A DNA stretch of 44,200 bases from an uncultured Flavobacteriaceae bacterium. Lineage in GTDB: Bacteria; Bacteroidota; Bacteroidia; Flavobacteriales; Flavobacteriaceae. Below, piece after piece: positions 1 to 44,200 of this stretch (the stretch's first letter is position 1; every line of letters starts with the position of its first letter). The translations under genes and the position numbers were made by a program. The stretch is taken from positions 1-44,200 of the forward strand of contig CALKFR010000018.1 in the NCBI GenBank assembly GCA_938084555.1. Direction: 5' to 3'. A model generated the notes under the pieces. The model ran no database searches and was not told the origin of the DNA. It saw only the letters and a program-made list of their open reading frames with translations.

Positions 1-603
1 AAAAGTTGACCAACCCGTAGGAATGGTAAAAATTGTAGTTGAAGGGAACTCATTACGCAATTGGTTGATCATTGTTTGATTGACAAGTACATTTACAAAG
101 TAATCGTAGAGTTCCTCTATAGTTTCATATCCAAATTCTTCTGCTCTTTCATCCCAAGAGGCAGGATAATCTATTACCGGTATGGCTATAAAAATCTTAA
201 TATTTGGATTGTTTTGTAATGCATAATTTATCCATTCACGTTGGCCCTCAAACGGATCAACTACATTATCAAAATCATAGCCAGAAGTCATCCCAAAATA
301 GTCTAGATTACCTTGGTCTAATGTGGCTTTAATTTCTTGATGAGCTGTGCTGTTTGAGTCGTTCCAAAAATTAATAGGTCTTCCATTGTCTCCACCCCTA
401 AAAACAAGTGTTGCATTATGTTCCTCAAAACCAGCATCTAAAGCTAACTCATTAAGATTGTTTGCATAGGGTTTGAAAAAACTGTTCCCAATAAGTAACA
501 TATTGTACCCTTGAGTTTCTTGTGGAAGTGTAATTTCATCATCGTTATTACATGATGATAACATAAAAGTTAAAGCAATCAGGAGTAGGGGTAAATTTTT
601 CAT
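1..603 (-). CDS. SGNH/GDSL-type hydrolase lipoprotein, 3' end beyond window
   Basis: Translated by eye from the ATG at 603 on the minus strand; 201 codons are open to the window edge, so the C-terminus, with the expected Asp-x-x-His block, is missing. A signal peptide ends in a lipobox with Cys18 followed by Asn-Asn-Asp-Asp-Glu, an acidic stretch like that reported to send lipoproteins to the cell surface in flavobacteria. Residues 37-45 read LLIGNSFFK, which resembles SGNH block I with Ser41 as nucleophile. Such proteins usually hydrolyse esters, often acetyl groups on carbohydrates. It is the last gene of a minus-strand run of secreted hydrolases, 44 bases after the previous stop. The substrate is unknown. 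The family call is fairly safe at block I but cannot be completed here. Confidence 0.7.
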   Translation of the reverse strand, partial: MKNLPLLLIALTFMLSSCNNDDEITLPQETQGYNMLLIGNSFFKPYANNLNELALDAGFEEHNATLVFRGGDNGRPINFWNDSNSTAHQEIKATLDQGNLDYFGMTSGYDFDNVVDPFEGQREWINYALQNNPNIKIFIAIPVIDYPASWDERAEEFGYETIEELYDYFVNVLVNQTMINQLRNEFPSTTIFTIPTGWSTF

Positions 604-647
604 TTTTCTATTGTTTTTATTCTTTGACTCTATAAAATCAAAATAGT

Positions 648-1331
648 TTAATTTATATATTTTTTTATAGCTTTTTCTAGAATGGGTTCCATAATTAAAT
701 ATCCATTTTTATTGGGGTGAATACCATCCTCACCAAGTTCTTTTTTAAGTCCATGGGAGTCATTTACCATAGCCGAATAATAATCTACATACGCTAATTT
801 ATTTTCATATGAGTATGATTGTAATAGTGCATTGAGTTTTCTAACTTTTTCTGCGGGCTTAATGCTTTGGCGCCAAGGAAAACGGTTAGCAGGAAGTACA
901 GAACATATAATAACGTTAATCTGATTTGCTTGTGCCAATTCTGCCATTGATATAATATTATTAGCAATCATTTCAATGGTTGAGGGGCCTGTATTTTCAG
1001 CAATATCATTTATTCCTGCCAACAGCACTACAGTTGATGGTTTTAAATGAATAACATCTTGTCTAAATCGTAATAACATTTGAGGAGTTGTTTGCCCACT
1101 AATACCTCTATTTACGTAGGGTTTATTTACAAAAAATTCAGGTCGAATACTTAACCAACCCTCTGTAATTGAATTCCCCATGAATACCACGCGATGTTCA
1201 TGGGCACTTGGTGGCATTAATTCAGAATTTTCTTGTTGAAAACGCTTTAAATTGGCCCAATCTTGACCATATGATAATCTAGTAAAAAGCATTAGGAAAA
1301 ATATGTTTATTATGATTTTGAATACTTTCAT
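648..1331 (-). CDS. Secreted SGNH/GDSL-family esterase
   Basis: 227-residue protein with a signal peptide (residues 1-22, ending YGQ). All SGNH blocks are visible: GNSITEGW with nucleophile Ser54, Gly78 in block II (RGISGQTT), GIND with Asn108 in block III, and DGIHPN with Asp202 and His205 completing the triad. The pattern resembles the PAF-acetylhydrolase-like and carbohydrate acetylesterase branch of the family. It should act in the periplasm or outside the cell, removing acyl groups from an unknown substrate. It lies between a small lipoprotein gene (78 bases upstream) and a second SGNH lipoprotein (44 bases downstream) on the same strand, so co-transcription is likely. Confidence 0.88.
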   Translation of the reverse strand: MKVFKIIINIFFLMLFTRLSYGQDWANLKRFQQENSELMPPSAHEHRVVFMGNSITEGWLSIRPEFFVNKPYVNRGISGQTTPQMLLRFRQDVIHLKPSTVVLLAGINDIAENTGPSTIEMIANNIISMAELAQANQINVIICSVLPANRFPWRQSIKPAEKVRKLNALLQSYSYENKLAYVDYYSAMVNDSHGLKKELGEDGIHPNKNGYLIMEPILEKAIKKYIN

Positions 1332-1409
1332 AATTTAATTAGTTCATCAATTTTAGAAAAATTCAATTCACAATTGAGTTGTAGATTTTTAAACTAATGT
1401 AGTAAATTT

Positions 1410-1838
1410 TTAATATTCGTAAATAACCTGCTCATTCCAACCGTAAATATTTAATGGTAATAAATCTTGTCCCTCTAATTGCAAAGGTATTAGGTTAAAT
1501 GAAACCGTTTTAATAAAATTGGCTTCACAGAGTTCTTCGTTTATTAATTCCATTTTTAAAGCTCTTTGATATGGGAAAGTTGTATAAAAAGAATCTACAC
1601 TAAATAAATGTTCCTTCCATAATTCTGTTCCACAGCCACTAGAACCAAAAGTAATTTCTATACAATCTTCGTTAATTTCAACTTTAGTTATTACATAATT
1701 TGAGTAAGAAACTGCACTAAAGTCTTCAGAAGAAATAATCTCAGATGAGACATTACATTTATTTTTAATAGTAGGCTCATCATTTGAATTACAACCAAAA
1801 ACAAATAAAAAGATAAAAAAAACACCTATTCTTTTCAT
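1410..1838 (-). CDS. Small lipoprotein of unknown function
   Basis: 142 residues. The N-terminus is a lipoprotein signal with lipid Cys16 followed by Asn-Ser-Asn-Asp-Glu, again acidic just after the Cys. The mature part is mostly beta-like with two further cysteines and a short Gly-Cys-Gly segment, and I do not recognise a domain. It begins only 8 bases after the stop of the T9SS esterase gene, so the two are very probably translated from one mRNA. Being placed among secreted esterases suggests an envelope accessory role, which is inference only. Confidence 0.7.
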   Translation of the reverse strand: MKRIGVFFIFLFVFGCNSNDEPTIKNKCNVSSEIISSEDFSAVSYSNYVITKVEINEDCIEITFGSSGCGTELWKEHLFSVDSFYTTFPYQRALKMELINEELCEANFIKTVSFNLIPLQLEGQDLLPLNIYGWNEQVIYEY

Positions 1839-1846
1839 GCTAGAAT

Positions 1847-2974
1847 TTAATTTGATTTTAGAACTTTATGAAATTGATTACCCACTTTTAAAAAGTAAAT
1901 ATTTGAGGGTAAATGAGATATGTCAATTTCATCGTTACTTGATGTAATTGTTCCAGTCATTAATTGCTTTCCTAGAGGAGAAAACAATTTATAATCAACT
2001 TGGTTAGAAAAATTCAATGACAAATTAATTTTAGATTGGGTCGGGTTTGGATAGATAGTCACTTGGTTATTTTCAAAGTCATCAGTTGATAACAGTCCAT
2101 TGATATCATATCTTGAAAAGAACAACCAGATTTCCATAGAGGCATCAATATCTTGGTTTGTTCCCCCTGTATTAATTACAGATCCTGGCCATGTATGACC
2201 TCCTCCAATAACTTTCATATGCTCAGTAGTAATTCCATTATCACCATCTTCATAAACACTATGTTCTATTGTACTTCCATCAGAAGGGTCTATATCTGGA
2301 AGTGTTGTAGTTGTTGGAGTTGATTCACAATTGTTATGATCTACCCAGTAAGAAATTATATCTGCTATGGGTATTGACAATGTATTTCCATTATAAAGAA
2401 CAACATCATCCTCAGTACCATGAATTTGCAATGCGGGTACGGGGCGTTGAGCATTACAATTATCAACAGAATCTTGGGTCATAGCACCAGTTACAGAGGC
2501 CACAGCTGCAATTTTTTCACTCAATTGACAGGCTAATAAAAAACTCATAAAACCACCATTAGACATTCCTGTTGCATAAACTCTATCTAAATCTATGGCA
2601 TATGAAGCTGCCAATTCATCGATTAAAGCTTCGGTAAAACCAACATCGTCGATGGTACTTGAAATCCCAGGAAACCCAACGTTCCAGAATTGATTTCCAA
2701 TAACTGTAGTTCCTTCAGGATGTACTAAAAGAAATCCTTCTGTATCTGCAATATCACGAAAATCACCGTAAAACATTTGTTGTGTTGCATTACTCCCAAA
2801 TCCATGAAAATTAAGGACTAAAGGTACATCTGAACTGCCATCATATAACTCTGGAATGTATAATATATAATCTCGCTGAATTCCGTCATGTGTAATTGAT
2901 GCATTAATGGTTTGTTGTGCAAAACCATAAAAAGTAGATCCCACAAGAAGAAGTAATATCGTTATCTTTTTCAT
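1847..2974 (-). CDS. T9SS-exported alpha/beta-hydrolase esterase (PHB depolymerase/LpqC-like)
   Basis: 375 residues. A signal peptide (1-19) precedes an alpha/beta-hydrolase resembling the polyhydroxybutyrate depolymerase / feruloyl-esterase-like family (COG3509 type). The oxyanion segment NFHGFGSNA is near residue 56, the nucleophile Ser138 is in GMSNGG, Asp189 or Asp190 is in HGTEDD, and His260 is in GGGHTWPG. From about residue 305 a C-terminal type IX secretion sorting domain follows (IYPNPTQSKINL, ending YFLKVGNQFHKVLK). The enzyme should be exported across the outer membrane to act on a polyester or feruloylated/acetylated polysaccharide; the sequence cannot tell which. It heads the hydrolase run, with a TAnnTTTG promoter element at 3012-3019. 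Confidence 0.9.
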   Translation of the reverse strand: MKKITILLLLVGSTFYGFAQQTINASITHDGIQRDYILYIPELYDGSSDVPLVLNFHGFGSNATQQMFYGDFRDIADTEGFLLVHPEGTTVIGNQFWNVGFPGISSTIDDVGFTEALIDELAASYAIDLDRVYATGMSNGGFMSFLLACQLSEKIAAVASVTGAMTQDSVDNCNAQRPVPALQIHGTEDDVVLYNGNTLSIPIADIISYWVDHNNCESTPTTTTLPDIDPSDGSTIEHSVYEDGDNGITTEHMKVIGGGHTWPGSVINTGGTNQDIDASMEIWLFFSRYDINGLLSTDDFENNQVTIYPNPTQSKINLSLNFSNQVDYKLFSPLGKQLMTGTITSSNDEIDISHLPSNIYFLKVGNQFHKVLKSN

Positions 2975-3011
2975 ATTTAAGTTTTATATATTCCGTTATT
3001 TCACTAAAATA

Positions 3012-3019
3012 CAAAGTTA
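3012..3019 (-). promoter_or_regulatory. Bacteroidetes -7 promoter element (TAACTTTG) for the esterase operon
   Basis: On the minus strand the bases read TAACTTTG, matching the TAnnTTTG consensus, 37 bases before the ATG of the T9SS esterase. No clear TTG box is seen about 20 bases further upstream, so only half of the promoter is recognisable. Confidence 0.45.
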
Positions 3020-3125
3020 CTATTAGATAGTCTTTATATATGTATTTATTAATTATAGAGAACTTGTTTTTTTATGATTATGGGCGAATAAAATCAATTA
3101 CTTATAGCCAATGTTATAATACGTT

Positions 3126-3596
3126 TTAATCAGATATTGTTATGATTTCAAATTTCCATCCTTTTTCTGTTTTATGATTTTTATTAAAATTTGGTGAGTT
3201 TGATCCAATGTAAATCATTACAGCTGCTGGAATAGTCAGCAAAAAACCTGATGAATCGACTAAAGCCCCAATTATAATGCTAAATCCAGCTGTTATAGCC
3301 CCATAGTATAACAGAAATCCAGATGTTAGGATGGATGATAAAAGTGGATTACGTTTTAATTCTTCAATATCAGTTAAATTAATAGGAACATTATCAATTA
3401 TAATGGTGCTATTATTTTCTACTTTAAATCTACCTTTAATTTTTCTTCCATCAGAAGTTATTAGTTTTATTCTCTTATTTTCTTTAATGATTTTTTCTTT
3501 GTTGGTATTTAAGTTTATGATTTTTAAAGCATTATTTTGCGACATAGCCACGTTTATAAAGAATAATCCAATAGTAAGTAATAATAATTTTTTCAT
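3126..3596 (-). CDS. Exported or membrane protein of unknown function
   Basis: 156 residues from the ATG at 3596, which begins a clear signal peptide (MKKLLLLTIGLFFINVAMSQ). The frame stays open upstream to 3710, but that extension has no signal character and the chosen start fits an exported protein. The mature part begins with a Lys-rich, small beta-like segment (about 30-75, with TSDGRKIKGRF) and then two hydrophobic stretches (about 88-135) that probably span a membrane, followed by a charged tail. I do not recognise the family. It stands alone between the esterase operon and the MATE exporter gene. Confidence 0.65.
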   Translation of the reverse strand: MKKLLLLTIGLFFINVAMSQNNALKIINLNTNKEKIIKENKRIKLITSDGRKIKGRFKVENNSTIIIDNVPINLTDIEELKRNPLLSSILTSGFLLYYGAITAGFSIIIGALVDSSGFLLTIPAAVMIYIGSNSPNFNKNHKTEKGWKFEIITISD

Positions 3597-3742
3597 AAAT
3601 AGTTGTTTTAAAAGGTGTAAATATATTAAAATGGTTGTGTAAAATTTGATACTGGGGTATCTACTATGATTAGTGAGGGATTTAAAAGTGAATAACTTTC
3701 GATTAAGCATTTAGCCAAAACTTTTGTTCTCGTTAATCTAAA

Positions 3743-3765
3743 AAAGACATACAAAATCTGTCTTT
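3743..3765 (-). terminator. Possible intrinsic terminator after the MATE gene
   Basis: Read on the minus strand, AAAGACA and TGTCTTT form a 7-bp stem with a 9-base loop followed by further T residues (TTTTTT). It lies about 115 bases beyond the stop of the MATE exporter gene. The stem is AT-rich and weak, so this is a modest call. Confidence 0.35.
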
Positions 3766-3878
3766 ATTTTTAAGATAAATAATAGTTATAAATATCAAGA
3801 ATTTTCTAATTTATTTCAATCCCTACAAATAGTGAAATTTATAGTTCCCTATATTTTGGGATGTGTTGTGACAAAAAG

Positions 3879-5216
3879 CTAGTTTAAATGCTTACGCACT
3901 TCACTACGAAGGAAGAGTAAAGTAACAAGTGTGGCTAAAACATCAGCTATTGGAAAAGAATACCAAACCCCATTTAAACCAAAGAATTTCGGCAACAGAT
4001 ACACTAAGGGAATTAAAAATATTCCTTGTTTTAGTAACGTTAGCAAGAGGGCAGGTAGGGCTTTACCCGCTGCCTGAAAGTAAGCAGAACCAATAAGCTG
4101 TGCTGTAATTACAGGAGAGGCTAAAAAAACATACAATAGTGCATTAGGCGTTTCTTTAATTAATGCTGCATCTGAGGTAAAAAGCCTGGCAATAGTCTCT
4201 GGAAAACAAATAATTCCTATAAAGATCAAGGTAGCTACAGTACTTCCGTATAGGATAGCCATCTTAATGGTTTCTTTAACTCTTTCATTATTTTGTGCGC
4301 CATAGTTAAATCCTGCAATGGGTAAAAATCCTTGAGTTACCCCTAAAACAGGAAACAAAGCAAACATCATTACTCTATTAATAATGCCATATACAGCAAT
4401 AGCATTTTCTCCTCCATAGGTAAATAGAGTAGTGTTTAAGACAATCATTAATACACTAATAGTTCCCTGCCTTGCAATAGTAACACCTCCCAATTGAACA
4501 ATTTCTTTAACAATAGTAAGGTTTAAAATAAAATTATGTGGCTTTATACTCAATTCACTTTTAGAGGAAAGAAAGAATCCAAAAATAAAAAGACCACAAG
4601 CAGCATAGGAAATGGAGGTCGCTAAACCAGCACCAAACATGCCTAGATCTAAAAATTTAATAAATATAAGATCTAATAGAATATTTGAAATTGCAGGTAT
4701 GATCATTGCATACATGGCAAATTTAGGTTTTCCTTCTGCTCTAATCACAGGGTTACCCATCATGGCAAATGCTAAAAAAGGAACACCATACAATACCACA
4801 TTAAAATAGCTTGTTGCGGGTACTAAAATTGCCCCATTAGCACCAAACAATAGTAAGAGAGGCTCGTAAAAAAGAATACCAATAAGCACAAATAAAACAG
4901 ACAATACTAAAGTTAAGAAAATTTGATTTCCAAAAGTTAAGTAAGCCTTGTCTATATTTTTAGCGCCTAATGCTCTAGAAATAATGGAACTTCCTCCAAT
5001 ACCAATTCCCATGCCTATAGATGATATTAAAAAAACAATAGGTAATACTACAGTAATTGCTGCAATGGCCATAGAACCAATCCATTGTCCAACAAAAATG
5101 GTATCTACAATCATATTTAAAGACATCACTAATATGCCAATAGAGGCTGGGATGGCTTGTTTAATAAGAAGTGTACTTATTTTTTGGGTTCCTAAGGTGT
5201 TGGCAGTATCTGTCAT
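3879..5216 (-). CDS. MATE family efflux transporter
   Basis: 445 residues with about twelve hydrophobic segments arranged as two repeated MatE halves (roughly 15-175 and 235-440). Motifs typical of the family are seen: the N-terminal QAIPASIGILVMSLNMIVDTIF segment, which leads into GIGIGGSSIISRALGAKN, and in the second half GVTQGFLPIAGFNYGAQN. Such inner-membrane proteins export drugs or metabolites in exchange for Na+ or H+. The length is normal for bacterial members. It is divergent from the thioesterase gene at 5320 and appears to be a single-gene unit; no adjacent regulator indicates a substrate. Confidence 0.93.
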   Translation of the reverse strand: MTDTANTLGTQKISTLLIKQAIPASIGILVMSLNMIVDTIFVGQWIGSMAIAAITVVLPIVFLISSIGMGIGIGGSSIISRALGAKNIDKAYLTFGNQIFLTLVLSVLFVLIGILFYEPLLLLFGANGAILVPATSYFNVVLYGVPFLAFAMMGNPVIRAEGKPKFAMYAMIIPAISNILLDLIFIKFLDLGMFGAGLATSISYAACGLFIFGFFLSSKSELSIKPHNFILNLTIVKEIVQLGGVTIARQGTISVLMIVLNTTLFTYGGENAIAVYGIINRVMMFALFPVLGVTQGFLPIAGFNYGAQNNERVKETIKMAILYGSTVATLIFIGIICFPETIARLFTSDAALIKETPNALLYVFLASPVITAQLIGSAYFQAAGKALPALLLTLLKQGIFLIPLVYLLPKFFGLNGVWYSFPIADVLATLVTLLFLRSEVRKHLN

Positions 5217-5307
5217 ATAAGAGTTGCAAATATCTACATATTAAAACAGCTTATTTTAGGCAAAAAAATATTTAGGGTTTAATTAACATTTCCGTAAAAT
5301 TTTCTGT

Positions 5308-5315
5308 TAAGTTTG
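5308..5315 (+). promoter_or_regulatory. -7 promoter element (TAAGTTTG) abutting the thioesterase start
   Basis: TAAGTTTG matches TAnnTTTG and ends only 4 bases before the ATG at 5320. If transcription starts the usual few bases after the element, the mRNA would begin at or next to the start codon, that is, leaderless. No convincing TTG box is seen upstream. Confidence 0.45.
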
Positions 5316-5319
5316 TTGC

Positions 5320-5709
5320 ATGACTGTTTTTGAAACAAAATACATAGTTAAACCGGCTCACATAGACGAGCTTCATCATGTAAATAATGTAGTGTATCTC
5401 CAATGGATTCAAGACATAGCAAATTTACATTGGACACAATTAAAAAAAGGGGTAGACACTTCTGCTTATGTTTGGGTAGTGATTAGACATGAAATAGATT
5501 ATGTTGGTCAAGCGCTATTAGGAGATACTATTACTGCTAAAACATGGGTAGGAAAAACAGGTGGAATACGATCTATTCGTTATGTAGAATTTTACAAAAA
5601 CAACAAGCCTATTGTAAAAGCCCAAACTACCTTTTGTTTGGTAAATGCAAAAACCTTTAAACCTACTCGAATAACTGATCAAATTTTAATGATGTTAGCC
5701 CCTAAATAA
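5320..5709 (+). CDS. Acyl-CoA thioesterase, hotdog fold (4HBT/YbgC-like)
   Basis: 129 residues, the usual size for a single hotdog domain. The N-terminal active-site block reads HIDELHHVNNVVYLQW (14-29), with Asp16, His20, Asn22 and Tyr26 matching the 4-hydroxybenzoyl-CoA thioesterase pattern. A central GDTITAKTWVGK strand follows at about 65-76. It should cleave acyl-CoA or acyl-ACP thioesters in the cytoplasm; chain length cannot be predicted. The DEAD-box helicase gene begins 34 bases later with its own promoter element, so any link between the two is positional. Confidence 0.88.
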   Translation: MTVFETKYIVKPAHIDELHHVNNVVYLQWIQDIANLHWTQLKKGVDTSAYVWVVIRHEIDYVGQALLGDTITAKTWVGKTGGIRSIRYVEFYKNNKPIVKAQTTFCLVNAKTFKPTRITDQILMMLAPK

Positions 5710-5712
5710 CTG

Positions 5713-5720
5713 TACCTTTG
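5713..5720 (+). promoter_or_regulatory. -7 promoter element (TACCTTTG) for the first DEAD-box helicase
   Basis: TACCTTTG matches TAnnTTTG and lies 23 bases before the helicase ATG at 5744. Identical bases are found before the second helicase gene at 12087-12094. Confidence 0.5.
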
Positions 5721-5743
5721 CTTTTCTGAAATTTAAGTTAATT

Positions 5744-6862
5744 ATGAGCACATTTGCTAGTTTAGGCGTAAAAATACCATTCATACAATCCATTAAAGAA
5801 TTAGGGATAAATACCCCTTCTGAAATTCAAGAAAAAACCATCCCAATTTTATTAGACAAAAGAACAGACTTTGTTGGGCTGGCTCAAACAGGAACTGGTA
5901 AAACAGCTGCTTTTGGTTTGCCAATTGTTCAGCAGATAAATTCAAAAAATACTGCTGTTCAGGCGTTAATATTATCACCTACAAGAGAGTTAGTACAACA
6001 AATTAAAAAACAACTTTTTAAATACACCAAGTATTATGAAGAAAAGGTGTTTGTAGAAGCCGTTTATGGTGGAGAAAAAATAGAGAAACAAATACATAAT
6101 TTACAGAGAACTACTCATATAATTGTGGCTACTCCAGGAAGATTAATAGATTTAATAGAGCGCGGAGAGGTTCATTTAAAAGAAATTACAACGCTAGTGT
6201 TAGATGAGGCCGACGAAATGTTAAGCATGGGGTTTAAACAAGATTTAAATAGAATTTTAAAATATACTTCAGGTCAAAGAAATACTTGGTTATTTTCTGC
6301 AACCATGCCAGAAGAAATTCAAAGAATTATAAAAACGTATATGGATGCCAATGCACCTCGTGTAGCAATAAATAGAAATGCTACAGTAAATTCTAATATT
6401 AGCCATCAATTTGTTAAAACTTCTATCAAAGAAAAAACAAATACCATTATTCGTTTTTTAGAATCTAAAGAGCACTCCCGTGGAATTATTTTTTGTAGAA
6501 CTAAAGCAGGTACTCAAAATTTAAACAAACTCCTCCAAGAAGAAGGTTTTTCTATTGGTGCCTTAGAAGGAGACATGCAACAAAAAGAGCGCGACAAAGT
6601 AATGCGTGCATTTAAGAACGAAAGTTTACAATATTTAATCTCTACAGATGTTTCTGCTAGAGGAATAGATATAAGAGATTTAGGATTTGTAATTCACCAT
6701 CAATTACCAGATCAATTAGACTATTACACACATAGAAGTGGTCGAACTGCAAGAGCAGGTAAAAAGGGAATTTCAATAGCTTTAATTCTTCCAAATGAAC
6801 TTCAGCGAATTCATGAAATAGAAAAAGAATTGAATATTAAATTTACAGAAACTAACTTCTAG
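5744..6862 (+). CDS. DEAD-box ATP-dependent RNA helicase, short form
   Basis: 372 residues consisting of little more than the two RecA-like domains. Motifs in order: Q-motif Gln29 (GINTPSEIQ), Walker A AQTGTGKT (47-54), PTREL (79-83), TPGR (130-133), DEAD (154-157), SAT (185-187), then in domain 2 STDVSARGIDI and HRSGRTARAG near the C-terminus. It lacks the long basic tail of CsdA or RhlE types. It should unwind short RNA duplexes in ribosome assembly or RNA turnover. Its stop abuts the convergent membrane-protein gene at 6863. The subfamily cannot be set by eye. Confidence 0.94.
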   Translation: MSTFASLGVKIPFIQSIKELGINTPSEIQEKTIPILLDKRTDFVGLAQTGTGKTAAFGLPIVQQINSKNTAVQALILSPTRELVQQIKKQLFKYTKYYEEKVFVEAVYGGEKIEKQIHNLQRTTHIIVATPGRLIDLIERGEVHLKEITTLVLDEADEMLSMGFKQDLNRILKYTSGQRNTWLFSATMPEEIQRIIKTYMDANAPRVAINRNATVNSNISHQFVKTSIKEKTNTIIRFLESKEHSRGIIFCRTKAGTQNLNKLLQEEGFSIGALEGDMQQKERDKVMRAFKNESLQYLISTDVSARGIDIRDLGFVIHHQLPDQLDYYTHRSGRTARAGKKGISIALILPNELQRIHEIEKELNIKFTETNF

Positions 6863-7297
6863 TTAAGACAACCACCTATGCTCAGTTGCTTTTTTTGAAT
6901 ACCAGATTAAATAGCCTCCAATAGCAATAATCATGAGCGGCATGAGCAGACCTAGTGGGCCGTAATTATCTGTATTTTCATCTAATAGCAGACCATAAGT
7001 CATCTGAGTAACAATTCCTAAAAATGATAGAATAAAGAAAGTTGAAGCAATTTTTTTTCTAAACAATAATAGAAAAGCACCTGAGCTTCCAGAAAACACT
7101 GCAATAGCAAATGCGGCTGTTACCCATGCAGGAACATCTTGATAAATAGCTTGTTGTTCTTTGGGCAAAGTGGCCAATATCTCATCGGTCATAAATGCTT
7201 GAGTTAAATAATTAAATACTCCCATTAGATTCCAAAAAAGTGCCATAGAACTAATAATCCAAAATAGATTACTAGGTTTTCTTAAGTAACTCACCAT
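6863..7297 (-). CDS. Small four-helix membrane protein of unknown function
   Basis: 144 residues with about four hydrophobic segments (roughly 10-32, 58-80, 82-103 and 113-132) and a short hydrophilic loop between the first two (MTDEILATLPKEQQAIYQDVP). Flavobacteria often encode such proteins without known function. It lies tail-to-tail with the DEAD-box gene with no bases between the stops. I see no catalytic motif. Confidence 0.7.
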   Translation of the reverse strand: MVSYLRKPSNLFWIISSMALFWNLMGVFNYLTQAFMTDEILATLPKEQQAIYQDVPAWVTAAFAIAVFSGSSGAFLLLFRKKIASTFFILSFLGIVTQMTYGLLLDENTDNYGPLGLLMPLMIIAIGGYLIWYSKKATEHRWLS

Positions 7298-7374
7298 GAT
7301 GTTAAAGTTTTAATAAATTCTTCTTTAAAATTAGACAAAAAATAATAAATCAAGTTATGACATCTTAAAAATGG

Positions 7375-7382
7375 TATTTTTG
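7375..7382 (+). promoter_or_regulatory. -7 promoter element (TATTTTTG) for the TonB-dependent receptor
   Basis: TATTTTTG matches TAnnTTTG, 26 bases before the ATG at 7409. No clear TTG box is visible upstream. Confidence 0.4.
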
Positions 7383-7408
7383 TTGCCTTAATAGTTAATT
7401 ATACCTCA

Positions 7409-9769
7409 ATGACTTTTAAATCAAAATACATAACCTTGTTTGTTCTTTTTCTGGTTATTTCAAGCTTTTCGTTGGCTCAAGTAAAAACTAGCATTAGAGG
7501 GAGTGTTGTAGATGAGAAAGGAGCTCCAATATTTGCAGCATCACTATATTTAAACAATAATCAAGGAACCTTTTCTGAAGAAGATGGGACTTTTCAAATT
7601 TCAAATGTTGTTCCTGGTTCGTACAATTTAACGGCTAGTTTTTTAGGATATGACTCACAGACTAAATTTAATATTATTGTTAAATCTAAAGGAAATAGAG
7701 CATTTAATTTTATTTTAATTGAAGCCTCAGAGTCTTTGGAAGAAGTAGTTATTTCTAATAAAAACAAAATTAGTAGACCTAAAGAAACGCCTTTGTCTAC
7801 TCAATCATTATCTGCAGTAGAAATAGCTACCTATCCAGGAGGAAATAATGATGTGGTTCAAGTAGCCCAATCATTACCTGGAGTTTCTCCTTCTGTTGGA
7901 GGTTTTAGAAATGATCTAATTATCCGTGGTGGTGCACCTAATGAGACAGTGTATTATTTAGATGGGGTAGAGGTACCAAATATCAACCACTTTGCCACAC
8001 AAGGAAGTGCTGGAGGACCTGTAGGACTATTAAATGTATCTTTTATAAATGATGTAACCTTATCTACATCAGCATTTGGTGCTCAATATGATAATCCTTT
8101 ATCTGGTGTGCTTCAATTTAAACAACGTGATGGAAATAAAGAGCGTTTTAATACAAACATAAGGGTGAGTGCAACTGATGCAGCCTTTACTTTTGAGGGT
8201 CCGTTATTTAAGAGCAATAAAAAAGCAAGCAATACGAGCTTTTTACTTTCTGTAAGAAGGAGCTATTTACAAGCTTTATTCAAATTGATTGGCTTACCTA
8301 TTAGACCAGATTACTGGGATTATCAATATAAACTAACACATAAGATAGATGAATATAACAACTTGTATTTCATTGGTTTAGGATCTATAGATGATTTTAG
8401 TGTTGAGGCACCTGATGACTACGATGAAGAGGCTCAAGCTGTTTTAGAACAAGCACCATTTATAAAACAAAAAACAAACTCAATAGGGGTTACATGGAGG
8501 AAAAGGTTTAAAGACGGTTCTGGTTACATGGAAACTACTTTGAGTAATAATCGATTAGAAAATATATTTACGAGCTACTTAGATCCAGAAAATGAAACAG
8601 GGATTATTTTTAGAAACGATGCCGTAGAATCTGAGACAAAACTTAGATATCAGCTTACCAAATTTATAAATAATTGGAAAATTACTGGTGGTTTTAATAC
8701 CCAACATTCTTTCTATAAGAATAATACCACCAATACTACCGATGAAATTTTTTATACTACAGAGATAGACTTTATTAAATATGGTCTATTTGCAAATGCT
8801 ACACGCTCACTTTTAAATGATAAATTAGATGTTTCTATTGGATTTAGAATGGATGATGACAGTTTTACAACCTCTAATAACTTGATTTCAAATTTTTCGC
8901 CAAGACTTTCTTTGTCTTATGAGTTTCAGGAAAACTGGCGTATTAGTGCTACTGCAGGACGTTACTTTAAAATTACTCCATATACAATTTTAGGGTTTAG
9001 AGATCCAACAGGAAATCTTACAAACCAAGACAGTGATTATACTCAAAGTGATCATTATGTAATAGGGGTGCAACATTATTTAAATCCAGCTGCAAGTATA
9101 TCTTTAGAAGGTTTTTATAAACGATATTCAGACTATCCAGTATCTGTATTAGATCAAGTTTCTTTAGCCAATAAAGGAGCAGATTTTGAAGTGTTAGGAA
9201 ATGAAGATGTTGAAACTGTAGGAAAGGGTAGAAGTTATGGTCTAGAATTTCAATACCAACAAAAACTCTTAAATAACTTTTATAGTATTTTCTCTTACAC
9301 CTATTTCTTTAGCGAATTTACAGGTTTTGAAACGAACACATATATACCTTCTGTATGGGATAGTAGACATTTGGTTTCTTTTGTTGGAGGATATAAATTA
9401 AAAAGGAATTGGGAAATTAGTTCTAGATATCGATTTGCAGGAACAACACCCTACGTTCCAACTAATCTTGAAGCAACATTAGTTTCCTATCCAGAAATAA
9501 TATTAGATTACTCACGTTTAGGAGAAGAAAAATTAGAAACGTTTAGTCAATTAGACATTCGAGTAGATAAAAAGTGGAATTATAATCAATTTAGTTTGAA
9601 CATTTTTTTTGAAGTTCAAAATGTTCTTGGCCAAAGTATCCCTAGACCAAATGAATATGGGTTATCAAGAGATATGAATGGTAATTTAATTACTCCTCTT
9701 AGCCTATCGCAAATTAACCAAGATACAAGTACATCTATACCCAGTATTGGTATTGTGGTAGATTTTTAA
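7409..9769 (+). CDS. TonB-dependent outer-membrane receptor with carboxypeptidase-like N-domain
   Basis: 786 residues. Signal peptide 1-23 (ending SLAQ), then a carboxypeptidase regulatory-like beta domain (about 28-115, RGSVVDEKGAPIFAASLYL), then the plug (about 130-245, with IIRGGAPNETVYYLDGVEVP) and a 22-strand-type barrel ending in a terminal Phe. It should import a ligand across the outer membrane using TonB energy. No SusD-type partner follows, so it is more like a siderophore, metal or small-molecule receptor than a glycan SusC; the ligand is not readable. It is convergent with the haloperoxidase-type gene, 10 bases away. Confidence 0.93.
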   Translation: MTFKSKYITLFVLFLVISSFSLAQVKTSIRGSVVDEKGAPIFAASLYLNNNQGTFSEEDGTFQISNVVPGSYNLTASFLGYDSQTKFNIIVKSKGNRAFNFILIEASESLEEVVISNKNKISRPKETPLSTQSLSAVEIATYPGGNNDVVQVAQSLPGVSPSVGGFRNDLIIRGGAPNETVYYLDGVEVPNINHFATQGSAGGPVGLLNVSFINDVTLSTSAFGAQYDNPLSGVLQFKQRDGNKERFNTNIRVSATDAAFTFEGPLFKSNKKASNTSFLLSVRRSYLQALFKLIGLPIRPDYWDYQYKLTHKIDEYNNLYFIGLGSIDDFSVEAPDDYDEEAQAVLEQAPFIKQKTNSIGVTWRKRFKDGSGYMETTLSNNRLENIFTSYLDPENETGIIFRNDAVESETKLRYQLTKFINNWKITGGFNTQHSFYKNNTTNTTDEIFYTTEIDFIKYGLFANATRSLLNDKLDVSIGFRMDDDSFTTSNNLISNFSPRLSLSYEFQENWRISATAGRYFKITPYTILGFRDPTGNLTNQDSDYTQSDHYVIGVQHYLNPAASISLEGFYKRYSDYPVSVLDQVSLANKGADFEVLGNEDVETVGKGRSYGLEFQYQQKLLNNFYSIFSYTYFFSEFTGFETNTYIPSVWDSRHLVSFVGGYKLKRNWEISSRYRFAGTTPYVPTNLEATLVSYPEIILDYSRLGEEKLETFSQLDIRVDKKWNYNQFSLNIFFEVQNVLGQSIPRPNEYGLSRDMNGNLITPLSLSQINQDTSTSIPSIGIVVDF

Positions 9770-9779
9770 ATAGTTGAAA

Positions 9780-11966
9780 TTATTTGATAATTTTTTTCTG
9801 AAAGATTAAAGAATTAGTATCTGAAACCCCTTTAATAATATACACTCCCTGAGCTAAGTGCTCTAAATTTAAATCTAATATTCCCATATGATTACTTGAA
9901 TTGGAAGTTAAAATTAGCTTTCCTGTAAGTGAATACAATTCTAGTGTAATAGCCTCTAAAAATTGTGTTTTGATATGAAGTGTATTTTGAACCGGAATTG
10001 GATATACCTCTGTATTTAGTTTATTTGTAGTTACTAATGAATTACTCAATGTTCCAGAAAAATATTGTTGTGCCAAATCAAATGATTCTTCACCAATTTT
10101 TTCTCCTATAATTCGCCCCTTGATATCATCTATTGGAGGATGAATTCCACCCCAAATTCTAGACAGACTTGTTTGGTCTGAAGCATCTTGATAGGTTGCC
10201 CATTCTAATGTAAAGGATTCAGAAGGGCCTTCTTCAAAAACTAAAAAATCGTTTTCAATAATATCAAAAGAACCAAGTCCACCAGGGAAAAATTTACTAC
10301 CAGTAATTTTGGTCAAAGATGTTGCTGCTGCTCTAGAAAAAGTTGAATGACCCGAAAGATATCCTGCAAATGGAGGAGTAACAAATGTAGGTCTTTGATA
10401 AGGCCACCAATGAGTTCCTAATATCCAATCTACACCGGCTACATCTGTATCTGGATTATCTATGTAATCTGGGCCTTTCCAAGATTTAACTTTAATTTCA
10501 CCAACATTAACATCGTTTTCTCCAGCCAATACATCTCCAGTAGTAATCACTTCAATTAAATCTGGAATTAAGGGAAGCCCATGAGGGTGAAAACTAGGTA
10601 ATGTATTATCTGAACTTTGACCTCTTGATGCCATATAGCGAATAGCTGATATGGGTCTAATATAATCATAATACCCTTTAATTCCCCATGTATTTACTGC
10701 AGAATCGTGCATTGCACCACCCAATACTAAGTACGATTTTATATCCCATTCTAAATTACCTAAAATAGCTCCTTGTCCACCAAATTTTTTAACGGTTTGG
10801 GGATGGTCACTCACATAGTTTAAAATTGTAAACCAATGCCCAGGAGGGGTTTCAGAGTCTGGTCCGTCTGCCCAAAACTCAGCTAAAACTCGAGCATAGT
10901 CTGATTTTTTTACCATTTGAGGGGTATATGGCATTCCGGTAATAGGGTTTAAATCATGACCACTACCCACAGACCCTCCATCTGAAAAATTATAGAAATT
11001 TTGATACTCTTCAAATGTAGATGGAAAAGAGGATATGTCTGTATTACCTATGGATGCGGGAGATATATCTATTAAACTATTATCTGTTGGATCCAAATGT
11101 GCAGACCATGCAATTACTAAAGCAAAATTCCATTTGTAGGGATCTTCAATTCCATCAGTTGATGAGTTTTGGATAAAATATGGTGCTCCAGGATTATTAT
11201 AAATATAACTTTCAAAACCATCATTTAAAATTGTTAAATCCTCTGATTTTAATGAAAAAGGAGTCACTTTTCCCCATTCTGGACTTAAAAAACTTGGAGT
11301 ATCTAAAGGATAAACATTTCCGCTTTGATCAATAAATACATCAAAAGCTAAAGGTTGCCATCTATTTGGGTTTATTCCAGAGTTATCTTCATATAAATCT
11401 AATACTAAGGCATCATTAGATGACGAGTAATAAAGATTTTCATAATCATTTTGTTCATTGGAGCCATCTTGCAAACCAAAACTTATCATTTCCTGGGCCA
11501 GATAATTACCCAGAGCAGCGTAGGAGTTTGAACTATAGTCTACAGAAATTGAAGCTGGATCATATCCGTAAGATTCAAATAAATTGGTGAAACTATCTAA
11601 AGAACTTGCTGCATTAGGAGAATTCATAAATCTATGTACAAGTAAACGATACATTGCATAACTAATTATTTCATGAATAGCTTCGTTTGAATTTGCTGGA
11701 GTTGAAATACCATTGAAATTACAGGTATACTCTCCAAAAGTTTTACCAAGAAATATGGTTTCTGCATTATCGTTAAATAGGGCCCAAGCATCATACATTA
11801 AAATGGAACTATGAAATAAATTCCTGGCATGTATTGTTGGTCTAGCAAAATCATTTCTTATCGCCTCTAGAAGTTCATCATTCCATTCTCTTGCAACAGA
11901 ATTTTGAGCCTTAGATGAAGTAAGATTAATTAGTAAAAGCAATAAAAAAATTATGATCTGCCTCAA
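9780..11966 (-). CDS. Secreted vanadium-dependent haloperoxidase-type protein (PAP2 superfamily) with T9SS tail
   Basis: 728 residues with a signal peptide (1-21). The vanadate-binding signature of vanadium haloperoxidases is seen in order: Lys430-x6-Arg437-Pro438 (KGYYDYIRP), Ser538-Gly539-His540 (LSGHSTFSR; the usual Pro of PSGH is Leu), and Ser602-Arg603-x5-His609-x3-Asp613 (SRIWGGIHPPIDD). The same residues serve phosphate in PAP2 phosphatases, so halide oxidation against phosphatase activity cannot be decided. A type IX secretion sorting domain follows (about 650-728, starting EVYPIPVQNTLHI). It is thus predicted to be released or surface-anchored. A -7 promoter element is at 11984-11991. 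Confidence 0.85.
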   Translation of the reverse strand: MRQIIIFLLLLLINLTSSKAQNSVAREWNDELLEAIRNDFARPTIHARNLFHSSILMYDAWALFNDNAETIFLGKTFGEYTCNFNGISTPANSNEAIHEIISYAMYRLLVHRFMNSPNAASSLDSFTNLFESYGYDPASISVDYSSNSYAALGNYLAQEMISFGLQDGSNEQNDYENLYYSSSNDALVLDLYEDNSGINPNRWQPLAFDVFIDQSGNVYPLDTPSFLSPEWGKVTPFSLKSEDLTILNDGFESYIYNNPGAPYFIQNSSTDGIEDPYKWNFALVIAWSAHLDPTDNSLIDISPASIGNTDISSFPSTFEEYQNFYNFSDGGSVGSGHDLNPITGMPYTPQMVKKSDYARVLAEFWADGPDSETPPGHWFTILNYVSDHPQTVKKFGGQGAILGNLEWDIKSYLVLGGAMHDSAVNTWGIKGYYDYIRPISAIRYMASRGQSSDNTLPSFHPHGLPLIPDLIEVITTGDVLAGENDVNVGEIKVKSWKGPDYIDNPDTDVAGVDWILGTHWWPYQRPTFVTPPFAGYLSGHSTFSRAAATSLTKITGSKFFPGGLGSFDIIENDFLVFEEGPSESFTLEWATYQDASDQTSLSRIWGGIHPPIDDIKGRIIGEKIGEESFDLAQQYFSGTLSNSLVTTNKLNTEVYPIPVQNTLHIKTQFLEAITLELYSLTGKLILTSNSSNHMGILDLNLEHLAQGVYIIKGVSDTNSLIFQKKIIK

Positions 11967-11983
11967 TGGATAATATTTATTTC

Positions 11984-11991
11984 CAAAAATA
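11984..11991 (-). promoter_or_regulatory. -7 promoter element (TATTTTTG) for the haloperoxidase-type gene
   Basis: On the minus strand TATTTTTG matches TAnnTTTG, 17 bases before the ATG at 11966. No properly spaced TTG box is seen. Confidence 0.4.
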
Positions 11992-12086
11992 AAATAATAA
12001 ACACAATATTATCTTAATTATTTTTTAAATATAGATGCATTGTGTAAGATTATATTATTTAATGTTATTAGGAGTAAAACTGTGAG

Positions 12087-12094
12087 TACCTTTG
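12087..12094 (+). promoter_or_regulatory. -7 promoter element (TACCTTTG) for the second DEAD-box helicase
   Basis: TACCTTTG matches TAnnTTTG and lies 19 bases before the ATG at 12114. Confidence 0.5.
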
Positions 12095-12113
12095 CAAAAA
12101 AAATTTATATTTT

Positions 12114-13436
12114 ATGGCTAAACAATTTTCTGATTTAGGAATTAATAATCAACTTCAAGCCCGATTAAAAGATATTGACATTACTAAACCTACTGAGGTT
12201 CAAAAGAAAGTAATTCCATTTATTCTTCAAAGAAAAAAAGATTTAGTTGCATTGGCTAAAACAGGAACTGGTAAAACTGCAGCCTTTGGTTTACCTTTAT
12301 TACAATTAATTACACCTGAACATAACACTATTCAGTCCATTATATTGGTACCTACTAGAGAGCTTGGAAAGCAAATACAATCAAATTTATCTTTATTTGC
12401 ATCATACAAGCCTGAAATCTCTGTTATTGGTATTTTTGGGGGTGCTACAATTAAATCTCAAGAAGAGGCCTTAAAAAGAACTACACATATAGTGGTTGCA
12501 ACTCCCGGGCGTTTAATAGATTTAATAGAACGTAAAGCAATAGATATTACGAATACTTCCTATTTAGTTTTGGATGAAGTTGATGAAATGATGGGTGCAT
12601 TACATTTAGAAGTAGAATCCATACTTAAAGAAATTCCCAAGACTTCAAGAATTTTAATGTTTACAGCAACCATGCCTGGAACAATTAAACAATTGGTTCA
12701 AAATTATCTTTCAAAAAATGTAGTAACCATTGAAACTGATATGGTATCGGTTGGTCATCAAGGAATACTTCATCAATATACAGTTGTAGAACCCATTGAA
12801 AAACTAGATATTTTACTTCATTTTTTATTTACCAGAGATGACCAACAAGGAATTATATTTTGTAAAACCAAAGCTGCTGTAAATAAATTAGGTAAAAACT
12901 TAGCTAAAAATAAATTTCCATCAGGCACCATACATGGAAGTTTAACACAAGGAATTAGAGATCGAGTAATGGGGCAGTTTAGAGAAGGACATATTAAGGT
13001 TTTAGTTGCTACAGATTTAGCTGCTAGGGGTATAGATGTAAAAAATCTTTCCTATGTCATTAATTATCATTTACCAGACACGTATGAAGCTTATGTTCAT
13101 AGAACTGGAAGAACTGCAAGAGCTGGAGCAAATGGACTTTCATTAACTATTTTACAAAAAGAAGAGATTGAAGATATTACAGGTTTTGAAAATGAATTAG
13201 GAATTAAATTTAAAGAACTTAAAAAAGCAGACTCCGGAAGTATTGAAGAAAATAACACTTTATTATGGGCTAGAAAAATATTTAAGACTAAACCAAACAG
13301 AACAGTTTCTGATGAATTTAAATCAAAAATAAAAACAATTTTTCATCATTTAACTAAAGAAGAATTAGTAGAAAAAGTATTGGCTAACCATTTACATCAT
13401 TTAGCACAAACAAATAAAGGTAAGCTCAACAAATAA
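12114..13436 (+). CDS. DEAD-box family RNA helicase with DEVD motif II
   Basis: 440 residues. Motifs: Q-motif Gln30 (DITKPTEVQ), Walker A AKTGTGKT (48-55), PTREL (80-84), TPGR (130-133), motif II DEVD (154-157) in place of DEAD, TAT for SAT, then ATDLAARGIDV and HRTGRTARAG. A helical, charged C-terminal extension of about 75 residues follows domain 2 and probably binds RNA. It is expected to be an ATP-dependent RNA helicase in the cytoplasm. The next gene, 68 bases on, encodes a cold-shock-domain protein with its own promoter element, which suggests related roles in RNA remodelling at low temperature. It is a distant paralogue of the helicase at 5744. Confidence 0.93.
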   Translation: MAKQFSDLGINNQLQARLKDIDITKPTEVQKKVIPFILQRKKDLVALAKTGTGKTAAFGLPLLQLITPEHNTIQSIILVPTRELGKQIQSNLSLFASYKPEISVIGIFGGATIKSQEEALKRTTHIVVATPGRLIDLIERKAIDITNTSYLVLDEVDEMMGALHLEVESILKEIPKTSRILMFTATMPGTIKQLVQNYLSKNVVTIETDMVSVGHQGILHQYTVVEPIEKLDILLHFLFTRDDQQGIIFCKTKAAVNKLGKNLAKNKFPSGTIHGSLTQGIRDRVMGQFREGHIKVLVATDLAARGIDVKNLSYVINYHLPDTYEAYVHRTGRTARAGANGLSLTILQKEEIEDITGFENELGIKFKELKKADSGSIEENNTLLWARKIFKTKPNRTVSDEFKSKIKTIFHHLTKEELVEKVLANHLHHLAQTNKGKLNK

Positions 13437-13464
13437 ATATTTTTTTTTAATTAAAGTAAATAGA

Positions 13465-13472
13465 TATCTTTG
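13465..13472 (+). promoter_or_regulatory. -7 promoter element (TATCTTTG) for the cold-shock protein gene
   Basis: TATCTTTG matches TAnnTTTG and lies 32 bases before the ATG at 13505, so the gene can be transcribed separately from the helicase. A purine-rich GGTAAGGA just before the ATG may act as a ribosome-binding site, unusual among these genes. Confidence 0.45.
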
Positions 13473-13504
13473 AAAGATAATTAATAATACATTTTAGGTA
13501 AGGA

Positions 13505-13960
13505 ATGGCGAAATCTCAACAAACATTTAATAAAAGTGAAAAGGAAAAAAAGCGTTTAAAAAAACGTGAAGATAAGCGTAAGAAGATGGAAGCTCGTAGA
13601 GCAGAAATAAAAGAAAATGGGAGCAAAGGAATTGAGTTTGCTTATGTTGATCATAATGGGCAACTTACTGATACTCCTCCAGATCCGTCTCTAAAGGTAA
13701 AGATTAAAGCTAAGAATATAGAAATTAGTGTTCCTAAAATGACAGATGCAGATAAGGTTGATCCTGTTAGAAATGGTAAGGTTTCATTTTTTGATTCTTC
13801 TAAAGGTTTTGGATTCATAATCGATACAGAAAACCAAGAAAAATACTTTACTCATGTTAGTGGTATCATAGACGAAATCTCTGAGAATGATAAAGTTACT
13901 TTCGAGTTAGAAAAAGGTATGAAAGGTATGAACGCAGTTAAAGTCACTTTAAAAAAATAA
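13505..13960 (+). CDS. Cold-shock-domain RNA-binding protein with basic N-terminal extension
   Basis: 151 residues, more than twice a plain CspA. Residues 1-37 are extremely rich in Lys, Arg and Glu (helical, likely coiled or RNA-binding). A linker follows, then a cold-shock domain at about 89-150 with RNP1 KGFGFI (100-105) and an RNP2-like YFTHVS (114-119) in place of VFVHFS. It should bind single-stranded RNA or DNA and melt secondary structure. Flavobacteria have similar CSD proteins with charged N-terminal parts. It is followed by a strong intrinsic terminator. Confidence 0.9.
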   Translation: MAKSQQTFNKSEKEKKRLKKREDKRKKMEARRAEIKENGSKGIEFAYVDHNGQLTDTPPDPSLKVKIKAKNIEISVPKMTDADKVDPVRNGKVSFFDSSKGFGFIIDTENQEKYFTHVSGIIDEISENDKVTFELEKGMKGMNAVKVTLKK

Positions 13961-13980
13961 TTTTATTTAAAACATTATAA

Positions 13981-14013
13981 GGCTGTAAATAATTTATTTA
14001 CAGCCTTTTTTTT
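13981..14013 (+). terminator. Strong intrinsic terminator after the cold-shock gene
   Basis: GGCTGTAAAT and ATTTACAGCC form a perfect 10-bp stem (13981-13990 with 13996-14005) around a 5-base loop, followed directly by eight T residues. It is a textbook rho-independent terminator 20 bases past the stop codon. Confidence 0.92.
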
Positions 14014-14059
14014 GTGAAAAATTTATATTTTTTTAACTTCACTAAATTAAACCCTAGAC

Positions 14060-15760
14060 ATGAAAAAAAATTACCTAATACTATTCTTACTAATTAGTTT
14101 AATGAGTTGTAAGAATGAATTTTTCAAAACCAATTTAGAATCAATACTATATTATAATGGAGACATTATTACCATGCGAGGTAATTCTCCAGAATATAAA
14201 GAAGCCCTTATTGTAAAAGGTAAAAACATTAAGTTTTTGGGGTCTAAAGAAGAAGCAATGAAAATTGCTGACAACAATTTTAAAATGATTGACCTAAAAG
14301 GGAATACACTTTTACCAGGTTTTATTGATGGTCATGCACATTTTGCATCTTTTTCTGCTCAGGCCATAGGCGCAAAAATATTGCCACCACCAGATGCAGG
14401 TGCTAAAGATATTCCATCACTTATTGAAATTTTAAAAATATGGAATACACCTGAAAATAGAGCCTTAACAGGCTGGATTTTTGGTATGGGGTTTGATGAT
14501 TCTGTTTTAGATGAGAAAAGATTTCCTACCAAGCATGATTTAGACCAAGTATCCAAAAAGTATCCAATTATGATTGTTCATATTTCAGGTCATTTTGCTG
14601 TTGTAAATTCTAAAGGATTGGAATTGTTAAAGATTAACTCAACCACTAAAAATCCTGAGGGAGGTATTATTAGGAGAGAGAATAACAATGAGCCAAATGG
14701 AGTTCTAGAAGAATTGGCGGCGATACCCTACATGCTTAAAGTTTTAAATCCAACTTCAAAAGAGGCAGCGGAACATTTTTTTGAAGCAGGTCAAAAAATG
14801 GCATTATCTTATGGCTATACAACTGCTCAAGAGGGAAGAGCTATGGAAAATCATGAATTATTGGTTGCCGCTTCCCTGGCTGGTAAACTAAAGTTAGATG
14901 TGGTGAGTTATGTAGATTATTTATTTGTAGATAAATTGATGAATTCTAAATGGAATTCACTCAATTATGATAATCATTATAGAATTGGAGGGGTAAAATT
15001 AACATTAGATGGTTCTCCACAAGGAAGAACTGCTTGGAGAACACTTCCATATTTAATACCTCCAGAGGGTGCTAAAAAGGGATATCTTGGGTATCCTGCT
15101 ATTCCTAAAGATAGTTCAGTAATGGCAATTTATGATAAAGCCTTTAAAAATAATTGGCAAATTCATACTCATGCCAATGGAGATGCAGCCATGGATCAAA
15201 TGATTAGAACTATGAAACCCGTGGCAGCTAAATATGGAAATAACAATCGAAGAAATGTACTTATTCATGGGCAATACATTAGAGAAGATCAATTAGATTC
15301 ATTTAAAGATTTAGACGTTATCGCTTCACTATTTCCGTTACATACATTTTATTGGGGAGATTGGCACAAAGAAATCATAGGAGACAGTCTTGGTAATACG
15401 ATAAGTCCTACTAGAACAGCGTTAAATAAAGGATTGAAAATTACTATTCATACAGATGCACCTGTAGCTTTACCTAATTTAATGCGAATGGTAGGTATCT
15501 CAGTAGATAGAAAATCTCGTTCTGGTAAAATTATTGGTGGAAAAGAAAGATTGACTCCATACGAAGCGCTTCAAGCCATAACGAGTTGGTCTGCATACCA
15601 ACATTTTGAAGAGCATCAAAAAGGAACTTTAGAAGTTGGAAAGTTAGCAGATATGATAATTTTAGACAAAAACCCGTTGAAAGTATCTCCCTCTGAAATT
15701 AAAGAAATAAAGGTTTTAGAAACCATTAAAGAAGGACTTACAGTATACAATAGACAATAA
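14060..15760 (+). CDS. Amidohydrolase lipoprotein (YtcJ-like, metal-dependent hydrolase)
   Basis: 566 residues. A lipoprotein signal (lipid Cys17 in LMSCKNE) precedes an amidohydrolase of the COG1574/YtcJ type. It has an N-terminal beta-sandwich part, the metal-binding HxH pair His92 and His94 (DGHAHF), HTHANGDAA near residue 370 and HTDAPV near 463, and the C-terminal segment LADMIILDKNP typical of the family. It should hydrolyse C-N bonds in an unknown amide or cyclic substrate, here outside the cytoplasm. It is convergent with the Rieske oxygenase gene (14 bases between stops). Confidence 0.88.
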   Translation: MKKNYLILFLLISLMSCKNEFFKTNLESILYYNGDIITMRGNSPEYKEALIVKGKNIKFLGSKEEAMKIADNNFKMIDLKGNTLLPGFIDGHAHFASFSAQAIGAKILPPPDAGAKDIPSLIEILKIWNTPENRALTGWIFGMGFDDSVLDEKRFPTKHDLDQVSKKYPIMIVHISGHFAVVNSKGLELLKINSTTKNPEGGIIRRENNNEPNGVLEELAAIPYMLKVLNPTSKEAAEHFFEAGQKMALSYGYTTAQEGRAMENHELLVAASLAGKLKLDVVSYVDYLFVDKLMNSKWNSLNYDNHYRIGGVKLTLDGSPQGRTAWRTLPYLIPPEGAKKGYLGYPAIPKDSSVMAIYDKAFKNNWQIHTHANGDAAMDQMIRTMKPVAAKYGNNNRRNVLIHGQYIREDQLDSFKDLDVIASLFPLHTFYWGDWHKEIIGDSLGNTISPTRTALNKGLKITIHTDAPVALPNLMRMVGISVDRKSRSGKIIGGKERLTPYEALQAITSWSAYQHFEEHQKGTLEVGKLADMIILDKNPLKVSPSEIKEIKVLETIKEGLTVYNRQ

Positions 15761-15777
15761 AAAAATAGCCTATTTTA
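15761..15777. terminator. Possible two-way terminator between convergent genes
   Basis: AAAATAG and CTATTTT (15762-15768 and 15770-15776) form an AT-rich hairpin overlapping the stop codon of the Rieske gene, with an A-run on one side and T residues on the other. The tiny loop and low GC make it weak. Confidence 0.3.
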
Positions 15778-16776
15778 ATAATGTAACTTGTTTTTTTTCA
15801 TAGCTCTACGGTAATTTAAAGCCACTGTATCAAATTTTAAATGAAGTTCCTCAGATAAATCAAAAGGAACTTGTATAGGTCTTTGAGATTCAACAATACG
15901 CTTGTCTTGATCAAAAATCACTTTTTCAAATTCTTGTAATATAGTGTCTGATTCCTCAAAATTATAATTTCTTCCTATGATACAAAATCCTCTGCATGAA
16001 TTCTTTGAGATAGGCTGTGAGGTGAAAAAATATACCATCCCTTTATCTCCACCCCATCCTAAACGAAGAACAATGGTGTAAGGCAGATGAAGTTCGTAAA
16101 CACTTTTTCGTTCTGGTTTAACAATTGTATCATTTGCGAAAATAGGAAAGTCATCACTGTTTTTTGCTTCTGGCCTTACTATAGAGTAGTGTAAAACCGA
16201 TTTTTTTATAGTAACCTGACAATCTGGGACCTCAGGTCTATTAGGATCGCCTAATAGTCCTGGATGAACCCATGGAAAATGCCCAAAGTCTGTAAAATTC
16301 TCTACTTGTCTGGAGCTATCACATTTCCAATTAAATGGACCTGTGTTTACTAATTTCCATTCACCACTTTCAAATTCAGGAATGTCTGGTAAATCAAATT
16401 CGGGATCTTCAAGAGCTACCCAAATGATTCCAAACTTTTCTTGGCAGTGGTATCTTGGTGTTTTTGCTTTTGATGGTATCTCAATTTCTTTTGCCTGAGG
16501 TATTAATACACAAGCCCCGTATTTGTTATATTGCCATGCATGATAGGGGCATACAAGGCAATCCTTCTCGATCCAACCTAATGATAAGGCTGTTCCTCTA
16601 TGAATACATAAATCTCGCATGGCATAAGGGGCACCATCTGAGGTTCTCCATAGTACTACAGGTTCATCTAATAAAATAGTTCCAAAAGGTTTATCAGATG
16701 TAATTTCATAACTATAGCCTACAGGGTGCCAACATGCATATAATTTTAAAGGAAAAGATTTTGATGTAGAATTCAT
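15775..16776 (-). CDS. Rieske-type ring-hydroxylating oxygenase, alpha subunit-like
   Basis: 333 residues. The N-terminal Rieske [2Fe-2S] ligands are Cys57-x-His59 and Cys76-x2-His79 (CIHRG and CPYHAWQY). The mononuclear iron motif DX2HX4H is Asp163, His166 and His171 (NFTDFGHFPWVH). Length and motif order match VanA/PobA/phthalate-dioxygenase-type oxygenases, which act with a separate ferredoxin reductase on aromatic rings, O-methyl groups or similar substrates. No reductase gene is present in the window, so electrons must come from elsewhere. No signal peptide is seen, so it is cytoplasmic. The substrate cannot be inferred. Confidence 0.9.
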   Translation of the reverse strand: MNSTSKSFPLKLYACWHPVGYSYEITSDKPFGTILLDEPVVLWRTSDGAPYAMRDLCIHRGTALSLGWIEKDCLVCPYHAWQYNKYGACVLIPQAKEIEIPSKAKTPRYHCQEKFGIIWVALEDPEFDLPDIPEFESGEWKLVNTGPFNWKCDSSRQVENFTDFGHFPWVHPGLLGDPNRPEVPDCQVTIKKSVLHYSIVRPEAKNSDDFPIFANDTIVKPERKSVYELHLPYTIVLRLGWGGDKGMVYFFTSQPISKNSCRGFCIIGRNYNFEESDTILQEFEKVIFDQDKRIVESQRPIQVPFDLSEELHLKFDTVALNYRRAMKKNKLHY

Positions 16777-16897
16777 ATGTAAATATAATTATTAGCAAAC
16801 AACTTTTAGTAATTAAAATAACATTGTGCATTTATTAAATTAAAAACGAATATGAATTTTATTTTTTTATATATTGTAGTTCAAAAGATATGTAAAG

Positions 16898-19800
16898 ATG
16901 AGAAAACTAACTACAGTACTACTAATGCTTATTTGTTTTTTTTTAGCTGATTTTAATTTGTTAGCTCAAAAATCAAATAACAATTTATTTGGAGGATTAA
17001 AATTTAGAAATATTGGTCCAGCAATGACCTCAGGAAGAATTGCTGATATAGCTATTCATCCAGACAATGAAAATGTTTGGTATGTAGCTGTGGGTTCTGG
17101 AGGTGTTTGGAAAACTAAAAATTCAGGTACTACTTGGAAAGCTATTTTTGAGAATCAAAAAGTATATTCTACGGGTTGTATAACCATAGATCCAAATAAT
17201 CCAAGTACTGTTTGGCTGGGTACTGGAGAAAATGTAGGTGGTAGACATGCCGGATTTGGCGATGGTATTTATGTTAGCCATAATGATGGTAAGTCCTGGA
17301 AAAACATGGGGCTTGAAAATTCTGAACATTTATCAAAAATTATAGTTCATCCTGAGAATTCAGATATTATTTGGGTAGCTTCACAAGGACCTTTATGGAG
17401 TAAAGGAGGAGACAGAGGAGTATATAAGTCTATTAATGGTGGTAAAACGTGGAAACGAACTCTTGGAGATTCTGAATGGGTTGGAGCTACAGATTTACTT
17501 ATAGACTCATCAAACCCAGATATCTTGTATGCAGCAACATGGCAAAGACATAGAACTGTAGCTGGTTATCTAGGTGGAGGCCCAGGATCTGGTTTACACA
17601 AAAGTACTGACGGTGGTGAAACTTGGAAAGCATTAAAAAATGGAATTCCAAATTCCAATTTGGGTAAAATAGGGTTGGCCATGTCTCCTTTTAATTCTAA
17701 AGTTATTTATGCAGCCATAGAGCTAGACAGAACTAAAGGAGGTTTTTTTATGTCTTCTAATGGGGGTCAAACATGGGTTAAACAATCTGATGCCGTAGCA
17801 GGAGGAACTGGACCTCATTATTATCAAGAAATTATAGCGTCTCCTCATCACGAGGGTACCATCTATTTTATGAACAATAGTGCTTTAGAATCAAAAAATC
17901 ACGGGAAGACTTTTGAAAGAATGCGACGATCTAATCAACATAGTGACAGTCATGCACTTGTTTTTAAAAAATCAGATCCTAACTATCTCTTAATCGGTAC
18001 AGATGGAGGTTTATATGAAAGTTTTGATGGAACTGAAAGTTGGAAGTATGTTCGTAATTTACCAATTACTCAATATTTTAAAATAGCAGTAGATGACGCA
18101 AAACCTTTTTATAATGTTTACGGTGGTACACAAGATAATGGTTCTCATGGAGGGCCTTCTAGAACCATTAGCTCAGATGGAATAGCCAGTGCTGATTGGT
18201 GGAAAACCCTAGGGGCTGATGGGGCACAAACGGCTACTGAGCCTGGAAATCCAGATATTTCTTATGGAGAATTTCAGCAAGGAGCTTTATGGAGAATTGA
18301 CAGTAAAACTAAAGAAACTGTATTCATTCAACCCCAAGCTAGAGATGGTGATTCTTACGAAAGATTTAATTGGGATGCACCAATTCTAGTGAGTGCACAC
18401 AATCCTAAGCGTTTATATTTTGCATCTCAAAGAGTATGGAAATCTGAAAATAGGGGTGATGGTTGGGAACCCATATCATCTGATTTAACATTAAATCAAG
18501 AAAGAATGAACTTTCCTTATTATGGCAAAGCTCAAAGTTGGGATAATGCATGGGATGTTGGAGCCATGTCTAACTATAATACCATTACATCATTAGCTGA
18601 ATCACCTCAACAAGAGGGATTATTATATGCAGGAACAGATGACGGATTAATTCAAGTAACAGAAGATGAAGGAACTAACTGGAAAAAAATAGTATTAAAT
18701 ACTGTAAAAGGTCTTCCAACTACTCCATTTGTTAATGATGTACGAGCTGATCTTTTTGACGCTAATGTAGTGTATGCAGCGTTAGATAATCATAAATACG
18801 GTGACTATAGCCCCTACATAATTAAAAGTTCTGATAAAGGAAAATCTTGGAAAATAATAAACGGAGATTTACCTAACAAACTCCTAATTTGGAGGTTGGT
18901 TCAAGATCATGTCAATAAAAATTTATTATTTGCTGCTACCGAGTTTGGAGTATATTTCACAACTAACGGAGGAAAAAATTGGATAAAATTAAAAGGAGGC
19001 ATGCCAACAATTCCAATTAGAGATATTAAAATTCAAAGAAGTGAAAACGATTTGGTTGCAGGTTCTTTTGGTAGAGGGATTTTTATTTTAGATGATATTA
19101 CTCCTATACGTAATTTCAATGAAAAAATGATGTCTACTGAAGCTACTATATTTCCTGTAAAAAATGCATATTGGTATAGACAGTCTAGTAGGGTAGGAAG
19201 TCAAGGTGATGCAGAATGGATTGCTAAAAACCCTCCATTTGGAGCAAATTTCACTTATTTCATGCCAAATAAAATTAAATCTAAAAAAGAGGTAAGGAGT
19301 GAAAAAGAGAAAAAAGGAAATGCTCAATTTCCTGGATGGAATGCTCTTGAAGAAGAGGGTAGAGAGGATGGTCCATCAATAATGCTTATCATTAAAGATA
19401 AAAGCGGAAGTTTAGTAAACACTATCAAAGGAACCAATAGAAAAGGCTTTAACAGAGTAAACTGGAGATTAAATTATCCTAGTAAAAGAGGTGAAGCTCT
19501 TCAGACATCTACTAGACGAGGTTTTAATAGAGGAGGAGGTATTATGGTAACTCCAGGCACCTATTCTGTAACTTTAGAAAAAAGAATAAATGGTATTCAT
19601 ACAACGTTACAGGACCCTGTAAATTTTGAGGTAGTACCATTATTTGAAGGAGCATTACCAAGAAAATCTTATAAAGTGATAAATGAATTTAGAGAGGCTG
19701 TAATTGCATTTCAACAAGATTTAACTTCTACTAATATTTCATTATCTAAAAGCTTAAAAACTACAAATGCAATGTTAAGAGCATTAAATAAAGCTACAAG

Positions 19801-20134
19801 ACCAACTAATGTATTATTTAAAAAATTAAATGATACAAAAATAATGTTGTTAGATATTGATAAAGAACTTCATGGAAATAGTGTAAAAGATGAGATTGGA
19901 GAACGATCTAATCCAACGGCTAGTGATGGAGGTTCTTTAGGATGGACTGCTTTTGGAAACACATATGGTCCAACAGATGAGCACATGAGGTTACTTAATA
20001 GGGTTAAAAGTCAACTTAAAAAAGTTAAAAATAAATTATATCCTATAATTAACTCCACACTACCATTGCTTAGAAATGAACTTATTACAACAGGAGCTCC
20101 ATGGATAGAAGGACAGGGATTAATTAAAAACTAA
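16898..20134 (+). CDS. Exported beta-propeller protein with BNR/sortilin-like repeats
   Basis: 1078 residues with a signal peptide (1-23, ending LLAQ). Many BNR-type blades run through about residues 30-740, seen as repeated S-x-D/N-G-G-x-T/S-W units (NSGTTWKAIF, NDGKSWKNM, NGGKTWKRT, DGGETWKAL, NGGQTWVKQ, NGGKNWIKL). This is the VPS10/sortilin-like propeller of many Bacteroidota proteins annotated as glycosyl hydrolases. Residues after about 850 form a beta domain and a helical tail. No catalytic residues are evident, so enzyme activity should not be assumed. It is a single-gene unit and probably periplasmic or surface-bound. Confidence 0.85.
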   Translation: MRKLTTVLLMLICFFLADFNLLAQKSNNNLFGGLKFRNIGPAMTSGRIADIAIHPDNENVWYVAVGSGGVWKTKNSGTTWKAIFENQKVYSTGCITIDPNNPSTVWLGTGENVGGRHAGFGDGIYVSHNDGKSWKNMGLENSEHLSKIIVHPENSDIIWVASQGPLWSKGGDRGVYKSINGGKTWKRTLGDSEWVGATDLLIDSSNPDILYAATWQRHRTVAGYLGGGPGSGLHKSTDGGETWKALKNGIPNSNLGKIGLAMSPFNSKVIYAAIELDRTKGGFFMSSNGGQTWVKQSDAVAGGTGPHYYQEIIASPHHEGTIYFMNNSALESKNHGKTFERMRRSNQHSDSHALVFKKSDPNYLLIGTDGGLYESFDGTESWKYVRNLPITQYFKIAVDDAKPFYNVYGGTQDNGSHGGPSRTISSDGIASADWWKTLGADGAQTATEPGNPDISYGEFQQGALWRIDSKTKETVFIQPQARDGDSYERFNWDAPILVSAHNPKRLYFASQRVWKSENRGDGWEPISSDLTLNQERMNFPYYGKAQSWDNAWDVGAMSNYNTITSLAESPQQEGLLYAGTDDGLIQVTEDEGTNWKKIVLNTVKGLPTTPFVNDVRADLFDANVVYAALDNHKYGDYSPYIIKSSDKGKSWKIINGDLPNKLLIWRLVQDHVNKNLLFAATEFGVYFTTNGGKNWIKLKGGMPTIPIRDIKIQRSENDLVAGSFGRGIFILDDITPIRNFNEKMMSTEATIFPVKNAYWYRQSSRVGSQGDAEWIAKNPPFGANFTYFMPNKIKSKKEVRSEKEKKGNAQFPGWNALEEEGREDGPSIMLIIKDKSGSLVNTIKGTNRKGFNRVNWRLNYPSKRGEALQTSTRRGFNRGGGIMVTPGTYSVTLEKRINGIHTTLQDPVNFEVVPLFEGALPRKSYKVINEFREAVIAFQQDLTSTNISLSKSLKTTNAMLRALNKATRPTNVLFKKLNDTKIMLLDIDKELHGNSVKDEIGERSNPTASDGGSLGWTAFGNTYGPTDEHMRLLNRVKSQLKKVKNKLYPIINSTLPLLRNELITTGAPWIEGQGLIKN

Positions 20135-20220
20135 ACACAAGATCCAAGTGATTTTTCTTAAAAAAGTCTCCTGGACCAAAAATATATATAGTTTATCAAT
20201 AAATTTAAAGAACAAAACTT

Positions 20221-20598
20221 ATGGAAATTCAAGAATATGTTATCATTGTTTTAAAAATAATAGTTGGAATAAGCATCGTAAATGTTTGGTTAATACAGCC
20301 AAATAAACCCTCTAAATGGAGAGGAGGAGCTGCAACAACTATTATTGAAGAATTTAGTATTTATGGGTTATCAAAAACATTATACTATCTTGTTTTTGTA
20401 GTTAAAGTTGGGTTGGCAATATTATTGCTAACATCAATAAAATTTGATTTTTTAACACTATATAGTAGTATTGGTTTAGCTATATTATTAGGAGGATCTA
20501 TTTTGATGCATTTTAAAATTAAAGATCCATTATTTAAATCATTCCCAGCCTTTTTGTTTTTAATAATGAATTTAACGATTGTTTATTTAACACTTTAA
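20221..20598 (+). CDS. DoxX-like small membrane protein
   Basis: 125 residues with four hydrophobic segments (about 5-25, 55-75, 80-100 and 105-124). Its last third, HFKIKDPLFKSFPAFLF, closely resembles RLKIKDSFMQSFPSFGF of the convergent gene at 20595, so the two are paralogues. DoxX-like proteins are inner-membrane and often of unknown role. The stop codon overlaps the stop of that neighbour within the palindrome TTAA. Confidence 0.72.
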   Translation: MEIQEYVIIVLKIIVGISIVNVWLIQPNKPSKWRGGAATTIIEEFSIYGLSKTLYYLVFVVKVGLAILLLTSIKFDFLTLYSSIGLAILLGGSILMHFKIKDPLFKSFPAFLFLIMNLTIVYLTL

Positions 20599-20945
20599 AA
20601 AAAAGTTTCAAGAGTTTTAATTGCAATAAAAAGATTAAGAAATGAAAAGCCAAATGAAGGGAAAGATTGCATGAAGCTATCTTTAATTTTTAATCTAACA
20701 ATAAACCCCCCGAGCATTAGAAGAAATAGACCAGTTGAAGCTAAAAATAAGATTATGGTATTGAAATATAATCCTAGTAATAAACCAATTGCACCACACA
20801 ATTGAAGAAGACCTGTAAGTTTTCTAAAACCTGCTAAATTATAACGTACAAACTCTGATTTTATAAATTCAGAATAAAAACAATTGAGCCCAAAATACAC
20901 AAAAGCTATTCCAGAAAACCAAATTAATACAGAAAGTATATTCAA
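20595..20945 (-). CDS. DoxX-like small membrane protein, paralogue of the convergent gene
   Basis: 116 residues with four hydrophobic helices (about 4-22, 44-63, 65-86 and 94-112). The Lys-Ile-Lys-Asp and Ser-Phe-Pro positions near the C-terminus match the gene at 20221. It is separated by 32 bases from the heavy-metal-associated lipoprotein gene upstream on the same strand, so the two may form an operon. Function unknown. Confidence 0.72.
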   Translation of the reverse strand: MNILSVLIWFSGIAFVYFGLNCFYSEFIKSEFVRYNLAGFRKLTGLLQLCGAIGLLLGLYFNTIILFLASTGLFLLMLGGFIVRLKIKDSFMQSFPSFGFSFLNLFIAIKTLETFF

Positions 20946-20977
20946 ATTGTATTTTTAATAAATAAGTATAAAAGTAG

Positions 20978-21388
20978 TTAATCTTCTTTTACTACTTGAT
21001 TCATTTCCATTTCGTGGTCATACTGACAACATCCCGGTAGGTTGTTATAAGCTTCAAGATTCCCTAAAACTTTTTCTGTATCATAACCAGATGCTGAAAT
21101 TGCGTTGTGAATGGATAATTCATTGATATTTAAACTATCATAGGAAACCAAGATTGTTTTTTGGTCAATATTCCAAGTAGCTGACGAAACACCATCTAAA
21201 CTATTAGCTGCTTTTTCTATAGTAGACTTACACATCCCACAATTGCCTCTAACACCAAATGAAATTTCTTTGATTGCTATGTCTTTAGAAATTTCTTTCG
21301 TTGTAGAAGTATTATTTTTTGATGATGTATTACAACTTGTTAAACTAATTGCTAGAAGAAAAATGGTGCTCAAGATTATTTTTTTCAT
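20978..21388 (-). CDS. Heavy-metal-associated (HMA) domain lipoprotein with extra metal-ligand tail
   Basis: 136 residues. Lipoprotein signal with lipid Cys19 (LTSC), a Thr/Ser/Lys linker, then an HMA ferredoxin-like domain at about 39-107. The metal-binding loop GNCGMC (Cys50 and Cys53) is typical of CopZ/Atx1-type copper proteins, and the second helix-strand pattern ends ISASGYDTEKV. A C-terminal tail adds GCCQYDHEMEMN (Cys120, Cys121, His125, Met127, Met129), a further possible Cu(I) or soft-metal site. It is predicted to sit on the periplasmic side of a membrane and bind copper or a similar ion. It shares a strand with a DoxX-like gene 32 bases downstream. Confidence 0.85.
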   Translation of the reverse strand: MKKIILSTIFLLAISLTSCNTSSKNNTSTTKEISKDIAIKEISFGVRGNCGMCKSTIEKAANSLDGVSSATWNIDQKTILVSYDSLNINELSIHNAISASGYDTEKVLGNLEAYNNLPGCCQYDHEMEMNQVVKED

Positions 21389-21575
21389 GGTTTAAGATTT
21401 AATTTTATAATTATAATTGATAGTTGTAAAAATACTACAAAGACTTCAATTATTTAATAATTATGAGTTAAAAGAAAACAGATCATTCAATAATTCAACA
21501 ACCTAATTGCTATAGAGACTTTAAAATAAAGTTAAAAGGTTAAAAATTAAATGTAAAAAAGAAATAATTTAAAAG

Positions 21576-21583
21576 TATATTTG
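21576..21583 (+). promoter_or_regulatory. -7 promoter element (TATATTTG) for the phosphatidyltransferase gene
   Basis: TATATTTG matches TAnnTTTG and lies 45 bases before the ATG at 21629. It overlaps the TTG at 21581 that could otherwise be taken as an earlier start, which argues for the later ATG. No TTG -33 box is visible. Confidence 0.4.
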
Positions 21584-21628
21584 GTGTATAAAATCTGGTA
21601 TATTCCACATTACGATTTTTTCTTTTTC

Positions 21629-22393
21629 ATGTCTAAATTACCAAAAGAGTATCAATTTATAGATCTTTCAGATTATGGTAGACCTATAGCAAGGTTAATA
21701 GCTAATTCTTTAAAAAAAACCTCTTTTACTCCAATTCATGTAACAATAGCTTTTATTATATCAGGTTTTATTGCAATTTATTGCATGATAACTGGTTATT
21801 ATTGGTTAGCAGCATTTTTTTTGATTTTTAAATCTATTTTAGATGCTGCAGACGGTGAACTCGCTCGTGTAAAGCAAAAACCATCTTATACAGGTAGATA
21901 TCTAGACTCAGTAGCAGACATTATACTTAATGCGCTATTTTTAATAGCAACATGGTATATAACTACTATTTCTATATGGTTGTGTATTCTGGCATTTCTT
22001 GGATTACAACTTCAAGGAACACTATACAATTACTACTATGTTATTCTAAGAAATAGATTTGATGGCGATACAACTAGTAGAGTGTTTGAAGATAAAACAC
22101 CTGTGGCCTTAGAAGGTGAAAAACAACAACATGTCACTATACTTTTTGGCCTGTATAGATTGTTGTATGGTTTATTTGATGAAGTTATTTACAGCATAGA
22201 CAGGAACGCTGATAAAGGTAGAATATTACCAAACTGGTTGATGACTAGTGTTTCTACTTTTGGTTTAGGATTTCAGTTGTTAGTGATTGCTATACTGTTA
22301 GTTTTGGGATTAAAAGCTATTATAATTCCTTTCTTTTTGTTGTACACATTTATGATTTTTGTATTTGTAGGTATTCGGAAGATGTTTTATTAA
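21629..22393 (+). CDS. CDP-alcohol phosphatidyltransferase
   Basis: 254 residues from the ATG at 21629; an in-frame TTG at 21581 lies inside the promoter and is rejected. The full family signature is present: Asp72-x2-Asp75-Gly76-x2-Ala79-Arg80-x8-Gly89-x3-Asp93-x3-Asp97. The four Asp bind two metal ions. About six hydrophobic helices surround it. The enzyme moves a phosphatidyl or related group from a CDP-alcohol to a second alcohol in the inner membrane, in phospholipid or polar-headgroup synthesis. The exact acceptor cannot be read. It appears monocistronic. Confidence 0.92.
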   Translation: MSKLPKEYQFIDLSDYGRPIARLIANSLKKTSFTPIHVTIAFIISGFIAIYCMITGYYWLAAFFLIFKSILDAADGELARVKQKPSYTGRYLDSVADIILNALFLIATWYITTISIWLCILAFLGLQLQGTLYNYYYVILRNRFDGDTTSRVFEDKTPVALEGEKQQHVTILFGLYRLLYGLFDEVIYSIDRNADKGRILPNWLMTSVSTFGLGFQLLVIAILLVLGLKAIIIPFFLLYTFMIFVFVGIRKMFY

Positions 22394-22431
22394 AAAATAT
22401 TATTCTTGTTATTTTTAAACATTTAAAAGAT

Positions 22432-22581
22432 TCAGTAAAGTAAACTACCTACTTCCAAAGGGTAAGAGGAGTAACTCATTCTTTTATTGACGTAAAATCT
22501 AGAGGAAATTGTATTACCAACACGTTGTCCTCCTAAATCACCGTAAAACTGAATACTTAATGGAGGTAAATAATTTTCAAA
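22432..22581 (-). pseudogene. Remnant C-terminus of a decayed gene
   Basis: An open stretch of 49 codons with no start codon at its head, entered directly after a stop, ends at TGA (22432-22434). It reads as natural protein: ENYLPPLSIQFYGDLGGQ, then RVGNTISSRFYVN, ending PLEVGSLLY. The composition (Gly, Tyr, Arg, alternating hydrophobics, terminal Tyr) is unlike random translation of AT-rich spacer and resembles the end of an outer-membrane or enzyme domain. The DNA upstream of it is featureless and AT-rich. I therefore read it as the 3' end of a deleted gene; the family is not recognised. Confidence 0.4.
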
Positions 22582-22682
22582 TTATCTCTCAATATTTTAT
22601 TTACTTTAAAATAATTTTATTGATAGAATAAACTTTTTTAAATATTTATAGTCATAAGAGTATATAATTTAAATTTATTCTT

Positions 22683-23468
22683 ATGAAATTCCTAAAAACT
22701 ATTTTTAAAATTCATCTATTTTCAATTTTAATACTATGTACTCTAGGGTGTTCTGGAGACGAAAGTTCTTCTATTATAGATGATGATGAAGTAATTCCTA
22801 TAACAAATTATGATATTACTCCATTATTGAGTAAATTTAATAGTACAGGGATGACTATTGAAATTAATGCGAATAGTGTAGTTTTTAATACTAATGATCT
22901 ACCAGACCATAAATCACCTTATTATCTTGATACCGAATGGGAAAGTGAATTATATGAACCTTATAATGGAACAAATCCTCAATTCAATTTAAACCCTAAT
23001 AGAATAGCTGAGCAAAATATCACATTTACAATTCCTCTTTTTCCCGAAGAAGCCTCAAATCATAGAGCAACAAATTTAGGTCCCATAGGGATAGCTAGAA
23101 ATGGCGTAGTTTTCTTTAATCAATATGCAGCAGGAAACAGTCCTTTAACAAATGAAATAAATTCTTTTGATCAATATCTTGGTCACCCTGCTGGTATGGG
23201 AAATTACCATTATCATGTTGAACCAACATATCTTACTGAACAGTTTGGCAATAATGTTTTTCTAGGATTATTAGCAGATGGATTTCCTGTATATGGACCC
23301 TTTGAAAATGGGAGTGAAGTTACCAATAATGATCTTGACGAATTTCATGGACATCTAGGGGCAACAGTAGATTTCCCTGATGGAATTTATCATTATCATG
23401 TCACTAGCCAAGACCCTTATATTAATGGTAATGGTTATTTTGGAACACCAGGTAATATTTCTCAATAA
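22683..23468 (+). CDS. YHYH-domain lipoprotein
   Basis: 261 residues. Lipoprotein signal with lipid Cys23 followed by Ser-Gly-Asp-Glu-Ser-Ser. The mature part is a YHYH domain: the two name-giving motifs are at Tyr175-His178 (GNYHYHVEP) and Tyr236-His239 (GIYHYHVTS), with the conserved GLLADGFPVYGPFENG between them. The paired His-rich motifs look suited to binding a metal, but the family function is not established. It is the first gene of a tight operon: 2 bases to the MORN protein, then a SCO1 copper protein and a sulfatase. The acidic residues after Cys23 hint at surface exposure. Confidence 0.88.
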   Translation: MKFLKTIFKIHLFSILILCTLGCSGDESSSIIDDDEVIPITNYDITPLLSKFNSTGMTIEINANSVVFNTNDLPDHKSPYYLDTEWESELYEPYNGTNPQFNLNPNRIAEQNITFTIPLFPEEASNHRATNLGPIGIARNGVVFFNQYAAGNSPLTNEINSFDQYLGHPAGMGNYHYHVEPTYLTEQFGNNVFLGLLADGFPVYGPFENGSEVTNNDLDEFHGHLGATVDFPDGIYHYHVTSQDPYINGNGYFGTPGNISQ

Positions 23469-23470
23469 CA

Positions 23471-24043
23471 ATGTTTTCAAAATATAAATTAATAGGTATA
23501 GTATTATTTCTAATTAGTTGTTCAAATATTAATCATTACCCTATACAAAGTGTTGTTGCTAATGATCCAAATTTTAAATTAAACAATGGGATATTAAAAC
23601 TAAATAATATACCTTTTTCAGGTTTTACCTTTGAATTATATTCTAGTGGAAAACTGAAGAGCAAAAAGCAATTTTTAAATGGGCGCAAACATGGGTATGA
23701 AAAACACTGGTTTTTAAATGATTCCTTATCAACTTTAAGATATTATAAAAATGGTATAAAAATTGGAATTCATCAATCATGGTGGGAAAACCGACAACAA
23801 AAATTTGTGTATCATTTTAATGATAATGGAAAATATAATGGATCAGTTAAGGAATGGTATCCAGATGGTCAACTTGCCAAAGATTTTAATTTTATTGATG
23901 GAGTAGAAGATGGGGCACAAAAACTATTTAAACTTAATGGATCGATTAAAGCCAACTATACTGTGATTAATGAAGAACGTTTTGGCTTAATAGGCTTAAA
24001 GAAGTGTTATACTGTAATTTCTGGTAAAAATGAAATTCAATGA
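23471..24043 (+). CDS. MORN-type repeat lipoprotein (YwqK-like)
   Basis: 190 residues with lipid Cys17 (LISCSN) and no acidic residues after it, so probably periplasm-facing. The mature part carries about four or five MORN-variant repeats of the form Y-x-S/N-G-K-L-x-x-x-x-x-F-x-N-G-x-x-H-G (SSGKLKSKKQFLNGRKHGYE, KNGIKIGIHQSWW, DNGKYNGSVKEWYPDGQLAKD). Such proteins are often labelled antitoxin-like, but nothing here supports that; a binding or scaffold role is more likely. It sits 2 bases after the YHYH gene and overlaps the SCO1 gene by 4 bases (ATGA), so it is translationally coupled to both. Confidence 0.82.
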   Translation: MFSKYKLIGIVLFLISCSNINHYPIQSVVANDPNFKLNNGILKLNNIPFSGFTFELYSSGKLKSKKQFLNGRKHGYEKHWFLNDSLSTLRYYKNGIKIGIHQSWWENRQQKFVYHFNDNGKYNGSVKEWYPDGQLAKDFNFIDGVEDGAQKLFKLNGSIKANYTVINEERFGLIGLKKCYTVISGKNEIQ

Positions 24044-24699
24044 AAAATCTTTTAATTATTTTTCTTTTTATGGTATTTAATTCTTGCAATAAAGGATTGA
24101 AAAAAGACCCAAATACAGATAAATTACCCTATTTTATTTCATCTGATTTTACACCGAGATGGTATACACATTCAAGAGAAATTAAAGGAAAACATAAAAT
24201 TCCAAATTTTTCTTTTTTGAATCAAAATGGAGATACAATTACTAATGAAACTTATAAAAATAAGATTTATGTTGCTGATTTTTTCTTTACATCTTGCCCT
24301 GGTATATGCCCAAAATTAACAAAAAACATGGGGGTCATCCAAGAAAGATATAAAAATGACAAAGATGTTTTATTATTGTCACATACAGTAATGCCCTGGA
24401 CAGATTCTATTCCAGTTTTGAAGGCTTATGCTAACAGAAATAATATAAATGACAAAAAGTGGAATTTAGTAACAGGGGATAAAAATAAATTATACAGTAT
24501 GGCTAGAGATGGATATTTTGCAGATGAAGATTTTGTAAAAACCAAAGATGTAAGTCAATTTATTCATACTGAAAACTTCATATTAGTAGATGGTCAAGGT
24601 TTTATAAGAGGTGTGTTTAATGGAACAATTCCTATTGATATTAAAAGATTAATTAGACATATTGAAATCCTTAAAAAGGAAGAGATCATAATTCATTAA
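24040..24699 (+). CDS. SCO1/SenC-family copper-binding thioredoxin-like lipoprotein
   Basis: 219 residues. Lipid Cys16 (FNSCNK) without acidic residues after it suggests periplasmic placement. The thioredoxin-like fold shows the SCO copper-binding set: Cys86-x3-Cys90 (TSCPGICP) and the distant His176 (SQFIHTENF). SCO proteins deliver Cu(I) to cytochrome oxidase Cu-A sites or act as thiol reductases. Here no oxidase gene is near; instead the gene sits inside an operon with YHYH, MORN and sulfatase genes, overlapping the MORN gene by ATGA. A copper-delivery or redox role for one of these partners is an inference. Confidence 0.93.
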   Translation: MKNLLIIFLFMVFNSCNKGLKKDPNTDKLPYFISSDFTPRWYTHSREIKGKHKIPNFSFLNQNGDTITNETYKNKIYVADFFFTSCPGICPKLTKNMGVIQERYKNDKDVLLLSHTVMPWTDSIPVLKAYANRNNINDKKWNLVTGDKNKLYSMARDGYFADEDFVKTKDVSQFIHTENFILVDGQGFIRGVFNGTIPIDIKRLIRHIEILKKEEIIIH

Positions 24700-24713
24700 T
24701 AATATATTTAAAA

Positions 24714-26036
24714 ATGAAAATAAATAAAAATTTAATAAAAACATTCTTTATTTTTTCAATCATAACTTTATTCATTGCTTGTAAGAAAGATGATGATACT
24801 ATTCAGATAGATGAAAGTGAAGAGGATATCGTTAACGCTCAGCCTAATATCTTATTTATTCTGGCTGATGATATGGGGAAAGATGCTACATTTGGTTTCT
24901 CTGAAGGAAGTATAAAACCAAATACTCCAAATTTGAATGCTTTAAAGAATTCAGGGTTATCATTTAATAATTTTTGGGTTAATCCAACTTGTACACCTAC
25001 AAGAGGTTCAATTATTACAGGTAAATATGGTTTTAGAACTGGTTTAAAATGGGCAGGTGATCAAATTACAACCTCAGAAAAGATTTTACAGAAATTTATC
25101 AAAGAAGAAACCAACAATAAATATGTTTCAGCTATAGTTGGTAAATGGCATTTATCAGGGAATAACCAATCCACTAATCCAGAAAATTTTGGATTAGATT
25201 ATTATGCAGGAATTCTATCAGGTGCAGTTCAAGATTATTATAACTGGAGAATGAGTGAAGATGGTTCATCATCCAATGAAACAACATATGCTACAGAAGA
25301 GCTGACTAATAAGGCAATTGGTTGGATAGGTAGTCAAGAAAAACCTTGGTTTATGTGGTTGGCATATAACGCTCCACATACGCCTTTTCATATACCACCA
25401 ACTAATATGCATTCACAAGGAGCACTTCCGGAATACAGAGCAGGATTAGATGCACGTCCTTACTATTTTGCAGCCATTGAAGCTATGGATTTTCAAATTG
25501 GAAGATTAATTGAATCAATTCCTGAAAATAAATTAGAAAATACAATTATAATTTTTATAGGTGACAATGGAACTCCCAATCAAGTAGCACAGTCTCCATA
25601 TACTAACCAAACTGTCAAGGGAACATTATATCAAGGTGGTATAAATACCCCTATGTTTATTTCAGGTTACGGTGTCAATAGAACAGGTATGGATAATAAT
25701 TTGATAGTTAGTACAGACTTATATTCAACAATTGCTAATTTATGTGGAGTGCAAGGGGCTCAAATTTATGATAGCAAAAGTTTTATTCCATTACTAACAT
25801 CAAATACTACTATAAGAGATTTTCAATATTCTGAGATGGATAATGGAACAAATGATAGTTGGGCTATTCGTAATTTAAATTATAAATTAATTGTTAATGC
25901 CAATGGAAATGAAGAAATGTATGATATGATTTCAGATCCATATGAACAGAATAATCTTTTATTGTCCAATTTATCTAATGCTCAACAATCAGCTAAAAAT
26001 GTATTGGAATCAGAGCTATCTGAAATTAGACAATAA
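24714..26036 (+). CDS. Type I sulfatase lipoprotein
   Basis: 440 residues. Lipid Cys23 is followed by Lys-Lys-Asp-Asp-Asp, an acidic signature like that of surface-exposed flavobacterial lipoproteins. The sulfatase fold begins at residue 44 (PNILFILADDMG, metal ligands Asp52 and Asp53). Cys93 in CTPTRGS (C-x-P-x-R) is the residue converted to formylglycine. KWHL near residue 148 and GDNG near 284 complete the metal and sulfate site. It should remove sulfate esters from an unknown substrate. Being the last gene of the YHYH-MORN-SCO operon, 14 bases after SCO, is unusual: no SusC/SusD pair, glycoside hydrolase or sulfatase-maturase gene is nearby. Confidence 0.93.
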   Translation: MKINKNLIKTFFIFSIITLFIACKKDDDTIQIDESEEDIVNAQPNILFILADDMGKDATFGFSEGSIKPNTPNLNALKNSGLSFNNFWVNPTCTPTRGSIITGKYGFRTGLKWAGDQITTSEKILQKFIKEETNNKYVSAIVGKWHLSGNNQSTNPENFGLDYYAGILSGAVQDYYNWRMSEDGSSSNETTYATEELTNKAIGWIGSQEKPWFMWLAYNAPHTPFHIPPTNMHSQGALPEYRAGLDARPYYFAAIEAMDFQIGRLIESIPENKLENTIIIFIGDNGTPNQVAQSPYTNQTVKGTLYQGGINTPMFISGYGVNRTGMDNNLIVSTDLYSTIANLCGVQGAQIYDSKSFIPLLTSNTTIRDFQYSEMDNGTNDSWAIRNLNYKLIVNANGNEEMYDMISDPYEQNNLLLSNLSNAQQSAKNVLESELSEIRQ

Positions 26037-26388
26037 AATCCATATACTATCTAGCGTTTGCTATTATAAATGGTATTTTACAATAATTCTTATGAAAAAT
26101 AAATGCTTCTGGGATATTTTACATAATAGAGAATTATAGCTATCAAATACAATCTAGATCTATAAAGCCGTAATTTCTTTTAACATTTTGTTGACGATAT
26201 AGACCTATAGGCACTATATCTACAATTATGTGTAAATAACCTAAAAAGCGGCTATACAGAAATTACTGCATATTTGTACTATAATTTATATTATGTTAAA
26301 TAGAATATTTCTAATAGAAAACTAACCTCTCTTCATAGAAAAGAAAAATCTTGTATTGAGTGATTGTAAAATACCCTACTTTTGCGCC
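26037..26388. other. 352-base intergenic region with nested inverted repeats
   Basis: No convincing gene is seen. GTAATTTCT (26170-26178) is exactly complementary to AGAAATTAC (26258-26266). GATATAG (26196-26202) pairs with CTATATC (26214-26220), enclosing the palindrome CCTATAGG. AGCCG (26166-26170) could pair with CGGCT (26249-26253), but in an order that would give a pseudoknot or an alternative fold. The right end holds the promoter of the exporter gene. It may carry a structured RNA or the 3' end of the sulfatase mRNA. Confidence 0.4.
26356..26384 (+). promoter_or_regulatory. Promoter TTG-N18-TACTTTTG for the exporter gene, leaderless
   Basis: TTG at 26356-26358 and TACTTTTG at 26377-26384 match the two Bacteroidetes boxes with an 18-base spacer. 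The element ends 4 bases before the ATG at 26389, so the transcript probably begins at the start codon. It also rules out the in-frame TTG at 26356 as the start. Confidence 0.6.
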
Positions 26389-27603
26389 ATGGATTTAAAA
26401 AACAAATCAACAATAACAAAAAAAAATACATCTCAGTTAGAATTTATTTTATTGATGGCCTGCTTAATGTCTATAGTTGCCTTATCTATAGATACAATTC
26501 TTCCAGCTTTAAAGCCCATTGGCCTATCAGTTGGAACTATAAATCCAAATGAAAATCAATTATTAATTACTATGATATTTTTGGGATTAGGGTTTGGTCA
26601 ATTAATTTTTGGTCCTATTTCAGATAGTTTTGGCAGAAAACCAGTAGTTTATATTGGTTTTTTTGTATTTGTGTTATCAAGTTTTCTATGTATAGCAGCT
26701 TCAAGCATAGAAATTATGGTGGTTGGGCGTATTCTTCAAGGAATTGGTCTTTCTGCTTCAAGATCTATTAGTATTGCTATGATAAGAGATCGTTTTGAAG
26801 GAGATTATATGGCAAAAATAATGTCTTTTGTAGTTACTATTTTTATTTTGGTACCCATTATTGCCCCTACTTTAGGAAAATTTTTATTAGACAATCATGG
26901 CTGGAAATCTATCTTTTATAGTCAATTAATATTTGGAGTTCTAGTTTTAATTTGGTTTTGGAAAAGACAGCCAGAAACTTTACCAAAGGCTTATAAGAAA
27001 AAATTTTCGACCACAATTTTTATTGATGGTTCTAAAGAGTTTGTAAAACATAAATCTGCAGTTATTTTTACTTTGATCTCTGGATTAGCTACAGGATCTT
27101 TTATGGTGTTTTTGAGTACATCTCAACATATTTTTGAAGTTCAGTATGGGTTAGTTGATGAGTTCCCTTATATATTTGGAGCGTTGGCTTTTTCTGTTGG
27201 TTTAGCTACTTTTACTAATGGTACATTGGTAGTTAAATTTGGGATGAAAAAATTAGTTGATATATTTGTTATAGTCTTCTCATTAACTTCCTTTTCCTAT
27301 ACCATAATTTTTTATGGAAGTTTAAATCCTGATATTTATATTCTAATTAGTTTTTTAGCCATTCAGTTTTTTTCCGTCGGATTCCTATTTGGTAATGTAA
27401 GGTCATTAGCTATGCAACCATTGGGCCATATTGCCGGAATTGGTGCTGCTATTAATGGATTTATCTCTACCATTATGGCTGTTCCTATAGCTACTTTTAT
27501 CGGTGGTTTTGTTGACACCACTGCCCTTCCATTATTTATTGGTTTTGCAGCCTGTGGTTTTGGTTCCTTATTGCTATTGTTGTTTGTAAAAAAACCAGTA
27601 TAA
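26389..27603 (+). CDS. MFS multidrug exporter, Bcr/CflA type
   Basis: 404 residues from the ATG at 26389. Twelve hydrophobic helices are seen, with the MFS loop 2-3 signature GPISDSFGRKPV near residue 75 and Bcr/CflA-type features (RILQGIGLSASRSISIAMIRD, VPIIAPTLGKFLLDNHGWKSIF). It should be a proton-driven inner-membrane drug or metabolite exporter. Its stop overlaps the ATG of the pseudouridine synthase gene by one base (TAATG), so the two are coupled although functionally unrelated. Confidence 0.92.
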   Translation: MDLKNKSTITKKNTSQLEFILLMACLMSIVALSIDTILPALKPIGLSVGTINPNENQLLITMIFLGLGFGQLIFGPISDSFGRKPVVYIGFFVFVLSSFLCIAASSIEIMVVGRILQGIGLSASRSISIAMIRDRFEGDYMAKIMSFVVTIFILVPIIAPTLGKFLLDNHGWKSIFYSQLIFGVLVLIWFWKRQPETLPKAYKKKFSTTIFIDGSKEFVKHKSAVIFTLISGLATGSFMVFLSTSQHIFEVQYGLVDEFPYIFGALAFSVGLATFTNGTLVVKFGMKKLVDIFVIVFSLTSFSYTIIFYGSLNPDIYILISFLAIQFFSVGFLFGNVRSLAMQPLGHIAGIGAAINGFISTIMAVPIATFIGGFVDTTALPLFIGFAACGFGSLLLLLFVKKPV

Positions 27604-28307
27604 TGTCTTTAGAAATTATTTATAAAGATGAGTATTGTTTAGTAGTAACTAAGCCCAATAATGTATTAGTTCATCATGCTCATCATTCTAGAAATAAAAT
27701 AAATGAAGAATCATTAATTCAATTATTAGAAAATCAATTTAATACAAAGTATTTTCCCATTCATAGATTAGACAGGAAAACTTCTGGAATTATTTTATTG
27801 GCTTCTAAAAGAGAATATGTTTCTTCTTTTCAGGCTTTATTTACAAATCATAAGATTCAAAAAATATATTATGGCGTGGTTCGTGGTTTTTCTCAAGAAA
27901 ATTTAATAATAGATTCTCCAGTAAAAGGAAGAGATGCATTAGTATATAAAACTGCGGAAACTCATGTAAAACTTTTAGATAAAGTTGTTCTAGACATACC
28001 TGTAAAACCCTATGATTCATCACGTTATAGTTTAATTGAACTTAAACCTATAACCGGCAGAATGCATCAGTTACGTATCCATATGAATAAAGTGTCTACT
28101 CCACTAATAAACGATACTAAATATGGAGATAAAAACCATAACCTTATGTATGAGAACCTATTTGGTTGTACAAACCTATTCTTACATGCAGGATCATTAG
28201 AGTTTACTCATCCTTTTACTAATCAGATATTAGTTTTAAAATCTTCATTTTCAACTGATTGGATTCAATTATTTCAAAGATTTTCATGGGAAAATCCACT
28301 CAAATAA
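27603..28307 (+). CDS. RluA-family pseudouridine synthase (TruC-like)
   Basis: 234 residues. The catalytic motif HRLDRKTSG (54-62) carries the conserved Asp57, followed by GIILLASKR. Near residue 155 the RluA-type motif PITGRMHQLRIHM is seen, then INDTKYGD. There is no S4 domain, and the short length resembles TruC, which modifies tRNA position 65, or small RluA paralogues; the target cannot be fixed by eye. The start codon overlaps the stop of the exporter gene. Confidence 0.9.
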   Translation: MSLEIIYKDEYCLVVTKPNNVLVHHAHHSRNKINEESLIQLLENQFNTKYFPIHRLDRKTSGIILLASKREYVSSFQALFTNHKIQKIYYGVVRGFSQENLIIDSPVKGRDALVYKTAETHVKLLDKVVLDIPVKPYDSSRYSLIELKPITGRMHQLRIHMNKVSTPLINDTKYGDKNHNLMYENLFGCTNLFLHAGSLEFTHPFTNQILVLKSSFSTDWIQLFQRFSWENPLK

Positions 28308-28311
28308 AAGC

Positions 28312-28491
28312 TTATTGTTCTAAAGATTGACTATCAAAAGCTATAAGTTCAAATGAATTAAATACAGGTGTTACTTCAATTGGATTGCAGCAAACTTCAC
28401 AATCCTCTACATAAGTTTGTTTTTGAATACTATTATCTAAAAGCATTGAGATTTCTTCCCAGCAATAAGGACATTGAAAAAAATGTTCCAA
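28312..28491 (-). CDS. CPXCG-type cysteine-rich small protein, non-ATG start
   Basis: A 59-residue gene found by translating the gap between two annotated genes. It reads EHFFQCPYCWEEISMLLD (from residue 2), then ...YVEDCEVCCNPIEV, ending SQSLEQ. Cys7, Cys10, Cys31 and Cys34 (with Cys35) form a zinc-ribbon pattern like the Cys-rich CPXCG family of small proteins. No ATG is available: the likely start is TTG at 28491-28489, or ATT at 28494-28492, right at the stop of the upstream oxidoreductase gene, so translation is probably coupled. It ends 5 bases from the convergent pseudouridine synthase stop. Function unknown; metal binding is the best guess. Confidence 0.82.
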   Translation of the reverse strand: MEHFFQCPYCWEEISMLLDNSIQKQTYVEDCEVCCNPIEVTPVFNSFELIAFDSQSLEQ

Positions 28492-28493
28492 AA

Positions 28494-29501
28494 TTAATCT
28501 TCTATAACTTTTAAAACCAATTTTCCTTTTTTATCACCGTTAAATAATCGCGCATAAGTTTCTTGAAAATTTTCAATACCATTATAAACGTCTTCTTTAG
28601 ATTTTAATTTCCCCTCTGCAATCCACATCCCCATTTCTTGAGCAGCTTTTTTATAATCTTTAGCATAATCCATAACAACCATTCCTTGCATCGTAGCCCT
28701 ATTAACTAGAAGGCTTAAATAATTACTAGGCCCTTTTACCAATACCTTATTATTGTATTGAGAAATAGCACCACAGATAACTATTCTAGCATGCATTCTA
28801 AGTTTAGTTAAAGCAGCGTTTAAAATTTCACCTCCAACATTATCAAAATACACATCAATTCCTTTAGGACATTTTTCTTTTAAAGCTTCATAAATATTTT
28901 CAGATTTGTAATCTATTGCAGCATCAAAACCTAATTCATCAATTAAGTAGTCGCATTTGTCTTTTCCACCAGCAATACCAATTACTGTACATCCTTTAAT
29001 TTTCGAAATCTGTCCTACAACACTACCTACAGCTCCAGCAGCTCCTGAAACCAAGACAATATCACCCTTTTTAATTTTTCCAACTTCATGAATTCCAAAA
29101 TAAGCTGTCATTCCTGGCATTCCTAATGTTCCTATAAACAAAGGCATAGGTGCTATACTATCATCTACTTTAAACCAACCTGTTCCATCGGTAACAACAT
29201 ATTGCTGAACTCCTCCCCAGCCTGTAAGGCAATCACCAACCTTAAAATTAGGATGATTATTTACTTTTATTACTTTTCCAATAGAACCAGAACGCATTAC
29301 CTCGTTTATCCCAACAGGTGCTATATATGATTTACTATCGTTCATCCACCCTCTCATAGCTGGATCTAACGAAATATAGTGGTGTTGAATTAAGACCTCT
29401 CCTTCTTTTAGCTCAGGGATTGCATTAGATTCTAAATTCCATGTAGCATCATTAGGGAAACCAACTGGTCTTTCTTTTAAGATAATTTGTTTATTCATCA
29501 T
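28494..29501 (-). CDS. NADP-dependent medium-chain oxidoreductase, zinc-independent (CurA/leukotriene-reductase type)
   Basis: 335 residues. A GroES-like N-terminal half (HYISLDPAMRGWMND) is followed by a Rossmann domain with the dinucleotide motif SGAAGAVGSVVGQ near 153-165 and ECPKGIDVYFDNVGGEIL-like sequence near 210-227. Zinc ligands are missing, as expected for the MDR branch of enone/alkenal reductases such as E. coli CurA. It should reduce C=C bonds of unsaturated ketones or aldehydes with NADPH. It lies 22 bases after the E1 dehydrogenase gene on the same strand. Confidence 0.92.
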   Translation of the reverse strand: MMNKQIILKERPVGFPNDATWNLESNAIPELKEGEVLIQHHYISLDPAMRGWMNDSKSYIAPVGINEVMRSGSIGKVIKVNNHPNFKVGDCLTGWGGVQQYVVTDGTGWFKVDDSIAPMPLFIGTLGMPGMTAYFGIHEVGKIKKGDIVLVSGAAGAVGSVVGQISKIKGCTVIGIAGGKDKCDYLIDELGFDAAIDYKSENIYEALKEKCPKGIDVYFDNVGGEILNAALTKLRMHARIVICGAISQYNNKVLVKGPSNYLSLLVNRATMQGMVVMDYAKDYKKAAQEMGMWIAEGKLKSKEDVYNGIENFQETYARLFNGDKKGKLVLKVIED

Positions 29502-29523
29502 ATTTTTTAAGTTATATAAGATA

Positions 29524-31512
29524 TTAATAATTTAATAAGCTTTTTAATTCATCGACAAATCGATGCTTAGGTAGATATTGTTTTTCTAATTCACCTTGAA
29601 ATGGAATAGGTGTTTCTATACTAGCCACTCTTTTAACTGGAGCATCTAAAAATTCGAAACAATTTTCAGTAATTAATGCAGAAACATCACTCGCAATACT
29701 CCCAAAAAGAGAATCTTCTTGTAAAAAAATTGCCTTTCCAGTTTTACGAACTGAAGAATATATTGTTTTAACATCTAAAGGCTGTAATGTTCTTAAATCT
29801 ATAAGATCTGCTTTAATTTCTGGATTATTATTTAGGGTATCCAAAGCCCAATGAACTCCTGCTCCATATGAAATAATTGTTATATCTCGACCCTCTCTTA
29901 AAAGTGACGCTTTTCCTAATTCTACGGTAAAATAATCATTAGAAACGTCTTGGTAAATAGAACGATAAAGCGCTTTATGTTCAAAAAATAAAATCGGGTT
30001 TGGGTCATTTATGGCAGCACTCAAAAGACCTTTAGCGTCTTCTGGAAAGGCAGGATATACTACCTTAAGTCCAGGAGTTTTAGTAAACCATGCTTCATTT
30101 GTTTGACTGTGAAAAGGTCCGGCCCCTACTCCTGCTCCACAAGGCATTCTTACAACAACATCTGCGTTTTGATTCCATCTATAATTAGATTTAGCTAATA
30201 AATTTACGATAGGATTAAATCCAGAACTCACAAAATCTGCAAACTGCATTTCCACAACAGCTTTCATTCCATTTAAAGATGCACCATAAGCAGCGGAAAC
30301 TATTGCTGATTCACAAATAGGTGTATTTCTTACACGTTCTCTTCCAAATTGATCAGTAAAACCATCTGTAATCTTAAAAACACCTCCATATTCAGCAACG
30401 TCTTGTCCCATAATTATAAGATGTTCATGTCTTTCCATAGATTCACGAAGACCTTTAGATATAGCATCTATTAACCTCATATTTGATTTTTGATTAGAGG
30501 GAGCTATAATTTCATGGTCATATTCTTTATATACATCTCTAAGTTCTGAGGTTAAATTTGGTGTAATTATATCTTCATCAAAAGCTATTTGTAAATGTTC
30601 ATTGATTTCTTCCTTGAATTTTATGGAAGCATCAGTTATTTGTTGCTTTGTAAGTATATTTTCTGAGCATAAGAAGGTTTCAAAGTTTTTTAAAGGGTCT
30701 TTCTTTGCCCATGTCTCCATTAAATCCTCAGGAACATACTTAGTACCACTAGCCTCCTCATGACCTCGCATTCTAAAGGTTTTAAATTCTAGAAGAACAG
30801 GACGTGGATTTTTTCTGATATCTTCAACCAAGCTAAGAACCTTTGTATAGACATCTAAAATATTATTTCCATCAATAATATGACTTTCCATACCATAGCC
30901 TATACCCTTGTCGGCGATATGTTTACATCTATATTGCTCATAAGTTGGAGTGGATAATCCATATCCATTATTTTCTACGCAAAACAATACAGGTAAATCC
31001 CAAACAGAGGCAACGTTTAATGCCTCATGAAAATCACCCTCACTAGTTCCTCCTTCTCCTGTAAAAACTGCACAAACCTGATTATTGTTCTTCAATTTAT
31101 TTGCTAAAGCTATTCCGTCTGCTACACCTAATTGGGGTCCCAGGTGAGATATCATTCCTACAATATTAAATTCTTGAGTACCAAAATGAAAACTACGATC
31201 TCTCCCTTTAGTAAAACCATTCATCTTTCCTTGCCATTGAGAAAATAAGCGGTATAAAGGGATGTCTCTTGTTGTAAAAACACCAAGATTTCTATGCATT
31301 GGGAGTATGTATTCATCTTTGTTTAAAGCTGCTGTTACCCCTACTGAAATAGCTTCTTGACCAATTCCTGAGAACCATTTTGAGATTTTTCCTTGTCTCA
31401 ATAAAACAAGCATTTTTTCCTCAATTAAACGAGGTTTTAACATTTGAAGATATAAATTGACAAGTGTATTTTCTTTTATACCTTTTAAATTATATTTTAA
31501 AATATTACTCAT
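29524..31512 (-). CDS. Fused alpha/beta 2-oxoacid dehydrogenase E1 (branched-chain type)
   Basis: 662 residues. Residues up to about 330 match the E1 alpha subunit, with the thiamine-diphosphate motif GEGGTSEGDFHEALN (152-166) through NN (181-182). The rest matches E1 beta (MGQDVAEYGGVFKIT, RVRNTPICESAIVSAAYG, PCGAGVGAGPFHSQ). In Bacteroidota such fusions are mostly 2-oxoisovalerate or similar 2-oxoacid dehydrogenases, giving acyl-CoA with E2 and E3, which are encoded elsewhere. It should work in branched-chain amino-acid breakdown and branched fatty-acid priming. The -7 element at 31544-31551 indicates its own promoter, and the terminator of the Lrp gene lies just upstream. Confidence 0.92.
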   Translation of the reverse strand: MSNILKYNLKGIKENTLVNLYLQMLKPRLIEEKMLVLLRQGKISKWFSGIGQEAISVGVTAALNKDEYILPMHRNLGVFTTRDIPLYRLFSQWQGKMNGFTKGRDRSFHFGTQEFNIVGMISHLGPQLGVADGIALANKLKNNNQVCAVFTGEGGTSEGDFHEALNVASVWDLPVLFCVENNGYGLSTPTYEQYRCKHIADKGIGYGMESHIIDGNNILDVYTKVLSLVEDIRKNPRPVLLEFKTFRMRGHEEASGTKYVPEDLMETWAKKDPLKNFETFLCSENILTKQQITDASIKFKEEINEHLQIAFDEDIITPNLTSELRDVYKEYDHEIIAPSNQKSNMRLIDAISKGLRESMERHEHLIIMGQDVAEYGGVFKITDGFTDQFGRERVRNTPICESAIVSAAYGASLNGMKAVVEMQFADFVSSGFNPIVNLLAKSNYRWNQNADVVVRMPCGAGVGAGPFHSQTNEAWFTKTPGLKVVYPAFPEDAKGLLSAAINDPNPILFFEHKALYRSIYQDVSNDYFTVELGKASLLREGRDITIISYGAGVHWALDTLNNNPEIKADLIDLRTLQPLDVKTIYSSVRKTGKAIFLQEDSLFGSIASDVSALITENCFEFLDAPVKRVASIETPIPFQGELEKQYLPKHRFVDELKSLLNY

Positions 31513-31543
31513 GAGATATTTTCATTCTGTCTTATGCATCAAC

Positions 31544-31551
31544 CAAAAATA
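31544..31551 (-). promoter_or_regulatory. -7 promoter element (TATTTTTG) for the E1 dehydrogenase gene
   Basis: On the minus strand TATTTTTG lies 31 bases before the ATG at 31512. No well-spaced TTG is visible. Confidence 0.4.
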
Positions 31552-31640
31552 CTATTTTCAAATTCAATTATGATTATAATTTATTTAAATTCTCATGTGT
31601 ATTTAAAAAAGAGTTTAATCTTATATTTAAAAGTGTAAGT

Positions 31641-31670
31641 AAAAAAAACCTCATCAAATTTGATGAGGTT
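31641..31670 (-). terminator. Strong intrinsic terminator after the Lrp/AsnC gene
   Basis: A perfect palindrome at 31647-31670, core CCTCATCAAATTTGATGAGG, is followed on the minus strand by eight T residues in all. It sits 29 bases beyond the stop of the regulator gene and isolates it from the E1 gene. Confidence 0.9.
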
Positions 31671-31698
31671 TATGTTATATAAAATTTAAAGCTATGCA

Positions 31699-32178
31699 CT
31701 ATAATTCTTTGAAAATTGCATGCATCATTCTTTTTTTATCGTTGATACTTTCTTCAAGAGCAATCATTGTTTCTGTTCTACTTACACCAGGAATTTCATC
31801 TATTTTGTATATGATGTCTTTAGCATCATTTGTTCCTTTTGCTCTAACTTTACAAAAGATATTATATTTTCCAGCTGTTACATAGGCTACTGTAACATTT
31901 GGAATAGAATTTAAATTGGAAATAACATTTTGAGTCATAGACGTTTTTTCTAGAAAAACACCAACATGAGCTATAAATGAATATCCCATTTTTTCATAAT
32001 TTAATGTTAATGTAGAACCCTGAATAATTCCTTCATCTTCCATTTTTTTTACTCGAACATGAATTGTACCAGCAGAAACTAATAATTTCTTTGCGATATC
32101 TGTAAAAGGTGTTCTCGCGTTTTCAATTAAGATATCTAATATTTGATGATCTATTTCGTCTAAGATAAATTTTTTCAT
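31699..32178 (-). CDS. Lrp/AsnC-family transcriptional regulator
   Basis: 159 residues from the ATG at 32178 (MKKFILDEIDHQ); the frame is open to 32208, but that extension overlaps the promoter region. The N-terminal winged helix-turn-helix (ILDILIENARTPFTDIAKKL...) is at about 7-50 and the RAM effector domain at about 65-145 (TAGKYNIFCKVRAKGTNDAK). Such proteins sense amino acids and control their metabolism. It lies directly before the branched-chain-type E1 dehydrogenase gene but has its own terminator, so a regulatory link is inferred, not shown. Confidence 0.93.
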   Translation of the reverse strand: MKKFILDEIDHQILDILIENARTPFTDIAKKLLVSAGTIHVRVKKMEDEGIIQGSTLTLNYEKMGYSFIAHVGVFLEKTSMTQNVISNLNSIPNVTVAYVTAGKYNIFCKVRAKGTNDAKDIIYKIDEIPGVSRTETMIALEESINDKKRMMHAIFKEL

Positions 32179-32205
32179 TTTATGTAAATTATTCAAATAA
32201 TACCA

Positions 32206-32213
32206 CAAAAGTA
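32206..32213 (-). promoter_or_regulatory. -7 promoter element (TACTTTTG) for the Lrp/AsnC gene
   Basis: On the minus strand TACTTTTG lies 27 bases before the ATG at 32178, supporting that start against the upstream in-frame ATG at 32208. Confidence 0.45.
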
Positions 32214-32262
32214 TAAATTTAATTAAACATTTATCCTCTTTTTGTGTGAAAAGTTCAAAATT

Positions 32263-33324
32263 TTAACTTACGAAATCGATTTCTTTATGAAAAAAATGAC
32301 TAGAAATATCGATATTAGCTTTTTTAGGAATGAATTTAACTTCAGAATTTTCTAATATTTCTTCAAATTGAAATGCTTCATTTGGCTTATCTGAATAAGT
32401 GTGTAATAAATCTCTAAAAAAATCATTATTTTCAGGTATGTCAAAATACGATTTAAAATCATTAAAACAGTTTGTTAAGCTAATATGATATAACCCTTGA
32501 AGTATAGATATAAAAGTAAATTCTCTTACTTTTTCTCTTTGATAGTCTTCTTTATGGTGACCAGATTCAATAAGTACTGTGGGGTAGCCAAGCTTTTGAA
32601 AATTATCACCCGTTGCAGTTGGATAGAAAGAATCAGTATATCTTCCAACATGCTTTGGAATAATTTGTTGTAAAAGTGTATTCATTGCAACAATAATATT
32701 CATAGTTATCTTTCTGGTCTTTGTTACTTTTCTTGTTTCTTCCTCTGAAGGAGCTAAAAATGAAATTGTAGCAGGATTTGTTGTGCCTTCAACACCAAAA
32801 ATAGTACGTTGATCATGAAGGTTAAAACAAAATTCGGGGGTAAAATCTTCAAGAATCTTTCTCAATAATTTACTTTCTCTAGCTTTTGTTTCAACCGCAT
32901 CTCTATTGAGGTCTACTCCATTAGCGTTGAGTCTTGTGTAATATTCTGCTCCATCTGGATTAAGTATCGGAATAATTTTTATGGTGCAACTAGACAGAAT
33001 TTGATTGACAATCTTGTGATCAGAAGTATTTATAAAATTAATTAAATCTATGACAGATTTTGTGCCTGTACTCTCATTACCATGCATTTGTGTCCAAATA
33101 AGTATTTTTTTGGCACCATTACCAACTTTTATTTGATAAATATTTCTATTCTCCTCTGATTTTCCAATTTTTTTATATGATATTCTCGAGGAGTTATTTG
33201 TTATTGATAGGCACTTTTCAATATCATTACTTGTAATGTATCTTCCTTTAACAGATATATCTTTATATTTTTTAGCAAATTTTGTTGCTAAGTGGGTATT
33301 TATTATTGTATTTATATTGCTCAT
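32263..33324 (-). CDS. M14-family zinc carboxypeptidase
   Basis: 353 residues from the ATG at 33324 (MSNINTIINTHL); earlier ATGs at 33330 and 33351 flank or precede the promoter element at 33334-33341. The zinc ligands are His81 and Glu84 (HGNE) and His170 (LHDQRT), with NPDGAE (122-127), VDLNRD and the catalytic Glu253 (IESGHH). No signal peptide is seen, so it appears cytoplasmic, though that is unusual for M14 peptidases. It should remove C-terminal residues or cut peptidoglycan-like peptides. It lies upstream of the Lrp regulator on the same strand. Confidence 0.88.
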   Translation of the reverse strand: MSNINTIINTHLATKFAKKYKDISVKGRYITSNDIEKCLSITNNSSRISYKKIGKSEENRNIYQIKVGNGAKKILIWTQMHGNESTGTKSVIDLINFINTSDHKIVNQILSSCTIKIIPILNPDGAEYYTRLNANGVDLNRDAVETKARESKLLRKILEDFTPEFCFNLHDQRTIFGVEGTTNPATISFLAPSEEETRKVTKTRKITMNIIVAMNTLLQQIIPKHVGRYTDSFYPTATGDNFQKLGYPTVLIESGHHKEDYQREKVREFTFISILQGLYHISLTNCFNDFKSYFDIPENNDFFRDLLHTYSDKPNEAFQFEEILENSEVKFIPKKANIDISSHFFHKEIDFVS

Positions 33325-33333
33325 ATTCATGAA

Positions 33334-33341
33334 CAAAAATA
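33334..33341 (-). promoter_or_regulatory. -7 promoter element (TATTTTTG) at the M14 start
   Basis: On the minus strand TATTTTTG ends 9 bases before the ATG at 33324 and 3 before the ATG at 33330. The ATG at 33351 would lie upstream of transcription start, so a later start is preferred. Confidence 0.45.
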
Positions 33342-33658
33342 CAAGTTTCATTTAAGTATCATCTTAAATATTATTATAATTTTTATATTATTTAGGGTTA
33401 CATATGTTACCATTATTCCTCTATATTTATAACTATTGTAAACTTAATTATTTAAAATTACAATTGTAATTTTTTTCAAGTGTTAAGAATATTAGATCAG
33501 ATCATTTTTATTTTATAATTTAATAGAAATCAATATTTTACAACATTTATATAAAGCTTAGCTTTAATTAAAATAATGTATGAAGACACTTTTTATTTTA
33601 TTAAATTTGGAAACTAAACTTACGAAGTATACATTTGTAACTTAAATGATAGTTTACA
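33342..33658. other. Intergenic region between divergent genes, with palindromes
   Basis: About 317 bases without a gene. It holds a 20-bp perfect palindrome at 33454-33473 (AAAATTACAATTGTAATTTT, followed by more T residues), a 15-base near-palindrome at 33552-33566 (TAAAGCT T AGCTTTA) and the promoter of the XRE gene at the right end. These may be regulator-binding sites or, for the first, an RNA hairpin. Confidence 0.45.
33606..33637 (+). promoter_or_regulatory. Two-box promoter TTTG-N20-TACATTTG for the XRE gene
   Basis: TTTG at 33606-33609 and TACATTTG at 33630-33637, 20 bases apart, match the full Bacteroidetes promoter. The -7 element ends 21 bases before the ATG at 33659. It is the best complete promoter in the window. 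Confidence 0.65.
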
Positions 33659-33667
33659 ATGGTAAAC
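33652..33667 (+). promoter_or_regulatory. Inverted repeat with the XRE start codon in its loop
   Basis: GTTTAC (33652-33657) and GTAAAC (33662-33667) are perfect inverted repeats enclosing AATG, which contains the start codon of the XRE gene. It could be an operator for autoregulation or a hairpin that limits translation. Confidence 0.4.
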
Positions 33668-34021
33668 AAGGTGGATTTTACAAATAGGTTAAAAAAAATA
33701 CTTGAAAATCATCAATTAACAGCATCTTTATTTGCAGACAAAATTGGTGTTCAACGCTCTAGTATATCCCATATATTATCTGGAAGAAACAAGCCTAGTT
33801 TAGACTTTATTTTAAAAGTTACTAATGCATTTGATGATATAGATATTCATTGGTTGTTAAATGGTAAGGGTCATTATCCAAAAGGCATAGATCTTAACAC
33901 ATCAAAATCACCAATACATAAAGTTTTAGTTTCTGAAAAAACTATAAAACAGACAAAAAAAATGGAAAGAATCGTTGTATTTTATAATGATGGCACTTTT
34001 GATGAGTTTACAAAAGAATAA
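33659..34021 (+). CDS. XRE-family helix-turn-helix regulator
   Basis: 120 residues. The HTH_3 domain spans about 5-63: LTASLFADKIGVQRSSISHI shows the two helices, then LSGRNKPSLDFILKVTNAF and the typical HWLLNGKGHYP end. A short C-terminal part (about 75-120) ends FYNDGTFDEFTKE and may bind a ligand or make dimers. No toxin gene is beside it. It is tail-to-tail with the M1 aminopeptidase with no spacer. The inverted repeat on its start codon suggests control of its own expression. Confidence 0.88.
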   Translation: MVNKVDFTNRLKKILENHQLTASLFADKIGVQRSSISHILSGRNKPSLDFILKVTNAFDDIDIHWLLNGKGHYPKGIDLNTSKSPIHKVLVSEKTIKQTKKMERIVVFYNDGTFDEFTKE

Positions 34022-36484
34022 TTATTGAATTAATTTAGCAATTCCAGTCCTTATTATTTCTATATTTTGATGTTTATTTGATAGGTTCACTTTTTTTTGT
34101 TTCTCTACCATTTGCCGCAAAAGACTAATACCAACCTGATGAAAATTATACTGCCTGTATTGGTTACCTTTTATAACAACATCATTAACTAAATTTCTAA
34201 TGGCCTCGCTATTATTACTACTAGCTATTTGTTGGTATGCATTTTTATAGATTTCTTGAATCTTAGGATTATTATTTAAATACATTCCAGCTAGGACGTT
34301 ATTGGCTATAAATGCCATTTCGCTATCATCTTTTTCTTCTATATATATTCGTGTTAATGGCGTAGCAATAATATTTTTCACCTCTATTGGTAATTCTTTA
34401 GACTTTTTTACTGCATACTCCTTGTCAACGTAATACATTGCAACCAAAGCTTTACCAACAACACTGAAAGAATCACTATTTAGAGCATTTAAAAAAACAG
34501 GCTTTAGTTCGGGCTCTGTTAATTTACCAAGAGTTTCTATAGCTGAAGCCTGGACAAGTGTTTTAGGGTCATTGGAAGCTATCATTTTTATGGTATTAAT
34601 AGCCGATTTTTTTGACCATTTATTAATCAAGTTAATTTGCTCTAAAGCTAATATTCTTATTTTGTAAAAATCATCGCTTAAAGCTTCATTAATAGCATTA
34701 AAGGCTTGTTTTTGATCTTGTTTTTCTGCAACCTTTAATAAAGCCTCTCTTTTGTGTACATAATTTTCAGCATTTCTAAGTTGAAAAATATAATCACTTA
34801 AAACTTTATTTTCGGAAAAATCAGCCAATAATACACCATCTGCATTTACTTGAATCAAATCAGGGCTTTTACTTTCATAAACAAACTTAAAAGAACTGTC
34901 TCTACTATCTACAAAAACATGATGTCTAGTTTTTGTACCATTTTCAAAAATATCAATGGCTATTGGAAATTTAAACTCATTGCTTTGGGTTTGAACAAAA
35001 TTTATTGTTACTGTTTTTTCCAAGGAATTATAATCATAAGAAACTTGAATATTAGGGTGTCCAGCACCGTAAAACCACTGATTAAAAAACCACTGTAAGT
35101 CTCTACCACTAACTTCTTCCATTGCTAAGCGCAACTGAGAAACTTCTGCAGTTTTATATTGATGTGTGATTAAATATTTTTTCAAACCTGAAAAGAATGC
35201 TTGATCTCCTAAGTAGTTTCTTAACATATGAAGAATCGCTCCTCCCTTATTATAACTAATAAGATCGAACATATCTTCTTTGTCTTTATAATAATAGCGT
35301 ACTAATTTTTTTTCATGATTATTGGCATCACTTAAATAAGGTTTTGTGTTTTCAAAAAGATGTGCATCTGCATTAGTTTTACCGTACTTATATTCTCTCC
35401 ACAAGTACTGACTATAATTTGCAAATGATTCATTAAGGGCGAGATTACTCCAACTTTCAGTTGTGACCAGATTTCCAAACCAATGATGAAAAATTTCATG
35501 AGCAATTGTATTCTCTTGTCTATTTTCATCAATTAATTGCCCTTCCATTTGATAAGCAGATTCACCATGAATAACGGCAGTAGTGTTTTCCATTGCTCCA
35601 CTAACATAATCTCTAGCTACTATTTGACTATACTTATTCCATGGATAATCAACGCCAAGTTTATTCTCGAAAAAACCAATCATTTCTGGTGTGAGTCCAA
35701 AAATTTTTCGAGCTAAGGATGCATATTTTTTCTCAACATAGTAGTTTACAGGAATATTTTTATAAGAGTCTTGAATTACTTCATACTCGCCTACTCCCAT
35801 AAAAAATAAGTAGGGTGCATGTTTTTGATCAAATTTCCAATAATCTGTTCTATTAGTCCCTTCAACTTTTTGACTAATTAGTGCTCCGTTTGAAAGTGTT
35901 TTAAATTTATTAGGAACCGTTATGTAAATTTCTTGACTTGTTTTTTGGTTAGGTGAATCTATGGTTGGAAACCAACAACTGCTTGCCTCTGTTTCACCTT
36001 GAGTCCAAATTTGAGTGGGTTTATTTACTTCAGCTCCTGTTGGATTAATAAAATATAGACCCTTTGCTGATGAAATTGCAGCACTTCCTTTTTCTTTAAC
36101 TTTTTCAGGCCTAGCAGTATATTTTAAATATAAGGTATAACTATCTTCTTTTGTATATTCATTTTGAAGATCTATTACCAATTGATTACCATCATAAGTA
36201 AAATCTAAATTTTTACCATTTAAACTCACCCCATGAATAATCATTGCTTTTGCATCTAGAACAACTTGTTTTGTTGGATAAAAATGCGGTTTTAGAGTAA
36301 GCCATTCTTCACCATTTAACTCCTTTTTATCAAAATTAAAGCTAACTTTTAGTTTTGTGTGAACTAGGTTGTTTATTTTATCTCTTTCTTTTCTGTAAAT
36401 AGAAGTAGGATCTTGTATTTGAGAAGATATAGAAAAACACGATAAAAATAAAATGACAACAAATAATAACCTTTGCAACCTCAT
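34022..36484 (-). CDS. M1-family aminopeptidase
   Basis: 820 residues with a signal peptide (about 1-22). The M1 catalytic set is complete: exopeptidase motif GAMEN (296-300), zinc ligands His329 and His333 with catalytic Glu330 (HEIFH), and Glu352 as the third ligand (HEXXH-x18-E). The C-terminal part from about 560 is alpha-helical with HEAT-like repeats. It should trim N-terminal residues from peptides in the periplasm. Length and order match the usual flavobacterial enzyme. A -7 element (36502-36509) gives it a separate promoter. Confidence 0.94.
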   Translation of the reverse strand: MRLQRLLFVVILFLSCFSISSQIQDPTSIYRKERDKINNLVHTKLKVSFNFDKKELNGEEWLTLKPHFYPTKQVVLDAKAMIIHGVSLNGKNLDFTYDGNQLVIDLQNEYTKEDSYTLYLKYTARPEKVKEKGSAAISSAKGLYFINPTGAEVNKPTQIWTQGETEASSCWFPTIDSPNQKTSQEIYITVPNKFKTLSNGALISQKVEGTNRTDYWKFDQKHAPYLFFMGVGEYEVIQDSYKNIPVNYYVEKKYASLARKIFGLTPEMIGFFENKLGVDYPWNKYSQIVARDYVSGAMENTTAVIHGESAYQMEGQLIDENRQENTIAHEIFHHWFGNLVTTESWSNLALNESFANYSQYLWREYKYGKTNADAHLFENTKPYLSDANNHEKKLVRYYYKDKEDMFDLISYNKGGAILHMLRNYLGDQAFFSGLKKYLITHQYKTAEVSQLRLAMEEVSGRDLQWFFNQWFYGAGHPNIQVSYDYNSLEKTVTINFVQTQSNEFKFPIAIDIFENGTKTRHHVFVDSRDSSFKFVYESKSPDLIQVNADGVLLADFSENKVLSDYIFQLRNAENYVHKREALLKVAEKQDQKQAFNAINEALSDDFYKIRILALEQINLINKWSKKSAINTIKMIASNDPKTLVQASAIETLGKLTEPELKPVFLNALNSDSFSVVGKALVAMYYVDKEYAVKKSKELPIEVKNIIATPLTRIYIEEKDDSEMAFIANNVLAGMYLNNNPKIQEIYKNAYQQIASSNNSEAIRNLVNDVVIKGNQYRQYNFHQVGISLLRQMVEKQKKVNLSNKHQNIEIIRTGIAKLIQ

Positions 36485-36501
36485 ATATTATGTATATTAT
36501 T

Positions 36502-36509
36502 CAAAAATA
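36502..36509 (-). promoter_or_regulatory. -7 promoter element (TATTTTTG) for the M1 aminopeptidase gene
   Basis: On the minus strand TATTTTTG lies 17 bases before the ATG at 36484. No clear TTG box is seen upstream. Confidence 0.4.
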
Positions 36510-36596
36510 CTAAATAAAAAAAAAGGAGTTGTTAATCCCTAGTTAAAAGAAAAACAGATATCATTCAATATAAGTTTTAATGATTTATAATTGACA

Positions 36597-37136
36597 TTAG
36601 TTTATCGAATCAAAAACTTGCTTAAGTTGCTGAAGACCAAACTGTTTGGGATCAATTTTTATATAGCTTGCCAGTTGTGAAATTTTAGTTGGATTCATAT
36701 TTTTACCATTAACCCTGGCTATACCTACTCCTATTTGTTTAGAATAACCAAACACAATTACTTCATTAATATCATTGGCATCTCCATTATAGTATATAGA
36801 AATTCTCACTCCATTCATATCCATTTTCATTAATTTTTTATACAAAGATGAATTATTAAGTATTTGAGAAATTTCTTTTTTTTCGGTTTCGTAATTCTCT
36901 TTATTGTTTAGATATGGAAGCCCTAATAAATTGATTTTTTTAATACTCTGATAGGATTCTTTTACATCATTGGGCAGTTTATTTGTAGTTAATTGGATGA
37001 AGCTCATTGGTAAATCTACAGACATGAATCCAGGTTTATCTTGATTATCAACCATGTAGGACTGTATAGATTTTTGTTTGTTGCTACACGAAATGAATAG
37101 GGATAAAACAGACAAAATAATAACTATTTTTTTCAT
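36597..37136 (-). CDS. DUF4252-like lipoprotein
   Basis: 179 residues with lipid Cys17 (LFISCSNK). The body resembles the DUF4252 proteins found behind ECF sigma-factor genes in Bacteroidota; it has the same layout as the upstream gene (a short hydrophobic start, mixed alpha/beta, a Met-Asp-Met-Asn-Gly-Val segment near 105) but only weak sequence identity. Function unknown; in this operon it is probably an envelope-located product controlled with or by the sigma factor. It begins 2 bases after the upstream stop. Confidence 0.75.
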   Translation of the reverse strand: MKKIVIILSVLSLFISCSNKQKSIQSYMVDNQDKPGFMSVDLPMSFIQLTTNKLPNDVKESYQSIKKINLLGLPYLNNKENYETEKKEISQILNNSSLYKKLMKMDMNGVRISIYYNGDANDINEVIVFGYSKQIGVGIARVNGKNMNPTKISQLASYIKIDPKQFGLQQLKQVFDSIN

Positions 37137-37138
37137 AT

Positions 37139-37651
37139 TTAGTTTTTGTTAGTTAAAGTATCTACAAGAGTAGACATCTTATTAATATCGATACTTCCAG
37201 TCAATGAAATAATCATGGCTTTAGACATTCCATTAGTTTTTTTATCAATTCCTTTAACTAACATAAGAACCTCGCTTACCAAATCTTTCATTGATGTTTT
37301 CTTCACATAGATCCAAACTTTTGAGTCGTCCTCTTTTAACCTCATTAACTCAGTTAATTGTTTAACCTTAACTTCACTTTTAACCATATTTTCCATCTGA
37401 ACTGCAATTTCATGTTCATCAGTGGAGAAGGTTTTAAATTCGTTTAAATCATTAATCATTTTAAAGACTTTAGTCATTTCATTACCCCCTTTATCATTCT
37501 CAAAATTAAACTTTGATATAATTTCAAAGGCATCTTTATTAATAACTACAGACATGACTCCATCCATGTCCTCTAATTTGTCAAAAATTGACTGCCCATA
37601 ACTTAATGTTGATATAATTGCAAAAGCAATTAAAAGAATTGTTTTTTTCAT
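37139..37651 (-). CDS. Exported DUF4252-domain protein
   Basis: 170 residues with a cleavable signal peptide (1-20, ending SYGQ). The mature part starts FDKLEDMDGVMSVVINKDAFE, typical of DUF4252 proteins, and continues with Lys-rich helices and a beta segment (TVYVKK-like IYVKKTSMKDL). The function of the family is not known. It sits between the small membrane protein (10 bases upstream) and the DUF4252-like lipoprotein, in the sigma-factor operon. Confidence 0.82.
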   Translation of the reverse strand: MKKTILLIAFAIISTLSYGQSIFDKLEDMDGVMSVVINKDAFEIISKFNFENDKGGNEMTKVFKMINDLNEFKTFSTDEHEIAVQMENMVKSEVKVKQLTELMRLKEDDSKVWIYVKKTSMKDLVSEVLMLVKGIDKKTNGMSKAMIISLTGSIDINKMSTLVDTLTNKN

Positions 37652-37661
37652 TGTATTTTAT

Positions 37662-38102
37662 TTATTCATTTCTATTTATATTTAAAACTTTATTTAATGT
37701 ATCCTCATACACAAATAACTTTTTAAATGATTGATTTCCCTTGTTTAGATTAGTAGACACTAGCTTTAACCCTTTTGTAACTGCTGCTAAAGTATTTAAT
37801 GCTTCGTTTTTCTCCTGATATTCTCTAAACTTTATATTTCCCACATAGATACCCAGCAAAAGTAATACACTCGCAGCAATAGACATCCAAGAATAATTCT
37901 TAGTTATTGTCATAAAACCTTTTTTAACAGTAGATGTATCATTTTTACTAGCTTTAAAGTATGAGAAAATATGTTCATATTCTTTTAAGTGTGCTGGAAC
38001 TTTTTTAGATAAGAAATATGTTCTTAAAATAGCTTCCTCCCTCAGAGTTGTTTCAGCATTTTCATATTTTACTAATAATTTTTCTACCTCAATTAAGTCC
38101 AT
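37662..38102 (-). CDS. One-pass membrane protein, possible anti-sigma partner
   Basis: 146 residues. An N-terminal cytoplasmic part of about 68 residues (EKLLVKYENAETTLREEAIL) is followed by one membrane helix (about 73-92, SIAASVLLLLGIYVG) and a C-terminal helical part facing the periplasm. This is the layout of anti-sigma factors, but I see no zinc motif or clear ASD domain. The gene overlaps the sigma-factor gene by 14 bases, so the two are translationally coupled. An anti-sigma role is inferred from position and topology. Confidence 0.65.
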   Translation of the reverse strand: MDLIEVEKLLVKYENAETTLREEAILRTYFLSKKVPAHLKEYEHIFSYFKASKNDTSTVKKGFMTITKNYSWMSIAASVLLLLGIYVGNIKFREYQEKNEALNTLAAVTKGLKLVSTNLNKGNQSFKKLFVYEDTLNKVLNINRNE

Positions 38103-38598
38103 GGTTATGTTGTTTTTTGAGTTGTTCTCTAATTGTTTTTCTTGCTCTAGATAGTGAAACTCTTACGGCTGTTGGGTTCATTTGTGCTATGTTACATATT
38201 TCTTCAAAATCATACTCTTCTACATCACGTAATTGTATTATTAACCTTTGTTTATCAGGTAAATTTTTAATGAGTTGATGTACTTTATGAACACTGTCTA
38301 CATATTCTATTTTTTTTTCTAAACTTGTTTCATTTTCTTTATAATTGTTATGAATTAAATTTAAGTTATTAGCTTGTTTAGATTTTAATCTATCAAAACA
38401 ATAATTCTTAGTCATTGTCATTGCATAAGCTTCTGTATTTCTATAGGTAGCTAACTTATCTTTATTTTTCCATAATTTTAATAATAACTCCTGAGTAGCG
38501 TCCTCTGCTTCATCTATAGAAACTAACAACCTTTTTGCCAATCTAAAGACTTTATCTTTGAAGGGTAAAACTACTTTCAAAAAGTCAGACTCATTCAT
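38089..38598 (-). CDS. ECF-family RNA polymerase sigma factor
   Basis: 169 residues. Sigma region 2 covers about 10-75 (DATQELLLKLWKNKDKL, AYAMTMTKNYCFDRLKS) and region 4 about 110-160 (LPDKQRLIIQLRDVEEYDFEEIC, ALSRARKTIR-like VSLSRARKTIREQL). It should direct RNA polymerase to a small regulon, probably including this operon. The downstream genes encode a membrane protein and two DUF4252 proteins. CTTCGACGAAG, an 11-base palindrome, lies in the upstream region (38639-38649). Confidence 0.94.
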   Translation of the reverse strand: MNESDFLKVVLPFKDKVFRLAKRLLVSIDEAEDATQELLLKLWKNKDKLATYRNTEAYAMTMTKNYCFDRLKSKQANNLNLIHNNYKENETSLEKKIEYVDSVHKVHQLIKNLPDKQRLIIQLRDVEEYDFEEICNIAQMNPTAVRVSLSRARKTIREQLKKQHNHGLN

Positions 38599-38638
38599 TT
38601 TTAATAGTTTCTGTACTTTAATTATAAATACTTCAATT

Positions 38639-38649
38639 CTTCGACGAAG
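38639..38649. repeat. Palindrome between sigma-factor and S41 genes
   Basis: CTTCGACGAAG is a perfect 11-base palindrome (centre A) in the 134-base gap between the divergent sigma-factor gene and first S41-type gene. It is comparatively GC-rich for this spacer and could be an operator. No TAnnTTTG element is seen in this gap. Confidence 0.35.
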
Positions 38650-38732
38650 TACATTATATTTTGTTACATCAATAGATGAAAAAATACTAATTATATTTAA
38701 ATTGCGTTAATATTGTTATTGTAATACAAGTT

Positions 38733-40220
38733 ATGAAAGAAAAAATACTGAAACCTCTTATTTTAATTTTATTTATAAATCTTTGGTTGCAAGGCTGTGA
38801 TAAATCAGACAATGAATTGAATCCATCTGTTGAACTTCAAGATTTTGTTTGGAAGGGATTCAATGCCTACTATTTATACCAAGAAGATATAGATGATTTA
38901 TCGGATAGACGTTTTAGTTCTAATCAACAATTAGAGAGTTATCTGAGTGGTTTTGATTCTCCAGAATCGATTTTTAATTCATTAAAAAAGAGTACAGATT
39001 CAAGATCATTGTTAATAGAAAATTACGAAATCAATGATTTACCTTCACCTTCAAGAACTTCATTCACTACAGGGATGGAATTTGGACTCTTTAAAGACCC
39101 AAATGTATTAGACACCCTTATAGGACATGTATCTCATATTCTTCCAACTTCTCAAGCGTCAACTTTGAATCTGTTAAGAGGTGATTTTTTTTATGGAGTT
39201 ATAAATGAAGAAACTGATACCATTTTTTTACGAGAAGATAATTATAGAACTCTTTTAATAGATTATCCTCAAGACACCCTTAAATTACTGATGGCGTATT
39301 ATGACGGAGACTCATTAGCTAAAAACGATATAAGAGTAGATTTGGTAAAGCAAAATTATCAATACCCTCCCATATTATTAAACAAGGTGTTTAATCTTGG
39401 TGCTAAAAATGTAGGATATCTGTTGTATAATAATGATTTTTCTGATAATTATATAGAAGATTTAAATGCATCTATGTTAGAGTTTAAAAATCAATCTGTT
39501 AACGAATTAATTATTGACCTGAGATATGCTATAGGAAGCTATTCTAATGCAAAAACCATATCAGAAATTGCTTCAATGATTACTGGTCAATTTCCTGATG
39601 AAATATTATTCAAAGAAACCTGGAATAATAAATCTCAAATTTGGTTTGAACAAAATCAACCCGATTCACTTCTTACAAAATTTCCTTCAACTCTTCAAAA
39701 TAATTCATCTATCAATGGATTAAACCTTACAGATGTTTATATTATTCTTAATGGAAACAGTTTTTCTGGCTCATCAGCAACAGAATTACTAATGAATAGC
39801 CTAAAACCCTATATAAATGTTCATGTTTTAGGTAATAAAACTCAAGGAGATAATTTAGGGGCTATTTATTTATATGACTCTCCTGATTATAATGCTTTCA
39901 ATATCAATCCAAATCATACCTATTCGTTAAGACCCTCGGTATTAACATTTTCAAATAAGGAAAATGAAACCTATAATTCTGGAATTACACCAACTTTAGC
40001 TTTATGCCCTGTAGAGGACCCCTTAAATTTAGGAGAACTTGGAGAGGTATCAGATCCTTTACTAAATTTAACACTTTCTTATATTTCTACAGGAAATTTA
40101 GGTGTAAATTATCCATGTAATCCATTTGAATTAGAAATTATTTATAACTCAATAGATTCACAAAGAATTATAGATAAAGGAACTTATATAAAACAAGACT
40201 TACCAAATTTAGGACGATAA
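38733..40220 (+). CDS. S41-type peptidase-like lipoprotein, probably inactive
   Basis: 495 residues with lipid Cys22 (LQGCDKSDNE). An N-terminal helical segment and a PDZ-like middle part (about 140-215) precede an S41 tail-specific-protease-like domain. The nucleophile position Ser348 survives (SGSSATE), but the Lys expected 25 residues later is Asp373 (NKTQGD), and the oxyanion-region DLRYNGGG of its partner is changed to DLRYAIGS. It is therefore likely a dead paralogue, perhaps a binding or regulatory protein. It is fused by a TAATG stop/start overlap to the intact copy. Confidence 0.85.
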   Translation: MKEKILKPLILILFINLWLQGCDKSDNELNPSVELQDFVWKGFNAYYLYQEDIDDLSDRRFSSNQQLESYLSGFDSPESIFNSLKKSTDSRSLLIENYEINDLPSPSRTSFTTGMEFGLFKDPNVLDTLIGHVSHILPTSQASTLNLLRGDFFYGVINEETDTIFLREDNYRTLLIDYPQDTLKLLMAYYDGDSLAKNDIRVDLVKQNYQYPPILLNKVFNLGAKNVGYLLYNNDFSDNYIEDLNASMLEFKNQSVNELIIDLRYAIGSYSNAKTISEIASMITGQFPDEILFKETWNNKSQIWFEQNQPDSLLTKFPSTLQNNSSINGLNLTDVYIILNGNSFSGSSATELLMNSLKPYINVHVLGNKTQGDNLGAIYLYDSPDYNAFNINPNHTYSLRPSVLTFSNKENETYNSGITPTLALCPVEDPLNLGELGEVSDPLLNLTLSYISTGNLGVNYPCNPFELEIIYNSIDSQRIIDKGTYIKQDLPNLGR

Positions 40221-41686
40221 TGAAAAATATTAAATTTACATTCATATTACTTTTTACTACAATACTTATATTTTTTACTTCTTGTGAAAAAAGTGATAAT
40301 TACATGGCTAGTGAAAATGATGAAATTCATTTGTTTATTTGGAGAGCCATGAATAATTACTATTTATGGCAACCGAATGTTCCAGATTTATCAGATACAA
40401 GATTTACAAGTATTGGTCAATTATATGCTGAATATTCTAATTTTTCTTCTCCAAGAGATTTGTTTGAAAGTTTAAGATATCAACCTGGAGTTATAGATCG
40501 GTTTTCATGGATAGTTGACGACTATATTGCTTTAGAAAATTCTTTTCAAGGAATTAACTTGAGTAACGGTATGGAATTTGGTCTAGTTAGATATGCAGGT
40601 GATGCTTCAAAACTATTTGGTTATGTTCGCTACGTGATCCCTGGATCAGATGCTGAGGCTCAAAACGTAGAAAGAGGAATGTTGTTCACAGAAGTTGATG
40701 GTATTCAATTGACAGAGTCTAACTACAGAGATCTTCTATTTAATGATAATACAAATTATACGATAAGCTTAGCCGACTTTAACAATGGAAATCCTACTGT
40801 CAATTCAAGCACTATTAGCTTATTAAAAACACAATTACAAGAAAACCCTGTTGCTATTGTAAAAACAATAGATGAAGGATCTAATAAAATTGGATATTTA
40901 CTCTACAATCAATTTTCTAGTAGCTTTGATGGAGAATTAAATGCCGCATTTGCTTTGTTTCAATCTGAAAACATTACAGATTTAATTATAGATCTTCGCT
41001 ATAATGGTGGTGGGAGTGTTGCAACTGCAACCTATTTAGGTGGAATGGTTACTGGACAATTTAACAATCAGTTATTTTCCAAAGAACAATGGAATACTAA
41101 AGTAATGAACGCCTTAGATGCAAGTGTATTTGAAAATAACTTCACTAACCAAATCTTGAATAGAGATCAAAATCAAAATATAATTTTACAAGAACCTATT
41201 AATTCTTTGAACTTAAATCGTGTCTATTTTATTACATCAGGTAGCTCAGCTTCAGCCTCAGAATTGGTTATGAATAGTTTATCTTCTTACATTTCTGTAA
41301 GCTCTGTAGGTAAAAAGACTACTGGAAAGGTACAAGGATCAGTAACGCTTTATGATTCAGACAACTATACAAGAACTGGAGATAATTTAGCTTCAAATCA
41401 TTCTTGGGCTTTACAACCGCTTGTCTTAGAAATAAAAAATAAAGATAATTCTAATCAACCTGATGGTATTGAACCCACTATTGTATTCCCAGAAGATTAT
41501 AATAATCTTGGTGTACTTGGTGAAAGAAGCGATCCATTATTGGATAGAACTATTTTTTTAATTACCACTGGTGGAAGGTCTGGAAATTATAAAACAAATT
41601 CTATCCTTGACTTGGAAGAAATAAATGATTCTAAAGCAATAAATCCAATGAAAGGCAATATGTTTATTGAGCTAAAGGATAAGTAA
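40220..41686 (+). CDS. S41-family C-terminal-processing-type peptidase lipoprotein
   Basis: 488 residues with lipid Cys22 (FFTSCEKSDN). A PDZ-like region lies at about 130-200. The protease domain keeps DLRYNGGGS near residue 257 and the Ser-Lys dyad: Ser345 (SSASASE) and Lys370 (KKTTGK), 25 residues apart as in CtpA/Prc enzymes. It should cut unfolded or exported proteins near their C-termini, probably at the cell surface or in the periplasm. Tandem homology with the gene before it runs through the whole length (for example NGMEFGL and TGMEFGL; MNSLSSYISV and MNSLKPYINV). Confidence 0.88.
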   Translation: MKNIKFTFILLFTTILIFFTSCEKSDNYMASENDEIHLFIWRAMNNYYLWQPNVPDLSDTRFTSIGQLYAEYSNFSSPRDLFESLRYQPGVIDRFSWIVDDYIALENSFQGINLSNGMEFGLVRYAGDASKLFGYVRYVIPGSDAEAQNVERGMLFTEVDGIQLTESNYRDLLFNDNTNYTISLADFNNGNPTVNSSTISLLKTQLQENPVAIVKTIDEGSNKIGYLLYNQFSSSFDGELNAAFALFQSENITDLIIDLRYNGGGSVATATYLGGMVTGQFNNQLFSKEQWNTKVMNALDASVFENNFTNQILNRDQNQNIILQEPINSLNLNRVYFITSGSSASASELVMNSLSSYISVSSVGKKTTGKVQGSVTLYDSDNYTRTGDNLASNHSWALQPLVLEIKNKDNSNQPDGIEPTIVFPEDYNNLGVLGERSDPLLDRTIFLITTGGRSGNYKTNSILDLEEINDSKAINPMKGNMFIELKDK

Positions 41687-41693
41687 AGTTTTT

Positions 41694-42617
41694 TTAAGCA
41701 TTTATTATATCTGCTCTGAATTCACTGAAGCTTTCTTGTTCTCTTTTTTGTGCATATTCATATCCAGATGCCCACCATTTAGACATTTTTTTTGCATCAA
41801 ACACTAACGAATTAGTTGTTAAAACTGTTGGAGTATAATATAAGTTTAGCTCTACATCATTTTGTTTCGCTGAAAGTTTACCAATTGTGATGTTATGTTT
41901 TTCAACATGTTCCATCATAAATTCTTGAATTGTAAATAATAATGAAAATGGATTTTTTGCAGGCATTCTATTAATTTGTGTAGTCTCAGTTTCTAAAATT
42001 ATAGCATCAATTACCTTTGCCCCTCTTTCAATGGCTTCTCTAATTGGAATTAAACAACCAAAACCACCATCTCCATATTGGTGGCCATTTTTTTCTAATA
42101 AACTCATAAAAGGAATATAATTGCAGGAACCCCAAATCCAATCACAAAAATCTTCATAACTGTTTTGTTGAATTGACTTATATTCTATTTGATTTGCTGT
42201 AAAGTTAGAAACAGTAACAATAACTTCTTTTTTTTCTTTAAGAATAGCTTCATAAATATCTCTAGTAATATTTTTTGAAATTAATTTTCTTAAGTTTTTA
42301 CTTTCTCCAAAGGTTTTACTTCCTTTAAGAAAGTTTAATATCGTAGCAGAATGTCTAATGTTTACAATAGTTACTCCATTTTTATTTAATATTCTAAATG
42401 GATTTCTATTAAAAATACTGCGTTGATTTACTTCTGTATATATGTTTTTAAGAGCATCTATTTTACCTAATGCTAAATGTGACACCATTAAACTACCGGT
42501 AGACGTACCTAAAAAAATATCATAGGTGTTTTTCTTTTCCTTTATTAAATATTCAGCAACACCACCAGCAAATGCCCCCTTGCTACCTCCACCAGAAATT
42601 ACTAACGCTTTCTTCAT
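41694..42617 (-). CDS. Patatin-like phospholipase
   Basis: 307 residues. The oxyanion motif GGGSKGAF (9-16), nucleophile Ser39 in GTSTG and Asp183 in GDGG give the full Ser-Asp dyad of patatin/RssA-type lipases. No signal peptide is present, so it is cytoplasmic or membrane-associated. It should release fatty acids from phospholipids. It is convergent with the S41 gene (7 bases between stops) and divergent from the Ycf48-type gene. Confidence 0.93.
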   Translation of the reverse strand: MKKALVISGGGSKGAFAGGVAEYLIKEKKNTYDIFLGTSTGSLMVSHLALGKIDALKNIYTEVNQRSIFNRNPFRILNKNGVTIVNIRHSATILNFLKGSKTFGESKNLRKLISKNITRDIYEAILKEKKEVIVTVSNFTANQIEYKSIQQNSYEDFCDWIWGSCNYIPFMSLLEKNGHQYGDGGFGCLIPIREAIERGAKVIDAIILETETTQINRMPAKNPFSLLFTIQEFMMEHVEKHNITIGKLSAKQNDVELNLYYTPTVLTTNSLVFDAKKMSKWWASGYEYAQKREQESFSEFRADIINA

Positions 42618-42665
42618 TATTCAACAAATGATTTTATGTATTTTCGTTTTTATAAAAATACCAAA

Positions 42666-43715
42666 ATGAAATCATTTTTCGCAGGAGTTTTGTTATTTGT
42701 TTTTTTTTGGTCATGTACTCAAGAATATCAACCTAGAGAAATAGATAATATTAATATTGAAGAATTTAAAATTGATAGTACTAGCATACGCTCACTTGTG
42801 GCTATTGATTCTCTAAGAATGTATTATGCAGGGTCAAATGGATGCATTGGGTTCACAAATAATGGTGGAAATACTTGGCACAAAAAACAATTAAAATATC
42901 AAGATTCTATAACTCCTAATTTTAGAAGTATTGCTTTTAATGCAAATACAAATTTAGTTTACCTTCTTTCCATTGCAAATCCAGCTTTACTTTATCAATA
43001 TAATTTTTCAGATGCGTGGGTTGTTTATGAAGAAAAACATCCAAAAGTTTTTTATGACTCAATGAAGTTTTTTGATGAAAAGAATGGTATTGCTATGGGA
43101 GATCCTACAGAGGGAAATTGCCTGTCCATTATCCTCACAAATGACGGTGGCAATACGTGGAGTAAAACTCCATGTAAAGATCTTCCTAAAGTTGAGGAGG
43201 GAGAAGCTGCATTTGCTGCTAGTAATACAAACATAAAAGTTTTAGGAAATACTGTTTGGATAGCTACAGGCGGAATTAAATCTAGAGTTTTTAAGTCTAT
43301 TGATCTAGGAGTGACTTGGAAAGTTTATGAAACTCCTATTATTCAAGGCTCTGGTTCACAGGGAATCTACTCTATTGATTTTTTTAATGAAAATAATGGA
43401 ATTATAATTGGTGGAGATTATTCTAAACCTTTTGAAAATTCTAAAAATAAAGCAATTACTGTTGATGGTGGAAAAACTTGGACTTTAGTAGCAGATGGAC
43501 AAAGCCCTAACTATAAAAGCTGTGTTCAGTATGTTCCTAACACAAATGGAAAAGAGGTTTTTGCTGTTGGTAAAACAGGAGTTTCCTACTCTAAGGATGG
43601 TGGATTAAATTGGAATGACATAAATAAAGAATCCTATTATTCCATACAATTTGTAGATAGAAATACAGCTTGGTTATCAGGAAATAATAAAATAGGAAAA
43701 TTAATACTCCCTTAA
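42666..43715 (+). CDS. Ycf48-like BNR beta-propeller lipoprotein
   Basis: 349 residues from the ATG at 42666; an open extension from 42636 has no signal character. Lipid Cys17 is in FFWSCTQ. About five BNR blades follow (NNGGNTWHKK, NDGGNTWSKT, DLGVTWKVYE, DGGKTWTLVA, KDGGLNWNDI). This is the Ycf48/photosystem-assembly-like family, which in non-photosynthetic bacteria is a propeller of unknown role. It is the first of at least two lipoprotein genes, one base before the truncated one. Confidence 0.85.
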   Translation: MKSFFAGVLLFVFFWSCTQEYQPREIDNINIEEFKIDSTSIRSLVAIDSLRMYYAGSNGCIGFTNNGGNTWHKKQLKYQDSITPNFRSIAFNANTNLVYLLSIANPALLYQYNFSDAWVVYEEKHPKVFYDSMKFFDEKNGIAMGDPTEGNCLSIILTNDGGNTWSKTPCKDLPKVEEGEAAFAASNTNIKVLGNTVWIATGGIKSRVFKSIDLGVTWKVYETPIIQGSGSQGIYSIDFFNENNGIIIGGDYSKPFENSKNKAITVDGGKTWTLVADGQSPNYKSCVQYVPNTNGKEVFAVGKTGVSYSKDGGLNWNDINKESYYSIQFVDRNTAWLSGNNKIGKLILP

Positions 43716-43716
43716 A

Positions 43717-44200
43717 ATGAAAATTAATATTCTCTTATTATTTTTAATTGTACTCAATTCGTGTTCAAAAAAACCTTCATTTGTAAAGGCATTTGATTGT
43801 GAAATAGAAACGTTTTCAAACCTAGAAAAAATTGAAGATGTTAAACATATTTTTTCTGTTTATTATCCAGACCATTGGAAAACTAATTTTTATTATGACA
43901 ACTACCAATCTTCAATATTTTCAGCAGACACTACGAAACAATTAAAAGAAACTACTTTGATAGATATCACACATATATCTAACAAAATTAACTTTGACTC
44001 TAATTTTTTAAAAAAATTTAAAGCCAAACTATCTAAACTTCAACTCTCAGAAATAAACACTGGTAAACTATCTTTTAAAGGAAAGCCTTCTTTTTATTCT
44101 GAAGCCACAGGAGTAAATAAAAACTTTAAATATTGTGTATTTAATCTATTCATAAAGCTAGATGAAAAGAATTATATTCATGGTAAAATTGAAGTTTATG
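43717..44200 (+). CDS. Lipoprotein of unknown function, 3' end beyond window
   Basis: Translated from ATG 43717, one base after the previous stop; 161 codons stay open to the end. The signal ends in lipid Cys15 (VLNSCSKK). The visible mature part (PDHWKTNFYYDNYQSSIF and later KGKPSFYSEATGVNK) resembles alpha/beta proteins of the PsbP type, which often sit beside Ycf48-like propellers, but this resemblance is loose. It is almost certainly co-transcribed with the propeller lipoprotein. Confidence 0.7.
   Translation, partial: MKINILLLFLIVLNSCSKKPSFVKAFDCEIETFSNLEKIEDVKHIFSVYYPDHWKTNFYYDNYQSSIFSADTTKQLKETTLIDITHISNKINFDSNFLKKFKAKLSKLQLSEINTGKLSFKGKPSFYSEATGVNKNFKYCVFNLFIKLDEKNYIHGKIEVY

Follow-up and report, generated by a model that had tools for sequence, protein, structure and literature searches.

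A near-constant YHYH, MORN and SCO lipoprotein gene trio with a facultative sulfatase partner in Bacteroidota

A co-inherited gene trio

In many Bacteroidota, the genes for a YHYH protein, a MORN-repeat protein and an SCO1/SenC-type protein form an old co-inherited, co-encoded unit, hereafter the trio, to which a type I sulfatase is a facultative partner. The MORN gene, given no role in the earlier note on this DNA, is a core member of the unit and the obligate partner of trio-type YHYH. The trio and a sulfatase gene lie together in the window, the 44,200-nucleotide stretch of a contig from an uncultured Flavobacteriaceae bacterium analysed here (Table 1). The operon of four plus-strand lipoprotein genes previously described was reproduced exactly, with gaps of 2, -4 and 14 bp, and the lipoprotein signals were borne out in family alignments, in which the lipid Cys is present in 88/88 YHYH, 80/82 MORN, 81/82 SCO and 24/24 sulfatase proteins. 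The operon is separated from the nearest listed ORFs by 289 bp on its upstream side and by 319 bp on its downstream side. Generic scans for promoter and terminator signals at the operon gave no excess over shuffles, and spacing and conservation suggest that the four genes are co-transcribed. No mobile genes were found among the window proteins scanned. Profile searches assigned the YHYH (78.9 bits, cut-off 25), SCO (82.2 bits, cut-off 22.8) and sulfatase (150.8 bits, cut-off 25) proteins to their families; the MORN protein scored 27.8 bits, just below the cut-off of 29.6, and a relative at locus L037 reached 40.1 bits with the same profile.

Table 1. Genes and sequence features of the four-gene operon (positions in the window)
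Feature	Position	Strand	Remarks
YHYH lipoprotein, trio type	22683..23468	+	261 aa; PF14240
YHYH lipid Cys23	22749-22751	+	followed by SGDESSS, acidic
First YHYH motif, Y175-H178	23205..23216	+	part of the universal YHYH site, together with H168 and Asp163/199/219
Second YHYH motif, Y236-H239	23388..23399	+	forms with H224 a second His cluster, characteristic of trio-type proteins
MORN-repeat lipoprotein	23471..24043	+	190 aa; MORN_2 (PF07661)
MORN C-terminal Cys179	24005..24007	+	just beyond the last predicted strand, where model confidence drops
SCO1/SenC-type lipoprotein	24040..24699	+	219 aa; PF02630
SCO lipid Cys16			followed by NKGLK
SCO CxxxC (C86, C90)	24295..24309	+	
SCO distant His176	24565-24567	+	
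Type I sulfatase lipoprotein, YHYH-partnered clade	24714..26036	+	440 aa; PF00884
Sulfatase lipid Cys23			followed by KKDDD
Sulfatase formylglycine motif CTPTR (C93-R97)	24990..25004	+	

YHYH proteins are widespread in Bacteroidota, and the arrangement is by no means confined to this genome. Among 80 related loci kept from 126 relatives, one of them a near-copy (L003, 99% identical), the full trio was found at 74; four others are cut by contig ends, and two true exceptions (L073 and L081) carry YHYH without MORN and SCO despite room at the locus. A second trio is present at seven loci and the order YHYH-SCO-MORN at three. Gene overlaps in this set are overestimated because ORFs were taken from the first start codon, and the smallest YHYH-MORN gap (-2207), at a locus with two trios, is probably an artefact. 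When YHYH loci from sampled genomes, the window included, were split into classes at 150 bits of a custom profile, MORN adjoined trio-type YHYH at 45/45 loci and SCO at 43/45, the two misses being contig ends. Across 249 genomes of the family, with the trio-type cut set at 190 bits after a gap in the scores had appeared (the next place scored 127 bits), this MORN subfamily and trio-type YHYH co-occur in the same 56 genomes (counts ignoring kinship), and a MORN gene lies directly downstream of YHYH at all 61 places. In one genome (G178), YHYH and MORN stand together and a trio-like SCO is on a separate contig, and one trio is carried on a Persicobacter plasmid. These linkage counts rule out a chance neighbourhood. 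No description of the trio was found in the open-access papers searched.

Of the four-gene neighbourhood proposed earlier, YHYH, MORN and SCO thus proved near-constant but the sulfatase facultative. One YHYH subtype nearly always adjoins SCO, which favours, for the trio type, the earlier suggestion that SCO serves YHYH in a copper or thiol envelope pathway; however, none of 14 YHYH loci of other types in the sampled genomes had SCO or MORN, so the suggestion fails for YHYH in general, and YHYH as such appears independent of SCO. Four plasmid regions with YHYH outside Bacteroidota (Loktanella, Bradyrhizobium, Limimaricola and Tsukamurella) likewise had no adjoining SCO or MORN by annotation or profiles.

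The facultative sulfatase

The trio-linked sulfatases form one clade (SH-aLRT 100), whose members also adjoin other YHYH types without MORN or SCO. As expected of type I enzymes that need a formylglycine Cys, C93, P95 and R97 are present in 24/24 sequences. The single anaerobic-type maturase model searched (TIGR03942) had no match in the window's genome, which is 62.84% complete and carries further sulfatases on contigs C39, C77, C78 and C98. A sulfatase stands beside the trio at 10 of the 45 sampled loci. In general it is most commonly found upstream of YHYH; sulfatases located solely downstream of SCO, as in the window, are less frequent, being seen among the 80 loci only at the near-copy L003 and at L004, and elsewhere in G603, loci L240 and L264. 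At L022, L025 and L037 the sulfatase stands between two trios. Genomes with a clade sulfatase also have YHYH in 27 of 34 cases, against about 10 expected when kinship is ignored, and 20 of 35 sulfatase-clade loci adjoin neither YHYH nor a trio.

In line with the earlier placement of this sulfatase outside any polysaccharide locus, its clade seems to keep clear of such loci. No SusC/SusD or glycoside hydrolase family was found among the 19 neighbours scanned at 16 of the 20 YHYH-free loci, nor any SusD or glycoside hydrolase in the 30 scanned of 42 window ORFs of at least 100 aa. By its tree and neighbours, the clade is unlikely to consist of ordinary polysaccharide-locus sulfatases. One TonB receptor (7409-9769) lies in the window, 13 kb from the operon, and at L350 one neighbour of a YHYH-free clade sulfatase is a second sulfatase. 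The nearest solved sulfatases include the S1 carrageenan sulfatases (PDB 6b0j and 9fo1), with which the trio sulfatase shares the Sulfatase domain and the formylglycine Cys motif, but it differs from them in its separate clade, its facultative place by YHYH and the polysaccharide-free surroundings seen for the clade.

The carrageenan match also speaks for a possible, if somewhat unlikely, explanation in which sulfated marine glycans are the joint target of the sulfatase and of YHYH, the latter as a zinc-dependent hydrolase or a lectin, while MORN and SCO merely help to assemble the small lipoprotein form. It would account for the pairing of the clade with several YHYH types whether or not MORN and SCO are present, for the type-9 sorting domain, above the cut-off, in one partner of each of two distant YHYH-sulfatase pairs without MORN and SCO, and for the sulfate-transfer genes that adjoin two other YHYH genes; the co-occurrence of phage YHYH domains with tail and lectin domains is also in its favour. 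Against it stand the neighbour scans above and the commonness of sulfatase-free trios.

Metal and thiol sites of the trio proteins

The window YHYH protein contains the universal D/H/YHxH core as invariant columns. Residues of the universal site, Y177 excepted, are invariant across 20 diverse YHYH proteins, and the first YHYH motif occurs in 88/88 trio and 52/52 other YHYH proteins. The second His cluster (HHH) is kept in 87/88 trio proteins versus 13 of the 52 others (14 of which were not parsed), and many His of YHYH are conserved. An AF2 model of the window protein (pLDDT 86) had no match of Z >= 2 in a PDB fold search (best E 0.85), and no solved relative was found by sequence either; predicted structures of viral YHYH proteins do match it. 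YHYH proteins have been reported in phages and diatoms, and the domain of jumbo phages and cyanophages was predicted to be a Zn-dependent hydrolase with a three-His/Asp zinc site (PMC7824862); in phages, YHYH domains are found together with tail and lectin domains. The trio protein has this His-His-His/Asp site in common with the phage domain, but differs from it in standing alone as a lipoprotein, in its second His cluster and in its MORN and SCO partners. YHYH is probably a metalloprotein, and its fold is unsolved.

The copper-type site claimed for SCO was confirmed, with C86, C90 and H176 each present in 82/82 sequences. Its best PDB matches are 4hde, 1on4 and 1xzo, presumably all of Bacillus origin. 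With these SCO1/SenC copper chaperones it shares PF02630, the CxxxC and distant His, and a lipoprotein anchor, but it is encoded with YHYH and MORN, and a tree sets the trio SCOs apart, with weak support, from the majority of the SCOs that these genomes encode elsewhere. Twelve trio genomes each have 2 to 5 PF02630 places, which makes it less likely that the trio SCO merely helps a respiratory oxidase; the window's genome has a further SCO adjoining FeoA-FeoB.

SCO homologues can be thiol reductases instead of copper chaperones. A thiol-redox module, in which SCO is a disulfide reductase with the MORN tail Cys as its client and YHYH binds zinc at the universal site independently of copper, is an explanation that we consider unlikely. 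The MORN protein, modelled by AF2 as repeated beta strands (pLDDT 88.9), keeps Cys179, located past the last predicted strand, in 81/82 sequences, and this is the sole Cys after residue 45 in 63/82; the published zinc-site prediction also agrees with the conserved YHYH columns. However, a single MORN Cys requires an external partner, the copper-type His of SCO is kept throughout, and the CnrX-like sensor of relatives (see below) suggests metals. YHYH has no Cys past residue 45 in 79/88 trio-type proteins, which is in keeping with such a module; in the explanation preferred below, it implies that SCO would act on YHYH through metal and not through a disulfide.

Compartments, regulation and a candidate envelope module

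In the surface lipoprotein export signal (LES), two D/E come after a Lys or another polar residue between positions +2 and +6, with a C-X-K-(D/E)2 form (PMC5080379). Both the window sulfatase (CKKDDD, which fits C-X-K-(D/E)2) and the window YHYH (CSGDES) follow this rule. As the lipobox finder sometimes picked the wrong Cys, positions +2 to +6 were counted on alignment columns. Their net charge is acidic in 73/88 YHYH and 17/24 sulfatase proteins and basic in 53/81 SCO proteins, and two or more acidic residues occur in only 58/88 YHYH and 11/24 sulfatase proteins, compared with 14/80 MORN and 11/81 SCO proteins, so that the surface signals are a statistical trend. The type-9 sorting domain in one partner of the distant YHYH-sulfatase pairs likewise speaks for a surface location. 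Because YHYH and, less clearly, the sulfatase have surface-export-like signals and SCO does not, the four proteins are unlikely to face a single compartment.

Upstream of many trios, an ECF sigma factor, a small protein and a Spy/CnrX-like periplasmic protein are encoded in a row. Spy/CnrX-like genes occur at 34 of the 80 related loci, and at 31 of these YHYH follows at most four genes later. The encoded proteins have conserved His and Cys, and their profile matches Spy, NccX and CnrX. The CnrYXH/NccYXH gene organisation is a metal-sensing ECF system. The trio cassettes resemble it in gene succession but differ in that no Pfam family matches the small protein and the cassette is absent from the window ORFs near the operon. 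In relatives that carry the cassette, the trio is probably stress-responsive.

Such a sensor would also suit metal homeostasis, with YHYH as a surface copper binder or sequesterer, SCO as the periplasmic handler and the sulfatase as a passenger, as would the conserved His of YHYH and an HMA-domain lipoprotein found by profile search near the operon in the window. We hold this to be very unlikely, as a passenger would not show so specific a link as the sulfatase does, and the 17 same-strand flanking genes scanned at other loci encode no copper pump or multicopper oxidase; a MauG peroxidase domain and a CBB3-type cytochrome c domain are encoded by one of them each.

The explanation that we prefer, plausible though short of probable, is that the trio and sulfatase form a conserved two-compartment envelope module, for which we infer the metal, the substrate and the direction of transfer. 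MORN and SCO would remain in the periplasm and mature or guard YHYH: SCO, its copper/thiol site intact, may deliver copper to trio-type YHYH or maintain its competence, probably at the second His cluster, while the MORN lipoprotein may be a scaffold with its tail Cys as a thiol partner. YHYH would then be transferred to the cell surface along with the sulfatase, where both may act jointly on a sulfated extracellular compound; in relatives with the ECF cassette, metal or envelope stress would probably induce the module. Against this explanation stand the 13 non-trio YHYH proteins that keep the second His cluster, the SCO-free loci of other YHYH types, the exceptions L073, L081 and G178, the capacity of SCO homologues to be thiol reductases, the 20 clade sulfatase loci away from YHYH and the lack of an ECF cassette at the window. 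The bolder proposal that trio-type YHYH is a surface copper enzyme of new fold, loaded in the periplasm by a dedicated pair of SCO and MORN before export, acting with its own sulfatase on a sulfated extracellular compound and, in many relatives, induced by a metal-sensing sigma factor, seems improbable.

Through its near-obligate MORN and SCO partners and a dedicated sulfatase clade, one branch of the YHYH family gains a strong, testable functional context, and trio-type YHYH could be an SCO client other than cytochrome oxidase.

Linkage of the YHYH, MORN and SCO genes

ORF calling recovered the four genes of the operon at the positions given in the earlier note, with gaps of 2, −4 and 14 bases, and their products matched the YHYH (PF14240), SCO1-SenC and Sulfatase profiles, the MORN_2 match being slightly below the cut-off. 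In family alignments, the lipoprotein Cys is conserved in each of the four proteins. The window YHYH shares 99% identity with one from a MAG recorded as uncultured Flavobacterium sp.

With the window YHYH as query, genome contigs yielded 126 relatives, and the 80 loci kept were scanned with all four window proteins; by record title, the related loci include ones from Flavobacteriaceae, Cytophagales and Chitinophagales. The neighbourhood that the earlier note had proposed to count across Bacteroidota proved recurrent, with YHYH, MORN and SCO together on one strand in 74 of the 80 loci, ordered as in the window in 71 and with SCO before MORN in three. Of the rest, four stop at a contig end and two (L073 and L081) have no partners despite room. 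Two trios were found in each of seven loci. In a wider search, PF14240 matched in 23 of 198 genomes sampled from the phylum, and the profile of trio-type YHYH, the subtype encoded with MORN and SCO, exceeded 200 bits in 16 of 295 class genomes and 190 bits in 56 of 249 family genomes. Among the 59 loci fetched from the class and family searches, 45 were trio-type, of which all 45 had MORN and 43 had SCO, the two misses being cut by contig ends; neither MORN nor SCO was found in the 14 lower-scoring loci.

In the reverse search of the 249 family genomes with the MORN alignment (E ≤ 1e-35), the 56 genomes matched were identical to those having trio-type YHYH. All 61 MORN places lay directly downstream of trio-type YHYH, at ≤180 bp for 60 of them and at 689 bp for the remaining one; a MORN match accompanied 62 of the 64 YHYH places. 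SCO adjoins YHYH in nine of the first ten trio-type genomes, the window's included; in genome G178, YHYH-MORN has no adjoining SCO, and an SCO grouping with the trio SCOs sits on a separate contig. Co-inheritance and physical linkage of the trio genes are the surest statement from these data. No description of the trio was found in an open-access literature search, nor in the accessible parts of PMC7824862, PMC7029224, PMC11992049, PMC5080379 and PMC11213822.

A Spy/CnrX-like gene was present in 34 of the 80 loci. In 30 of these, the genes before it encode an ECF sigma factor and a small protein labelled anti-sigma by position only, and in 31, YHYH is among the next four same-strand genes. A profile of nine Spy/CnrX-like proteins matched Spy (1.6e-6), NccX (4.2e-4) and CnrX listed as CnrR (0.0021). 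Across the Spy/CnrX-like proteins of the 34 loci, a His (31/34) and a Cys (33/34) are conserved. This cassette is absent from the window. Genes for EF-hand, CotH (13/80 loci), VTC, DUF4956 and DUF2490 proteins also recur near trios; the literature search found no joint mention of CotH, the VTC domain and DUF4956.

A sulfatase clade sometimes beside YHYH

In a quick tree, trio-linked sulfatases (25 rows) formed one clade (SH-aLRT 100) apart from 30 other sulfatases, and the formylglycine Cys, Pro and Arg were present in 24/24. The sulfatase of L016, 4.6 kb from its trio, fell outside this clade. Sulfatase matches (E ≤ 1e-75) occurred in 34 of 249 genomes, and 27 of these 34 had a YHYH match, compared with 74 of all 249 genomes (Fisher p = 1.2e-10, without correction for relatedness). 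Among the 35 sulfatase-clade loci, defined by at least 500 bits in the clade's own profile, 15 sulfatases lie within 150 bp, on the same strand, of YHYH or a trio SCO; five of them (L266, L278, L279, L280 and L288) adjoin other YHYH types, with no MORN or SCO seen. YHYH also adjoins a sulfatase in 3 of 16 deeper loci. The other 20 of the 35 clade loci are not so placed, L285 among them having YHYH on the opposite strand. Of these 20, 16 loci were fetched and 19 neighbours scanned; besides a MauG peroxidase and another sulfatase, these comprised peptidases, reductases, hydrolases and housekeeping proteins, with no SusC/SusD or glycoside hydrolase among them. The trio's MORN subfamily was found only after trio-type YHYH; members of the sulfatase clade accompany YHYH whether or not MORN and SCO are present. 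With the sulfate-transfer genes of L080 and L213, the sulfate theme extends past the sulfatase. Several further sulfatases are clustered on contigs C39 and C78 of the window's genome.

Features in the window and in related loci
Locus	Coordinates	Strand	Feature
Window	22683-26036	+	YHYH, MORN, SCO and sulfatase operon
Window	20978-21388	-	HMA-domain, CxxC lipoprotein-like protein; 1.3 kb upstream of operon
Window	9780-11966	-	T9SS sorting domain and DUF6851; vanadium chloroperoxidase second domain match just below cut-off
L080	12125-13786		Arylsulfotransferase with type-9 sorting domain just after trio; no sulfatase adjoins YHYH
L213	375-1484		Sulfotransferase adjoining other-type YHYH; no sulfatase adjoins that YHYH
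L008	12191-13534		MauG-type di-haem cytochrome c peroxidase adjoining trio
L351	4950-6170		MauG-type di-haem cytochrome c peroxidase adjoining same-clade sulfatase
L082	1975-7745		Cassette of ECF, small protein and Spy/CnrX-like genes, with EF-hand, CotH kinase, VTC, DUF4956 and DUF2490, upstream of second-type YHYH trio
L037	4575-6477		As L082
L119 (window's genome, contig C8)	7565-10671		FeoA and FeoB directly after SCO; unexpected link of SCO to ferrous iron transport
L115 (Loktanella plasmid)	5415-8837		Two PEBP-type genes between two YHYH genes; perhaps a YHYH partner outside Bacteroidota
L126	8451-9817		EF-hand gene adjoining, or weak EF-hand match fused to, canonical YHYH next to trio
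L012	8668-9774		As L126

Putative metal sites and predicted location

The CxxxC motif and His are kept in 82/82 SCOs. A quick tree built from 56 SCOs needs only two label changes to separate trio from other SCOs; its join of the trio SCO groups is not strongly supported. The sole other SCO place in the window's genome, which is 62.84% complete, adjoins FeoA and FeoB. In the MORN model, beta strands follow one another at high confidence (mean pLDDT 88.9), and confidence drops after them. Cys179 of MORN, kept in 81/82, sits in that lower-confidence part, and thiol chemistry on this Cys is one chief rival to copper transfer from SCO.

Across 20 diverse YHYH proteins, the invariant residues include D163, H168, Y175, H176, H178, D199 and D219, which fits the three-His/Asp metal site predicted for YHYH in the accessible part of PMC7824862. 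All three residues of a second His cluster, H224 with H237 and H239 of the second YHYH motif, are present in 87 of 88 trio proteins versus 13 of 52 others, 14 of the latter being unparsed for it. No Cys follows residue 45 in 79 of 88 trio-type proteins. The AlphaFold2 model of YHYH (pLDDT 86, pTM 0.79) had no match in the PDB searched by fold and by sequence, and its significant named matches among viral models were YHYH proteins. A zinc-based glycan role is the other chief rival; in the preferred, albeit unproven, step, the second His cluster would receive copper.

According to the accessible part of PMC5080379, acidic residues after the lipid Cys can send Bacteroidota lipoproteins to the surface. 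In alignment columns, positions +2 to +6 are net acidic in YHYH (73/88) and sulfatase (17/24), net basic in SCO (53/81) and mixed in MORN (21 acidic, 24 basic, n = 80); at least two acids occur there in 58/88 YHYH, 11/24 sulfatase, 14/80 MORN and 11/81 SCO proteins. From the lipid Cys onwards, the window proteins have CSGDES (YHYH), CKKDDD (sulfatase), CNKGLK (SCO) and CSNINH (MORN). Among distant YHYH-sulfatase pairs lacking MORN and SCO, the YHYH of L301 has a type-9 sorting domain above the cut-off, and no match was found in that of L300, which is truncated at the edge of its locus; for the sulfatases of these pairs, the match is above the cut-off in L300, below it in L301 and absent in L297. 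The simplest reading is a two-arm arrangement, in which SCO and MORN would act in the periplasm and YHYH and the sulfatase at the surface. YHYH would be the joint between the two arms, and copper may be passed to its second His cluster.
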